A DNA stretch of 56,243 bases from NCBI GenBank assembly GCA_017398045.1, contig JAFQHI010000001.1, positions 1 to 56,243 of the forward strand, written 5' to 3'. Source of the DNA: Alistipes sp. (GTDB lineage Bacteria; Bacteroidota; Bacteroidia; Bacteroidales; Rikenellaceae). Below the pieces are notes generated by a model. That model made no database searches and had not been told where the DNA came from. It was given only the letters and a program-made list of their open reading frames with translations. Numbering within the stretch: position 1 is the first letter of the stretch; each line of letters opens with the position of its first letter. Shown piece after piece: positions 1 to 56,243 of the stretch. The position numbers and the translations under genes were made by a program.

Positions 1-61
1 CCGCCAGATGCCCTTACGGACCACATCAGAACTCCCGCATCGAGAGCAACTTTTTGTCCAT
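1..61 (-). pseudogene. Left-edge partial transposase-like ORF with zinc ribbon, apparent frameshift
   Basis: Reading leftward from the ATG at 59-61, the first frame stops after eleven codons. The frame one base over reads TKSCSRCGSSDVVRKGIWR, a CxxC zinc-ribbon start like those of IS1-type and related transposases and other nucleic-acid binding proteins. Dropping one A from the run of five near the start joins the ATG to that frame, giving MDKSCSRCG. It is therefore either a frameshifted gene, a slippery-site gene, or a homopolymer error. The rest lies outside the window. The family call rests on about 20 residues and is weak. Confidence 0.35.
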
Positions 62-101
62 ATTAATTATAAATGATGCAAATATACTATATCTCAACCT
101 T

Positions 102-821
102 TTACCCCCTCTCGCAGGTCTCTTTTTTGACCATTAAGCCAGTTTTTCTATCTGGATATGCTTTTGTTAAGTTGTCGATATCTACAATCCGACCTCTCCT
201 TGCATTGTCACACAGTAAGGCGGTGCCATTTAGTTTCATTATTCCAAAACCGTCTCTTTTTACATCTAACATTGGGTTTTGATTGTATTTATAGTATACA
301 TTTAACTTATCCCAAATGTAGTTTATATCACTATCTCTCATATAATCTGAAAATGCATATTCAAATTGGCTATCATAGTTCCACGATAAAATTGATATAT
401 CTTTTGGAAATACCGCACCCTCTTGTATGAGTGATGCGATAAAACCATCATATCTCAAATCTCGTTTCCCTTTCTCTTGCATCAATGTTAGGAATAACGA
501 TAAAGACCTCTTTAATCTATTGTAGTTCTGACCGTTTATTCCTTCTGTGATGAATAGCATTTTCGCATATGTATCAATAGTTGGATATTGTGCGCATTTG
601 TCTGCCAGCCATTCGAGGTCGTCGTAAATGATTTTATAACTGCTTAATGGCGTACTTGATAAAGGCTCTATGTGTTCAAAGTTAAGATTCTCTATTGCGG
701 CACTAAACTCATTTACAATAGGGACTCCTCTGATTACAGAACCCTTAATGTCCTTTCCGTCTTTTTGGTTGCGACTTCCGTAACTTGCTCCTGCTCCTAA
801 AAGATATACTATCTTACTCAT
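102..821 (-). CDS. SIR2-like domain protein, probably C-terminally truncated
   Basis: The 239-residue protein begins MSKIVYLLGAGASYGS, the glycine-rich nucleotide-binding start of SIR2-like (SIR2_2 type) proteins. A later segment, ILSWNYDSQFEYAF, matches the second conserved block of that family, and GIMKLNGTA fits the third. Such proteins often act as NAD-consuming effectors in phage defence, but no full catalytic set can be confirmed here. Family members are usually longer (about 300-400 residues). This one ends in a short charged tail just before a transposase-like start at 61, so it may have been cut by an insertion. It has its own promoter (847-878) and lies downstream of the methyltransferase genes on the same strand. 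A defence role is inferred from family and context. Confidence 0.6.
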   Translation of the reverse strand: MSKIVYLLGAGASYGSRNQKDGKDIKGSVIRGVPIVNEFSAAIENLNFEHIEPLSSTPLSSYKIIYDDLEWLADKCAQYPTIDTYAKMLFITEGINGQNYNRLKRSLSLFLTLMQEKGKRDLRYDGFIASLIQEGAVFPKDISILSWNYDSQFEYAFSDYMRDSDINYIWDKLNVYYKYNQNPMLDVKRDGFGIMKLNGTALLCDNARRGRIVDIDNLTKAYPDRKTGLMVKKETCERG

Positions 822-846
822 AATTATATATTTTAATATGTTATAA

Positions 847-878
847 CAAAATTACTTTGGATAATGCTATCTCTCAAA
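847..878 (-). promoter_or_regulatory. Promoter of the SIR2-like gene
   Basis: On the minus strand TTTG (875-878) is followed after 20 bases by TAATTTTG (847-854). This is a full match to the Bacteroidetes -33/-7 pattern TTTG-N19/20-TAnnTTTG. Transcription would start near 841, about 20 bases before the ATG. Confidence 0.6.
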
Positions 879-953
879 TTTCAAGGTTACAAGTATTCAA
901 CAAGTTTGCAACAAAACGTAAAATTATGGGCCGTGGATGCTTGTAGTGGCGTT

Positions 954-2459
954 TTACTCCATCGGGCGTATCATCGACTCAATGAAGGCAATTTCTTTGT
1001 CAGTTAGTCCGTACTTGGCGTATAGTTTTTCGTCAGTCCATTTCTGGGTAAAGTCCTGAGTTGGTACATAGGAATATACACCACGCATTGCATCTTGGGT
1101 ATTCTTTTTCTGCATAATACAGAAACGGAAGAATTTAGTATGAATATAACTTATTACATTCTCGCAAGTCTGTTGTGAATCAAAGCCTCCAATCATCAAA
1201 TAGGTTTGAGTACAACACGAGTTGGGTTCTCCAATAAATGGTTTTGCTAAAAATCGGTATGGGTATGCACCTCGTTCTCCATAAGATTTTGAGATATAAA
1301 CTTTATGGCAATCTATCCAATTAGGATTTTTAGTAACGACATCCTTGTCTATATATTTTTTACCATTGACCGTATATATACTTATTGCTCCATCGAAATA
1401 CTCATCTTTATAATTCTTGAATGAGGATACAATGCCAAAAGGAGTTTGAGGACTAACCAAAGCGTCAAATGTGTTTTCTTTGAATGATGCTATCTTTCGT
1501 ATTATTGGAATCGCTTCATTAAAACGGATAAATGTGTTGTTATTCTTTTCCAATAAACTGCGTTTCATTGTAGATGTATAATCCTTGCCTTGTTTTGATG
1601 TGATTTCGCACTCTCCTTGGTAGTCTCTATTCCATAAAAAGTAGCAGACTACACCAGAAATATCAACACCAGGGAAGCAGTCAACCGCATTTGGAAAATC
1701 AATGAGTTTTTCTATTCGCTTATCCTTTAGCATTTCATCTCTGAATTCATCTAATCCACGACCTCCCGCAAACCAACGAGAGGGAACAATCATTGTTAGG
1801 AAGCGTGGATTAAGTTTTTTTGCTTGTTGAATAAACTTATGATATAATGGGATTGAATAGTTATCTTTTTCAACGCCTACTTCTAACTGATACGGTGGGT
1901 TGCCTATAATAACATCAAATTTCATATTGGAAAATAGTTTCTTGGGGTTATCGGTATGGATAAATCGGTAGGCGTGAGATTCCAACTCTCCGCCTCTATC
2001 ATAGACCTCCTGGCTTGCGCCGCAATAGATACAACGCCTATTCTGCCAGGTGTGGGCGGGAGGTTCGTAGCGGATATTGCCCTGCTCATCATCAAAGGCG
2101 GTGCAGACCGAATAGCGACCATTGGCAAACTTGGAGCAATAGACCGAGCGGCGAGACATTAGGGCGGTAAGTTCGGTAATCGCCAGACCGTAGAGCTGCT
2201 TGCCGAAGATATGGTCGGCACGCTCCTGGGTGTCGGGTATCTGCTCCTTCAACCCCTCCATCAATCGGCTGGCAATCTCACGCAGAAATACACCAGTCTT
2301 GCTTACGGGGTCGAGAAATTTTGCATCGGGGTTGCTCCATAAGTCGGCGGGGAGCATATCGAGCATCTTGTTTACCACAGCGGGTGGTGTAAATACCTCG
2401 TCGTTGCTCAAATTGGCAAGGCAGGTCAGCACATCGGGGTTATAGTTTTGCGTTCTCAT
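954..2459 (-). CDS. Adenine-specific DNA methyltransferase, Eco57I/N6-MTase type
   Basis: This 501-residue protein has the N6-adenine methyltransferase catalytic motif IV as FDVIIGNPPYQ near residue 185. Near residue 50 it has a degenerate SAM-binding motif I, FLDPVSKTGVFL. Residues past 200 resemble the target-recognition half of Eco57I-like and type I/IIG methylases. There is no nuclease or helicase domain. The start codon overlaps the end of the upstream gene (2440-3117), which carries a better motif I. The pair may act as a split enzyme, or the upstream protein may supply a SAM-binding partner. Next to a SIR2-like gene it could be the modification arm of a defence cassette; no cognate restriction enzyme is visible. 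Confidence 0.75.
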   Translation of the reverse strand: MRTQNYNPDVLTCLANLSNDEVFTPPAVVNKMLDMLPADLWSNPDAKFLDPVSKTGVFLREIASRLMEGLKEQIPDTQERADHIFGKQLYGLAITELTALMSRRSVYCSKFANGRYSVCTAFDDEQGNIRYEPPAHTWQNRRCIYCGASQEVYDRGGELESHAYRFIHTDNPKKLFSNMKFDVIIGNPPYQLEVGVEKDNYSIPLYHKFIQQAKKLNPRFLTMIVPSRWFAGGRGLDEFRDEMLKDKRIEKLIDFPNAVDCFPGVDISGVVCYFLWNRDYQGECEITSKQGKDYTSTMKRSLLEKNNNTFIRFNEAIPIIRKIASFKENTFDALVSPQTPFGIVSSFKNYKDEYFDGAISIYTVNGKKYIDKDVVTKNPNWIDCHKVYISKSYGERGAYPYRFLAKPFIGEPNSCCTQTYLMIGGFDSQQTCENVISYIHTKFFRFCIMQKKNTQDAMRGVYSYVPTQDFTQKWTDEKLYAKYGLTDKEIAFIESMIRPME

Positions 2460-3117
2460 CGGCTCCGAGTTTTAAGAAATGGGTTAGCGGATAGTCGGCT
2501 ACGGGTTTGGGGATAAATGCCTGGTCGCCGAGGTCGGAAAAGAGGTTAAGACCATCCATCGGTGCGCTTTGGAGTAGGTTTGCCATTGTGTAGTCTCGGC
2601 GTTTGAATATTCCGTTGCCAGTGTCCGACCACTCGGCAAATACAATAGGGGTCTTGCTATCATCGGGGAGTTCGAGGGTCAGTGCATCGCCCCAAAGGAT
2701 GTTGAGCGAGAGGATATAGCGCACCGCGCGGCAACACTCCTCCTTTGTGGTCTTGGGGAAGTGTGCCGAATATTCGATATGGAAAATTTCGTATAGATTA
2801 TCTCGGCATAGTGCCACATTGTCGGCGAGAATATCTATGCCGTAGAGACTGCTCACGGCGAGCGTAGCATAACGCTCCCACTCGTTTTGTGCCTTACGGT
2901 ATCGGGCAGAGACAATGGCGAGCTTACGGCGCAGTATCTCAACGAGAAACGCACCCTGACCGCACGCTGGCTCCAAGAAACGGGACTCGATGCGCTCGGT
3001 CTCCTGCTTCACCAGGTCGCACATCGCCTTCACCTCCCTCTCGGCGGTAAAGACCTCGCCGTGGTCGGCAACACGCTGGCGTGAGACTATTTGTGTTGTT
3101 TGGGATTTGGTCGGCAT
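2440..3117 (-). CDS. SAM-binding methyltransferase N-terminal-like protein
   Basis: The 225-residue protein contains a clear SAM-binding motif I, FLEPACGQGAFLVEIL, near residues 46-61, preceded by GEVFTAEREVKAMCDLV, the usual lead-in of HsdM/Eco57I methylases. A helical stretch and YGIDILADNV (motif II, acidic residue) follow. No NPPY catalytic motif is present; that motif is in the overlapping downstream gene, so the two look like halves of one methylase. The ORFs overlap by 20 bases (2440-2459) in different frames and are probably translationally coupled. A structured leader (about 3130-3300) precedes the ATG. The element context suggests horizontal transfer. Confidence 0.7.
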   Translation of the reverse strand: MPTKSQTTQIVSRQRVADHGEVFTAEREVKAMCDLVKQETERIESRFLEPACGQGAFLVEILRRKLAIVSARYRKAQNEWERYATLAVSSLYGIDILADNVALCRDNLYEIFHIEYSAHFPKTTKEECCRAVRYILSLNILWGDALTLELPDDSKTPIVFAEWSDTGNGIFKRRDYTMANLLQSAPMDGLNLFSDLGDQAFIPKPVADYPLTHFLKLGADENAKL

Positions 3118-3139
3118 AGGCTTCGGATGGCGAGCCTAC

Positions 3140-3300
3140 ACCTTATTCGGATAAGCACAAAGAAAGAGCGTGAGACCGTCCGTTATTTGCTTATCTAAAT
3201 CCAAGGTCACGGCCAAGCAACCCAATGCACAGATAAGCACGAACGGTTCACGCCCCGTAAGACGCGAACCTTCGCCGCTCATTCCCGTGCATTCAAAAAA
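3140..3300 (-). ncRNA. Structured 5' leader of the methyltransferase operon, possible pseudoknot
   Basis: The leader RNA (minus strand) holds three strong helices. A 10-bp stem lies at 3245-3270: GGTTCGCGTC pairs with GGCGTGAACC, with two G-U pairs. A 7-bp perfect helix joins AATGCAC (3287-3293) to GTGCATT (3224-3230). A 9-bp perfect helix joins TGCTTATCT (3231-3239) to AGATAAGCA (3188-3196). The 9-bp helix starts inside the loop of the 7-bp helix and closes beyond it, which is an H-type pseudoknot topology. A further hairpin CTTAT-CCGA-ATAAG lies near 3141-3154. A -7 box TATCTTTG at 3411-3418 would start a leader of about 290 bases. I cannot match it to a named RNA family. Confidence 0.45.
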
Positions 3301-3410
3301 TTGGCCGTATTTTGGATTTGGGAATAAGAGCTATAAGCTCAATTATAAACTATATGTATGTTAAATCTTTATATCTGTTTCTTAATCAGTGTTTTTTATG
3401 TTTCGTGTAT

Positions 3411-3418
3411 CAAAGATA
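3411..3418 (-). promoter_or_regulatory. Candidate -7 box for the methyltransferase operon
   Basis: TATCTTTG on the minus strand fits TAnnTTTG, but no good -33 TTTG is seen 19-20 bases upstream. It would give a long leader across the structured region. Confidence 0.3.
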
Positions 3419-3457
3419 CAAATAATATCGTATCGGTGGTGCGATGTATGCAAAAAA

Positions 3458-3700
3458 TTATTCGGCGGTGTTATCTGACAACGCTTTTGGGGCGGTCAGC
3501 AATATGCCCTTGCGGATAGTGCAATACTTGTTGCGATAGGGCTTGTCGGGGGTGATGCCGATGTTGGCGAGGCTCTTGTAAGTGATGCCGATTTGCTCCT
3601 TGCCGAAGTGGTCGCACAATGCTTTGATGCTACCGAAGTAGTGGTGTTCTGCTCCGATTTCGAGGTGAATAACGGTGCGTTCTTGTTTCTCTGTTGCCAT
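3458..3700 (-). CDS. Small conserved hypothetical protein of Bacteroidales mobile elements
   Basis: This 80-residue protein (MATEKQERTVIHLEIGAEHH...) has the pattern of short hypothetical proteins found in Bacteroidales mobile elements: a central GSIKALCDHF segment and a C-terminal CTIRKGILLTAP. It has no signal peptide or membrane segment. A complete promoter lies just upstream (3720-3750). An overlapping longer reading in another frame (3496-3759) is low-complexity Ser/Thr/Ala and was not chosen. The function is unknown; a DNA-binding or element-maintenance role would be a guess. Confidence 0.6.
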   Translation of the reverse strand: MATEKQERTVIHLEIGAEHHYFGSIKALCDHFGKEQIGITYKSLANIGITPDKPYRNKYCTIRKGILLTAPKALSDNTAE

Positions 3701-3719
3701 AGTTCTTCGATTTTAACCT

Positions 3720-3750
3720 CAAAAATAGAAAAAGTTGGATAATATTCAAA
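3720..3750 (-). promoter_or_regulatory. Promoter of the 80-residue gene
   Basis: On the minus strand TTTG (3747-3750), 19 bases, then TATTTTTG (3720-3727). This is a full consensus match, 20 bases before the ATG at 3700. Confidence 0.55.
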
Positions 3751-3776
3751 ATAATCCATAAAATTATTGATAAAAG

Positions 3777-3808
3777 TTTGGATATATTAAATATTTTCCA
3801 TATTTTTG
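3777..3808 (+). promoter_or_regulatory. Promoter of the small accessory gene cluster
   Basis: TTTG (3777-3780), 20 bases, then TATTTTTG (3801-3808). This is a full consensus match pointing at the 3833 gene, with predicted start near 3814. Confidence 0.6.
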
Positions 3809-3832
3809 TATCAAGAAAATGAGAGAATAATT

Positions 3833-4003
3833 ATGGCACAGAATCGAAAATATCACATTGGTTGTTCGGGTAGCGGTTGGGGCATTTGGGCAGCAGACGG
3901 ACATAAGGTAATGAACTGCTATTCGCACTATCACGCAGTTGAGTGTTTATACAACTTGATGGGTTGGAATTGGAACCCTGCAAAATACAAAAGAAACTAT
4001 TAG
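3833..4003 (+). CDS. Small hypothetical protein
   Basis: The predicted 56-residue protein starts MAQNRKYHIGCSGSGWGIW and is rich in Trp, Tyr and Asn. I start it at 3833 rather than an upstream in-frame ATG at 3806, because 3806 lies inside the -7 box and before the predicted transcription start, and a purine-rich GAGAG lies ahead of 3833. The promoter upstream is complete. It is the first gene of a cluster with the 4028 and 4362 genes. I recognise no family. Confidence 0.5.
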   Translation: MAQNRKYHIGCSGSGWGIWAADGHKVMNCYSHYHAVECLYNLMGWNWNPAKYKRNY

Positions 4004-4027
4004 TGTAATAAAAAATCTTACAGCAGT

Positions 4028-4357
4028 ATGACAGCAGTAGTAGCATTAGAGAACAAGGCATTGAAACGAGCATTGGTTATCAATTCTCGCATTCACAACC
4101 CTTTTATGACGGGTGTAATAACCGAACGAGTTTCGGAGTTGAAACGACGTATGCAGCGCGAGGTCGTTGAGATAGAATTTCTTAAAAAGGACGGAACCAT
4201 CACTCGACGCTTTGCAACCACGATGGGGTCGTTGGCGGGAAAACATATCAACGGCAGAGGGTCATCGGGTGATGATAGGAACGTTATTACTTTTTGGGAT
4301 TGCGAAAAATCGGCTTGGCGATGCTGTCAAGGTCAATCGCTTATCAAGATTTATTAG
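4028..4357 (+). CDS. WYL_2/Sm-like SH3 beta-barrel protein (former DUF2693)
   Basis: The 109-residue protein has a C-terminal half reading EFLKKDGTITRRFATT, then VITFWDCEKSAWRC and SLIKIY. This is the layout of the small SH3 beta-barrel (WYL_2, former DUF2693) proteins common on Bacteroidales phages and integrative elements. The N-terminal 45 residues are basic and helical. The molecular role of the family is not established; ligand or nucleic-acid binding is inferred from the fold. It lies 24 bases after the 3833 gene and just before a nonsense-interrupted gene, probably in one transcript. Confidence 0.6.
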   Translation: MTAVVALENKALKRALVINSRIHNPFMTGVITERVSELKRRMQREVVEIEFLKKDGTITRRFATTMGSLAGKHINGRGSSGDDRNVITFWDCEKSAWRCCQGQSLIKIY

Positions 4358-4361
4358 GGTT

Positions 4362-4667
4362 ATGACAGAGTACATTTTGGCGATACTTCGCAGTCAGTTG
4401 ATGGTGGTGTTTTCGTGGGGCTTTCGTCGCCCCACTGCACTGCCTAATGATAGAGGGTTGGCGTTTGAGGTTGATGGATTTCTCTACAAGGGCAGGGTTG
4501 AAGTCATCTACAACGATGCGCTCGATTGATTCGAGGTGCGCTTGGCAGACGGCAGAGTTGAAGAAATGGTCTATTGCGACAACCTTGTGGTGGTGATTGA
4601 TGGTATGGTCGAGCGATGCGACCAATACAAAGAACGGGTACAGGCGGAGTATAGCAATCCCGCCTAA
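4362..4667 (+). pseudogene. Conserved hypothetical gene interrupted by an in-frame TGA
   Basis: From the ATG at 4362 the frame reads MTEYILAILRSQLMVVFSWG..., reaches TGA at 4527-4529, and continues in the same frame as FEVRLADGRVEEMVYCDNL to a TAA at 4665-4667. Both halves look like one protein of about 100 residues of a type seen in Bacteroidales phages and elements, in which a hydrophobic residue would be expected at the stop. The simplest reading is a nonsense mutation. Alternatives are a sequencing error or stop-codon readthrough. The function is unknown. Confidence 0.55.
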
Positions 4668-4718
4668 CGCATATCAAAAAGGGATACTAAACGAATACAC
4701 TAAATTGATAGGACAAAT

Positions 4719-5345
4719 ATGGCAACGGCAGTGATTTACGCTCGTGTGAGTAGTGAGAGTGATAGACAAAATACCGAGCGTCAGGTTGAGGATTTGAAGC
4801 GATATATCGCCATTAACGATATGGAGTTAGTCGCTACATACGAGGAGAAGATGAGCGGGGCGAAGGAGAACCGCCCCGTCCTCACCGAGTGCATAGGGTT
4901 TTGCATCGAGAACCACATTAACACACTATGCGTTTCAGAAATCAGCCGTTTGGGTCGCTCGACAAAGATTGTTGTAAATACCATTGACGAGCTGACGAAG
5001 GCGGGCGTGAATGTCTATATCCAGAATTTGCCGTTATGCACCCTCAGCGCCGATGGGCAACCAAATCCCATTGCCAAGATGATTACTGCTGTATTGAGTA
5101 GCTTTGCCGAGATAGAGCGTGATAACATTCGTTACCGATTGAATAGCAGCAGAGAGTTGGCAAAGGTAAAAGGTGTAAAGATGGGTCGTAAGCTCGGCAG
5201 CGTCAAGTCGAGAGAGCGCAAGCAGGAGGAGTACGCAAAGGTCATTCGTTCATTGAAAGCGGGCAAGTCAATACGAGATACGGCGGCGATTTGCGGGGTC
5301 AGTGTAAGCACCGTACAGCGAGTTAAGAAGGAGTTTGAGATATAG
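4719..5345 (+). CDS. Serine recombinase of the resolvase/invertase family
   Basis: The 208-residue protein shows the resolvase catalytic domain: AVIYARVSS, with the nucleophile expected at Ser11, then SEISRLGRS, which carries the conserved arginines, then the long helix FAEIERDNIRYRL. The C-terminus ends in a helix-turn-helix, KSIRDTAAICGVSVSTVQRVKKEF, as in Hin and gamma-delta resolvase. The length is normal for a complete small serine recombinase. It may resolve or invert DNA of the element, or regulate it. Expected sites (short inverted repeats with a central dinucleotide) were not identified nearby. The preceding gap of 50 bases shows no clear promoter. Confidence 0.85.
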   Translation: MATAVIYARVSSESDRQNTERQVEDLKRYIAINDMELVATYEEKMSGAKENRPVLTECIGFCIENHINTLCVSEISRLGRSTKIVVNTIDELTKAGVNVYIQNLPLCTLSADGQPNPIAKMITAVLSSFAEIERDNIRYRLNSSRELAKVKGVKMGRKLGSVKSRERKQEEYAKVIRSLKAGKSIRDTAAICGVSVSTVQRVKKEFEI

Positions 5346-5921
5346 CAAGGTCGATTTTTTGAGGTCGAAATTTTTGGAAAAATATTTGGAAGCAATAGAT
5401 AGGGGGATATGGGGGAAAGCCCCCCGCCATAAAAAATCATCGGGATAACACATAGCTCCAAAAAACTTTTTACACCCACCTATACCCCCGCCCCTCGTCA
5501 AAAAACTACGATAAATTTTAATTCCAAAAAATGGTTGTAATATGCAGTAAGTCAGTATGCTAATTTATTTAGAGAAAATAAGCATTTGGGCTAATTAAAT
5601 AGAGGTTTGATTTCAGAAAGTTTGAATGTAGATTTTGGGAGCAATTTGGAAAATTCAAATAAAATTTGTAAATTAGTAGAGAAAGGTTGATTAGTTAATC
5701 GTAATCCGATGTGTCCTCGCCCGTCAATCGGGAATAATAAGCCGAAAGGCATCTTAATAAAATTACATCCACACATATAGGTTGTATCCATATAAGGATA
5801 ACTGCGCCCAGAGCGCAAAGGTTGCTGCACACCTGCCGACCAGAAGTCCCGCTCAATCAACCGTAGCGGGAGGCGAATAGCAGTATAACCCCTGCGAGGG
5901 GATTGAAATCCAAATATATAA
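5346..5921. other. Non-coding stretch with short hairpins and one CRISPR-like motif
   Basis: No convincing gene is seen in this 576-base stretch. It holds a G5/C5 hairpin near 5411-5427, a TCCCGCT/AGCGGGA stem near 5847-5872, and CCCCTGCGAGGGGATTGAAA at 5889-5908, which resembles the 3' half of type I/III CRISPR repeats but occurs once. An 89-codon minus-strand frame here has no recognisable features. Because it precedes the integrase of the element, it could hold an attachment or regulatory region. Confidence 0.4.
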
Positions 5922-6074
5922 ATGGTAGATTATAAGGATTTTAATGGCTATATTAACCAATTTAACATTAGCGAAGATGAAGGAATAATCTTAACAAACT
6001 ATTTCGAGGCATTAGCCTTAATCGGTATTCAGTACCTAAATAATAAAGAGATAAACGATTACAAATATGACTAA
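5922..6074 (+). CDS. Small ORF translationally coupled to the large serine recombinase
   Basis: The 50-codon frame MVDYKDFNGYINQFNISEDEG... ends TAA at 6072-6074. The recombinase ATG lies inside its last codons (6067-6069), giving an eight-base overlap that suggests translational coupling. It is acidic, with a helical YFEALALIGIQYLN segment. Such short partner genes are seen ahead of other large serine integrases, where some act as directionality factors; that role here is only a possibility. No domain is recognised. Confidence 0.45.
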   Translation: MVDYKDFNGYINQFNISEDEGIILTNYFEALALIGIQYLNNKEINDYKYD

Positions 6075-7569
6075 GAACTGTTTTATATGGAGTAGAGTAA
6101 GTACAAAGCACCAAGAGGAGAATGGTGGCAGCCTCGATGACCAGAAGTGCCGCTGTGAAAGGTTTGCCCGTGAAAACGGCTACACCATCAAAGGTTATTT
6201 CGGCGGTAAGCACGAGAGTGCCAAAACCCCAGGTAAGCTCATCAAAGAGATGATTAAGGCGGTCAAGAAGGATAAGAGCGTCAAGTATATCATCGTCAAT
6301 CACGCCGACCGTTTCAGTCGTAATGCAGGTCAAGCCATCAATATCATCAACGACCTCAATGCCCAGGGAGTTATTATCGTGGAGGCATTGTCGGGTACAG
6401 ACACCTCAACACCCGAAGGTGTAATGATGATGCAAGTCAAGTTGTCCCTGGCTCAATGGGACAACACCAATCGTACCAATAAGTTTGTATCGGGTCGTAA
6501 GCACTGTATGAATAGCGGCGTATGGATTGGTAAGCGACCATTGGGTTATGACAAGGAGGGTAAGAGCATCAATGCTAAATTCACCATCAATGCTACGGGT
6601 AAACTTATCCAAAAGGCGTTCAAGTGGAAGTTGCAAGGCGTGGATAATTTCCGTATTATGGATAGGTTGTCGGCAATGGGATAGAATGTAAGCAAGCAGA
6701 AACTGCACAAGATACTCACCAACCCATTCTATGCGGGCAAAATTCAGAGCAGATTCACCGATGGGGAGATTATTGATGGCAAGCATCCCGCGCTCATATC
6801 GTGGGTGGAGTTCCTGCAAGTACAAGAGATATTAAGCGGAAGGACGGGCGTTTACAAGGTCAAAGCGGAAACGCCCCGCTTTCCCCTCAAACGACATATC
6901 CGTTGCGCCGAAGATGGTCTGCCACTCACGGCATATACCGTCAAGCGCAAGAACATCGATTACTACAAATGCAACCGAACAGGCTGCAAGAACAATGTAT
7001 CGGCAAAGAAACTGCACCGCCTGTATGCCGAGCTGTTGGATAGCTACACAATACCACCTATGCTGTTGGAGTGGTTCAGTGATGTGGTGTCAGGCATCAT
7101 TTTCGAGGAAGATAGCGAGCATAAGGAGCAGTTGTCGCTTTTGAAGAAGCAGAAGAGCGAGTTGGAGAATAAGCTCAAAAAGTGCAAAGTGAATTTCGGT
7201 ATGGGCGATATTGACGAAGATATTTACACGACCACCGTGGAGGTTATCCAAGAGAAACTCGCCAAAATTGAGGTGGAAATGGCAAAGGTCAAAAGAAATT
7301 TATCGAACCTCACCTCAACGGTTGATGAAGTGGTTGCAACCTGCTGTAAATTAGGTTGTTTGTGGAGTAATTCGGAGTTAGAATTATGCCAGAAAATCCA
7401 AAATTTGCTGTTTCCGAGCGGAATTTTTTGGGACAAGGAAAATGAGAATTATCGAACCATCGACTGCAATCAGGCACTCGATATAATTCAAAGAATATCA
7501 GATAGTTATAAAAATAAAAATGAGGAGAAATCCGAAAATTTCTCCTCAAATTTTAAGATGTGCGGATAA
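6067..7569 (+). pseudogene. Large serine recombinase (integrase) with in-frame TAG
   Basis: The N-terminal part (6067-6681) has the serine recombinase catalytic domain: FIWSRVSTKHQEENG with the nucleophile at Ser12, HADRFSRN, and the start of the Recombinase domain at VSGRKHCMNSGVWIGKRPLGY. A TAG at 6682-6684 ends it, but the same frame continues with NVSKQKLHKILTNPFYAGKI, a zinc-ribbon-like IDYYKCNRTGCKNN segment, and a coiled coil (QLSLLKKQKSELENKLKK). The expected residue at the stop is a leucine, so one TTG-to-TAG change explains it. The stop codon (7567-7569) lies inside the tRNA-Leu gene, marking this as the element's end and attachment site. It is probably inactive unless the TAG is read through. 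Confidence 0.8.
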
Positions 7570-7642
7570 AGGGACTCGAACCCCCACGCCGTGAGGCAAC
7601 AGATCCTAAGTCTGTCGTGGCTACCAATTACACCATATCCGC
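7561..7642 (-). tRNA. tRNA-Leu (UAG anticodon)
   Basis: The acceptor stem GCGGATA (5') pairs perfectly with TATCCGC (3') and A is the discriminator base. The anticodon stem CAGA/TCTG frames the loop CTTAGGA, giving anticodon UAG. A long variable arm (GCCTCACGGCGTG) fits the class II leucine form, and the T loop is TTCGAGT. CCA is not encoded. The last bases overlap the stop codon of the large serine recombinase, so the 3' end served as the attachment site. A full promoter lies upstream (7657-7686). Confidence 0.93.
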
Positions 7643-7656
7643 CTATGTTCAAGAGA

Positions 7657-7686
7657 CAAAGGTAGGCAAAAAATTGGAAAAGACAA
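7657..7686 (-). promoter_or_regulatory. Promoter of tRNA-Leu
   Basis: On the minus strand TTG (7684-7686), 19 bases, then TACCTTTG (7657-7664). The predicted start is just ahead of the tRNA 5' end at 7642. Confidence 0.6.
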
Positions 7687-7746
7687 TCCTTGTGTGGCGA
7701 GATTGCAAAAAAATCCCTACTTTTGTCTTTTAGAGAAGCGCAAATC

Positions 7747-9306
7747 ATGCCACACAAACTGACCCTACAACTGCAACCGCGCGAAGCAGCCGATGCGAAA
7801 CACTACACGGCATTGGCGGCAAGAAGGCTGGGCATCTCGGACCGCGACATCGCTTTGATACGTGTCGTGAAGCGTTCGATTGATGCCCGTCAGCGTCGTC
7901 CGCTGGTAAACTTAAGCCTCGAAATCTACGTCGATAAGGAGGAGCAACCCGCTCCGCTCCATTTCGACTATCCCTCGTGTGTCGGGAAGCCCGAGGTGGT
8001 GGTGGTAGGGTCGGGTCCGGCCGGTCTGTTTGCTTCGCTGCGGCTCATCGAGTTGGGCTTTCGCCCCCTCATGCTGGAGCGTGGCCGCGATGTTTCGGCC
8101 CGCAAGAGCGATATTGCCCAAATCAATCGTGGCGAGGCGGTCAATCCCGACTCGAACTACGCCTTTGGTGAGGGTGGAGCCGGCACCTTCTCGGATGGCA
8201 AGCTCTTCACCCGCAGCAAGAAACGCGGCGACTACAACAAGGCGTTGCAAACGCTTGTTTTTCATGGCGCGAACCCCGAAATTCTCTTCGAGGCGCACCC
8301 CCACATCGGCACCGACAAACTCCCCTACATCATCCGTCGTATCTGCCAAACCATCACCGAATGTGGTGGCGAGGTGCTGTTTGAACGCAAAGTGACGGAC
8401 GTCCTTGTGAAGGAGGGGCGCATCCGCGGGGTGATGTGTGGCGACGAGCGCATCGAGGGTGTGGCCGTGGTGCTGGCTACGGGCCATTCGGCACGCGACA
8501 TCTACCACCTGTTGCATCGACGCGGTGTAAGGCTGGAGGCCAAGCCCTTTGCCATGGGCGTCCGCATCGAACATCCGCAACGCCTCATCGACCAGATTCA
8601 ATACCACCAACCCGAACGTGGGGAGTATCTTCCGGCAGCCTCCTATTCGCTTGTGAGCCAAGAGAATGGGCGCGGGGTTTACTCCTTCTGTATGTGTCCG
8701 GGCGGTTTCATCGTGCCGGCTATGACCGATGCCGCCCATTCGGTTGTGAATGGTATGTCGCCGAGCGGTCGCACTTCGCCCTACGCCAATTCGGGACTGG
8801 TGACCGAAGTTCGGGAGAGCGACTACGCCCACCTCGTCGAGGAGTGGGGCCCGTTGGCCGGTTTGCGCTTTCAGGAGCTGTTCGAGGAGGAGGCACGCCG
8901 TCAAGGTGGCGACCGCCAGGTAGCTCCCGCACAACGGGTGGCCGACTTTGTCTCGGGACGGACCTCGAAGGGGCTTCCGGCCTGCTCCTATATCCCGGGT
9001 ATCACCCCGTCACGTCTGGATGAATGGATGCCGCCGTTTATTGCCGAAGGGTTGCGGATGGGTCTTTCGACCTTTGGCCGCAAATTGCGGGGCTTTGTCA
9101 CAAACGAGGCTGTGGTTGTGGGCGTTGAGTCGCGCACCTCGACACCGGTTCGTATTCCGCGCGATGCCGAAAGCCTGATGCACCCCGAGGTGGAGGGTCT
9201 CTTCCCCACAGGTGAGGGTGCCGGCTATGCCGGAGGCATCATCTCGGCCGCCCTCGATGGCGAACGTGTGGCTGATGCGGTGGCTCAATATGTCAAAAAC
9301 TATTAA
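7747..9306 (+). CDS. FAD-dependent dehydrogenase, COG2509 family
   Basis: The protein begins MPHKLTLQLQ with an N-terminal domain of about 80 residues that precedes the flavin fold in this family. The dinucleotide-binding motif VVVVGSGPAGLFASL follows near residues 82-96, then the ERG motif ending the second beta strand. YAFGEGGAGTFSDGKL and the C-terminal GEGAGYAGGIISAALDGERVADA are typical of COG2509 oxidoreductases. The substrate is unknown. I start at 7747 because an upstream in-frame extension overlaps the promoter region (TACTTTTG at about 7718-7725). It lies 11 bases ahead of glf, so the two are probably co-transcribed. It is a cytosolic core gene. Confidence 0.85.
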   Translation: MPHKLTLQLQPREAADAKHYTALAARRLGISDRDIALIRVVKRSIDARQRRPLVNLSLEIYVDKEEQPAPLHFDYPSCVGKPEVVVVGSGPAGLFASLRLIELGFRPLMLERGRDVSARKSDIAQINRGEAVNPDSNYAFGEGGAGTFSDGKLFTRSKKRGDYNKALQTLVFHGANPEILFEAHPHIGTDKLPYIIRRICQTITECGGEVLFERKVTDVLVKEGRIRGVMCGDERIEGVAVVLATGHSARDIYHLLHRRGVRLEAKPFAMGVRIEHPQRLIDQIQYHQPERGEYLPAASYSLVSQENGRGVYSFCMCPGGFIVPAMTDAAHSVVNGMSPSGRTSPYANSGLVTEVRESDYAHLVEEWGPLAGLRFQELFEEEARRQGGDRQVAPAQRVADFVSGRTSKGLPACSYIPGITPSRLDEWMPPFIAEGLRMGLSTFGRKLRGFVTNEAVVVGVESRTSTPVRIPRDAESLMHPEVEGLFPTGEGAGYAGGIISAALDGERVADAVAQYVKNY

Positions 9307-9317
9307 CCGATATAGTC

Positions 9318-10445
9318 ATGCAACACTACGATTATCTGATTGTTGGTGCCGGTTTATGTGGTGCCGTCTTTGCACACAAGGCCCACAAAGCCGGAAAACG
9401 CTGCTTGGTGATTGATAAACGCCCGCAACGGGGTGGTAACCTCTACTGCGAGGAGATGGAGGGCATTCATGTCCACAAATATGGCGCACACATCTTCCAC
9501 ACCTCGAATAAGCAGGTCTGGGAGTTTGTCAATTCGATTGTCGAGTTCAACCGCTACACCAACTCACCGGTTGCAAACTACCAAGGGAAGCTCTACAACC
9601 TCCCCTTCAACATGAACACCTTCTACCAGATGTGGGGCGTCACAACCCCCGCCGAGGCGGAGCAGAAGCTCGAAGAGCAACGACGCGAGGTACGTGAGGC
9701 GATGACGAAAGCCGGTATCGCTACGCCGCGCAATTTGGAGGAGCAGGCACTGATGCTGGTCGGCCGCGATATCTATGAGCGACTCATCAAAGGCTATACC
9801 GAGAAGCAGTGGGGGCGTAAATGCGTCGATTTGCCCGCCTTTATCATCAAACGACTGCCCGTGCGTATGGTCTTCGACAACAACTACTTCAACGATGCCT
9901 ATCAAGGCATCCCGAAGGGTGGCTACAACACGCTTATCGAGGGCCTGCTCGAGGGCATTGAGGTGCAACTTGCGACCGATTTCTTTGCCGACCGCGCACA
10001 CTGGGAGCGCATCGCCGACAAAATCCTCTTTACGGGTAAGATTGACGAATTCTACGATTACCGATTCGGTATGCTCGCATATCGCACCGTGCGATTCGAG
10101 GAGGAGGTACTGCCGTGCGCCAACTATCAGGGTAATGCCGTGATAAACTACACGGAAGCCGAGGTTCCCTATACGCGCGTCATCGAACACAAACATTTCG
10201 AATCGTTCGGACAGGCGGTTTATGAGCTGCCCAAAACGGTCATCAGCCGCGAATATTCGACCGAATGGGCTGCCGGCAGCGAACCCTTCTATCCGGTGAA
10301 TGACGCTCAAAATACGGCCCTTTACGAGCAGTATCGGGCATTGGCCGAGCAGGAAGAGCGGGTCATTTTCTGCGGTCGCCTGGCCGAATATAAATACTAC
10401 GACATGGCCCCCATCGTGGAAAAGGTCCTCAATATGGAGGTCTAA
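9318..10445 (+). CDS. glf: UDP-galactopyranose mutase
   Basis: Glf interconverts UDP-galactopyranose and UDP-galactofuranose using reduced FAD, supplying Galf for surface glycans. The 375-residue length is usual. The FAD motif DYLIVGAGLCGAVFA is at the N-terminus, followed by RPQRGGNLYCEE and GIHVHKYGAHIFHT, hallmarks of the family. Later YTEKQWGRKC and IPKGGYNTLIEGLL are also conserved. The C-terminal CGRLAEYKYYDMAPIVEKVL matches the FAD pyrophosphate-contacting block of bacterial enzymes. It follows the COG2509 gene by 11 bases and is closed by a strong hairpin terminator. No other sugar-nucleotide genes lie nearby, so the target polymer cannot be told from context. Confidence 0.96.
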   Translation: MQHYDYLIVGAGLCGAVFAHKAHKAGKRCLVIDKRPQRGGNLYCEEMEGIHVHKYGAHIFHTSNKQVWEFVNSIVEFNRYTNSPVANYQGKLYNLPFNMNTFYQMWGVTTPAEAEQKLEEQRREVREAMTKAGIATPRNLEEQALMLVGRDIYERLIKGYTEKQWGRKCVDLPAFIIKRLPVRMVFDNNYFNDAYQGIPKGGYNTLIEGLLEGIEVQLATDFFADRAHWERIADKILFTGKIDEFYDYRFGMLAYRTVRFEEEVLPCANYQGNAVINYTEAEVPYTRVIEHKHFESFGQAVYELPKTVISREYSTEWAAGSEPFYPVNDAQNTALYEQYRALAEQEERVIFCGRLAEYKYYDMAPIVEKVLNMEV

Positions 10446-10466
10446 CCCCTTTTTAAGGGTTTGCTT

Positions 10467-10508
10467 AACGGATTGGTATTTCACTGAATATCAATCCGTT
10501 TTGTTTTA
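10467..10508 (+). terminator. Terminator after glf
   Basis: AACGGATTG (10467-10475) pairs perfectly with CAATCCGTT (10492-10500), followed by TTGTTTTATT. It is placed 21 bases after the glf stop. Confidence 0.75.
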
Positions 10509-10554
10509 TTGGCAAAAAATCTTCAAAAATTATTCAAATTTTTTATTAAATTTC

Positions 10555-10585
10555 TTGCACAAATCGGCAAAAGCCCTTATCTTTG
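10555..10585 (+). promoter_or_regulatory. Promoter of the candidate small RNA
   Basis: TTG (10555-10557), 20 bases, then TATCTTTG (10578-10585). This is a near-perfect Bacteroidetes promoter with no protein gene downstream on this strand before the next terminator. Confidence 0.65.
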
Positions 10586-10590
10586 CAACG

Positions 10591-10688
10591 AAGTTTTAAG
10601 GTTCATTTTAGGTTAGTAGTTTTAGGTTGGTGAGGAAATCGACGAATCGCGAGCGTTCTGCCCGATTCACGGTTTCCTTCTTTTTTTG
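10591..10688 (+). ncRNA. Candidate intergenic small RNA
   Basis: A complete promoter (10555-10585) is followed about 50 bases after the predicted start by a hairpin: GGAAATCG (10634-10641) with CGGTTTCC (10670-10677), plus an inner GAATCG/CGATTC stem. The T-rich run TTCTTTTTTTG (10678-10688) makes it look like an intrinsic terminator. The predicted transcript is about 100 bases. No ATG frame of note lies within it; a TTG/GTG-started frame would be rich in Arg/Thr without any motif. It might read on to the second hairpin (10782-10816), giving about 235 bases. I cannot assign it to a named RNA family. Confidence 0.5.
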
Positions 10689-10781
10689 TCCTATCCACAA
10701 TCGATATAGCACCCCCACTCGGCCACAACAAACGCCCAAACGAAAAGGCGGGCATTGAGAGGCGCAGGGCCACAAAAGCAA

Positions 10782-10816
10782 AATTCCACCTTCACGGCCG
10801 TGCCGGAGGTGGAATT
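10782..10816. terminator. Bidirectional terminator between the sRNA region and surE
   Basis: AATTCCACCT (10782-10791) pairs with AGGTGGAATT (10807-10816) around a GC-rich loop. T-rich runs follow on both strands (CGGTTTTTAT on plus; TTTTGCTTTT on minus). It ends surE transcription, whose stop is at 10856-10858. Confidence 0.75.
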
Positions 10817-10855
10817 CGGTTTTTATGAAGGGCCGACTGACAGCCCACAGCATCG

Positions 10856-11638
10856 CTATTTGATGATACGGTGCAGATACTCCATCTTGCGGTAATCGGT
10901 CAAATCGACCTGAACAGGGACCACAGCCACATAGCCGTTTGCCAAGGCCCACTCGTCGGTATCTTCGGCCGCAGGTTCCTGATTGATAAACTCACCCGTC
11001 AGCCAAAAATAGGCGCGATGGTTCGGGTCCTCGCGGCGATAGAACTCCTCACGCCAATACCCCTTTGTCTGGCGGCAGATGCGGATACCGCGAATCTCCT
11101 CGGGTCGCGCCACGGGGACATTGACATTGAGGCACAAGGGCAACTCCGGCTCCGACTCCAACACCCCGCGCACAACCTCCGTACAATATTTGACGGCCGC
11201 CTCGAAATCGGCATCCAAATCGTGGTCGGTGAGCGAAAGACCAATCGAGGGACAACCGTAGAAGCTTCCTTCGATGGCGGCACCCATCGTACCCGAATAG
11301 AGGACATTGACCGCCGCATTCGAGCCGTGGTTGATGCCCGAGAGGACCAAATCGACCTTGCGGTCGCTCAACAGATAGTCGAAGGCCATCTTCACGCAAT
11401 CGACCGGTGTTCCCGAGAAGGAGTAAATCTCCACACCCGGCTCCTCGTGCTGCTTCTTCAGAAACAGCGGTTTATACATCGTAATAGCCTGGCTCATGCC
11501 GCTCTGGGTTACCTCCGGAGCAATCGCAATCACACGCCCAAAGGGACGCGCCACCTCAATAGCGGCCCGCAGACCTTTGGCATTATAACCATCGTCGTTA
11601 GTGACGAGTATCAGTCTCTCTTTATTCATCATCTCCAT
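10856..11638 (-). CDS. surE: 5'/3'-nucleotidase SurE
   Basis: SurE is a divalent-metal survival protein that dephosphorylates nucleoside 5'- and 3'-monophosphates in the cytosol. The 260-residue length is normal. The N-terminal ILVTNDDGYNAKGLRA holds the metal-binding DD pair. SGMSQAITM and the VDLVLSGINHGSNAA block, with GTVDCV-like FSGTPVDCVKMAF, complete the active site. Three closely spaced ATGs (11636, 11630, 11627 region) leave the exact start open; the first is used. The upstream region contains a tandem 84-bp duplication in which each copy carries a TATCTTTG box, so the gene may have two promoters. Its transcript ends at the bidirectional hairpin 10782-10816. Confidence 0.95.
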   Translation of the reverse strand: MEMMNKERLILVTNDDGYNAKGLRAAIEVARPFGRVIAIAPEVTQSGMSQAITMYKPLFLKKQHEEPGVEIYSFSGTPVDCVKMAFDYLLSDRKVDLVLSGINHGSNAAVNVLYSGTMGAAIEGSFYGCPSIGLSLTDHDLDADFEAAVKYCTEVVRGVLESEPELPLCLNVNVPVARPEEIRGIRICRQTKGYWREEFYRREDPNHRAYFWLTGEFINQEPAAEDTDEWALANGYVAVVPVQVDLTDYRKMEYLHRIIK

Positions 11639-11647
11639 CTTTTAGGA

Positions 11648-11815
11648 CAAAGATACGCATAAACGAGCGAGAAATTGGGAGTTTACTCCCTTATTTTTCA
11701 CAGCGAGTGCAAGTATCTTCGAGGTTTATCTCAAAGATACGCATAAACGAGCGAGAAATTGGGAGTTTTCTTCAATAATTTTCACCTTGCGAGCAACTAT
11801 CTTCGAGCTTTATTG
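11648..11815 (-). repeat. Two tandem 84-bp units carrying duplicate promoter boxes upstream of surE
   Basis: Units 11648-11731 and 11732-11815 begin with 37 identical bases (11648-11684 and 11732-11768) and stay alignable afterwards (both contain TATCTTCGAG). Read toward surE, each unit contains TATCTTTG (11648-11655 and 11732-11739), the -7 consensus. The second unit has diverged in its latter half, so the duplication is not very recent. Confidence 0.75.
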
Positions 11816-11942
11816 CAAGGAAAAGAAAAAGTCCGCGAACTTTGCCCGGCCTATGCGATTTCGAACCAATTTTGCAATCCGTTGCATAGCGGTTATCGGG
11901 TGGCCAAAGAGCAACCATCGACCGCGCTCCGATACAAAAAGA

Positions 11943-11977
11943 AAAAGACCTTCGAGGCATCACCCCGAAGGTCTTTT
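11943..11977 (-). terminator. Terminator of the exbB-exbD operon
   Basis: AAAAGACCTTCG (11943-11954) pairs with CGAAGGTCTTTT (11966-11977). On the minus strand the right arm's T-rich tail continues as TTTTTCTTTTT. It lies 27 bases past the last exbD stop. Confidence 0.75.
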
Positions 11978-12003
11978 CTTTGCGAACGAATCGCAGCCAA
12001 CTA

Positions 12004-12477
12004 CTAATAGTAGCCGAGCGACTTCGACGCAGCGTAGTTAATCTTCAGTGCATTTGCACGGCGAAGCTCCTGCTTTACGTCGGTTACGATACCCATCTTC
12101 GTCTGACCATCGGCCTTCAGACATACCGTCATGGCGGCGCGGTCGGCCTCGTTGAGCTTATCACGCTCAGCGGCTACGAAATCAAGAATATCCTTCGTGT
12201 TCTTGTACGAATCGTTCAGCTGAATACGCGGTGCAGTACCAAACTTGGCCTGCATCGAGAGCGAGGGCTGACCGATGTGGATGTAGCTCACCAGAGACTT
12301 CTTCTCCAGCTTCTGTACCTCCGTTGCATCGGGGAGCTTATAACGAACCAATAGTTCCTGATCGCGCATCGACGTCGATACCATAAAGAAGAAGAGGATC
12401 ATGTAGATCACGTCAGGAAGCGACGAAGTCGAAATTGCGGGCAACTCTTTCTTGCCCTTCTTTTTCATTACTGCCAT
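12004..12477 (-). CDS. exbD: ExbD/TolR family biopolymer transport protein (second copy)
   Basis: The 157-residue protein has a short basic cytoplasmic N-terminus (MAVMKKKGKKELP), a segment SSLPDVIYMILFFFMVSTSM that is the single transmembrane helix carrying the conserved Asp of the ExbD/TolR family, and a periplasmic domain. With ExbB it forms the proton-driven motor that energises TonB-dependent outer-membrane transport. It is the last gene of the exbB-membrane protein-exbD-exbD operon, nine bases after the first exbD, and is followed by a terminator. Paired divergent ExbD copies are usual in Bacteroidetes. Confidence 0.9.
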   Translation of the reverse strand: MAVMKKKGKKELPAISTSSLPDVIYMILFFFMVSTSMRDQELLVRYKLPDATEVQKLEKKSLVSYIHIGQPSLSMQAKFGTAPRIQLNDSYKNTKDILDFVAAERDKLNEADRAAMTVCLKADGQTKMGIVTDVKQELRRANALKINYAASKSLGYY

Positions 12478-12485
12478 AATCCTTA

Positions 12486-13091
12486 CTACTTTTTAATGTT
12501 ACGCGGCTCTGCCTCCGAAATCTTCAGAGGAACTGCCTTTGCTACAGCTGCACGGTCCTCCTCCGGAAGGTCGGCGAACTTGGCACCGAACTTCTTCTCG
12601 GCAACCTGGTCGCGAATCTCGTTGAAGGCACGCGTCAGCTCGTTCTGCACCTGAATATAGGCCTGGTAACCCGTGTCGCGCGTGGTTTGAAGCGAAATCA
12701 CACCCTGGCTTACAGGGTAAACCCACTTCGAACCATCGGCCAGCTCAATCTCCGTATCCTCCTTCTCGGGCAGGTCCTCCGTATCCATCGGATTGAGGAC
12801 GAACTCCTGAGCCTTCTCCTTCAGCTCGCGGAGGTCGATGATCTGCTGATCGGTGGGCGTACCGGCCATGATAGCACCGTTACCCGAGATGAGCACCAGG
12901 AACAGGTTACGCTCCTTCACCTTGATATCCTCCTGCTGTTGATTTTCAGGGGGCATCGGGGGAAGCATACGCGCCAGACCCGTGTCGGTGTTCATGGTCG
13001 TTGCTACCAGGAAGAAGATCAGCAGCGAGAAGGCGATATCGGCTTGCGAGCTACTGTTGACTTCTGGTACTTTTCTTTTATTTGACGACAT
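12486..13091 (-). CDS. exbD: ExbD/TolR family biopolymer transport protein (first copy)
   Basis: The 201-residue protein starts MSSNKRKVPEVNSSSQADIAFSLLIFFLVATTM. The membrane helix contains the ExbD aspartate (QADIAF), the proton-relay residue of the family. The periplasmic part is longer than in the second copy, with acidic and Gln-rich stretches. It pairs with ExbB (13560-14351) in the inner-membrane proton channel that powers TonB. It lies between the small membrane protein gene and the second exbD, all on one transcript. Confidence 0.9.
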   Translation of the reverse strand: MSSNKRKVPEVNSSSQADIAFSLLIFFLVATTMNTDTGLARMLPPMPPENQQQEDIKVKERNLFLVLISGNGAIMAGTPTDQQIIDLRELKEKAQEFVLNPMDTEDLPEKEDTEIELADGSKWVYPVSQGVISLQTTRDTGYQAYIQVQNELTRAFNEIRDQVAEKKFGAKFADLPEEDRAAVAKAVPLKISEAEPRNIKK

Positions 13092-13104
13092 AGTTTCCTT
13101 TTAA

Positions 13105-13524
13105 TTATTTGAATGCAGCCCAGATCTCCGTAACCAAAGCCGTAACGATAGCGGCAGCAAAGGCAACGTAGGTCACCAGGACACACGTTTCGGTAATAAC
13201 GGTCTCGCCGTGAGCGAAGTAACCGTTGTTCTGCAGGTCGACAATCTGCACCGAGTGACCGGCCGAGATAAAGTAGGCAACACCTACAATAACCAGAATC
13301 AGCACTACGGAGAGAATCGACGTCTTGGCACCTGCGGGGCTCTGGAGCATGCTATAGATAGCACCGCCAACGGCAGCCACGATAGCACCAATCATGAGGA
13401 CATAGCCCCAGATCAGGTTCAGGCTGATCGCTGCGTCCGAGCCACCTGCGGCAATCGCGTAGGCTACAAGAGCCAGCGTGATGACCATCAGGACACCCAG
13501 CAAAATATTTAATACTTTCTTCAT
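13105..13524 (-). CDS. Small inner-membrane protein of the ExbB-ExbD operon
   Basis: The 139-residue protein has four likely membrane helices (residues about 4-25, 36-58, 70-90, 112-133) and few soluble residues. It sits between exbB and the two exbD genes, where Bacteroidetes operons often carry such a four-helix protein. I do not recognise a catalytic motif. A structural or assembly role in the ExbB/D/TonB complex is inferred from location only. Spacing to neighbours is 13 and 35 bases. Confidence 0.75.
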   Translation of the reverse strand: MKKVLNILLGVLMVITLALVAYAIAAGGSDAAISLNLIWGYVLMIGAIVAAVGGAIYSMLQSPAGAKTSILSVVLILVIVGVAYFISAGHSVQIVDLQNNGYFAHGETVITETCVLVTYVAFAAAIVTALVTEIWAAFK

Positions 13525-13559
13525 GATTTTCGAATCTTAAAAACTACTGTTTCGTTAGA

Positions 13560-14351
13560 TTATTTCTTGCTGTAAACCGTCAGCATATCCATCAGCGTAA
13601 TCGAAGCGTCCTCCATGGCGTTAACCAGGGTGTCGATCTTGGCAATGATGTAGTTGTAGAAGATCTGCAGAATCACAGCAGCGATAAGACCCATAAGCGT
13701 CGTCAACAGAGCCACCTTAATACCACCGGCAACGAGCGTCGGCGAGATATCACCAGCAGCCTGGATAGCGTCGAATGCACCGATCATACCTACTACCGTA
13801 CCCATGAAACCGAGCATCGGGGCAAGAGCGATGAACAGACCAATCCACGAAAGACCCGACTCCATCTGACCCGTCTGAACCGAACCGTACGATACAACAG
13901 CCTTCTCAACTGCGTCGAGACCCTGGTCGTAACGATCCAGACCCTGCCAGTAAATCGAAGCGATAGGACCGCGCGTGTTCTTGCAAACCTCCTTGGCAGC
14001 CTCGATACCACCGTTCTTCAGCGCATCCTCAACCTGAGCGATGAACTTCTTGGTGTTAATCGACGAAAGCGACAGATAGAGAATACGCTCGATGGCGATA
14101 GCCAGACCCAGCACCAAGCAGAGCAATACGGGCAACATCCAGCCCCAACCACCCTCGAGGAACTTCTGCATCAGCACGTGGTGCATCGTCTCACCCTCGA
14201 TCGTCGTCTCGGCAGCAACAGCAGCCTCCTCAGCAACAGCCTCAACGGCAGCAGCCTCCTCCGTAGCAGCGGCCTCAGCCTCCTGTGCGAACGCGTTAAC
14301 GGTACCCAGCGAGAAGAGGGCAACCGTCAGAATCAGAAAAAGTTTTTTCAT
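13560..14351 (-). CDS. exbB: ExbB/MotA/TolQ proton channel family protein
   Basis: The 263-residue protein begins with a signal peptide (MKKLFLILTVALFSLGTVNAFAQ), followed by an Ala/Glu-rich periplasmic tract of about 35 residues. The channel domain comes next: GWGWMLPVLLCLVLGLAIAIERI (helix 1), the cytoplasmic loop, then LSWIGLFIALAPMLGFMGTVVGMIGAF and a last helix VALLTTLMGLIAAVILQIF. With ExbD it couples the proton gradient to TonB. It is the first gene of the operon. Only one good promoter is seen, far upstream (14637-14667), giving a leader of about 280 bases. The low-complexity EAAAxE tract may be a flexible periplasmic spacer. Confidence 0.92.
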   Translation of the reverse strand: MKKLFLILTVALFSLGTVNAFAQEAEAAATEEAAAVEAVAEEAAVAAETTIEGETMHHVLMQKFLEGGWGWMLPVLLCLVLGLAIAIERILYLSLSSINTKKFIAQVEDALKNGGIEAAKEVCKNTRGPIASIYWQGLDRYDQGLDAVEKAVVSYGSVQTGQMESGLSWIGLFIALAPMLGFMGTVVGMIGAFDAIQAAGDISPTLVAGGIKVALLTTLMGLIAAVILQIFYNYIIAKIDTLVNAMEDASITLMDMLTVYSKK

Positions 14352-14683
14352 AGTTGTGTTAGATAAATTAATTTGATTAGTTTGTTGTGTTGTTTATTGT
14401 TTTGGTTTTGTTTCGTTGTTGGTCCTTTTTGGGGTCAGCAATATTTTTTCAAAAAAATCTATTTTTTTTCGCACAGAAACCCGCTTGGCCTCCATGCACG
14501 TACTAAATCATCGACGACCCGAAAAAATCAAGACATCGACAAAAATCGGCATAACACGCTACCAAACAGCGTTTTACGCCCACTTTGCGCCCACTCGGCC
14601 CAACCTCCTTGGGCAAAGCATGCACCTTTAGCGACCGAAATATAAGCAAAAAATTCTTTTTGTGCAACTGCCCACCCCGATTT
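14352..14683 (-). other. Intergenic region: long leader of the exbB operon
   Basis: No gene is seen in these 332 bases. If transcription starts at the 14637-14667 promoter, this is an untranslated leader of about 280 bases containing a small ACGCT/AGCGT hairpin near 14557-14573. The part next to the exbB ATG is A-rich on the minus strand. There is no recognisable riboswitch. Confidence 0.4.
14637..14667 (-). promoter_or_regulatory. Candidate promoter of the exbB operon
   Basis: On the minus strand TTG (14665-14667), 20 bases, then TATATTTC (14637-14644), one mismatch from TAnnTTTG. Confidence 0.4.
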
Positions 14684-15715
14684 TTATCGCGTAAATTCTC
14701 CGCGAAGCGGCTCTTCGAGGGCCTTCTTAATCAACGCAGGCTCATGTTCGTTACCCAAAAGGTACATGAGTTTCGTCACCGCAGCCTCGATGGTCATGTC
14801 GTAACCGCTCTCCACGCCAATCTGTTGCAGGCGCAGGCCCGTTTCGTAGAGGTCCATGGCCACGCCGCCACCCTTGCATTGGGTGATGTTCAGCACCACC
14901 ATGCCGCGAGCGATGGCCTCCTCCAGAGGGCGAATGAACCAATCGGCCGTCGGGGCATTACCCGCTCCGTAGGTCTCCAGCACCACGGCCTTTAAGCCCT
15001 GTATCGAGAGGATGCCCCGCAAGGTCTGCTCGGTAAGCCCCGGGAAGAGCTTGATGATGCAGACGCGCTCCGAGAAGCGGGTTGCGATGCGCAACGGTTC
15101 GTCGTAGCGAGCCGGTTGGTGGATGGCCGAACGGTTGTAGGCGATATTGACGCCCACATCGGCCAGCGGCGGATAGTTGTAGGAGTAGAAGGCACTCAAA
15201 GCCTCGGCACTGCGCTTGGTCGTGCGGTTGGCACGGAAGAGGTGGTTCTGGAAGTAGAGTGACACCTCGGGTACCAACGGACGCCCCTCCACGTCGTGCG
15301 CACCGGCAATCTCGATGGCCGTGATGAGGTTCTCGCGCCCATCTGTACGTAGTACACCAATCGGAATCTGGCTTCCGGTAAAGACGACCGGCTTGGCGAG
15401 ATTCTCGAACATGAAACTCAAAGCCGAGGCGGTGTAGGACATCGTGTCGGTGCCGTGCAACACCACAAAGCCGTCGTAACGGTCGTAGTTCTTTTGAATC
15501 AACTCGGCCAACGTCACCCAATTATGGGGCTGGACATTCGACGAGTCGATGACGGGCGTGAGGGTCTGCACCTCGAGGTCCACCTTCAGCCGCTTGAGCG
15601 ACGGGAACTCCTCGTAGATGGCACTGAAGTCGAAGGGGACCAGCGTGCCTGTGTCGGGGTCGGTCTTCATGCCGATGGTTCCACCCGTGTAGATAATCAA
15701 AATCGATGAACGCAT
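14684..15715 (-). CDS. ansA: Type I L-asparaginase
   Basis: The enzyme hydrolyses asparagine to aspartate and ammonia. The 343 residues match the usual type I length. IIYTGGTIGM near the N-terminus holds the nucleophilic threonine of the first triad. DGFVVLHGTDTMSYTASALSF holds the second Thr/Asp pair, and the conserved GSQIPIG follows. LETYGAGNAP and NITQCKGGGV are typical of the C-terminal domain. There is no signal peptide, so it is cytosolic (type I). It lies downstream of tatD beyond a 248-base gap holding dispersed repeats, so it probably has its own promoter, which I could not identify. Confidence 0.95.
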   Translation of the reverse strand: MRSSILIIYTGGTIGMKTDPDTGTLVPFDFSAIYEEFPSLKRLKVDLEVQTLTPVIDSSNVQPHNWVTLAELIQKNYDRYDGFVVLHGTDTMSYTASALSFMFENLAKPVVFTGSQIPIGVLRTDGRENLITAIEIAGAHDVEGRPLVPEVSLYFQNHLFRANRTTKRSAEALSAFYSYNYPPLADVGVNIAYNRSAIHQPARYDEPLRIATRFSERVCIIKLFPGLTEQTLRGILSIQGLKAVVLETYGAGNAPTADWFIRPLEEAIARGMVVLNITQCKGGGVAMDLYETGLRLQQIGVESGYDMTIEAAVTKLMYLLGNEHEPALIKKALEEPLRGEFTR

Positions 15716-15766
15716 ACCTTATCGAAATTCAAAGTTAAAAATTAGGAGGGGAGTTAAGGGGGGGGG

Positions 15767-15816
15767 CTAAAGGTTGCTAAAGGTTGCTAAAGGTTACTAA
15801 AGGTGACTAAAGCTTA
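15767..15816 (-). repeat. Five-copy 10-bp tandem repeat
   Basis: On the plus strand the units are CTAAAGGTTG twice, then CTAAAGGTTA, CTAAAGGTGA and CTAAAGCTTA. They adjoin dispersed repeat copy B. A related 10-bp array (GCTTAAGGTT type) adjoins copy A near 30865-30903. Confidence 0.75.
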
Positions 15817-15819
15817 TTA

Positions 15820-15962
15820 ACGCTCTTTGCTCTTTAACCTGCCTTCGGCAGCTTGACTTTGCTCCGCCTCGGCATAGTCCGCAAGCGGCCTCTGCTCTCG
15901 GCTTAATCGCAAAGTTATCTCTTCGCTCTTTGCTCTTTCCTCTTCGCTCTCTCCTTTTTCCT
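15820..15962 (-). repeat. Dispersed intergenic repeat, copy B
   Basis: Read on the minus strand it has a purine-rich tract (GAAGAG-type), then GATAACTTTGCGATTAAG, then a variable part, then GCGGAGCAAAGTCAAG and the hairpin CTGCC-GAA-GGCAG. The same ordered blocks occur at 30740-30850 (copy A) and partly at 43795-43865 (copy C). The hairpin arms differ between copies but stay complementary. Confidence 0.65.
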
Positions 15963-15963
15963 C

Positions 15964-16773
15964 TTACAAAAACATTTTTTCCGCATTTTTTGCCGTCGTC
16001 TCGGCCACCTCGTCGAGCGACAACCCTTTCAGTTCGGCCACTTTCGCTGCCGTATGCACCACATAGGCCGATTCGTTGCGCTTGCCCCGATAGGGTACGG
16101 GGGTGAGGTAGGGGCAATCTGTTTCGAGGAGCAAATCTGCCAACTCCATCTCCCGCACCGCCTCGGCCACGATGCTCTTTTTATAGGTCACCACACCACC
16201 GATGCCGAAGCAGAAGTTCCCTTCGGTCAGCTCCTTGAGCCTTCGGTAGGTAGCCGCATCCTCCGAGTAGGCGTGAAAGACACCGCGCAAGCGTTCGCCA
16301 CGCATTCGCGCGGCCCGATACTCCTCCCCGATAAGATGCTCCATCCGCTCCCAGGCCGCTCGCGTATGAATCGCCACCGGAAGGTCGCGCTTGGCAGCCA
16401 TCCGCAGCTGGGTCACGAAGGCCTCCTCCTGCTCGGCCATGTAGTCTTGAGACCAATAGAAATCCAGGCCGATTTCGCCCACCGCGCAGAAGTGAATCCC
16501 CTCCGGAGGCGCATCGAGATACCGCTCCACCAAGGCCAACTCCTCGCGCCAACGGGGATTGTTGTTGATGGAGGTGGGGTGCAAACCCATCATCGGGGTG
16601 GTCACCTCAGGGGCCTCACGACAAAGCGCAAAGAGGGCTTCGTGGCTCTCGCTGTCGATGGCCGGCAGGAGCAGTCGCACAACGCCTCTCTCCGAGGCTC
16701 GTTGCAGGGCCTCCACGCGGTCCGTCGCAAAGGCCTCGTCGTAGAGGTGGGAATGGGTATCTATCAGTCGCAT
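15964..16773 (-). CDS. tatD: TatD family metal-dependent hydrolase
   Basis: The 269-residue protein has the amidohydrolase TIM-barrel metal motif DTHSHLYD (His7, His9) at the N-terminus, GEIGLDFYW with the bridging glutamate, AIHTRAAW and FHAYSE with further histidines, and LLLETDCPYLTPVPYRGKRNES with the catalytic aspartate. TatD enzymes are cytosolic DNases/exonucleases thought to act in DNA repair or degradation. The length is normal. It follows dprA with a two-base gap, so the two are co-transcribed, a common pairing of DNA-processing genes in this phylum. Confidence 0.94.
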   Translation of the reverse strand: MRLIDTHSHLYDEAFATDRVEALQRASERGVVRLLLPAIDSESHEALFALCREAPEVTTPMMGLHPTSINNNPRWREELALVERYLDAPPEGIHFCAVGEIGLDFYWSQDYMAEQEEAFVTQLRMAAKRDLPVAIHTRAAWERMEHLIGEEYRAARMRGERLRGVFHAYSEDAATYRRLKELTEGNFCFGIGGVVTYKKSIVAEAVREMELADLLLETDCPYLTPVPYRGKRNESAYVVHTAAKVAELKGLSLDEVAETTAKNAEKMFL

Positions 16774-16775
16774 GG

Positions 16776-17876
16776 CTATAGTTTCATATAACGGTTTCCG
16801 GGGAGTTGGCGCACGGCACCGGCCAACTCCAACCCAATTAAGAGTGCCGACAATTCGCCCGCTTCAACCCCCGTCAGGTCGTGTAATTCATCAAACGAAA
16901 GGGGGTCGGAGGTGCGGAAGCACCCCAACAAACCGGCCTCATCGCGCGTCAGGTCGGTGGTGGCCGGCTTCTCGCGGAAGGTGACGGGGTCCTCGCCCAA
17001 GTCCCACATCAATTCGCTCACGATGTCCGATGCCGAGGTGACGAGACGCGCCTTTTGAGTGCGGATTAAATGGTTGGTTCCAATGGAGTTACGGTCGCTG
17101 ATACGCCCCGGCACGGCCATCACCGTGCGGTGGTAATCGTCGGCATATTGGGCCGTGACGAGCGACCCGCCACCGGCCGGTGACTCAACGACGATGCAAC
17201 CGGCAGAGAGGCCCGCGATGAGACGGTTGCGGGCGAGATAGTGAACCCCCTTGATGCGGGTTTGCGAATGTAACTCGGAGAGCAGCGCACCCCCGCTACG
17301 CAGCAGTTCACGCGCCACATCGGTATGCTGTACGGGGGTGATGTCGGGCAATGGATTGGCCAGCACGGCAACCGTCGGCAGGCTGTATTCGATGGCGGCA
17401 CGATGAGCGGCTACATCGATGCCGAAGGCCAGACCGCTGATGATGCTCAGGTTCGGAATCCGCTCCGCGAGCTGCCCCACCAGGCGACGTGTTTCACTCT
17501 GTCCATAGGGGGTTGCCGTGCGGGTGCCGACCACCGAGAGGGTACGGCCGGAGAGGGCCTCGGGGTTACCTTGTATATAAAGCACGTGGGGATAGTCGGG
17601 CGTTTCGCGCAACAGGGCGGGATACTCCGCATCGGTCGAGGCAATGGCACGAATGTTATGCCGCTCGCAATGTTTCAGTTCGCGCTTCGCCATCGCAAAA
17701 CCGCTCTTGCGCAACAATTCGTCAGCCACCTGTTCGCGTAGCTCGGCTCGGTGAATCAACTCCTCGCGCGAGGCCGCAAAGATGTGCGCGGCATCGCCAA
17801 ACACCTCCAGGAGGTGGACAATCCCCTTCAACCCCAATCCGGGGGTCATTGTCAGCGCAATATCCTCGATTTGCAT
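16776..17876 (-). CDS. dprA: DNA-processing protein DprA
   Basis: DprA binds incoming single-stranded DNA and loads RecA during natural transformation. The 366 residues include an N-terminal helix-hairpin-helix-like region, then the Rossmann-type DprA fold with VVGTRTATPYGQSETRRL, ISGLAFGIDVAAHRAAI, and VESPAGGGSLVTAQYA. A C-terminal winged-helix-like domain (about residues 300-366, DLTRDEAGLLGCF...) is present. It is the first gene of dprA-tatD. A promoter TTTG-N18-TAACTTTA is visible at 17899-17928 on the minus strand. The terminator of the adjacent tracrRNA lies at about 17981, so both point the same way with only a short gap. Confidence 0.95.
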   Translation of the reverse strand: MQIEDIALTMTPGLGLKGIVHLLEVFGDAAHIFAASREELIHRAELREQVADELLRKSGFAMAKRELKHCERHNIRAIASTDAEYPALLRETPDYPHVLYIQGNPEALSGRTLSVVGTRTATPYGQSETRRLVGQLAERIPNLSIISGLAFGIDVAAHRAAIEYSLPTVAVLANPLPDITPVQHTDVARELLRSGGALLSELHSQTRIKGVHYLARNRLIAGLSAGCIVVESPAGGGSLVTAQYADDYHRTVMAVPGRISDRNSIGTNHLIRTQKARLVTSASDIVSELMWDLGEDPVTFREKPATTDLTRDEAGLLGCFRTSDPLSFDELHDLTGVEAGELSALLIGLELAGAVRQLPGNRYMKL

Positions 17877-17898
17877 TCGACAGCCCTCTTTCTCAATG

Positions 17899-17928
17899 TA
17901 AAGTTACGCCTTTTTTTGAAAAAACAAA
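17899..17928 (-). promoter_or_regulatory. Promoter of dprA
   Basis: TTTG (17925-17928), 18 bases, then TAACTTTA (17899-17906), one mismatch to TAnnTTTG, 23 bases before the ATG. Confidence 0.45.
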
Positions 17929-17980
17929 AAAGCGACCCCCGAAAGAGCCGCCCGCCCGTGCGATTTCATACCCACCAAAC

Positions 17981-18058
17981 AAAAAAAGGCGAGGTTGCCC
18001 CCACCTTACATGTTTTCACAACGGAATAATCCTTATTGTGATTTGCTTTTAAATTTGT
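17981..18058 (-). ncRNA. tracrRNA of the type II-C system
   Basis: The minus strand carries an anti-repeat complementary to the CRISPR repeat: 24 bases at 18036-18059 (plus) are identical to repeat positions 2-25 in crRNA sense. The motif ACAATAAGG follows, as in other type II-C tracrRNAs, then a short GGA/TCC and CACAA/TTGTG stem region. The terminator is AGGTGGGG-GCAA-CCTCGCCT (17987-18006), an 8-bp stem closed by a GNRA tetraloop, followed by seven Ts. A consensus promoter places the start at about 18057, right at the anti-repeat, so the RNA is about 78 bases. It is needed for crRNA maturation and Cas9 loading. Confidence 0.88.
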
Positions 18059-18062
18059 AAGG

Positions 18063-18094
18063 CAAATATAATCTACAATTCGTAAGTTTCCAAA
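18063..18094 (-). promoter_or_regulatory. tracrRNA promoter
   Basis: On the minus strand TTTG (18091-18094), 20 bases, then TATATTTG (18063-18070). This is a perfect consensus, ending about six bases from the anti-repeat start. It overlaps the cas9 promoter on the opposite strand. Confidence 0.7.
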
Positions 18095-18110
18095 CTTTTT
18101 AGTAAATTTG
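18079..18110 (+). promoter_or_regulatory. Candidate cas9-cas1-cas2 promoter
   Basis: TTCG (18079-18082, one mismatch), 20 bases, then TAAATTTG (18103-18110). The predicted start is near 18116, giving a leader of about 25 bases. A second TAAATTTG at 18126-18133 has no -33 partner and is too close to the ATG. Confidence 0.45.
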
Positions 18111-18133
18111 TGATATATTTTCTTTTAAATTTG
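18108..18133 (+). repeat. Degenerate CRISPR-repeat-like sequence at the cas9 start
   Basis: TTGTGAT (18108-18114) and CTTTTAAATTTG (18122-18133) match two blocks of the CRISPR repeat in order, separated by seven bases instead of three. The second block ends eight bases before the cas9 ATG and is perfectly complementary to the tracrRNA anti-repeat. Confidence 0.55.
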
Positions 18134-18141
18134 ATGAAATC

Positions 18142-21100
18142 ATGAAGCGTGTACTTGGTCTGGATTTGGGTTCTTCGAGCATCGGATGGGCCATCATAGA
18201 GGAGTATAGCAAAGAGGTCCTCTCGGATACCGACCCCATCGAAAAAGACAAAATTGTCGCCATTGGCAGTCGCATCATTCCGTTGAGTGTGGATGAAAGC
18301 ACCCAATTTTCAAAGGGGCAGGCTTTGACAAAAAATGCCGACCGAACAGCCAAAAGGACCCAACGCAAGGGCTATGACCGCTACCAACTGCGCAGAGCTT
18401 TGCTATTGGAAAAGTTGTCGAGTCTGGGCATGTACAACGGCTCAACGCTGAAATGTTCGGCCCTCGAATTATGGGGACTGCGCGCAAAGGCTGTAACCGA
18501 AAAAATCTCCTTGCTCGAATTGGGCCGTGTGCTGTGCCACATCAATCAAAAGCGAGGCTATCGCACTGCAAAATCCGATTATGGAGACAAGAAGCAGGGG
18601 GAATATGTACAGAAAGTTGTGGAGCGTTATCGCGAACTACACGAACAGTCTGCGACTGTCGGCCAATTCCTCTATAATGGACTAAAAGCTGATGCCGCTT
18701 TCCGATGCAAAGAGCGCGTCTATCCGCGTGATGCTTATATAGAAGAGTATGATGCAATCATGCGAAATCAGCAAAGCCACTATCCCAACCTGCTTACGCC
18801 CGAAGTAGTCGCCCATATCCGCGATTACATTATCTTCCACCAGCGACCGCTGAAATCGTGCAAACATCTTGTCGCTAAATGTGAGTTGGAGCGACACGAT
18901 GTTAAGCGAGGTGAGCGCATCGTGAATTGTGGTCCGAAGGTGGCACCGCGCAGTTCGCCGCTCTTTCAGGTCTGCAAAATCTGGGAAAGTATCAATAATT
19001 TGGTGGTCAGGAATCGAGAGAATGATTCGCTGTATATCTCCGTGGAGCAGAAAAAACAGCTTTTCACCTATCTAAACACCCACGATAAGCTGAAAGCAAC
19101 ACAACTGAAAAAGCTGCTCGGCGTAAAATCCAAAGAGTGGCTTTTTAGTCATGCCGTCGGGGGCGGATTGCAGGGTAACACGACCTATTGTGCTATCGAA
19201 AAGGCTCTCGGAAGCTATGCAAAAAAGGAGGAATTGCTGCGCTTTGACCTATGTGTGACAGATGGCAATTTGGTCAATACCGAGACCGGCGAGGTTTCAA
19301 AAGTGATCGACACCTCGTTTGAGCAGCAACCGCTTTATCGTCTTTGGCATACATTGTACTCGATTTCCAATATGGAAGAGTTGCAGCGCGTGTTGAAAAC
19401 CCAATTTGCCATTGACGACGAAGCGGTCGTGGAGGCTTTGTGTCAAATTGACTTTGTAAAGGCAGGTTATGGGAATAAATCTTCGCGTGCCATGCGCAAG
19501 ATTTTGCCCTACATGATGGAGGGCATGCAATACTACGATGCCAAACTGGCCGCGGGTTATGACGATACACCTCTTACCAAAGCACAAAACGAAGCACGCG
19601 AATTGGCCGAAAAGTTAATGCCGATTCAAAAGGGAGAATTGCGCCAGCCTGTGGTAGAAAAAATCCTCAATCAGTTGGTCAATTTGGTCAATGCCCTGAT
19701 GGAGGAGCATGGGCGCTTTGATGAGATTCGCGTGGAGTTGGCCCGCGAATTAAAGCAGAGCCGTGAGGAGCGCGAAAAGAAAACGAAAGATATTGGTGCG
19801 CTCCAACGCCTTAATGAGTTTGTTTCCAAGCGCATCAAAGATGAATATGGATTAACCCCTACCCGTTCCCGTATTCAAAAATACAAGATGTGGGATGAGT
19901 CCGAACATATCTGTATGTATTGCGGAGCCACGATCAATGTACATGAATTCCTGCTTGGCTCCGGTGTGGAGGTAGAACATGTCATTCCTCGTTCGGTGCT
20001 GTTCGATGACAGTTTCTCGAATAAGGTCTGCGCGTGTCGTAAATGTAATCAGGAGAAGGGCAACCGGACGGCTTACGACTTTATGGAAAGTCGTGGCGAG
20101 GGGGCATTAAAAGCCTATGTGGAACGCATCAATGATTTGGTCGAGCGCAAGAAGATATCGAACGCCAAACGCAACAAATTATTGATGAAGGGCAAGGATA
20201 TCCCGACCGATTTCATCGACCGCCAATTGCGCGAGAGCCAATACATCGCCAAGAAGGCCAAGGAGATGTTGCAGGCCGTTTGCCGAAATGTCTATGCGAC
20301 GAGTGGAAGTATTACCGATTTCATCCGCCACCTGTGGGGATGGGACGAGGTGTTGCATACGCTCAATTTCGCGCGTTATCAAGCGGCAGGCCTTACCGAG
20401 TTGGTGGAGCGCGAGGTGGATGGCCGAAAGGTTGAGGTAGAACGCATCAAGGATTGGTCGAAACGCATGGACCACCGCCACCATGCGGTCGATGCGCTCA
20501 CCATTGCCTGCACCAAGCAGGGATATATCCAGCGCATCAACAACCTCAATTCGCTCAAAGAGGTGGCCTTTACCTCTTTGGCCAATGATACACAGGGAGC
20601 CGAAACGCGCCAACGTCTCACGCGCCTCGAACGCTATATCCAACAACAACCCCACTTCTCCACGGCCGAGGTCGCCGAGGCGGTGTCGGGTATTGCCGTG
20701 TCGTTCAAGAGTGGCAAACGAGCTGCAAGTGTGGGCAAGCGTTATATCCACAAGGGAGGTAAACGCATTTGCGCACAAAAGGGCATCATCATTCCGCGTG
20801 GCGCATTGAGCGAAGAGAGTGTCTATGGCCGTATCCGCAACAGCGAAACGGGCAAGGAGGATTATGTTATTAAATATAAGGTAAGCGCAATCACCCTAAA
20901 GGATGTCGATTATGTGGTGGATAAGCGCATCCGCGAGATTTTGCGTAAGCGTTTGGAGCAATTTGGTGGCAAACCCGAAAAGGCTTTTGCCGAACCGATA
21001 CTCGACCACCAGGGGCGTGAGATACGGAGTGTGCGCTGCTACACGGGCTTAAATGCGACCGTCCCCGTGCGTTACAACGAGCAGGGCGAAGCCATCGCCT

Positions 21101-21623
21101 TTGTCAAACCCGGCAACAACCACCATGTTGCAATCTATGAGGACGAAAAGGGGAAGTGGCAGGAGCATATCGTGACCTTCTGGCACGCCGTCGAGCGCAA
21201 GAAATACGGCATTCCGACCATTATTACCAACCCGGGTGAGGTTTGGGAAAAGATTACCGAGCAGATGCCTGAATCATTCCAGGAACAGCTCCCCAAATCG
21301 GCCACCTGGCAATTTAAGTTCTCGATGCAGCAAAACGAGATGTTTATCCTTGGTTTGGAGGAGGAGCTGTATCAAGATGCCATGCACCGTGAGGACTATG
21401 CCTTGTTAAGTAGGTATTTGTATCGTGTGCAAAGCATTAGCCATAACGATTATTTTTTTAGAAATCATTTGGAAACAACAGTGGACGACAAATACAATGG
21501 AGAGAGAAATGCAGCCTTGTCTGTACAAATGGGAAAACTTATTCGTACAAAAAGTCTTGGAAGTATAGCAAGACAAAACCCCCACAAAGTTCATGTCAGC
21601 GTGACCGGTAAAATTACGGAGCT

Positions 21624-21627
<4 letters not shown>
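18142..21627 (+). CDS. cas9: CRISPR-associated endonuclease Cas9, type II-C
   Basis: Cas9 is the crRNA/tracrRNA-guided double-strand DNA nuclease. The 1161-residue protein shows RuvC-I KRVLGLDLGSSSIGWAII (Asp8), the arginine-rich bridge helix around RTAKRTQRKGYDRYQLRRA (residues about 64-82), RuvC-II IRVELARE (Glu532), the HNH domain EVEHVIPRSVLFDDSFSNKV (His613, Asn636 expected) and RuvC-III DHRHHAVDA (His781, Asp784). All nuclease residues are present, so it should be active. Cys pairs CMYC and CRKC flank the HNH motif and probably bind zinc, as in other II-C proteins. It is smaller than the approximately 1400-residue Cas9 of Bacteroides fragilis. It overlaps cas1 by ATGA. The leader contains a repeat-like sequence complementary to tracrRNA. 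Confidence 0.97.
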
Positions 21628-22891
<1,264 letters not shown>

Positions 22892-22896
22892 AACAG

Positions 22897-22934
22897 AAAA
22901 AGGATTTGCGCCGCTTGGGCGCAAATCCTTTTAT
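22897..22934. terminator. Bidirectional terminator after cas2 and at the end of the CRISPR array
   Basis: AAAGGATTTGCGCC pairs with GGCGCAAATCCTTT around a short loop, with Ts on the plus side and a matching A-run that gives Ts on the minus side. It can end cas2 mRNA and, from the other side, crRNA transcripts leaving the array. Confidence 0.8.
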
Positions 22935-23004
22935 CAAACACCGTGATTTTTAATTTCTAAAAACCTCATCAAACAACTGATACACACTCTTTTACAAAGA
23001 TTGT

Positions 23005-23511
23005 GGTGTGTTTGATATGTCAAAGATACAAATTTAAAAGCAAATCACAACCAGTCGAGAACAACAAAGCAAGCCTGAATGGGTGTGTTTGATATGTCAA
23101 AGATACAAATTTAAAAGCAAATCACAACACTCGGGTGCAAATGCCGCAGCGCAGGCTGGTGTGTTTGATATGTCAAAGATACAAATTTAAAAGCAAATCA
23201 CAACCGTAGCGCTTAACCAGGCAGGCTACAAAACGGTGTGTTTGATATGTCAAAGATACAAATTTAAAAGCAAATCACAACTATATCATAACGCTTGCCA
23301 CAATAGGTGAGGTGTGTTTGATATGTCAAAGATACAAATTTAAAAGCAAATCACAACACGAACATAAATGTCGACGCATTTTCCGAAGGTGTGTTTGATA
23401 TGTCAAAGATACAAATTTAAAAGCAAATCACAACTATTGAGACCGACAAGTAAAACAAAGGTCGGGTGTGTTTGATATGTCAAAGATACAAATTTAAAAG
23501 CAAATCACAAC
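23005..23511 (-). CRISPR. Type II-C CRISPR array: 7 repeats of 47 bp, 6 spacers
   Basis: Identical 47-bp repeats start at 23005, 23082, 23158, 23235, 23311, 23388 and 23465; spacers are 30, 29, 30, 29, 30 and 30 bp. In crRNA sense (minus strand) each repeat begins GTTGTGATTTGCTTTTAAAT, very close to the Bacteroides fragilis II-C repeat, and pairs with the tracrRNA anti-repeat. Each repeat contains GTTG-N19-TATCTTTG, a complete Bacteroidetes promoter directed into the following spacer. The leader should be to the right (23512-23610), next to tRNA-Cys. No repeat is degenerate. Spacer targets cannot be determined without a search. Confidence 0.97.
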
Positions 23512-23610
23512 TGGGCTAACATTTTTTGGCTATTATGAAGGGTTGAAAGATGCTCAAAATCGGGTATAAACGGATGAAAAATAACTTTTTGGTGGAAAAA
23601 AGGTGTAAAT
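23512..23610 (-). promoter_or_regulatory. Putative CRISPR leader
   Basis: These 99 bases, fairly AT-rich, lie between the crRNA-sense upstream end of the array and the tRNA-Cys promoter. No full consensus promoter is seen on the minus strand; the weak TATTTTTC is the best -7 candidate. Leader assignment follows from repeat orientation. Confidence 0.45.
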
Positions 23611-23641
23611 TTTGCGGAAAAGAAAAAAGTTTGTATATTTG
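23611..23641 (+). promoter_or_regulatory. Promoter of tRNA-Cys
   Basis: TTTG (23611-23614), 19 bases, then TATATTTG (23634-23641), ending 14 bases before the tRNA. Confidence 0.7.
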
Positions 23642-23655
23642 CACTCCGAAATGCT

Positions 23656-23726
23656 GGTCTGATGGCCGAGTGGCTAGGCACAGCTCTGCAAAAGCTGCTA
23701 CAGCGGTTCGAATCCGCTTCAGACCT
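23656..23726 (+). tRNA. tRNA-Cys (GCA anticodon)
   Basis: The acceptor stem GGTCTGA pairs with TCAGACC and T is the discriminator base. The anticodon stem CAGCT/AGCTG encloses CTGCAAA, giving anticodon GCA. The T arm is GCGG-TTCGAAT-CCGC. CCA is not encoded. Its last 20 bases are copied again at about 24006-24025. A full promoter lies upstream. Confidence 0.95.
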
Positions 23727-23951
23727 CAAAAGCACTACCTGATGGGTGGTGCTTTTTTTGTTTTTATGGCTTTAGGTGTGGTAGGTGGCGCGGAGTCCGA
23801 GACTCCCATGTCGCGTGAGAGGCAACCATCGTGAGCGAGCCCCCGCAGTTGCCTCCCACGCGCCACAGCAAGCTGTCGCGCCACCCATGGTCGTTGCGCA
23901 TTGCTCACCTTTGGAAACAGGGTTGCGGGGATAATACGAGTTGATTGCTCG
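23707..23951. repeat. Direct repeat copy 1: tRNA-Cys 3' end plus palindromic module
   Basis: 245 bp, repeated at 24006-24250 with four mismatches and a period of 299 bp. The copy starts inside the T arm of tRNA-Cys, includes its terminator hairpin (23731-23759), and then a palindromic module: GGTGGCGCG (23784-23792) pairs with CGCGCCACC (23877-23885), and an inner GCGTG-A-GAGGCAAC pairs with GTTGCCTC-C-CACGC. Confidence 0.85.
23731..23759 (+). terminator. Terminator of tRNA-Cys
   Basis: AGCACTACC pairs with GGTGGTGCT (one wobble), followed by seven Ts. A second copy lies at 24030-24058 in the duplication. Confidence 0.75.
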
Positions 23952-24005
23952 CGCGATTGCGCTGCGCCGAAATGGTATCCCCGCGAGTTCGGGGTTCCCC
24001 CTCAC

Positions 24006-24250
24006 TTCGAATCCGCTTCAGACCTCAAAAGCACTACCTGATGGGTGGTGCTTTTTTTGTTTTTATGGCTTTAGGTGTGGTAGGTGGCGCGGAGTCCGAG
24101 ACTCCCATGTCGCGTGAAAGGCAACCATCGTGAGCGAGCCCCCGCAGTTGCCTCCCACGCGCCACAGCAAGCTGTCGCGCCACCCATGGTCGTTGCGCAT
24201 TGCTCACCTTTGGAAACAGGGTTGCGGGGATAGAACGAATTGATTGCTCG
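24006..24250. repeat. Direct repeat copy 2: duplicated tRNA-Cys 3' fragment and palindromic module
   Basis: This copy begins with the 20-base tRNA-Cys 3' fragment (TTCGAATCCGCTTCAGACCT) without the rest of the tRNA. It repeats the terminator and the palindromic module and ends at TTGATTGCTCG. The 54 bases between the copies (23952-24005) are unique. Confidence 0.85.
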
Positions 24251-24263
24251 AAATCAGCAAATA

Positions 24264-24301
24264 AACACGGGGCTGTCCAAGTGTTTGGACAGCCCCGTGT
24301 T
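24264..24301 (-). terminator. Strong hairpin downstream of recJ
   Basis: AACACGGGGCTGTCCAA (24264-24280) pairs over 17 bp without mismatch with TTGGACAGCCCCGTGTT (24285-24301). A T-rich tail on the minus side (TTTATTTGC) makes it the likely terminator of lipA-lipB-recJ. Confidence 0.75.
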
Positions 24302-24326
24302 GTGTCATAACGGTGTGGGTAGCGGA

Positions 24327-26087
24327 CTACTTCACCGGTTTGATATCTTTGACGCGGAGTTGCGTCGTGACCATGCCGCGGTAGTGGTTCTCGACAATCT
24401 GGTAGCAGACATCGATGGCGCGACCGCCGCGTACCCACTCATAGTGGGTCGGCTGCTGGAAGGCAATGGCCGGAATCTTCGTGTTGGGCTTCTGACGCTG
24501 AATCAGGTCCATCTTCAGATGCTCCTGCTCAAGACCCACCAACTTGGCATCGCCCTGGTTGCTCACACTGCGCGTCATAAAGACGGGCGAGGTGTTGCCC
24601 GGGCCGAAGGGCTGGAAGCGGTTCAGATTGGCTCGGAACTCGTTCGTGATATCCGAGAAGAGCAATTCGCTATCCACATCGACCTGCGGAATGAGCATCT
24701 GCGGGTCGATATTCTCCTCCACAAAGGCGTTGAAACGGCGCGTAAACTCCTCCACATGCTCCGGCTTCATCGTCAGACCTGCGGCATACATATGGCCTCC
24801 GAAGTTCTCCAGCAAATCCGAGCAGCTCTCCACCGCCTGGTAGAGGTCAAAGCCCGGCACCGAGCGGGCCGAACCGGTCACAAAACCGTTGCTCATGGTC
24901 AGCACCACCGTCGGGCGGTAGTAGGTCTCAATCAGACGCGAGGCGACGATACCCACAATGCCCTTCATCCACTTCGGGTTATAAATCACCGTACTCTTCA
25001 GGGCTTTGAGTTGCGGGTTGTTCTCGATGTAGTCGTGCGCCTCCTGCGTCACCGAGCGGTCAATCGACTTGCGGTCCTGGTTGTAGGAGTCGATGACCTT
25101 ACCAAACTCGGCCGCCTCCGACTCATTACCCTCGATGAGCAACTCCACGGCGGCATGGCCACCCGAAGGTGAGGCATTCTCGTCGTGTTCGTCCATGCGC
25201 ATACGGCCGGCCGCATTGATGCGGGGACCAATCTTAAAGACGATGTCGTCGATGGTGATTTGGTGCTTGTCGAGGCCGCAAATCTTAATAATCGACAACA
25301 ACCCCTTCGAGGGGCGACGATTCAGGTTCTGGAGGCCGAAATAGGCCAAAATACGGTTTTCGTCGCTCAATGGAACAATGTCCGAAGCAATCGAAACGAC
25401 CAACAAATCCAGCAAATCGAGGATTTGGTTGAAGGGGATACCGTTCTTCTGGGCATAGGCCTGCACGAGCTTGAAGCCCACGCCGCAACCCGACAATTCG
25501 TCGAACGGATAGGAGCAATCGACCCGCTTGGGGTCCAAAACTGCCACCGCCTGGGGAATCTCCTCGGCAGGCAGGTGGTGGTCGCAGATGATGAAATCCA
25601 CGCCCTTGGTCTTTGCATAGAGCACTTTTTCGGTGGCCTTGATGCCACAATCCAGAGCAATGATGAGGCTCACACCCTTGCGGGCGGCTACATCAATGCC
25701 TCGTACCGAAATGCCATACCCTTCGGTGTAGCGGTCCGGAATGTAGAAGGTCAGGTTTTTATGCCCGATCTGGCGCAAGAACTTATAGACCAACGCAACG
25801 GCCGTACAGCCATCTACGTCATAGTCGCCATAGACCATGATTTTTTCACCACGCTCTACAGCCTGCTCGACGCGCTCGACCGCCTTCTCCATATCCTTCA
25901 TCAGGAACGGGTCGTGCAGGTCGGCGAGGTCGGGCTTAAAGAACTTGTTCGCCTTCTCTACCGTCTCTATGCCTCGTTGTACGAGCAGGTTGGCCAACAC
26001 AGGCGAAATCCCGAGCTCGGTGGCAAGCATAGCCACCGTCGCGGGGTCGCCCTGCGGCTTCACTACCCAGCGTTTTTCTATAGGCAT
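24327..26087 (-). CDS. recJ: Single-stranded-DNA-specific exonuclease RecJ
   Basis: RecJ degrades single-stranded DNA 5' to 3' in recombination and repair. The 586-residue protein carries the DHH motifs: VYGDYDVDGCTA, ALDCGIKA, FIICDHHLP, and later the DHHA1-type C-terminal block SARSVPGFDLYQAVESC with ENFGGHMYAAGLTMKPE. The OB-like C-terminal part follows (DAKLVGLEQEHLKMDLIQ). The length is normal for bacterial RecJ. It is the third gene of lipA-lipB-recJ, nine bases after lipB. The association with lipoate genes is positional, not functional. Confidence 0.96.
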   Translation of the reverse strand: MPIEKRWVVKPQGDPATVAMLATELGISPVLANLLVQRGIETVEKANKFFKPDLADLHDPFLMKDMEKAVERVEQAVERGEKIMVYGDYDVDGCTAVALVYKFLRQIGHKNLTFYIPDRYTEGYGISVRGIDVAARKGVSLIIALDCGIKATEKVLYAKTKGVDFIICDHHLPAEEIPQAVAVLDPKRVDCSYPFDELSGCGVGFKLVQAYAQKNGIPFNQILDLLDLLVVSIASDIVPLSDENRILAYFGLQNLNRRPSKGLLSIIKICGLDKHQITIDDIVFKIGPRINAAGRMRMDEHDENASPSGGHAAVELLIEGNESEAAEFGKVIDSYNQDRKSIDRSVTQEAHDYIENNPQLKALKSTVIYNPKWMKGIVGIVASRLIETYYRPTVVLTMSNGFVTGSARSVPGFDLYQAVESCSDLLENFGGHMYAAGLTMKPEHVEEFTRRFNAFVEENIDPQMLIPQVDVDSELLFSDITNEFRANLNRFQPFGPGNTSPVFMTRSVSNQGDAKLVGLEQEHLKMDLIQRQKPNTKIPAIAFQQPTHYEWVRGGRAIDVCYQIVENHYRGMVTTQLRVKDIKPVK

Positions 26088-26095
26088 AAGCGATT

Positions 26096-26776
26096 CTATT
26101 TATATATTTTAACATTTAATAATTCACTTAAATGGTTTGTCATCAGGCCCTTGACCTCCTCCATCGGAATCGGACGACCTGTCTCTTTCTGAATCGAGGT
26201 TACGCCTCGATTCACAAATCCGCACGGGTTGATTTTTTCGAACCAACTCAAATCGGTATTCACATTGAGGCCAAAGCCGTGCATCGTCACAAAGCGCGAC
26301 GAGCGAACACCGATGGCGCAAATCTTGCGCATACGTGTTGTTCCCGCGTCGAGCCACACACCCGAAGCCCCTTGCGAGCGATGCGCCTCGATGCCGTAGT
26401 GGCGGACGGTGCGGATGGCCGCCTCCTCCAGCGTGTCGATATAGTCGCGCAGGCCGATGCCGATAGCCTCCAAATCGAGTATCGGGTAACCGACCAACTG
26501 CCCCGGGCCGTGGAAGGTGATATCGCCTCCGCGGTCGATGTGAAAGAACGTGGCACCGAGCGAGGCGAGGTACTGCTCCGTGACGAGCAGGTTTTCGCTC
26601 TTGCCGCTCTTGCCCAGCGTATAGACCGGCGGATGCTCCACAAGGAGCAACTCTCCGGCAGTAGTGGCAGGAAGATGGGCCGCTTTGCGAGCCAACGCGG
26701 CATCGAAGAGTTCCTGTTGCAATCTCCAACAGGCTTCATACTCCATCGTGCCGAGGTCTCTATATGCGACTTTCAT
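26096..26776 (-). CDS. lipB: Octanoyltransferase LipB
   Basis: LipB moves octanoyl from acyl-carrier protein to lipoyl domains of 2-oxoacid dehydrogenases and the glycine cleavage H protein. The 226-residue protein has the family signatures HPPVYTLGKSG, DRGGDITFHGPGQLVGYPI, and KICAIGVRSSRFVTMHGFGLNVN, with the catalytic cysteine-containing INPCGF near residue 180 and the conserved lysine in RKICAIG. It lies between lipA and recJ with gaps of four and eight bases. Confidence 0.96.
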   Translation of the reverse strand: MKVAYRDLGTMEYEACWRLQQELFDAALARKAAHLPATTAGELLLVEHPPVYTLGKSGKSENLLVTEQYLASLGATFFHIDRGGDITFHGPGQLVGYPILDLEAIGIGLRDYIDTLEEAAIRTVRHYGIEAHRSQGASGVWLDAGTTRMRKICAIGVRSSRFVTMHGFGLNVNTDLSWFEKINPCGFVNRGVTSIQKETGRPIPMEEVKGLMTNHLSELLNVKIYK

Positions 26777-26780
26777 CTTG

Positions 26781-27662
26781 CTACTTCTTCGCTACGCTCT
26801 TTAATGCCTCTTCGGCCAGGTAGGAGGACCTTACGAGTGGCGCAGAGGCGCAGTAATCGAAGCCCATCTCCAAAGCCTTTTGGCGGTACCAATCGAATTT
26901 TTCGGGAGTGATGTACGCCGCCACGGGGTAATGCTCCAACGAAGGTCGAAGGTACTGTCCGAGGGTGACAATCCTCACGCCTGCATCGCGCAGGTCCTGC
27001 AAGGCTTGCAACACCTCATCATCGCTCTCGCCCAGACCGACCATGATGCCGCTCTTGGTCACAGCACCCCGGCTGCTTAAATAGCGCAGGGTCTGAAGGC
27101 TCGTGCGATACTTCGCACGCGAGCGCACCTCGGGGGTCAGTCGTTCGACGGTCTCGATGTTGTGTCCGACAATGTCGGCCTTCGACGCCAAAATAATGTC
27201 CAGCAGGTCATCTTTGGCATCCAAATCGGGAATAAGAAGCTCAATGGCAGCGTCGGGATTCTCCTGGCGAATCGCCTCGACCGTGGCGGCCCAATGGTTG
27301 GCACCACCATCTGCGAGGTCGTCGCGCGTGACGGAGGTCAGGACGACATACTTCAGTTGCATGAGTCGTACACTCTCGGCTACCTCCTGCGGCTCCTCCG
27401 GATTCGGAGCCAAAGGACGGCCGGTCTGCGTGGCGCAAAAACGGCAGCCACGGGTACAAATGTCACCAAGTATCATAAAAGTAGCCGTTCGTCGGCTCCA
27501 ACACTCGGCCTGGTTCGGGCATTTTCCGCTGCTGCAAATCGTGTGCAGATGGTGCTGCTCGACGATATGACGCACCTCGGCATATTCGGCCGTGCGGTGC
27601 AGGCGGATTTTGAGCCAGTCCGGTTTTCTGATACCTGTTACCCTTTCATACAACTTCGGCAT
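26781..27662 (-). CDS. lipA: Lipoyl synthase LipA
   Basis: LipA is a radical-SAM enzyme that inserts two sulfurs into the octanoyl chain. The auxiliary-cluster cysteines lie in TICSSGKCPNQAECW and the radical-SAM cluster in DICTRGCRFCATQ. A serine near the C-terminus (LVRSSYLAEE) matches the usual RSSY motif that binds the auxiliary cluster. The length of 293 residues is normal. It starts the operon with lipB and recJ. A -7 box TATTTTTG lies at 27689-27696 on the minus strand, without a clear -33. Confidence 0.97.
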   Translation of the reverse strand: MPKLYERVTGIRKPDWLKIRLHRTAEYAEVRHIVEQHHLHTICSSGKCPNQAECWSRRTATFMILGDICTRGCRFCATQTGRPLAPNPEEPQEVAESVRLMQLKYVVLTSVTRDDLADGGANHWAATVEAIRQENPDAAIELLIPDLDAKDDLLDIILASKADIVGHNIETVERLTPEVRSRAKYRTSLQTLRYLSSRGAVTKSGIMVGLGESDDEVLQALQDLRDAGVRIVTLGQYLRPSLEHYPVAAYITPEKFDWYRQKALEMGFDYCASAPLVRSSYLAEEALKSVAKK

Positions 27663-27688
27663 TTAAGATTACTTTTTCCCAATTGATG

Positions 27689-27696
27689 CAAAAATA
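27689..27696 (-). promoter_or_regulatory. Candidate -7 box of lipA-lipB-recJ
   Basis: TATTTTTG on the minus strand fits TAnnTTTG and lies 27 bases ahead of the lipA ATG. No good -33 is seen. Confidence 0.35.
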
Positions 27697-27787
27697 GAAA
27701 AAAACTTTTAATTTTCCGCCTAAATCTGCAATATTTTCCGTAAAGTGACCGAAAAAGAGAGATTTCGAGCCAAACCTGCCTACACGC

Positions 27788-27828
27788 AAAAAAAGTGTGC
27801 GGTGCGACAAATCGGTCACACCGCACAC
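27788..27828 (-). terminator. Terminator of polA
   Basis: GTGTGCGGTG (27795-27804) pairs with CACCGCACAC (27819-27828). The minus-strand transcript then runs into seven Ts (27788-27794), 24 bases after the polA stop. Confidence 0.85.
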
Positions 27829-27851
27829 AACGTGATTGCACAAACGGCCTA

Positions 27852-30734
27852 TCAATGGGCATCGAGCCAATTCGCACCCACGCCGGCCTCGGCCGTCAGA
27901 TGGACACGCAGGGAGGCTACACCCTCCATCGCCTCAACAACGATGCGCTTTACCTCCTCCTCTTCCGAGCGCAGCAGGTCGATGACCAACTCGTCATGCA
28001 CCTGAAGAATCACCCGCGAGCGGATGCCTTGTTCGCGGAAACGACGCGAGACCTCCACCATAGCCATCTTCATGATGTCGGCAGCCGAGCCTTGAATCGG
28101 GGCGTTGATGGCATTTCTTTCGGCCACACCGCGAGCCACGGCATTGCGCGAAAGGATATCGTTGAGGTAGCGACGACGCCCGAAGATGGTCTCCACATAG
28201 CCCTTTTCACGCGCCTCTTCCACCACACGGTCCATATACTCCTTCACCTTGGGATAGGAACGGAAATAGCCGTCAATCAGCTCTTTGGCCTCCTTGCGGG
28301 GAATCTCGAGACGCTGGCTTAAGCCGAAGGCCGAGATGCCGTAGATGATGCCGAAATTGGCCGTCTTGGCGCGACGACGCTCCTCGGATGTCACCTCCGA
28401 AATGTGCTTCCCGAAAAGGCGGGCAGCCGTGGCTGCATGGATATCTTCACCGTTGGCAAAGGCCTCGATGAGCGACTCATCGCCCGAGAGGTGAGCCATC
28501 AGGCGCAACTCCACCTGCGAGTAATCGACGGCCAACAGCAGATGCTCCTCGTCGGAGGGGATGAAGGCGCGTCGGATGCGCTTGCCGAGGGTATCGCGCA
28601 CGGGAATATTTTGCAGGTTGGGGTTCGTCGATGAGAGGCGACCGGTAGCCGTCACAGCCTGATTAAACGAGGTGTGGATGCGTCCCGTCACGCGATTGAC
28701 CAGCTGCGGTAGAGCCTCGACATAGGTCGAAAGCAATTTTTTGATGCCGCGATACTCCAAGACCAACGCCACGATGCGATGCTCCGCGGCAAAGCTCTGC
28801 AAATACTCCTCATCGGTGCAGAACTGCTTGGTTTTGGTCATCTTGGGTTTATCGGTAATGCGCATCTTTCCAAACAGCACCTCACCCAACTGACGGGGCG
28901 AATTGATGTTCAGCCCGGGTTCATCGGCCTCCTGACGAACGGCCGTCTCCAACTCGGCAAGCTTTGCGTTCAGCTCCACACCGTAGGCGGCCAAATCTAC
29001 CGTGTCGATACGGACACCTGCCAGCTCAATCTCGGCCAGGACGCGAATCATCGGCTCCTCGATTTCGATATAGAGCCGCTCCAGGTCGCGCTCCACCAAC
29101 TCGGGGTAGAGCCGCTCTTTGAGTTGCAGCGTAATATCGGCATCCTCGGCAGCATACTCCAGGACCCGCTCCACGCCCACCATATCCATCGTCAGCTGTC
29201 GCTGTCCGCGCCCGATGAGGCTCTCGATTTCGATGGGGTGGTAGTTCAGGTAGCGTTCCGCAAGGGCATTCATGTTGTGGCGCGACTCGGGGTCGAGCAG
29301 GTAGTGCAACAGCATCGTGTCCCACAAGCGACCCTTTACCTCGATGCCGAGGTGGTGGAGGACCATGTAGTCGAATTTGATGTTTTGGCCGATTTTAGCC
29401 ACCTTTTCATCCTCGAAAAGGGGTTTCAGTATCGCCACATAATCATCCTTATTCTCCTCGTTGAAAGGCACATACCACGCCTTGTGAGGCTCTACGGCAA
29501 GCGAAAGACCCACGATGCGGTCGTTGAATAAATCCAACCCCGTGGTCTCGGTATCGAAGCAAAATTCGGCATGACGATGCACCTCCTCAACGACCCCCTT
29601 CAGCTCCTCGGCCGAGGCAACCAACCGATAGTCGTGCGGTACGCTTTGGGCCGTCTGCATCTCCGGTACGGCATCAAACAGGGTTACTTCGGTGGTCGGT
29701 TCCACGGCGGTCGGCTGCGGCTCGGCTGGGCTTTCGAAGAGGGCAAAGAGGTCGCCCTGACCCTCCAGTTTGGCCTGCTTTAGTGCAGCCGATTTGGTGC
29801 GGGCAACTTCGGCCAACTGGCGTTGCTCCTCCTGTTGGGGACGACTTGGAATCGGCTCTACGGGGGCCATGTTTTGCAAATCGTGCATGAAGGCCTTAAA
29901 ATCCAGCTCGGCAAACAGTGCGCGCAGCTCGTCAAGATGGGGGCAGCAGACCGTCAAATCCGCCTCGTTGAAGGGAATCGGCACATCGAGACGAATGGTC
30001 GTCAGCTCCTTGGCCAGGCGCAGTTTATCGCCCCAGGCGGCAATCTTCTCGCCCTGTTTGCCCTTAATCGAAGCAACATTGTCGAGGATATTTTCGATAG
30101 TTCCCCACTCCTGTACCAGCTTGCAGGCACCCTTTTCGCCAATGCCAGGGACTCCGGGAATGTTGTCCGAAGCATCGCCCCAGATAGCCAAAATATCGCG
30201 TACCAATTGCGGGTCGTCGATGCCGTATTTCTCGCGGATGGCCTCACAATCGACAATCTCGATTTGGCCCTCGGAACCCTTCTGTTTGTAGATTTTGCAA
30301 TGCTCCCGCACGAGCTGCCCGTAATCCTTGTCGGGGGTCACCATATAGACCTCGTAACCCGCCTCGGCACCCTTCATAGAGAGGGTACCAATCACGTCAT
30401 CAGCCTCGAATCCGGGGACCTCCAAAATCGGGATACACATCGCCTCCAGGACCCGTTTCACATAGGGCAGCGAGAGGATGATATCCTCGGGGGTCTCCGC
30501 GCGATTGGCCTTGTATTCGGGGTAGAGTTCGCGGCGGAACGAGCCACCCTTGGGGTCGAAAGCAACACCCAGCAGGTCGGGTTTTTCGCGCTTTTGAATG
30601 TCGCGCAGGAACTTTACGAAGCCAAAGACCACCGAGGTATTCATCCCCGCGTGGTTGCGCATCGGACGCCCCAAAAAGGCGTAGTAGTATTTGAACATCA
30701 ATGCGTAGGCATCGACCAAAAAGAGACGCTTCAT
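27852..30734 (-). CDS. polA: DNA polymerase I
   Basis: The 960-residue enzyme replaces RNA primers and fills repair gaps. It has a 5'-3' exonuclease domain (MKRLFLVDAYALMF..., FEADDVIGTLS, GDASDNIPGVPGIGEKGA), a proofreading 3'-5' exonuclease domain with intact motifs FDTETTGLD and IGQNIKFDYMVL, and the family A polymerase domain (LLAVDYSQVELRLMAHLSGD, RRRAKTANFGIIYGISAFGLS, LQVHDELVID). I start at 30734 because MKRLFLVDAYA is the conserved beginning; an upstream extension to 30782 lies in dispersed repeat sequence. No clear promoter is visible. A terminator follows directly. Confidence 0.96.
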   Translation of the reverse strand: MKRLFLVDAYALMFKYYYAFLGRPMRNHAGMNTSVVFGFVKFLRDIQKREKPDLLGVAFDPKGGSFRRELYPEYKANRAETPEDIILSLPYVKRVLEAMCIPILEVPGFEADDVIGTLSMKGAEAGYEVYMVTPDKDYGQLVREHCKIYKQKGSEGQIEIVDCEAIREKYGIDDPQLVRDILAIWGDASDNIPGVPGIGEKGACKLVQEWGTIENILDNVASIKGKQGEKIAAWGDKLRLAKELTTIRLDVPIPFNEADLTVCCPHLDELRALFAELDFKAFMHDLQNMAPVEPIPSRPQQEEQRQLAEVARTKSAALKQAKLEGQGDLFALFESPAEPQPTAVEPTTEVTLFDAVPEMQTAQSVPHDYRLVASAEELKGVVEEVHRHAEFCFDTETTGLDLFNDRIVGLSLAVEPHKAWYVPFNEENKDDYVAILKPLFEDEKVAKIGQNIKFDYMVLHHLGIEVKGRLWDTMLLHYLLDPESRHNMNALAERYLNYHPIEIESLIGRGQRQLTMDMVGVERVLEYAAEDADITLQLKERLYPELVERDLERLYIEIEEPMIRVLAEIELAGVRIDTVDLAAYGVELNAKLAELETAVRQEADEPGLNINSPRQLGEVLFGKMRITDKPKMTKTKQFCTDEEYLQSFAAEHRIVALVLEYRGIKKLLSTYVEALPQLVNRVTGRIHTSFNQAVTATGRLSSTNPNLQNIPVRDTLGKRIRRAFIPSDEEHLLLAVDYSQVELRLMAHLSGDESLIEAFANGEDIHAATAARLFGKHISEVTSEERRRAKTANFGIIYGISAFGLSQRLEIPRKEAKELIDGYFRSYPKVKEYMDRVVEEAREKGYVETIFGRRRYLNDILSRNAVARGVAERNAINAPIQGSAADIMKMAMVEVSRRFREQGIRSRVILQVHDELVIDLLRSEEEEVKRIVVEAMEGVASLRVHLTAEAGVGANWLDAH

Positions 30735-30850
30735 AAGAGCAAAGAGTAAAGAGATAACTTTGCGATTAAGGCGAGCGCACACGCTTGCGTGATGCCGAGC
30801 CGGAGCAAAGTCAAGCCACCGAAGGTGGGTTAAAGAGGAGAGAGTGGTAA
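30735..30850 (+). repeat. Dispersed intergenic repeat, copy A
   Basis: The plus strand contains, in order, a purine tract, GATAACTTTGCGATTAAG, a variable part, GAGCCGGAGCAAAGTCAAG and the hairpin CCACC-GAA-GGTGG. Compared with copy B (15820-15962, inverted), two base pairs of the hairpin change together. The nearby 30865-30903 stretch has 10-bp tandem units of the GCTTAAGGTT type. Confidence 0.65.
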
Positions 30851-30970
30851 AAGAGTGGTAAAGTTGCTTAAGGTTCCTTAAGGTTGCTTAAAGTCCCTTA
30901 AGGTATCTCATCCTTTTTCCCCCTCCCCAAAAAAATAATTCTTAATTTTTAATTCTAAATTCTAAATTTT

Positions 30971-31417
30971 TCAATTGTCCTCTGCAAACCACTCGGCATA
31001 GGACGAAGCCGTTTCGTGCAGGCGCAGGCTGTGGAGCGTGACCCCTTCGGGCAGGCGTGCCATAATGCGACGGGCAAAATCTTCGAGCATATTTTCGCAC
31101 GTGGGCTGGTAATCGACCTCCACCATATTTTCGAACTGCTCGGCCAAGATGTTGCGTAGCTTTTCATCGGCCGTCGAGCGCAACACCAGTGCGTGGTCGA
31201 GCTGCGAGATAATCTCCTCGTTTACAATTTTTTTCAATACCCCGAAATCCATCACCATCCCCTGTTTGGGGTCTTGCGGGTCGGTGGAAGGGCGGCCCTT
31301 GATGGTGACAAAAAGACGGTAGGAGTGGCCGTGAATCTCACGACACGGCCCGTCATAGCCCCCCAACGCATGAGCGGCCTCGAATGAAAACTCTTTCGTT
31401 AAACGAATGATTGCCAT
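30971..31417 (-). CDS. queD: 6-carboxytetrahydropterin synthase QueD / PTPS family
   Basis: QueD converts dihydroneopterin triphosphate to 6-carboxytetrahydropterin in queuosine/7-deazaguanine synthesis. The 148-residue protein has the zinc histidines FEAAHAL and CREIHGHSYRL, with the catalytic cysteine spaced as in QueD, then MVMDFGVLKKIV, LDHALVL and PTCENMLEDFAR (Glu-containing motif) typical of the T-fold family. It ends the sialidase-sppA-lyase cluster, four bases after the lyase gene. No other queuosine genes are seen in the window. Confidence 0.92.
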   Translation of the reverse strand: MAIIRLTKEFSFEAAHALGGYDGPCREIHGHSYRLFVTIKGRPSTDPQDPKQGMVMDFGVLKKIVNEEIISQLDHALVLRSTADEKLRNILAEQFENMVEVDYQPTCENMLEDFARRIMARLPEGVTLHSLRLHETASSYAEWFAEDN

Positions 31418-31421
31418 TATG

Positions 31422-32834
31422 TTATAAGCTATTCAAATAATTTTCCAGGTTCGTATAGCCATTCTCGGCCATCGCTGCACCATCGGCCGGGTCGTTGGGA
31501 TTCAACCCCAAACGACGCTCCCACCTGTCGGGCATACCGTCGTGGTCGCTGTCTTTGGGGGCCTTCGCACTCTTCAGCTCGGGCCATCCACCCACATCGT
31601 TCTGCGAGTCGATAATGCCGGTCGGGGCTGTCTGGTCGGCCTTCGCCTTTTGCTCGCGCTTATAGCTTGCACCCTCGTAGGTGGCATAACCGCCCCTTAC
31701 CTCGGCAATGATACGCGCATCGACGGCGTCGCGACGCGGAAGGGTAGCACCCACCTCGTTCAGCACCGCCTCGTAAGCCTCATAGGCCGTCTGCTGGCGA
31801 ATCGGCATCGCATCCCACGGCTCTGCAAGACGCAGGTACTCGATATGGCTCTCCTCATCGGGTTGCACACCGCCATCCCAATTATCGGCCGTCACCTTCG
31901 GGCTGCCCTCCACCACATTATCGGCCACATACCACTTGCCGTAGTTGTCCAACGTCTCGCGGTACGAGGGGGCAACGATGCGCTCCGACACCTTGCTCGG
32001 AAGGGTTGCCGGACCGGGCTTGTAGTAGTTGGCCACCATATTGACATAGGTCACCACATAGGCATTTTTGCGCGTGGTGTGCAGCATCTCGCCACCGTAG
32101 CAGCTCTGGTAGCCCCAATTATAGAGGACGTTGTTGCGGTAGTCGTTGTAGCCGGCACCCGACGCAAAGCGGGGATTGCGGCTCGAATGGTGCGCCAAGA
32201 GGTTGTGGTGCATCGTGCAGTAGTTCGACCCCCAGATGCCGCCAAAGCCGTGCGAACCCTTGATGTGGTTCGAACCCGAGAGGCTCTCGGCAACCAGACA
32301 CCACTGAATCGTCACATTTTCGCAGGCATAGACCGACATACACTCGTCGATGCTCCACGAGGTCGAAAGGTGGTCGAGGATGATGTTGCGATGACCGCGC
32401 GAACCCATCGTGTCGTAATCCACACCCGACTCTTCGCCCAGGCGGAGACGCAGGTAGCGGATAATCACCTCGTCGGCACCAATGTTGAGCGGATGGCGTT
32501 TGATGCAGATGCCATCACCCGGAGCGGTCTGGCCGGCGATGGTGATGTAGGGGTTGCGGATGGTGATTGGACGCTCCAAATCAATCGTTCCCGAGACACG
32601 GAAGATGACCGTGCGCGGCCCCTCGGCCTCCACAGCGGCACGCAACGAACCCTCGCCCGAATCGTTGAGGTTGGTCACCTCAATGACGCGGCCACCTCGG
32701 CCACCCACGGTATATTTTCCATACCCTTCGGCCGTCGGGAAGGCCAATGGTTGCTCTTCGTTTTGCGGGAAATCAACCGATTGAGTGCATCCGACGGCCA
32801 ACAGACCTACAAGCGAAAACAACAACCACTTCAT
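31422..32834 (-). CDS. Polysaccharide lyase family 1-like secreted lipoprotein
   Basis: The 470-residue protein has a lipoprotein signal (MKWLLFSLVGLLAVGC, lipidation at Cys16). The parallel beta-helix of pectate lyase-like proteins follows: FPTAEGYGKYTVGGRGGRVIEVTNL, VIFRVSGTIDL, ITIAGQTAPGDG, NIILDHLSTSWSIDE and NNVLYNWGYQS are the standard blocks of Bacteroidetes PL1/pectate-lyase-like enzymes. The C-terminus has a calcium-binding repeat, DSDHDGMPDRWERRLGLNPNDP. It probably cleaves uronate-rich polysaccharide (pectin or a similar substrate) at the cell surface. It is adjacent to a sialidase-like lipoprotein but there is no SusC/SusD pair, so this is not a typical utilisation locus. Confidence 0.85.
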   Translation of the reverse strand: MKWLLFSLVGLLAVGCTQSVDFPQNEEQPLAFPTAEGYGKYTVGGRGGRVIEVTNLNDSGEGSLRAAVEAEGPRTVIFRVSGTIDLERPITIRNPYITIAGQTAPGDGICIKRHPLNIGADEVIIRYLRLRLGEESGVDYDTMGSRGHRNIILDHLSTSWSIDECMSVYACENVTIQWCLVAESLSGSNHIKGSHGFGGIWGSNYCTMHHNLLAHHSSRNPRFASGAGYNDYRNNVLYNWGYQSCYGGEMLHTTRKNAYVVTYVNMVANYYKPGPATLPSKVSERIVAPSYRETLDNYGKWYVADNVVEGSPKVTADNWDGGVQPDEESHIEYLRLAEPWDAMPIRQQTAYEAYEAVLNEVGATLPRRDAVDARIIAEVRGGYATYEGASYKREQKAKADQTAPTGIIDSQNDVGGWPELKSAKAPKDSDHDGMPDRWERRLGLNPNDPADGAAMAENGYTNLENYLNSL

Positions 32835-32852
32835 ACTCTTTTTGCTCTTGTA

Positions 32853-34631
32853 TTAAAACGCCACCTTATAGGGCGAGTACATCACTACGCCCGTCTGCGA
32901 CATGGCCTCCTGGATGTAGCGATACTCCTTCATCATCACGCCCAGCTCCGAGGCCTCCCACGAAGCCTTCACACGGGCCGAGAAGGCCGAGAAATAGGCA
33001 GCCAGACCGGTCGGGGCATCAACGCGCTCGACGATGCGGTACTCCTCGCCCAGGCCGGCCTTATCAACCGCTACGGCAAGGGCCTCCTTCAGGCCGCCGT
33101 TCATATCTACGAGACCAATCTCCAAAGCTTCCTCGCCCGACCATACGCGGCCACCGGCAATCTCCAGCACCTTCTCCAAAGGCAGGTTGCGACCATTGGC
33201 TACCAGCCCCGTGAAACGCTCATAGACACGGTCCACCGAGCGCATCAGGGCGCGTTTCTCGGTTGCGGTCATCGGCGTAAAGGGGGTCACACCGGCCGAC
33301 GTGTTGGTCTTTACCACATCCACCGTTACGCCCAGCTTCTTCTCAAGGGCCTTGCCGGCATTGGGAATCATACCGAAGACACCGATCGAGCCGGTGAGGG
33401 TCGTCTTATCGGCCACGATGGCATCGGCCGGAGCCGAGATATAGTAACCACCGCTGGCGGCATAACCACCCATCGAAATAATCACGGGTTTTTCGGCCTT
33501 CAGCAGCTCCATCTCGCGCCAAATCACATCCGAAGCCAACGCCGAACCACCGGGCGAATTGACACGCACGACTACCGACTTCACCTTTTCGTCGAGGCGC
33601 ACCTCGCGGAGTTTGGCAGCCAGCGTGTTGCCGTAAATCTTACCGTCCTGGCCCTCGCCATCGACAATCTGGCCCTCGGCATAGACAATCGCCACCTCGG
33701 GAGCCGATAACTTGGTCTCTTCGCCTCCCACCTGTGAGGCGTAACCACCAAGCGAAACGTAGTTCAACTCATCATCCAGGCCCGTTTCCACGCCCAGCTC
33801 CTCGAAAATAGTCTCCAGCTCATCCTCGTACTTCAGGCCGTCAATCATTTTTGCATCGAGTGCCTCTTGGGGTAACATCACAGCCAGCTCATCTGCCAGA
33901 CGATTCAGCTCCTCGACCGAGATACCACGAGCCTCGGAAATCGTCGAAGTGATTGTACCCCACATCGAATCCATCAACGATTGCATCTGGGCGCGATTCT
34001 CGGGGGACATTTTCGTCAGGAAATAGGGTTCCACGGCACTCTTGTATTTGCAGACCGTGGGGCGGAAAATCTCTACCTCAACACCCAATTTGTCGAGCAG
34101 ACCCTTGAAGAACAACGACTGTGAGGCCATACCCATCCAGTCGAACGAGCCTTCGGGTTGCATGAAAATCTTGTCGGCTACGGTAGCCAGGTAGTATTGA
34201 CCCTGGCTATAGGTCTCGTTGTACGAAATGATAAACTTGCCGCTCTGCTTAAACTGCATGAGTGCAGCACGCAACTCCTCGGCCTGGGCCGTATTCGTAA
34301 CTCCACCCATGCCGTTCATACGCAGATAGATACCCTTGATGCGGTCGTCCGACGCAGCGGCATCGATGGCCTGCAAGGCCGAGAAGAGCGAGAGCTGCGG
34401 GGTGGCCTGCATCGTGGCAAAGTCAATCGTAGCAAAGGGGTTGGTCGAAGGGGCATCGGTGATAAGCTCCGAGAAGTCAATCTTGAGTATCGAGTTCTTG
34501 GCAACCGGCTCCACCGAACCGGACATCGAACCGGCCATGCCGACCAAAATTATAATCCACAGGAAAAAGCAGATAAACGAACCTGCGACAAAGGCCAAAA
34601 GGGCGGCCAGAAAAATTCGGATGAATTTCAT
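32853..34631 (-). CDS. sppA: Signal peptide peptidase SppA, 67-kDa type
   Basis: SppA is a membrane-anchored serine/lysine protease that clears cleaved signal peptides. The 592-residue length matches the long duplicated form. The N-terminal membrane anchor is residues about 5-33. The second domain holds the SVVVRVNSPGGSALASDVIW block and the nucleophile region ISMGGYAASGGYYISAPADAIVA, with the catalytic serine in AASGG. The first domain holds the general-base lysine region. It lies between the sialidase and lyase genes with 13-18-base gaps; the link to glycan degradation is positional. Confidence 0.93.
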   Translation of the reverse strand: MKFIRIFLAALLAFVAGSFICFFLWIIILVGMAGSMSGSVEPVAKNSILKIDFSELITDAPSTNPFATIDFATMQATPQLSLFSALQAIDAAASDDRIKGIYLRMNGMGGVTNTAQAEELRAALMQFKQSGKFIISYNETYSQGQYYLATVADKIFMQPEGSFDWMGMASQSLFFKGLLDKLGVEVEIFRPTVCKYKSAVEPYFLTKMSPENRAQMQSLMDSMWGTITSTISEARGISVEELNRLADELAVMLPQEALDAKMIDGLKYEDELETIFEELGVETGLDDELNYVSLGGYASQVGGEETKLSAPEVAIVYAEGQIVDGEGQDGKIYGNTLAAKLREVRLDEKVKSVVVRVNSPGGSALASDVIWREMELLKAEKPVIISMGGYAASGGYYISAPADAIVADKTTLTGSIGVFGMIPNAGKALEKKLGVTVDVVKTNTSAGVTPFTPMTATEKRALMRSVDRVYERFTGLVANGRNLPLEKVLEIAGGRVWSGEEALEIGLVDMNGGLKEALAVAVDKAGLGEEYRIVERVDAPTGLAAYFSAFSARVKASWEASELGVMMKEYRYIQEAMSQTGVVMYSPYKVAF

Positions 34632-34644
34632 ATGCTTTTATTTT

Positions 34645-35811
34645 TTATTGTTTTACCTCCGTTCCACTGTTTACGGCCATCGAATCGGCACTGATAATCC
34701 AGGGCATCTCCTCCTTGGGCCATACACCATCCACGATGGGTACACCCACAATCTTTGCGGGGTCAATCACCACGTGCTTGATGCGCTTGCGGTGCCACGA
34801 GTAGGAGATATGTACCAAACCATCACGGGTCTGGATAATTGAGGGATAGGAGTATTGTACCGCTCCGGTTCGATACTCCAAAACGGCAGCGGCCTCCCAA
34901 TTCACACCATCTTCGGTAACGGCCAGGGTCAGAATACCGCGACCCTTGCGACCGCACGTCTCATCCTCGCGTGTCGAGTGGTTGTAGATCAACAGGTGGC
35001 GACCATCCTTGAGCGTCACGGCATCGATGGCCGAGTTGTTGTTCGGCAGGGTCGTGTTGGTTACCTCCGACCAGGTGCGACCTCCATCCTCCGACCAGCA
35101 CTGGGCAATCTTCGTATCGGGGGTCTTGCCACCCGAGCGGGCCAGGAGCTGAATCTTCTCTTCGGAGTGTTTGAGGAAGGTGGGCTGGATGAGTTTGAAC
35201 TCCTGCGGGTCGTTCAGAATCGGGGTGCGGGTCCAGGTTTTACCCTTATCCTCCGTGCGCTCGACATGGATACGCCAACCCGGGCCACCCTCCATCGAAC
35301 CACCGGCCAAAATCGTTCCGTCGGCCATATAGAGGGGCTTGTTTACCAGCGGACCGGTGAACTCCTTGTCCAAAGCCGACGAGGGACCCCACGTCTTACC
35401 GCCATCGCACGAGGTCATCACACGACCGTCGTTGATATCGGGCGAGAGGTAGAAGAGCTGAATCGTATCGCCACCAAGCTGCACCAACACGGGGTTAAAG
35501 ACCGAACCGCCCAACTCCTCCTCGGCCTTGGTGATAGCCATCGGCTCGCTCCACACGCCACCGATGGGTTTGCGAGCAAGCCAAATCTGCACATCGGGGT
35601 GGCTTTCGCGCGTACCGCCAAACCAGGTACAGAGCAAATCGCCATTCTCAAGCTCCATGAGCGACGAGGCGTGACAATCGCGCGTGAGCTGATTTTCAAA
35701 GACAAGCTCCTCGAGAACAATTGCTTTTTTCGAAGCAGGAACTTCGGGAACTTTCGGGGCGCAGGCCACCAATACCATGGCGACCAACAGCGTTAAGATG
35801 TTGCTTTTCAT
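34645..35811 (-). CDS. Sialidase/BNR-repeat lipoprotein
   Basis: The 388-residue protein begins with a lipoprotein signal (lipidation at Cys17, LVACAP). It shows four Asp-box-like turns: SCDGGKTWGP, TEDKGKTWTR, SEDGGRTWSE and TEDGVNWEA, arranged as in a six-bladed propeller (BNR_2/exo-alpha-sialidase-like). Related proteins act on sialic acid or other glycans; the exact substrate is uncertain, since many BNR_2 proteins are not true sialidases. It is first in the cluster with sppA, the PL1-like lyase and queD. A -7 box TATCTTTG lies at 35882-35889. Confidence 0.8.
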   Translation of the reverse strand: MKSNILTLLVAMVLVACAPKVPEVPASKKAIVLEELVFENQLTRDCHASSLMELENGDLLCTWFGGTRESHPDVQIWLARKPIGGVWSEPMAITKAEEELGGSVFNPVLVQLGGDTIQLFYLSPDINDGRVMTSCDGGKTWGPSSALDKEFTGPLVNKPLYMADGTILAGGSMEGGPGWRIHVERTEDKGKTWTRTPILNDPQEFKLIQPTFLKHSEEKIQLLARSGGKTPDTKIAQCWSEDGGRTWSEVTNTTLPNNNSAIDAVTLKDGRHLLIYNHSTREDETCGRKGRGILTLAVTEDGVNWEAAAVLEYRTGAVQYSYPSIIQTRDGLVHISYSWHRKRIKHVVIDPAKIVGVPIVDGVWPKEEMPWIISADSMAVNSGTEVKQ

Positions 35812-35881
35812 CTCTTTTTGGTTTTTATTGTTTCTCTTTCTTCATCATCCATTTACGGGAAAAGCATTTCCCATCAATTTA

Positions 35882-35889
35882 CAAAGATA
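35882..35889 (-). promoter_or_regulatory. -7 box of the sialidase-sppA-lyase-queD transcript
   Basis: TATCTTTG on the minus strand, consensus, about 70 bases ahead of the ATG. The -33 element is poor. Confidence 0.4.
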
Positions 35890-35963
35890 GAAAAAAATTT
35901 CATACTATATCGTTTTTCGATAAAAAAGGAATCTTTATACCTTATTTATATTAAAATTTCAAC

Positions 35964-35971
35964 TATATTTG
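35964..35971 (+). promoter_or_regulatory. -7 box of mrp
   Basis: TATATTTG (consensus) 22 bases before the ATG. The -33 region (TTA) is weak. Confidence 0.45.
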
Positions 35972-35993
35972 CCATACTGAAAAATGTGTACTT

Positions 35994-37046
35994 ATGAAAG
36001 AGCAGATTTTAGCATTGCTCAAAGGGGTGATTCATCCCGAGAGCGAACAAAATATTGTCGATGGCTCCATGGTGGAGCAGGTGGCAGCATCGGAGGCGGC
36101 CATCACGGTTTCGATTCGCTTTCCGAAGGGTCGCGACCCCTTTGCCGTGAAGATTAAAAATCAGGCCGAGACTATCCTCAAAGAGCATTTCCCGGAGGCG
36201 AAGGTGCTGGTGATGATCAAGGAGGGCGGCCAGAAGAAGCTGCCCGATTTGAAAGAGAAAAGCACCACGGGCGACATTACGAAGGTGATTGCCGTGGCCT
36301 CGGGCAAGGGCGGTGTCGGTAAATCGACCGTGGCGGCCAACCTGGCTGTTTCGTTGCGCAACCTCGGTTTTCGGGTGGGTCTGTTGGATGCCGATATTTA
36401 CGGCCCCTCGCAACCCAAGATGTTCGGTGTGGAGGGTTACATCCCCGATGCCGAAGAGGTCGATGGAATGGATTTGATTGTTCCGGCCGTTTCGGAGGAT
36501 ATCTCCATCATGTCTATTGGTTTCTTTATTCGCCCCACGGATGCCCTTTTGTGGCGCGGTGCGATGGCCGTGAATGCCCTGAAGCAGATGATTCACCAGA
36601 CGAAGTGGGGTCCGCTCGATTTTCTCGTTTGCGACCTCCCTCCCGGCACGGGCGATATCCATCTTTCGATTATCGGTGAGATGCAGATAGATGCAGCCGT
36701 GATTGTTTCGACCCCCCAGCAGGTGGCCGTAGCGGATGTGGTGCGCGGTGTGGAGATGTTCCGCAACGAGCAGGTCCATATTCCGGTGGCCGGTATCATC
36801 GAAAACATGGCCTACTTCACCCCCGAAGAGCTGCCCAACAACAAATATTACATTTTCGGTAAGGGAGGAGCCAAAAAGGTGGCCGAGGAGTACGATGTCC
36901 CCTTCCTGGGCGAGGTACCCATCATCCAGTCAATCATGGAGGGTGGTGATTCGGGTCGCCCCGGCTCCACATTCGATGAACGGGTCGAGGAGGTATATCG
37001 TGAAATTGCCGATAAAATTGTTGGCAACGTGATGAAAAACGGTTGA
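35994..37046 (+). CDS. mrp: Mrp/ApbC iron-sulfur cluster carrier ATPase
   Basis: The 350-residue P-loop ATPase carries and transfers Fe-S clusters to apoproteins. The N-terminal MIP18-like domain (residues 1-80) is fused to the Mrp domain with the deviant Walker [10 protein letters not shown] at residues 104-112, [14 protein letters not shown], and [12 protein letters not shown]. The usual paired cysteine CxxC of Mrp is not evident: the region reads [27 protein letters not shown], where many homologs have MxxFxCPxC. This matches a subset of Bacteroidetes homologs, but cluster binding should not be assumed. It is the first plus-strand gene after a long minus-strand run. Confidence 0.93.
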
Positions 37047-37415
37047 TAAAAGAATAAGAACTTTTAACAGATTTTGCTTGCTTTTTTCATTCGAAGTCGG
37101 CTTAATCGATCCGATGTGAAATTCCAAAAAAAGTTTTGATTTTTTATCGCTCTTTTTCCACCACCCGCTAACAGGCCGAATGTTTACAAAAGGGGAGTAT
37201 TGAAATGTTGATAACGGTTGTTCACAATTGTTAATTTAAGGCTCTTTTCATTTGTTTTCAATAAATTACAAAACAAAAAAATAAACAAAAGAGAGAAGAT
37301 TTGTGAATAAAAAAGAGCTGAAAAAGTTCTCAACACTATCAACAGGCTTTATTTTAATTCCTTTTTTATTTATTATTAAATATTGAATTAAAAAACTATA
37401 AAAAATAAAAAGCAA
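37047..37415. other. AT-rich intergenic region with DnaA-box-like sites, candidate oriC
   Basis: The 369-base gap is very AT-rich. It holds TTATTCACA (minus, 37302-37310, perfect to TTATNCACA), TTGTTCACA (37219-37227, one mismatch), TTATCAACA (minus, 37206-37214, one mismatch) and TTTTCCACC near 37155. A long A/T tract lies at 37360-37415, just before nadA. Genes to the left are on the minus strand and those to the right on the plus strand. parS-like sites lie 6.5 kb away. No gene fits here. Confidence 0.35.
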
Positions 37416-38345
37416 ATGGTTGAAAACCTCCAGGCACGAATAGCCGAACTCAAGCGTGAGCGCAATGCCGTGATTCTGGCCCACTACTACTGCAACCCCG
37501 AGGTGCAGGCCGTGGCCGACTTTTTGGGCGACTCGCTGGCCTTATCGATCAAGGCGCAGTCGGTGGATGCCGATGTGATTTTATTTGCGGGTGTGAATTT
37601 CATGGCCGAGACGGCCAAGGTGCTTTGTCCCGACAAGAAGGTGCTGATTCCGCGACCCGATGCGGGTTGTTCGTTGGCCGAGTCGTGCGATGCCGCAGAT
37701 TTTGCCCGCTTCAAGGCGCAGTATCCCGACCATAAGGTGGTCTCTTACGTAAATACGACGGTGGGTGTAAAGGCTCTTACCGATATCTGCTGCACCTCGT
37801 CGAATGCCTTGCAGGTGGTCGAATCGCTTCCTGCCGAGCAGCCCATCATCTTTGCACCCGACCGCAATCTGGGTGCCTATATCCAAAAACTCACTGGTCG
37901 CAAGAACATGGTTTTATGGGATGGTGCCTGCCTGGTTCATGAGGCCTTCTCGTTGGAGGGGTTGAAGGCATTGAAGGCGGCTCATCCGGCAGCCAAGGTG
38001 GTTGTTCACCCCGAGTGCAAGGCGGAGGTGGTTGCCGAGGCCGATTTTGCAGGCTCTACGGCCGCTATTTTGAGCTATTGCGAGGCGAGTGAAGCCGAGG
38101 AGTTCATCGTCGTTACCGAGGCCGGTATTTTGGCCGAAATGGAGAAACGTATGCCGATGAAAAAGTTCATTCCTGCCCCCGCTGTGGATAAGAAGAGTTG
38201 TTGCAACGAGTGTCTGGAGATGAAGAAGGTTACGTTGGAAAATATCATCACGACGCTCGAGAACCTTTCGCCCGAGGTGGTGATTGATGAAAAGACCCGC
38301 AAGGCCGCCGAACGAGCTATTCTTAATATGGTTGAAATTAAATAA
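37416..38345 (+). CDS. nadA: Quinolinate synthase NadA
   Basis: NadA condenses iminoaspartate with dihydroxyacetone phosphate to quinolinate for NAD synthesis, using a 4Fe-4S cluster. The 309-residue length and motifs fit: NAVILAHYYCNPEVQAVADFLGDSL, VLIPRPDAGCSLAESC, YVNTTVGVKALTDICCTSSNA, VVHPECKAEVVAEADFAGSTAAI and the C-terminal CCNECLEMKKVTLENI. The three cluster cysteines lie in the CSLAESC-type, HPEC and CNEC segments. Its position follows the candidate origin region. nadB and nadC are not in the window. Confidence 0.96.
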   Translation: MVENLQARIAELKRERNAVILAHYYCNPEVQAVADFLGDSLALSIKAQSVDADVILFAGVNFMAETAKVLCPDKKVLIPRPDAGCSLAESCDAADFARFKAQYPDHKVVSYVNTTVGVKALTDICCTSSNALQVVESLPAEQPIIFAPDRNLGAYIQKLTGRKNMVLWDGACLVHEAFSLEGLKALKAAHPAAKVVVHPECKAEVVAEADFAGSTAAILSYCEASEAEEFIVVTEAGILAEMEKRMPMKKFIPAPAVDKKSCCNECLEMKKVTLENIITTLENLSPEVVIDEKTRKAAERAILNMVEIK

Positions 38346-38359
38346 GGAGATTAAAGAAA

Positions 38360-38407
38360 TTAAAGATATTAAGGAAATTAAAGAAAAAAACTCCTTAATA
38401 TCTTTAA
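38360..38407. repeat. Inverted repeat of the TTAAAGATATTAAGGA type
   Basis: TTAAAGATATTAAGGA (38360-38375) and its exact inverse (38392-38407) form a 16-bp stem between nadA and the peptidase gene. Neighbouring GGAGATTAAAG blocks extend it. A related inverted repeat lies at about 52825-52890. It may act as a terminator-like or mRNA-end structure. Confidence 0.65.
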
Positions 38408-38448
38408 TCTCCTTAAAATCATTAAGTTCATTATAAAAAAACAACAAT

Positions 38449-40575
38449 ATGAAAAGACTTATTTTATCGCTTTGTGCCGCTTTTGTGGCTGTGTCGGCAA
38501 TGGCCGATGAGGGAATGTGGCTGCTGCCCTACCTGAAGAAGATGAACGAAAAGGATATGCGTGCGAAGGGCTTCAAGCTCTCGGCCGAGGATGTCTATTC
38601 GATGGAGAAATCCTCGCTGAAGGATGCCATCATTATCTTTGGTGGCGGTTGCACGGGTGAAATCGTGAGCGAGAAGGGTCTTATTTTTACCAACCACCAC
38701 TGTGGTTTCGGTGCCATTCAATCGCTTTCGTCGGTCGAGCATGACTACCTGAAGAACGGTTTCTGGGCGCGTAACCATGGCGAGGAGCTGCCTGCTCCGG
38801 GTCTGAAGGTGCGCTTCATCCGCCATATCATGGATGTAACGGCCGACATCGTGGGTAATGTTCCCTCGATTGCCTCGGAGGAGGAGTATCAGCGTATCAC
38901 GGGCGAAAACAAAAAGGCCCTGATTGAGGAGTTGGAGAAGAAGTACGAGGGTATGGAGGTGATTATCCCCGCTTTCTTCGGAAACAATCAGTTCTTCGCC
39001 TTTATGATGGAGACCTATACGGATGTGCGTCTGGTGGGTACGCCCCCGCAGTCGATTGGTAAGTTTGGTGGTGAGACCGACAACTGGATGTGGCCGCGCC
39101 ATACGGGTGACTTCTCGATTTTCCGTGTCTATGCCGACGAGAACAACCGTCCGGCCGACTATTCGCCCAACAACACCCCCTATCGTGCCGAGAAGTACCT
39201 CAAAGTAAATATCAAAGGCATCGAGGAGGGCGACTTTGCCATGGTGATGGGTTTCCCCGGTTCGACGGACCGCTACATGACCTCCTATGAGATTGATTAT
39301 ATGCTCTCGACCGATAATCCGCAGCGTATCTCGATTCGTGGTGCGCGTCAGGCGATTTTAGCCGAGGATATGGCTGCCAGCGATAAGGTACGCATCCAGT
39401 ATGCATCGAAATATGCCTCTTCGTCGAACTATTGGAAGAATTCGATTGGTATGTCGAAGGCGGTCATCAAACTCAACGTAAAGGGCGAAAAAGAGGTGCA
39501 GGAGCAGGCCTTCCAGGCTTGGGCCAACGCCAACACGCTGCCCGATGAGGGGTATATGGATGCCCTACCGAAAATCAAGGAGTATGTCGAAAAGTCGGCT
39601 CCGGCCCGCAAGAATCTGCAATATATGCAGGAGTCGATGATGCGTGCCATCGAGCTTTTGTCGCTCGGTAGCGTACTGACCGATGGCCAGGCTGTGAAAA
39701 AGGAGGTGGATGCCGAGAAGGTGATGGCCTATGCCAACCGCATCTACAAGGATTACAACGAGCCGACGGACCGTCGCGTAGCGAAGAAGATGCTTCAGAT
39801 GGCGCGTGAAAATATGACCATTCTCCCCTCGTTCTATGCCGAAATTATCGACAAGGAATTTGGTGGCGATATCAACAAGTATGTGGATTATCTGTATGAT
39901 AATACGGCCGTTGCATCGCCCGAGAAGTTGGAGGCACTGTTGAAGGACTACTCGATGGAGAAGGCAGAAAAGGACCCCGTGATTCCCTTCTTTAAGTCGG
40001 TGATGGAGCTGGCCGGTGAGCTGCGCAAGGAGGCATCGGCACACACGAAGCTCTACTCGGAGGGTCATCGCAAATACATTGCCGGCCTGATGAAGCAGTA
40101 TCCCGATAAGGCGTGGGCTTCGGATGCCAACTTCACGATTCGTTGCACCTATGGTAATGTGCTTCCCTACACGCCGGCCGACGGTATTCGTTACAACTAC
40201 TACACGACGCTGAAGGGTGTGATGGAGAAGGAGGATAAGAACAATCCCATCGAGTTCACCGTGGAGGAGAAACTCAAGGAGTTGTACAAGAACCAGGATT
40301 ACGGACGTTATGCCAACAAGAAGGGCGAGCTGGTGACCTGCTTCCTTGCAAACCTCGATATTACGGGTGGTAATTCGGGTTCGCCCGTGCTGAACAAGAA
40401 GGGTGAGCTGATTGGTTTGGCCTTCGACGGCAACTGGGAGGCGATGTCGGGTGATGTGGCTTTCGAACCGGAGTTGCAGCGCATGATTGCTGTCGATGCC
40501 CGCTACGTACTCTTCATTATCGACAAATTTGCCGGTCAGCAGTGGCTTATCGACGAGATGGATATTGTCGAATAA
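38449..40575 (+). CDS. S46 family dipeptidyl-peptidase, DPP7 type
   Basis: The exported 708-residue serine protease (signal peptide MKRLILSLCAAFVAVSAMA) releases N-terminal dipeptides in the periplasm. The catalytic His is in TNHHCGFGAIQ (His83/84), the Asp in GGETDNWMWPRHTGDF, and the nucleophile in DITGGNSGSPV (Ser643). The specificity residue that is Arg in DPP11 and Gly in DPP7 is Gly661 here (FDGNWEAMSGD), so a broad hydrophobic P1 preference is expected. Length and motif order match P. gingivalis DPP7. It fits an amino-acid/peptide-using lifestyle. It is a single gene between nadA and metG. Confidence 0.93.
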   Translation: MKRLILSLCAAFVAVSAMADEGMWLLPYLKKMNEKDMRAKGFKLSAEDVYSMEKSSLKDAIIIFGGGCTGEIVSEKGLIFTNHHCGFGAIQSLSSVEHDYLKNGFWARNHGEELPAPGLKVRFIRHIMDVTADIVGNVPSIASEEEYQRITGENKKALIEELEKKYEGMEVIIPAFFGNNQFFAFMMETYTDVRLVGTPPQSIGKFGGETDNWMWPRHTGDFSIFRVYADENNRPADYSPNNTPYRAEKYLKVNIKGIEEGDFAMVMGFPGSTDRYMTSYEIDYMLSTDNPQRISIRGARQAILAEDMAASDKVRIQYASKYASSSNYWKNSIGMSKAVIKLNVKGEKEVQEQAFQAWANANTLPDEGYMDALPKIKEYVEKSAPARKNLQYMQESMMRAIELLSLGSVLTDGQAVKKEVDAEKVMAYANRIYKDYNEPTDRRVAKKMLQMARENMTILPSFYAEIIDKEFGGDINKYVDYLYDNTAVASPEKLEALLKDYSMEKAEKDPVIPFFKSVMELAGELRKEASAHTKLYSEGHRKYIAGLMKQYPDKAWASDANFTIRCTYGNVLPYTPADGIRYNYYTTLKGVMEKEDKNNPIEFTVEEKLKELYKNQDYGRYANKKGELVTCFLANLDITGGNSGSPVLNKKGELIGLAFDGNWEAMSGDVAFEPELQRMIAVDARYVLFIIDKFAGQQWLIDEMDIVE

Positions 40576-40599
40576 TTTTTTAATCTACGATTAAAACAC

Positions 40600-40607
40600 T
40601 ACTTTTG
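40600..40607 (+). promoter_or_regulatory. -7 box of metG-ilvE
   Basis: TACTTTTG, consensus, with TTTT 19-20 bases upstream as an imperfect -33. The ATG follows at 40629. Confidence 0.45.
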
Positions 40608-40628
40608 CACCACTTAAATTAAACTATC

Positions 40629-42671
40629 ATGGCAAAAGCATTCAAAAGATACCTCGTTACCTCGGCACTTCCCTATGCCAATGGTCCGGTCCATATCGGC
40701 CACCTGGCAGGTGTCTATGTGCCGTCGGATATCTATACGCGCTACCTGCGTCTGAAGGGTGCCGACGTAATTTCGATTTGCGGCTCGGATGAGCATGGCG
40801 TACCCATCACCATCAAGGCCCGCAAGGAGGGTGTAACCCCCCAGGATATCGTGGACCGTTACCACAACCTTATCAAACGCTCGTTTGAGGGGTTGGGTAT
40901 CTCGTTCGATATCTATTCGCGTACCACCTCGCCTACGCACAACAAGACTGCTTCGGAGTTCTTCCGCAAGCTCTACGATGAGGGTAAGTTCATTGAGCAG
41001 ACCTCCGAGCAGTATTACGACGAGGAGGCCAAGACCTTCCTTGCCGACCGCTATATTGTCGGTACCTGCCCCAAGTGTGGCAACGACCGTGCCTATGGTG
41101 ACCAGTGCGAGAAGTGTGGTTCTACCCTCTCGCCCGATGAACTGATTGACCCGCACAGTGCTGTGTCGGGTTCGAAGCCGGTGAAGAAGGAGACCAAACA
41201 CTGGTATCTGCCCCTGAACGATTATGAGCAGATGCTCCGTGACTGGATTCTGGAGGGTCACAAGGAGTGGAAATCGAATGTCTATGGCCAGTGCAAGAGC
41301 TGGTTGGATGGCGGTTTGCAGCCGCGTGCCGTGAGCCGCGACCTGGATTGGGGTATTCCCGTGCCGGTTGAGGGTGCCGAGGGAAAGGTACTCTACGTCT
41401 GGTTTGATGCCCCGATTGGCTATATCTCGGCCACGAAGGACCTTACGCCCGATTGGGAGAAGTATTGGAAAGATGAGGAGACGAAGCTCGTCCACTTCAT
41501 CGGTAAGGACAACATCGTCTTCCACTGCATCGTATTCCCCTCGATGCTGAAGGCGCATGGCGACTACATCCTGCCCGAGAATGTCCCCTCGAACGAGTTC
41601 CTGAACCTCGAAGGCGACAAGATTTCGACCTCGCGCAACTGGGCCATCTGGTTGCATGAGTATCTGGAGGAGTTCCCCGGTAAGGAGGATGTACTTCGTT
41701 ACGTATTGTGTGCAAATGCCCCTGAGACGAAGGATAACGACTTCACTTGGAAGGACTTCCAGGCACGTAACAACTCGGAGTTGGTGGCTATCCTGGGTAA
41801 CTTCGTCAACCGCGCCCTGGTCCTCACGCAGAAGTATTATAACGGTGTAGTTCCCGCTTGTGGCGAGCTGACCGACTATGATAAGGAGACCATTGCGGAG
41901 CTGCAACAAATCAAGGCACAACTGGAGCGCAACATCGAGAACTACCACTTCCGCGAGGCGTTGAAGGATGCCATGAATTTTGCCCGCATCGGTAATAAGT
42001 ATCTGGCCGATACCGAGCCGTGGAAGGTGGTGAAAACAGACCCGGAGCGTGTAAAGACCATTCTTAATATTGCTCTTCAGATTACGGCCAATACGGCTAT
42101 CGCTATCGAGCCGTTTATGCCCTTCTCGGCTGCGAAGATGATTGCGATGCTCGCCACCGAGAAGTTCGGATGGGAGCAGATGGGCAAGATGGACCTTATC
42201 AACGAGGGCCATACTATTGGCAAGGCCGAGCTGTTGTTCGAAAAGATTGAGGACGATACGATTCAAAAGCAACTCGACAAATTGGCTGCCATCAAGGAGG
42301 CCAACCTGGCAGCAGAGAAAGCGCAAGAGGTTGAGGGTCAGAAAGATAACGTATCGTTCGACGATTTCCAGAAGATGGATATCCGTGTTTCGACCATCCT
42401 GAAAGCCGAGAAGGTGGCCAAGACCAAGAAGCTCTTGAAATTGTTGGTGGATACGGGTATCGATGAGCGTGAGATTATCTCCGGCATTGCCGAGCATTTC
42501 ACCCCCGAGGAGTTGGTAGGTCAGCAGGTGTTGGTGCTGGTGAACCTCGAGCCGCGTGAGCTGAAGGGTACCCTTTCGCGCGGTATGATTCTCATGGCCG
42601 AGGATGCTACCGGTAAGTTGCGCCTGTTGCAACCCAACGAGCCTACCCATAACGGAGCAATTGTAGGATAA
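40629..42671 (+). CDS. metG: Methionyl-tRNA synthetase with C-terminal tRNA-binding domain
   Basis: The 680-residue enzyme charges tRNA-Met. It shows the class I HIGH signature as [10 protein letters not shown], a zinc knuckle [18 protein letters not shown], and the KMSKS equivalent DKISTSRNW. The anticodon-binding helical domain follows. The last 110 residues form the EMAP/Trbp-type OB fold ([18 protein letters not shown]...), which aids tRNA binding and dimerisation and is common in Bacteroidetes MetG. It is probably co-transcribed with ilvE, 13 bases downstream. Confidence 0.97.
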
Positions 42672-42684
42672 AGGCATATTCGCT

Positions 42685-43710
42685 ATGCAAACAGATGTTA
42701 GAGAGTGGTCGGAGCTTAGCTTCGACTACTACTCGACGGACTATAATGTCCGTTACAGTTACCGACCCGACCGCGGTTGGAGCGAGATGCAACTCTCTGA
42801 AGATGAGTTTCTTCCCGTCCCCTTGGCTGCGGCGTGTCTTCACTATGGGTCGTCACTTTTCGAGGGGTTGAAGGCCTTTCGCGGTGCTGACGGTAAAATT
42901 CGTATTTTCCGCCTTGAAGATACTGTCGAACGGCTGCAATCCTCCGCTCGTCGTCTCTGTCTTCCTGTGCCTACGCGCATGATGATTATCGAGGCCTGCA
43001 CGGAGGTGGTGCGCAAGAACCTGCGTCACCTTCCCCCTTATGGCACCGGAGCCGCGATGTATCTGCGTCCCGTTGAGATTGGTACTTCGACCAGCTTTGG
43101 TGTGACCCCTTCGGCAAATGCCCTCTTTGTGGTCTTCTGCTCACCCGTGGGTCCCTATTTTAAGGAGGGCATCCGTCCGATTCAGGTGGCAGTGGATAGA
43201 GAGCAGGACCGCGTTTCGGCCAATGGTACGGGCGATGTGAAGATTGGCGCGAATTATGCGGCCAGTCTCCTCCCCTACCAGCACGCCCACGAAATGGGTT
43301 TTCAGAGCGTGCTGTTTCTCGACCCCAAGGAGCATAAGTACCTCGATGAGTGTGTAGCAGCTAACTTCTTTGCTGTACGTGATGGCAAATACATTACCCC
43401 TAAATCATCGACCATTCTCCCTTCGATTACCAATAAGAGCTTGAAGCAGCTCGCGCTCGATATGGGTTTGGAGGTCGAGGAGCGACAAATTCCCGTTGAG
43501 GAGTTGGAGAGCTTCGAAGAGTGTGGCTGTTGCGGTACGGGTGCTATTATTGCCCCCATCAGCGAGATTTACGATATGCAGACCAAGAAGAGCTATTTCT
43601 ATGGTCGTGAAGTTGGTCCTGTCAGCCTTCAGCTCTATCATAAGTTGCAGGATATCCAATATGGCTTGGCCGAGGATATCCACGGCTGGAATACGATTGT
43701 TGAAGAGTAA
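42685..43710 (+). CDS. ilvE: Branched-chain amino acid aminotransferase
   Basis: The class IV PLP enzyme transaminates Leu, Ile and Val. The 341 residues include LHYGSSLFEGLKAFRG at the N-terminus, MYLRPVEIG, and the PLP-lysine segment GTGDVKIGANYAASL, followed by FLDPKEHKYLDEC. The C-terminal EECGCCGTGAIIAPISEI, with the GTG cofactor-binding motif and a cysteine pair, fits the longer (BCAT-2-like) type. It follows metG closely and ends at a long hairpin (43756-43791) that also contains a parS-like sequence. Confidence 0.95.
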   Translation: MQTDVREWSELSFDYYSTDYNVRYSYRPDRGWSEMQLSEDEFLPVPLAAACLHYGSSLFEGLKAFRGADGKIRIFRLEDTVERLQSSARRLCLPVPTRMMIIEACTEVVRKNLRHLPPYGTGAAMYLRPVEIGTSTSFGVTPSANALFVVFCSPVGPYFKEGIRPIQVAVDREQDRVSANGTGDVKIGANYAASLLPYQHAHEMGFQSVLFLDPKEHKYLDECVAANFFAVRDGKYITPKSSTILPSITNKSLKQLALDMGLEVEERQIPVEELESFEECGCCGTGAIIAPISEIYDMQTKKSYFYGREVGPVSLQLYHKLQDIQYGLAEDIHGWNTIVEE

Positions 43711-43755
43711 AGAGCGAAGAGCGAAGAGGAAAGAGAAGAGGAAAAAGAAAAAGGA

Positions 43756-43791
43756 AAAAGAGGAATGTTCCACGTAGAACATTCCTCTTTT
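43756..43791. terminator. Convergent terminator between ilvE and mnmG
   Basis: AAAAGAGGAATGTTC pairs over 15 bp with GAACATTCCTCTTTT around CACGTA. A/T-rich flanks serve both strands. The centre holds the 16-bp parS-like palindrome at 43766-43781. Confidence 0.75.
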
Positions 43792-43940
43792 CTTGTTAAT
43801 CCACCTTCGGTGTCTTGACTTTACTTCGGCTCGGCAATTCAAATAAATTTGATTGCGCTCGCTCTCCGTAAAGTTCCACGTGGAACAATCCTCTTCTCTC
43901 TCTGTTTGGATTGTTGGTCGAAAATGTTCTACGTGGAACA
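43766..43940. promoter_or_regulatory. Three parS-like 16-bp palindromes
   Basis: TGTTCCACGTAGAACA (43766-43781), AGTTCCACGTGGAACA (43872-43887) and TGTTCTACGTGGAACA (43925-43940) closely match the ParB-binding consensus TGTTNCACGTGAAACA. I saw no further copies in the window. Clustering of three in 175 bp between ilvE and mnmG (gidA) is typical of origin-proximal parS sites. The first also lies in a terminator stem, so it is the least certain. Confidence 0.6.
43795..43865 (-). repeat. Dispersed intergenic repeat, copy C (partial)
   Basis: On the minus strand GCCGAGCCGAAGTAAAGTC, then ACACC-GAA-GGTGG, match the core of copies A (30735-30850) and B (15820-15962), with more divergence. The purine-rich tract lies on the other side (43711-43760). 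Confidence 0.5.
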
Positions 43941-43957
43941 ATTACTATAACAATACC

Positions 43958-45841
43958 CTATCGTCCGAATTTGATAAGCAGCACGTTTACATCGGCCGGC
44001 GATACGCCCGGGATGCGCGAAGCTTGTCCAATGGTTTGCGGACGAATACGTGATAGTTTTTGGCGTGCCTCGATGGTTAATGAGTTCATCGCCATAAAAT
44101 CAAACCCCTCCGGAATCGAAATTTCCTCCAATCGGTGCAATTTCTCGGCAATTTGTTTTTCGCGTTCAATATAACCACGATATTTGATACGAATCTCCGC
44201 CTCCTCAATCTCCTCGTTGTTTATCTCCTCTTTAATGATGAACTTTTCGAGTTTCGGAAGGACGGCACGCACCCCTTCGAAGGTGACACCGTTGCGCATC
44301 AAGAGGTCGGCAAGCTTCTTCCCCTGCGTCAAAGGCTCCGAACCGACCGAAATTAAATAGTCGTTAATTTCGGCTATTTTGACACTCTGTCCTTGCGCAA
44401 ACGAAATAAGCGATTCTACGTTGCGATTTTTTTTGGTGAATTCGCCGAATCTTTTACGCGAAATAAGTCCGATTTCATAGCCAAGAGGCGTCAATCGAGC
44501 ATCTGCATTATCTTGTCGGAGCAGAATTCGATACTCGGCACGCGAGGTGAACATCCGATACGGCTCATCCACCCCTTTTGTCACCAGGTCGTCAATCAGC
44601 ACACCGATATAGGCTTCGTCGCGGTTCAAGACAATCGGCTCCTCCCCTTTTCGACTGCGGTGGGCATTGATGCCGGCCATCAAACCCTGCGCGGCAGCCT
44701 CCTCGTAGCCCGTCGTGCCATTCACCTGCCCCGCAAAATAGAGACCCTCCACCTGCTTTGTTTCGAGCGAATGGTGCAGTTGTGTGGGCGGAAAATAGTC
44801 GTATTCGATGGCATAACCGGGGCGATAGATGTGCAAATCCTCAAAACCCTCGATTTTGTGCAGTGCCTCCCACTGCACCTCCCACGGTAGCGACGAGGAG
44901 AATCCGTTCAGATAGTACTCGTTCGTGTGGCGACCCTCCGGTTCGAGGAAGAGCTGATGCTCCTCCTTGTCGGCAAAGGTGCGCAGCTTATCCTCAATCG
45001 AGGGGCAGTAGCGCGGACCGATGCCGTGTATCGTGCCATTGAACAGAGGCGAGCGGTCAAAACCCGTGCGCAGAATGTCGTGTACCTCCTTCGAGGTATA
45101 GACCAAAAAGCACGGTAACTGCTCCTTAACCGACTCTGTTTCAGAGGAAAACGAAAATTTCGATGGCTTTTCATCGCCATATTGAGGCTCCAGAATCTCG
45201 AAATTGATGGTGCGTGCATCGAGTCGTGCAGGTGTTCCGGTCTTCATGCGCCCCACCTCAAAACCAAGTGCGCGGAGTTGCTCCGTGAGGCCCTGCGAGG
45301 CTTGGTCTCCGGCTCGCCCGCCCTCGGCCGAGGAGCTGCCCACGTGCATCAGACCACCAAGGAAGGTGCCGGCCGTGAGAATCACCTTTTCGCACGAGAA
45401 CTCCATCCCCATCTTTGTCTTAACTCCCTGAACGCGAGGTTTTTCCGCGCTCATATCGAATACAAGTTCCACGACCGAGTCCTGCCACAGATAGAGGTTG
45501 GTCGTATTTTCGAGCGTGTGTCGCCATGCAGCCGAGAAGGCCTCCTTGTCGCATTGTGCGCGTGGACTCCACATCGCTGCCCCTTTCGAGCGGTTGAGCA
45601 TACGGAATTGGATGGAGGTGCGGTCGGTGATGATACCCATCTTGCCACCCAGCGCATCAATCTCGCGGACAATCTGACCCTTCGCTACCCCACCTACGGC
45701 CGGATTGCAGGACATCGAGGCAAACTTTGCCATATCCATCGTCAGGAGCAACGTGCGCGACCCAAGGCGTGCGGCTGCTGCCGCTGCCTCGCAACCCGCG
45801 TGACCGCCACCGATAACGATAATATCGTAGTGAAGAATCAT
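43958..45841 (-). CDS. mnmG: tRNA uridine-5-carboxymethylaminomethyl modification enzyme MnmG (GidA)
   Basis: MnmG is the FAD subunit that, with MnmE, modifies U34 of several tRNAs. The 627-residue protein starts with IIVIGGGHAGCEAAAAAARLG (FAD motif), then MSCNPAVGGVAKG and RMLNRSKGAAMWSPRAQCD, with the conserved active-site cysteines in LLTAGTFLGG-flanking blocks, and ends SRIPGVSPADVNVLLIKFGR. The length is standard. Its ATG overlaps the ybeY stop (ATGA). It is last in the pheS-TPR-envC-ybeY-mnmG operon and faces ilvE. gidA is often origin-proximal, in keeping with the parS-like sites next to it. Confidence 0.97.
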   Translation of the reverse strand: MILHYDIIVIGGGHAGCEAAAAAARLGSRTLLLTMDMAKFASMSCNPAVGGVAKGQIVREIDALGGKMGIITDRTSIQFRMLNRSKGAAMWSPRAQCDKEAFSAAWRHTLENTTNLYLWQDSVVELVFDMSAEKPRVQGVKTKMGMEFSCEKVILTAGTFLGGLMHVGSSSAEGGRAGDQASQGLTEQLRALGFEVGRMKTGTPARLDARTINFEILEPQYGDEKPSKFSFSSETESVKEQLPCFLVYTSKEVHDILRTGFDRSPLFNGTIHGIGPRYCPSIEDKLRTFADKEEHQLFLEPEGRHTNEYYLNGFSSSLPWEVQWEALHKIEGFEDLHIYRPGYAIEYDYFPPTQLHHSLETKQVEGLYFAGQVNGTTGYEEAAAQGLMAGINAHRSRKGEEPIVLNRDEAYIGVLIDDLVTKGVDEPYRMFTSRAEYRILLRQDNADARLTPLGYEIGLISRKRFGEFTKKNRNVESLISFAQGQSVKIAEINDYLISVGSEPLTQGKKLADLLMRNGVTFEGVRAVLPKLEKFIIKEEINNEEIEEAEIRIKYRGYIEREKQIAEKLHRLEEISIPEGFDFMAMNSLTIEARQKLSRIRPQTIGQASRIPGVSPADVNVLLIKFGR

Positions 45842-46266
45842 AAATTCCAGAATTTCAAATATTTATCCTCTTTGCGGTGCATCTGTGCGTTGGCTCTGGG
45901 GGTTTTATCCTTCTGGCCGCAAAGGTGCAGTACGCCGTGTACCACTACCCTACGCATCTCTTCGATTTTGGTGGCTCCGTAGAGGCGGGCATTATCGGCT
46001 ACGGTCTCCACATCGATAAAGATGTCGCCGCTGACTACCCCGCTACCCTTGCGGTCGCTGTAATCGAAGGTGATGATATCGGTAAAGTAATCGTGGCCGA
46101 GAAACGCTTTGTTCATCTCCAACAGGCGCGCAGCCGAGCAGAAGATGTAATTCACATCGCCCAGCGTGTAGCCCTCTGCCGCAGCCACCTCTTTGAGCCA
46201 CGCTGCCGTGCGGCGTTTTTCGGGCAGGCGGTACGAGCAGTCGTCCGTATAATATTTTACTGCCAT
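45838..46266 (-). CDS. ybeY: Endoribonuclease YbeY
   Basis: YbeY is a metal-dependent RNase for 16S rRNA 3' maturation and ribosome quality control. The 142-residue protein has DIITFDYSD, SGDIFIDVETV, and the active site RRVVVHGVLHLCGQKDKTP. The first two zinc histidines (HGVLH) are intact. The third position, a His in E. coli (GYDH), is not a His here (GQKDK), as in other Bacteroidetes YbeY. It overlaps mnmG by four bases and follows the EnvC-like gene by eight bases. Confidence 0.93.
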   Translation of the reverse strand: MAVKYYTDDCSYRLPEKRRTAAWLKEVAAAEGYTLGDVNYIFCSAARLLEMNKAFLGHDYFTDIITFDYSDRKGSGVVSGDIFIDVETVADNARLYGATKIEEMRRVVVHGVLHLCGQKDKTPRANAQMHRKEDKYLKFWNL

Positions 46267-46274
46267 TGCAAAAG

Positions 46275-47402
46275 CTATTTTTTGAAACAGTTGGCTGCCG
46301 ACATCGTCTCTTTGGGGTTGGGCGAGTAGATGCCGAAAACGATTTTGTGTTCGGTCTCCATGGTGGTTACATTGACCGCTGCACCCACCGTGCCTAAAGG
46401 GCCGTTTTTAGCCACTTTTTGCCCCTTTTCTACGCTTGCCGACCCGAGGTTGGTGTAGGAGGTGATATACTCGCCATGGGCCACAAAAACCTCGTATTTG
46501 GCCGTGATGCGGTTGCGCTTCACATCGACCACCTTACCCTCGTAAATCGAGCGCACGGTGGCACCCTTCGCGCCCGTGATTTCGGCCATGTTGCCCTTGT
46601 AGCGTTTCACGCGACCCCCCACCACGGGTAGATTCAGGTGTGAGGTGCGCGACGAGAAGGAGGCACCCTCCTTGTTGCCTTTGGTGAGTTTGCGCAGTTC
46701 GCTGATGGCCACCGAGAGTTGCTCCTCCTGCTCCATCTTGCGGGCCAGTGCCTGCTTCTCCTTGTTGGTCATCGTGCGAATCTCCTGCTTGGCGGCCGAG
46801 GCATCGCGCTGAAGGCGTTTGCGTTGTCCCTCCACCTTTTTCGATACGGAATCCAACTCCTTTTGGCGGCTTTCGAGGCGTAGTTGCTCGTTGGCCACGG
46901 ATTGTTTTAACGAGTTGATTTCTCGCAATTTGCGTTCGCGCAAGGCGGCCATTTCGCGCATCATCGTCAGACGACGCGAGATGTCGGCAAAGTTGCGCGA
47001 CGAGAGGATGTAGCTGATGTAGTTTTGCTGGCGGTAGTTGCGATAGGCTTCGCGGGCCAGCTCGCTGTATTGGGTGCGATTCTGCTCCAACGCCTCTTGC
47101 AGGCTGTCGGCCATCTCCGCAGAGCGTTCCACCTCCTTTTCCACCCGCGAGGCTTCGCGTTCGGTCTCGGTGAGGAGCTGGTTGCGTTGGGCAATTTGAC
47201 GCGCCAGGCGACGAGCGCGCTCCTCGGTCGTCTTACGGCTCTTTTGGAGTTTGCCGATGGCGGCCTCCTCGGCGGCAATCTTCTTTTCGAGGGCGGCAAT
47301 CGCCTTTTTCTGCTCCTCGACGCGACGGTCCTCCTGACCGATGGCCACGCAGGTCATCGTCAGCAGCAACAGTAACAGCCATATGCACTTTATGCTTCGC
47401 AT
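46275..47402 (-). CDS. EnvC-like murein hydrolase activator (degenerate M23)
   Basis: The 375-residue exported protein (signal peptide ending CVAIG-Q) has a long coiled coil (residues about 24-240, for example KKAIAALEKKIAAEEAAIGKL) and a C-terminal LytM-like domain from about residue 265. The zinc ligands of active M23 peptidases are missing: the HxGxD position reads YKGNMAEI and the HxH position reads EHKIVFGI. This is the EnvC pattern, an amidase activator rather than a hydrolase. Its likely partner would be a periplasmic N-acetylmuramoyl-L-alanine amidase, not in this window. It sits between the TPR gene and ybeY. Confidence 0.87.
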   Translation of the reverse strand: MRSIKCIWLLLLLLTMTCVAIGQEDRRVEEQKKAIAALEKKIAAEEAAIGKLQKSRKTTEERARRLARQIAQRNQLLTETEREASRVEKEVERSAEMADSLQEALEQNRTQYSELAREAYRNYRQQNYISYILSSRNFADISRRLTMMREMAALRERKLREINSLKQSVANEQLRLESRQKELDSVSKKVEGQRKRLQRDASAAKQEIRTMTNKEKQALARKMEQEEQLSVAISELRKLTKGNKEGASFSSRTSHLNLPVVGGRVKRYKGNMAEITGAKGATVRSIYEGKVVDVKRNRITAKYEVFVAHGEYITSYTNLGSASVEKGQKVAKNGPLGTVGAAVNVTTMETEHKIVFGIYSPNPKETMSAANCFKK

Positions 47403-47428
47403 CGGGAGTAGGGTAGGGGTTGGTTTAT

Positions 47429-49183
47429 CTATTTGTTTTGTACCTTTTTCTCGACCTTGGGTCGCTTCATGCGCTCCTCAATCACAGCCTTATCGTATCC
47501 CCTTTCGAGGGCCTTTTTCCAATAGGTCTCGGCCATGAATTGGTCGCCCATGGCGTGCAGAATATCGCCATAGTGGAGCAGCAGCTCCTGGCTTTTCTGG
47601 CCATCGAGTGCCACCGCCTGTCGCATGAGTTGCCGTGCCTCCTCAAGCCGTCCGAGACGGAAGAGAATCCAGGCGTGGGTGTCCATGTAGGTCGGGTTGC
47701 GGTCGGTCAGTTCCGAGACCCGCTCGGCCATCTTCAACGCACGCTCCAACTGCTTGCCCTCGAGCGAGAGGAAATAGGCCCAATTGTTGAGAACCAGGAC
47801 GTTATCGGGGTTGTATTTCAACGCCTTTTTATAAGCCTTATAGCAATCCCGTTGATACATCTTCTTAAGCAGGAAGCCCGAAGCCTCTCCTTGGGCGTGG
47901 TACACATCGCCGATTTGCCCCCAGATTTGGCTGCGGAGCGTATCCGTGTCGGTATAGTTAAGGGCCTTTTTATAGCTCGATACCGCACCGGCAAAATTAT
48001 CCATGCGGTACTTTACATTGCCCTCGGCCAGATGTAGTTCGATGGCCTTCGGGAAGTGTGTAAGTGCCTCATTGACATATTTTTTTACCGAATCGGGACG
48101 CTCCAAATAGCTCTCGATGTCGATGACCGTCAGGAAGTAATCCTTCTCCAACGGTTCATCCTTCAGGTGGGCCTTGTAGTGTTGTAAGGCCTCTTCCAGC
48201 TGTCCTGAAGCGATGAGGTGGTTGGCATACAGCTCCACGACCCGTTTGTCGGTGGGGTAGCGGATGGCCAACAACGAGGCCAGGTCGTGCAGCTGGAAGT
48301 AGTTGGCGCGGTAGAACTCCAGCTCCGAGGTGAAGAGTTCGAAGCGGCGAATCTTCTGCTCGAGGGGCATCTGGTCCGAGAGAAAGAGCTTGCGCGTGAC
48401 CCAGAGCATGGAGCGAAAGTCCTGTCGTGCGTTGTAGAAATCGGAGAGCGACATGAGGGTTTCGAGCCGTGCCGAGTCGATTTTCAGGGCGGTATCGTAC
48501 GCGCGTCGCGCCAGCGAATCCTGCCCCGAAATGCCATACAGTTCGGCCAATGCCACGTGATGCTCCGCCTCATAGGGTACCTCTTCGGCCAGCGTTTTGG
48601 CCTCCTCCAGCGCACGGTCGGTCTGCTTGGTCTGCACCAGCAGGTGGCGTTTCATCTTGCTCAAATAGGGGTGGCGACCCATGCGCACCTCGGCCGAATC
48701 GAGCGTGGCGATGGCCGAGTAGGGTTGTTGATTCTGCTCGTAGAGGGCCGCCAGGATGCGGTAGAGGTCCAAATCGCGCGGGTCACGCTCGTTGAGCGAC
48801 CGATAGACGGGCAGGGCATCGGCATAGCGTTCGGCCATCAGCAGCGACTGCCCGTAGGCACGGTGATACCAGAAGTTGGTCGTATCCTGCCGATAGGCCT
48901 TTTCGGCCCATTGCGACAACTGCTTCGGGTCGTTGCTCAACCCGTTGGAGACAAGCGCAAAGTAGGCCGGAGCGTAGAGCGAATCGACCTCCAGAGTCTG
49001 TTCCAAAAGGGCGCGACCGCGGGTGGTATCACGGTGAATCGTGAGGGCCTTCACCCCCTCGGTGTAGAGAAAAACGCTTCGTAGCGAATCCGCCCCTTCG
49101 GGCTGTTGCGCTCTTGGCGTGCCGGCCGCAAAGGCGGTCAGAAAGAGCATCAAGAGCGCAACTATCGCAACAAAGCGTTTCAT
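47429..49183 (-). CDS. Secreted tetratricopeptide-repeat protein
   Basis: The protein of about 584 residues has a signal peptide (MKRFVAIVALLMLFLTAFAAG). Repeated TPR-type helix pairs follow, for example LYRILAALYEQNQQPYSAI, HVALAELYGISGQDSLARRA and DTHAWILFRLGRLEEARQLM, spread over residues about 60-570. Such proteins act as scaffolds in periplasmic or outer-membrane complexes; no partner is known here. An in-frame ATG two codons upstream (49187-49189) is possible, but MKRF is the better signal-peptide start. It is in the operon between pheS and the EnvC-like gene. Confidence 0.85.
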   Translation of the reverse strand: MKRFVAIVALLMLFLTAFAAGTPRAQQPEGADSLRSVFLYTEGVKALTIHRDTTRGRALLEQTLEVDSLYAPAYFALVSNGLSNDPKQLSQWAEKAYRQDTTNFWYHRAYGQSLLMAERYADALPVYRSLNERDPRDLDLYRILAALYEQNQQPYSAIATLDSAEVRMGRHPYLSKMKRHLLVQTKQTDRALEEAKTLAEEVPYEAEHHVALAELYGISGQDSLARRAYDTALKIDSARLETLMSLSDFYNARQDFRSMLWVTRKLFLSDQMPLEQKIRRFELFTSELEFYRANYFQLHDLASLLAIRYPTDKRVVELYANHLIASGQLEEALQHYKAHLKDEPLEKDYFLTVIDIESYLERPDSVKKYVNEALTHFPKAIELHLAEGNVKYRMDNFAGAVSSYKKALNYTDTDTLRSQIWGQIGDVYHAQGEASGFLLKKMYQRDCYKAYKKALKYNPDNVLVLNNWAYFLSLEGKQLERALKMAERVSELTDRNPTYMDTHAWILFRLGRLEEARQLMRQAVALDGQKSQELLLHYGDILHAMGDQFMAETYWKKALERGYDKAVIEERMKRPKVEKKVQNK

Positions 49184-49209
49184 GAGCATCTTTTTTTGGT
49201 CTTCAACGA

Positions 49210-50253
49210 CTACAAAGCGTCGTCGAACTGGTGCAGGAAGCGCACGTCGTTCTCGAAGTAGAGGCGGAGGTCCTTCACGCCGTACTTCAACATGGCGATA
49301 CGCTCAATACCCATACCAAAGGCGAAACCCGAATACTTTTCGGGGTCGATATTGCTGGCTTTCAGTACGTTGGGGTCAACCATGCCGCAACCCATAATCT
49401 CCAACCAGCCCGTACCCTTGCAGACGGGGCAACCCTTGCCACCGCACAGGTTACACGAAACATCGACCTCGGCCGACGGCTCCGTGAAGGGGAAGTAGGA
49501 GGGGCGCATACGAATCTGTGCCTGCTCGCCGAAAATCTCCTTTGCAAAGTAGAGCAGCGACTGCTTCATATCGGCAAACGACACACCCTCATCGATATAT
49601 AGACCCTCAATCTGGTGGAAGATGCAGTGTGCGCGGTAGGAGATGGCCTCGTTGCGGAAGACACGACCCGGGCAGATGACACGGATGGGCGGCTTCTGAT
49701 GCTCCATCGTGCGCACCTGAATCGACGAGGTGTGGGTACGCAGCAGGATATCCTTCGGATTCGGCTCCGAACCCTGCTTCTCGATGAAGAAGGTGTCCTG
49801 CATATCGCGGGCGGGGTGTTCGGGCGGGAAGTTGAGCGAGGTGAAGACGTGTTGGTCGTCCTCAATCTCCGGACCGTCGGCTACGGTGTAGCCCAGACGC
49901 GAAAAGACCTCGACAATCTCGTTCTTGACGAGCGAGATGGGGTGGCGCGAACCAAGCTCCTCGGCCGTACCCGGGCAGGTCATATCGCCGATGGTGCAAC
50001 CACAATCCGAGGCCGAATTTTGCAACTCCTCGCGCAGGGTGTTGATGCGCGTTTGAGCCTCGTTTTTCAGTGCATTGAGCTTCTGACCCAGCTCACGCTT
50101 CAGCTCCGGTGCCACGGTTTTGAACTCATCCATCAGGGCGGTCAGCTCACCCTTCTTGCCGAGGATGCGGATGCGGAACTCTTCAATCTCGGCAGCTGCT
50201 TTGGGCTTGAACTCTTCGACTTGTCGCAGAAGTTCGTTGATTTTTTCAATCAT
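49210..50253 (-). CDS. pheS: Phenylalanyl-tRNA synthetase alpha subunit
   Basis: PheS forms the catalytic core of the alpha2-beta2 enzyme charging tRNA-Phe. The 347-residue protein has an N-terminal coiled coil (residues 1-75), then HPISLVKNEIVEVFSRLGY, QDTFFIEKQ, LLRTHTSSIQVRTM (motif 2 region), GRVFRNEAISYRAHCIFHQIEGLYID and the motif 3 region SGFAFGMGIERIAMLKYGVKDLR. The length is typical. A -7 box (TAACTTTG, 50318-50325) lies divergent to the patatin gene. pheT is not adjacent, as usual in Bacteroidetes. Confidence 0.97.
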   Translation of the reverse strand: MIEKINELLRQVEEFKPKAAAEIEEFRIRILGKKGELTALMDEFKTVAPELKRELGQKLNALKNEAQTRINTLREELQNSASDCGCTIGDMTCPGTAEELGSRHPISLVKNEIVEVFSRLGYTVADGPEIEDDQHVFTSLNFPPEHPARDMQDTFFIEKQGSEPNPKDILLRTHTSSIQVRTMEHQKPPIRVICPGRVFRNEAISYRAHCIFHQIEGLYIDEGVSFADMKQSLLYFAKEIFGEQAQIRMRPSYFPFTEPSAEVDVSCNLCGGKGCPVCKGTGWLEIMGCGMVDPNVLKASNIDPEKYSGFAFGMGIERIAMLKYGVKDLRLYFENDVRFLHQFDDAL

Positions 50254-50255
50254 AT

Positions 50256-50286
50256 TTTGAATGTTAACTCTTTTTCGCTAATTTTG
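50256..50286 (+). promoter_or_regulatory. Promoter of the patatin-like gene
   Basis: TTTG (50256-50259), 19 bases, then TAATTTTG (50279-50286). This is a full consensus, with predicted start near 50292. Confidence 0.6.
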
Positions 50287-50296
50287 GGCGTGGTGA

Positions 50297-50313
50297 TTAG
50301 AACATAGTTCTAA
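50297..50313. promoter_or_regulatory. Palindrome between divergent promoters, operator candidate
   Basis: TTAGAAC-ATA-GTTCTAA, a perfect 7-bp inverted repeat. It lies between the patatin promoter and the pheS -7 box (TAACTTTG, 50318-50325), so it is well placed to bind a repressor of either gene. Confidence 0.4.
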
Positions 50314-50340
50314 CACGCAAAGTTATAAAAAAAAGTTAGG

Positions 50341-52671
50341 ATGCGAAAATATCTCTCCATTATAGCCACTCTTCTGGCTCTTTTCCTCCCAAATTCGATG
50401 GTTGGAGCCTCCAAAGCCGCCTCACGCGAGGGGGTGGGCGTCGTTTTGAGCGGTGGTGGAGCAAAGGGCTTGTACCACATTGGCGTTTTGCAGGCACTCG
50501 AGGAGAACGGGGTTCCGATTGATTACATTGCCGGTACCTCGATGGGTTCGATTATCGGTGCGCTCTATGCGGCGGGTTACTCGCCTGCCGAGATGCGCGA
50601 TTTGGTCCTTTCGGGCATGGTGCAGCAGTGGGTGTCGGGTCGTATCGACCCTACGGTCTATATGCCCTACTACCGCCAGGTGGGTAATCCCCCCTCGTTC
50701 ATCAACCTCTGGCTCGACTTTTCGGACGAGAAGCAGACCTTCCAAATCCCGAAGAATCTGATTTCCTCGACCCAAATCGATATGGCACTTATCGAGCTGT
50801 TTGCCCCCGCCTCGACGGCGGCCGACAACGACTTCTCGCAGCTCATGATTCCCTTCCTCTGCGTGGCGGCCGATATGAACCGTCGCGGTCCGGTGACGCT
50901 CGACGAGGGTTCGCTGCCCGAAGCCATTCGTTCGTCGATGTCTATTCCGTTGGCTTTCAAGCCCGTAAAGCGCGATTCGATGCTGCTCTACGATGGCGGT
51001 ATCTACGACAATTTCCCCTGGCGGGCGTTGGATGAAAAGCACCATCCCGAACTCCTCGTGGGTTCGATTTGCACCTCGGGCGAGATTCGTCCCGATGGCA
51101 ACGAGTCGCTCATTGACCAGGCGGTGTTGATTGCCATGAGCGGCTCGGATTATTCGATGCCCGAAGAGCGGTCGGTGACGATTCATCGTGCCGTGGATGT
51201 CGGTATGCTCGACTTTGACAACGCCACACCGGTGATTGAGGCCGGCTACGAGGATACCAAACAGCAGATGGAAGCTATTTTGAGTCGTATTCCGGCAGCG
51301 AAACGATGGACCAAAGAGCAGTATGAGAGCCGTCGCAAAGCCTTCCGCGAGAAGTGTCCTCCCCTGATTTTCAACAACTACGATTTTTCGTGTGCCAACG
51401 ACAGACAGCTGGCATATATCCGTAGTTATATTCGTGCCGACCATTTGAGCAGCGAGCGACAGCGTCAGATGGATTTCGAGCGGTTGCGCCGTAACACCTA
51501 TCGCCTGCTTGTCACGGGCGAGTACCAGATGGATGTACCGCAGGTGAGCTACGACGAGGAGTCGGAGCGTTACAGCTTCTCGGCCGAATTGACCGCCCGC
51601 CCCAACCTGAAGCTGACCATCGGTGGTAATATCTCCTCGACCGCTTTCAACCAGGCACACATCGGTCTGAACTACCAATCTTTCGGGCGTGCAGCCCACC
51701 GTTTTGGTGCCAACCTCTACCTCGGACCGACCCACACGTGGGGTTCGCTGGGCGGGCGTATGGACTTCTATGTCACCCACCCGGTCTATCTGACCTATGC
51801 CTATAACTTTGCCACCGAGAACAACCGCCACGGCTCCTTCGGGCGCGTGTCGGATGTCGATAATACGCTGGCTGTCAAGCAGAGCGAGAGTTTCGGCTCC
51901 TTTGGATTGGGTATCCGCCTTACGCACCGCTCGTTGGTGGAGCTGAAACTCCATGCCGGCCATAGCAACTACCACAGCCCCAACCCCCTCATTGCCGATG
52001 AGGAGGAACATTCGCGCTTTTGGTTCTACGGAGCCAAACTCGAGTTGGCCCGCAATACGCTCGATAAGTTTATCTATCCCACTCGTGGCTCCGAGCTGCA
52101 TCTCTCGGCCATCTATCTCAACGGGCGCGACCGCCTGCGCACATCGGAGAATGGCGATTTCCAACCCGGGCAGGGTCGCTCGTGGTATGGAGGCAGTTTT
52201 CAGTATGAAAAAATCTTCAATATGCCCGAGGCCGACTGGTTCATCCTGGGATTCAATGTCGATGCGGTCTATACCAACCACCCCTCCTTCACCACCGAAG
52301 GGGCAACCCTCATGACCCTGCCTGCCTATGAGCCGATACCGCACGCCCGCATGATTTTCATGCCCGACTTCTCGGCCAAGCGATTTGTGGCGGGTGGCGT
52401 AAACCCCACCTTCTCCTTTACGCGCAACCTCTTTCTGCGCACGGGCTTCTATGCCATGTACCGAAACCGCAACAACTACCACCCCGAGGGGTTGGTTACG
52501 TGGAAGGACCGTCAGCTGAACTTCATCACCGAGGCCTCTTTGGTCTATCACACCCCCATCGGCCCCGTGAACCTCTCCCTCATCAAATATGGACTCGATA
52601 CCCCGAAGAATATGTATCTCATGTTTAATTTTGGGTATCCTATCTTTGCGCCTAAAGCCACCTTTTATTAG
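50341..52671 (+). CDS. Patatin-like phospholipase with POTRA/beta-barrel (type Vd-like)
   Basis: The 776-residue exported protein (signal peptide ending MVGA) has a patatin domain: VGVVLSGGGAKGLYHIGVL (oxyanion loop), IAGTSMGSIIGALYAAG (nucleophile Ser in GTSMG) and DGGIYDNFP (catalytic Asp). A POTRA-like segment follows at about residues 355-400, then a 16-strand-type Omp85 barrel ending in an aromatic residue (...FAPKATFY). This is the layout of PlpD/FplA type Vd secreted phospholipases. In Bacteroidetes the patatin domain often stays attached. It acts at the outer membrane. It is divergent from pheS, with a consensus promoter and an operator-like palindrome. Confidence 0.93.
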   Translation: MRKYLSIIATLLALFLPNSMVGASKAASREGVGVVLSGGGAKGLYHIGVLQALEENGVPIDYIAGTSMGSIIGALYAAGYSPAEMRDLVLSGMVQQWVSGRIDPTVYMPYYRQVGNPPSFINLWLDFSDEKQTFQIPKNLISSTQIDMALIELFAPASTAADNDFSQLMIPFLCVAADMNRRGPVTLDEGSLPEAIRSSMSIPLAFKPVKRDSMLLYDGGIYDNFPWRALDEKHHPELLVGSICTSGEIRPDGNESLIDQAVLIAMSGSDYSMPEERSVTIHRAVDVGMLDFDNATPVIEAGYEDTKQQMEAILSRIPAAKRWTKEQYESRRKAFREKCPPLIFNNYDFSCANDRQLAYIRSYIRADHLSSERQRQMDFERLRRNTYRLLVTGEYQMDVPQVSYDEESERYSFSAELTARPNLKLTIGGNISSTAFNQAHIGLNYQSFGRAAHRFGANLYLGPTHTWGSLGGRMDFYVTHPVYLTYAYNFATENNRHGSFGRVSDVDNTLAVKQSESFGSFGLGIRLTHRSLVELKLHAGHSNYHSPNPLIADEEEHSRFWFYGAKLELARNTLDKFIYPTRGSELHLSAIYLNGRDRLRTSENGDFQPGQGRSWYGGSFQYEKIFNMPEADWFILGFNVDAVYTNHPSFTTEGATLMTLPAYEPIPHARMIFMPDFSAKRFVAGGVNPTFSFTRNLFLRTGFYAMYRNRNNYHPEGLVTWKDRQLNFITEASLVYHTPIGPVNLSLIKYGLDTPKNMYLMFNFGYPIFAPKATFY

Positions 52672-52950
52672 TTTTTCGATTTTATAGGGCATATTTTGCA
52701 CTTCCCTCGCGGGCTGCGAATGAGAAATACAATTAGTATGTCCCATCCGCGCCCACTTCACGAAGCACAAAATCTGCACCTCTAAAATCAAAAAACGGTT
52801 GTGGGGCTGATGATTATAATGATATTAAGGAGTTTAATGAAATTAAGGAGATTAAAGAATCACTCCTTAATCTCCTTAAAATCTTTAATTTCTTTAATCT
52901 CTTTCTCTTACTATCTCTTTGCTCTTCGCTCTATGCTCTTTTCTCTTGTT
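52672..52950. repeat. Intergenic region with TTAAGGAGATTAA inverted repeat
   Basis: No gene is seen. The left 130 bases hold nothing recognised. At about 52825-52890, TTAAGGAGATTAA is followed by TTAATCTCCTTAA, a 13-bp inverted repeat related to that at 38360-38407. The 52900-52945 stretch is pyrimidine-rich (CTCTTTGCTCTTCGCTCT), like the purine tract of the dispersed repeats seen from the other strand. Confidence 0.55.
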
Positions 52951-56241
<3,291 letters not shown>

Positions 56242-56243
56242 GC

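Follow-up and report, generated by a model that had tools for sequence, protein, structure and literature searches.

RNAs that accompany Cas9 are known to act on gene expression in several ways. In the type II-A system of Streptococcus pyogenes, tracrRNA holds down cas gene expression: the available part of PMC11417352 describes a long form, tracr-L, whose 5′ extension guides Cas9 to cas promoter DNA, a process for which a PAM is required. In Francisella, the scaRNA contains a diverged repeat that pairs with tracrRNA, and other genes are repressed (PMC8730458, available part). The type II-C-associated scaRNA of Neisseria meningitidis acts on a 5′ untranslated region; as presented in the accessible portion of PMC13431127, it is a different RNA that acts on efeUOB, not tracrRNA acting on cas9. 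Some small RNAs block translation through pairing close to start codons, relying on a short complementarity upstream of the start codon and an unstructured small-RNA tail.

Here, we describe a type II-C locus of Alistipes in which the leader of cas9 is itself complementary to the tracrRNA anti-repeat, and compare it with these systems. As with tracr-L, tracrRNA would hold down cas gene expression. The described self-control of Cas9 by tracr-L works on promoter DNA via Cas9, however, and a site in the leader would differ from it: from its predicted promoter, tracrRNA would begin at the anti-repeat and lack a 5′ extension, and it would be the anti-repeat that pairs with the mRNA. As in Francisella novicida, a diverged repeat able to pair with the anti-repeat is present outside the array. 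The scaRNA, however, is transcribed as a small RNA of its own and directs Cas9 to other genes (PMC8730458), whereas the stretch described here lies in the predicted cas9 leader and not in a separate RNA with promoter, terminator, and targeting tail. The difference from small RNAs that pair near start codons is that here the small RNA is the cofactor of Cas9, and its pairing letters also bind crRNA. Among the matches listed in a search of titles and abstract beginnings in the open-licence literature, we found no report of pairing between tracrRNA and a cas9 leader. We present the locus as a candidate for a new form of RNA-based Cas self-control, in which the site is well supported and the mechanism is proposed.

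The cas9 leader element and its complement in tracrRNA

The window, by which we mean the whole stretch of 56,243 nucleotides that was analyzed, contains cas9 (18142..21627, TIGR01865), cas1 (21624..22559, TIGR03639), and cas2 (22556..22891, TIGR01573) as overlapping or abutting genes on the plus strand. TIGR profile matches place neither csn2 nor cas4 beside them, as is expected of type II-C. The CRISPR array follows (23005..23511) with seven repeats of 47 nt and six spacers of 29-30 nt; its crRNA sense is the minus strand, on which the repeat reads GTTGTGATTTGCTTTTAAATTTGTATCTTTGACATATCAAACACACC in all seven copies. Divergent from cas9, fold prediction places a tracrRNA of 78 nt on the minus strand (17981..18058, ends predicted), which consists of an anti-repeat that matches the array (18036..18058), then a hairpin, and then a terminator with its stem at 17986..18007. 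At gathering scores, Rfam returned only a tRNA between 16000 and 24500, and no spacer of the six has a 14-nt match in the sampled genome or in the window beyond the array. We also observed a duplicated stretch of 245 nt (23707-23951 and 24006-24250), the copies of which are 98% alike and 299 bp apart; the first copy starts in the 3′ end of the tRNA adjoining the array.

An earlier note on this DNA had claimed that a 12-mer directly before the cas9 ATG is identical to repeat sequence and perfectly complementary to the tracrRNA anti-repeat. Both the identity and the complementarity are borne out. The element, CTTTTAAATTTG, occupies 18122..18133 on the plus strand, and because the minus strand encodes tracrRNA, including the anti-repeat at 18036-18058, the match to the repeat makes the element perfectly complementary to tracrRNA nucleotides 2-13 (predicted numbering). 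The element is indeed upstream of the ATG at 18142, but "directly before" was inexact, with 8 nt in between.

The note had also cautioned that chance similarity must be excluded; genome counts, a gene sample, and the duplex energies of shuffled leaders now exclude it. Across both strands of the genome (2,358,920 bases), CTTTTAAATTTG occurs nine times, in the seven repeats, the anti-repeat, and the cas9 leader, and the leader is thus its sole non-CRISPR copy. An order-2 model trained on the window predicts 0.5 occurrences, and the pattern read backwards has no occurrence in the whole genome of 2,358,920 bases. We compared the 45 nt upstream of each of 168 sampled genes, cas9 among them, with nucleotides 1-27 of the repeat; the genes were open reading frames of at least 200 amino acids in the window and in about 263 kb of the same genome. 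The longest exact match is that of cas9, with 12 nt, followed by 10, 8, and 8 nt for the next genes. When the RNA duplex between the anti-repeat and the last 40 nt of the leader plus 12 nt of cas9 was computed, it reached −15.6 kcal/mol, compared with a mean of −8.5 kcal/mol for shuffled leaders, of which 3 in 500 were as low. The leader match is real and not a product of chance.

A second collinear block named in the note, TTGTGAT (18108..18114, plus strand), did not hold up. We rejected it as a pairing block in the mRNA because it overlaps the predicted −7 box of cas9 (18103-18110), so that it is probably untranscribed. The gap between TTGTGAT and the 12-mer is 7 nt in the window versus 3 nt in the repeat, and 3 nt in the relative L080; at the same place, L008, a relative without the element, has TTTGTGATA too.

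The leader matches tracrRNA only in its predicted single-stranded 5′ tail. When free tracrRNA is folded by prediction, UCACAAU joins GUUGUGA in the hairpin that follows, which leaves nucleotides 1-17 (18042-18058) unpaired. The mean unpaired probability of nucleotides 1-13 is 0.80-0.98 in 17 of 18 loci, the exception being L083, for which the prediction had misplaced the 3′ end. Pairing between leader and tail is short and A/U-rich: in the window, tail and leader reach −10.4 kcal/mol versus −29.0 kcal/mol for anti-repeat and repeat, and cofolding agrees. Two results weaken the case for pairing: when 193 sampled genes were ranked by pairing with the tail, cas9 came second and not first, and the element is only approximately 33% unpaired in a predicted 90-nt mRNA fold. 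In a member of the Bacteroidetes, initiation falls when there is structure between −20 and +20 (PMC6847099, available part), and complementarity at the ribosome-binding region, a hallmark of antisense control, is present and conserved at this locus.

Distribution and sequence changes among relatives

We collected relatives by Cas9 (78 loci), with family-wide Cas9 matches in 24 of 268 genomes, and by the tracrRNA core, which was matched in 20 of 268 genomes across the family and in 116 of 393 across the order; 30 loci plus 87 more places were taken from the order-wide matches. We could place the start of cas9 in 210 loci, which yielded 165 distinct upstream regions, 157 of them with a divergent tracrRNA. 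Only a single Cas9 clade of gut bacteria, comprising 18 loci, has the element; most of these loci are assigned to Rikenellaceae by record title or kinship. It is carried by 11 of these loci (the window's own, L079, and L080, L081, L082, L083, L084, L088, L089, L074, L094, and L095, with L074 a near-copy of L089), as an exact copy in nine and with two changes in two, and is absent in the other seven (L085, L090, L091, L092, L093, L008, and L010). The comparison of relatives' leaders that the note called for partly bears out the pairing idea: a site near the start codon is found in 11/18 loci, and in L012/L095 the leader shares the change of tracrRNA rather than following the repeat, but the match is absent in 7/17 clade relatives, an outcome that the note had set as counting against it.

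The anti-repeat is canonical in 9 of the 11 carriers and in 2 of the 7 non-carriers (Fisher p 0.049, phylogeny ignored). Five of the seven non-carriers have a changed anti-repeat as well as no element, whereas L008 and L010 lack the element although their anti-repeat is canonical. In the Cas9 tree, the carriers do not form one group; the distribution takes five changes (three to five in bootstrap trees), and a single origin is also possible. L095 branches first in the clade with a support of 88/90, under the starred level.

Conservation of the element exceeds that of its surroundings. Across 10 carriers (L074 left out), conservation is 0.967 for the element and 0.983 for the anti-repeat copy, compared with 0.90 for the best other 12-column window, which holds the cas9 −7 box, and a mean of 0.74. 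The gap between element and ATG is 6-8 nt in 11/11 carriers. The gap between the −7 box and the element spans 6-15 nt; both gaps are 6-8 nt in most carriers, and the contrast comes from the window (11 nt) and the L089/L074 pair (15 nt). In the genomes of nine relatives with an exact or L095-type leader copy, the leader is the only match outside arrays and anti-repeat, with the exceptions of G070, which has one further exact match that is unassigned, and of single CTTTTAAATTTA matches in G068 and G070. Because the element is conserved, the note's alternative of a merely decayed repeat left in the leader is disfavored.

Two carriers have a changed anti-repeat, and each of them also has a leader change at the corresponding position (n = 2; p 0.0005 by permutation, phylogeny ignored). 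In L095, position 10 of 12 is T in the array repeat and C in both anti-repeat and leader; the leader additionally has G changed to A at position 12. The L095 leader forms a duplex of −10.8 kcal/mol with its own tail versus −6.2 kcal/mol with the canonical tail, although G-U pairs let canonical leaders bind the L095 tail equally well. L088 goes the opposite way: leader and anti-repeat are both changed at position 3, to letters that do not pair, leaving 10/12 matches and −7.4 kcal/mol. Pairing-preserving covariation is thus seen in one locus, L095.

These changes also bear on whether the element could be a functionless relic of repeat or anti-repeat, kept alike by conversion between copies 71-80 bp apart. 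Conversion could produce the shared C of L095, and L080 has TTGTGATATTCTTTTAAATTTG where the repeat has TTGTGATTTGCTTTTAAATTTG. A relic would not, however, account for a 12-mer whose conservation exceeds that of the promoter window in the midst of variable letters, or for an element that stays 6-8 nt from the ATG, and we regard this explanation as very unlikely.

To look beyond the clade, we tested 149 of the 157 loci with divergent tracrRNA, 131 of them outside the clade; the other eight were dropped for a stretch from anti-repeat to ATG outside 55-260 nt. When pairing with a locus's own tracrRNA was ranked against pairing with the tracrRNAs of other loci, the 131 II-C loci outside the clade had a median rank of 0.56, with 7/131 at ≤0.05. 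The same test placed 3/11 carriers at ≤0.05, a small number because carriers share nearly the same anti-repeat. An exact copy of the locus's own anti-repeat 12-mer in the last 40 nt was found in 0/139 loci outside the clade (short-interval loci scored as lacking it). Since the 131 outside loci prefer their own tracrRNA no more than those of others, we rejected the idea that tracrRNA generally pairs with cas9 leaders in Bacteroidota, and the generality of the idea is unsupported. A class-wide search of 395 genomes for the anti-repeat type of the clade returned the window's genome alone. Two viral contigs match the tracrRNA core, and their cas9 leaders have no element; Cas9 relatives were found in no viral contigs, and three distant ones were found in plasmids. 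As judged from the sequences compared, the leader feature is that of one lineage.

Predicted promoters and the reading of the element as DNA

The Bacteroidetes promoter consensus is given as TTTG/TANNTTTG in the available part of PMC6847099. We identified boxes resembling this consensus for both genes, with a spacer of 20 nt in each: TTTG (18091..18094) and TATATTTG (18063..18070) on the minus strand for tracrRNA, and TTCG (18079..18082) and TAAATTTG (18103..18110) on the plus strand for cas9. The −33 box of cas9 is weak; TTNG at 20-nt spacing is found in 7/11 carriers and 0/7 non-carriers. Assuming that transcription starts 5-6 nt past the −7 boxes, the cas9 mRNA is predicted to start near 18116, the sixth base after its −7 box, with a leader of 26 nt (18116..18141, plus strand). 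Likewise, the predicted promoter of tracrRNA sits directly at the anti-repeat, with a predicted start near 18058, at the edge of the latter. The two divergent promoters overlap (18063-18110), the −33 box of tracrRNA lying between the −33 and −7 boxes of cas9; one polymerase may therefore exclude the other.

The most serious rival to pairing between RNAs is that the element serves as another −7 box of the sigma-ABfr type (TAAATTTG, 18126-18133, plus strand), that of a leaderless or nearly leaderless cas9 mRNA, its likeness to the repeat being partly coincidence. TAnnTTTG is present in 10/11 elements, 14-16 nt before the ATG, a fixed distance that would also suit a leaderless start, and TTTG lies 19 or 21 nt before TAnnTTTG in 5/11. 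Furthermore, L088 keeps TAnnTTTG where the match to tracrRNA is lost, and among 94 sampled genes, cas9 included, TAnnTTTG begins between −16 and −9 six times. However, L095 has TAAATCTA, which does not fit, and 10/11 likewise keep CTTT as well as both free positions. An upstream TAnnTTT[GA] box is present in 18/18 clade loci (11/11 carriers and 7/7 non-carriers), and the seven non-carriers have no box near the ATG. Leaders shorter than 10 nt make up only about 3.7% in Bacteroides thetaiotaomicron, most being 23 nt (PMC7366714, available part). On balance, we consider a second −7 box unlikely.

We also noticed promoter-like sequence in the repeats. The crRNA-sense repeat of the array (23005-23511) contains GTTG, 19 nt, and then TATCTTTG; in the repeats of relatives, the second part is of the TATC-, TACC-, or TATATTTG form, and TAnnTTTG fits in 15/15 array consensus repeats. 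These repeats may carry a promoter of their own. In genome G159, the locus L236 (1441-1730) has a second tracrRNA copy at the array end. The divergent promoter region of this copy continues, from the TACCTTTG box, into a repeat's 3′ half, an arrangement that looks as though the array leader arose from a copied tracrRNA/cas9 promoter region.

The same 12-mer is present within or next to three promoters predicted at the locus, which would suit a DNA operator through which a regulator acts on cas9, tracrRNA, and array. We think this the least probable of the explanations considered: the L095 leader shares the change of the anti-repeat, which the repeats do not, the distance from copy to copy is 72 bp in 7/11 carriers and otherwise 71, 76, 80, and 80 bp, and no regulator is known.

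A possible antisense role for tracrRNA

The presence of the cas9 leader site, its conservation, and its place before the start codon are well supported by comparison of sequences. The earlier proposal that tracrRNA pairs with the leader is favored by the conserved site near the ATG in 11/18 loci and by the change shared in L012/L095; the TTGTGAT block and generality are unsupported. We give about an even chance to a mechanism in which free tracrRNA, by pairing with the cas9 leader, reduces Cas9 translation, an effect that crRNA relieves. Free tracrRNA, without crRNA, would keep its first 17 nt single-stranded, and its nucleotides 2-13 would pair with the leader 12-mer, 6-8 nt upstream of the ATG, where the initiating ribosome would sit. 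The resulting duplex would lower Cas9 translation, either directly or via exposure to RNase III. crRNA would bind the whole anti-repeat, and far more strongly, so that enough crRNA would remove tracrRNA and free cas9. Because of this difference in strength, free tracrRNA would be the repressor of cas9 and crRNA would release it, and Cas9 output would track how tracrRNA and crRNA are balanced. We infer both transcription starts, as well as that pairing occurs in cells, that its effect is negative, and that crRNA relieves it.

Cas9 itself could instead take part, if the leader acts as a false crRNA repeat through which tracrRNA-loaded Cas9 represses its own mRNA, or through which the mRNA serves as a tracrRNA decoy. 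The leader is repeat-like, and in Francisella the scaRNA pairs a diverged repeat with tracrRNA (PMC8730458, available part). Only 12 nt of the repeat are kept, however, without the part that pairs next to the hairpin, and nothing in the sequence points to a role for Cas9; this reading appears quite unlikely to us.

Returning to control by free tracrRNA, we put just short of even our belief in the broader claim that tracrRNA has a second role as an antisense regulator of the cas9 mRNA of its locus, exerted with the same letters that bind crRNA. It would then be a Cas9-independent sensor of crRNA supply, with Cas9 made only when crRNA has claimed tracrRNA. If true, this control would operate at the level of mRNA and read crRNA supply directly, without spacer or PAM, and would be a way to avoid idle Cas9 when guide RNAs are scarce. 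The sequences of anti-repeats would then be constrained by more than crRNA maturation.
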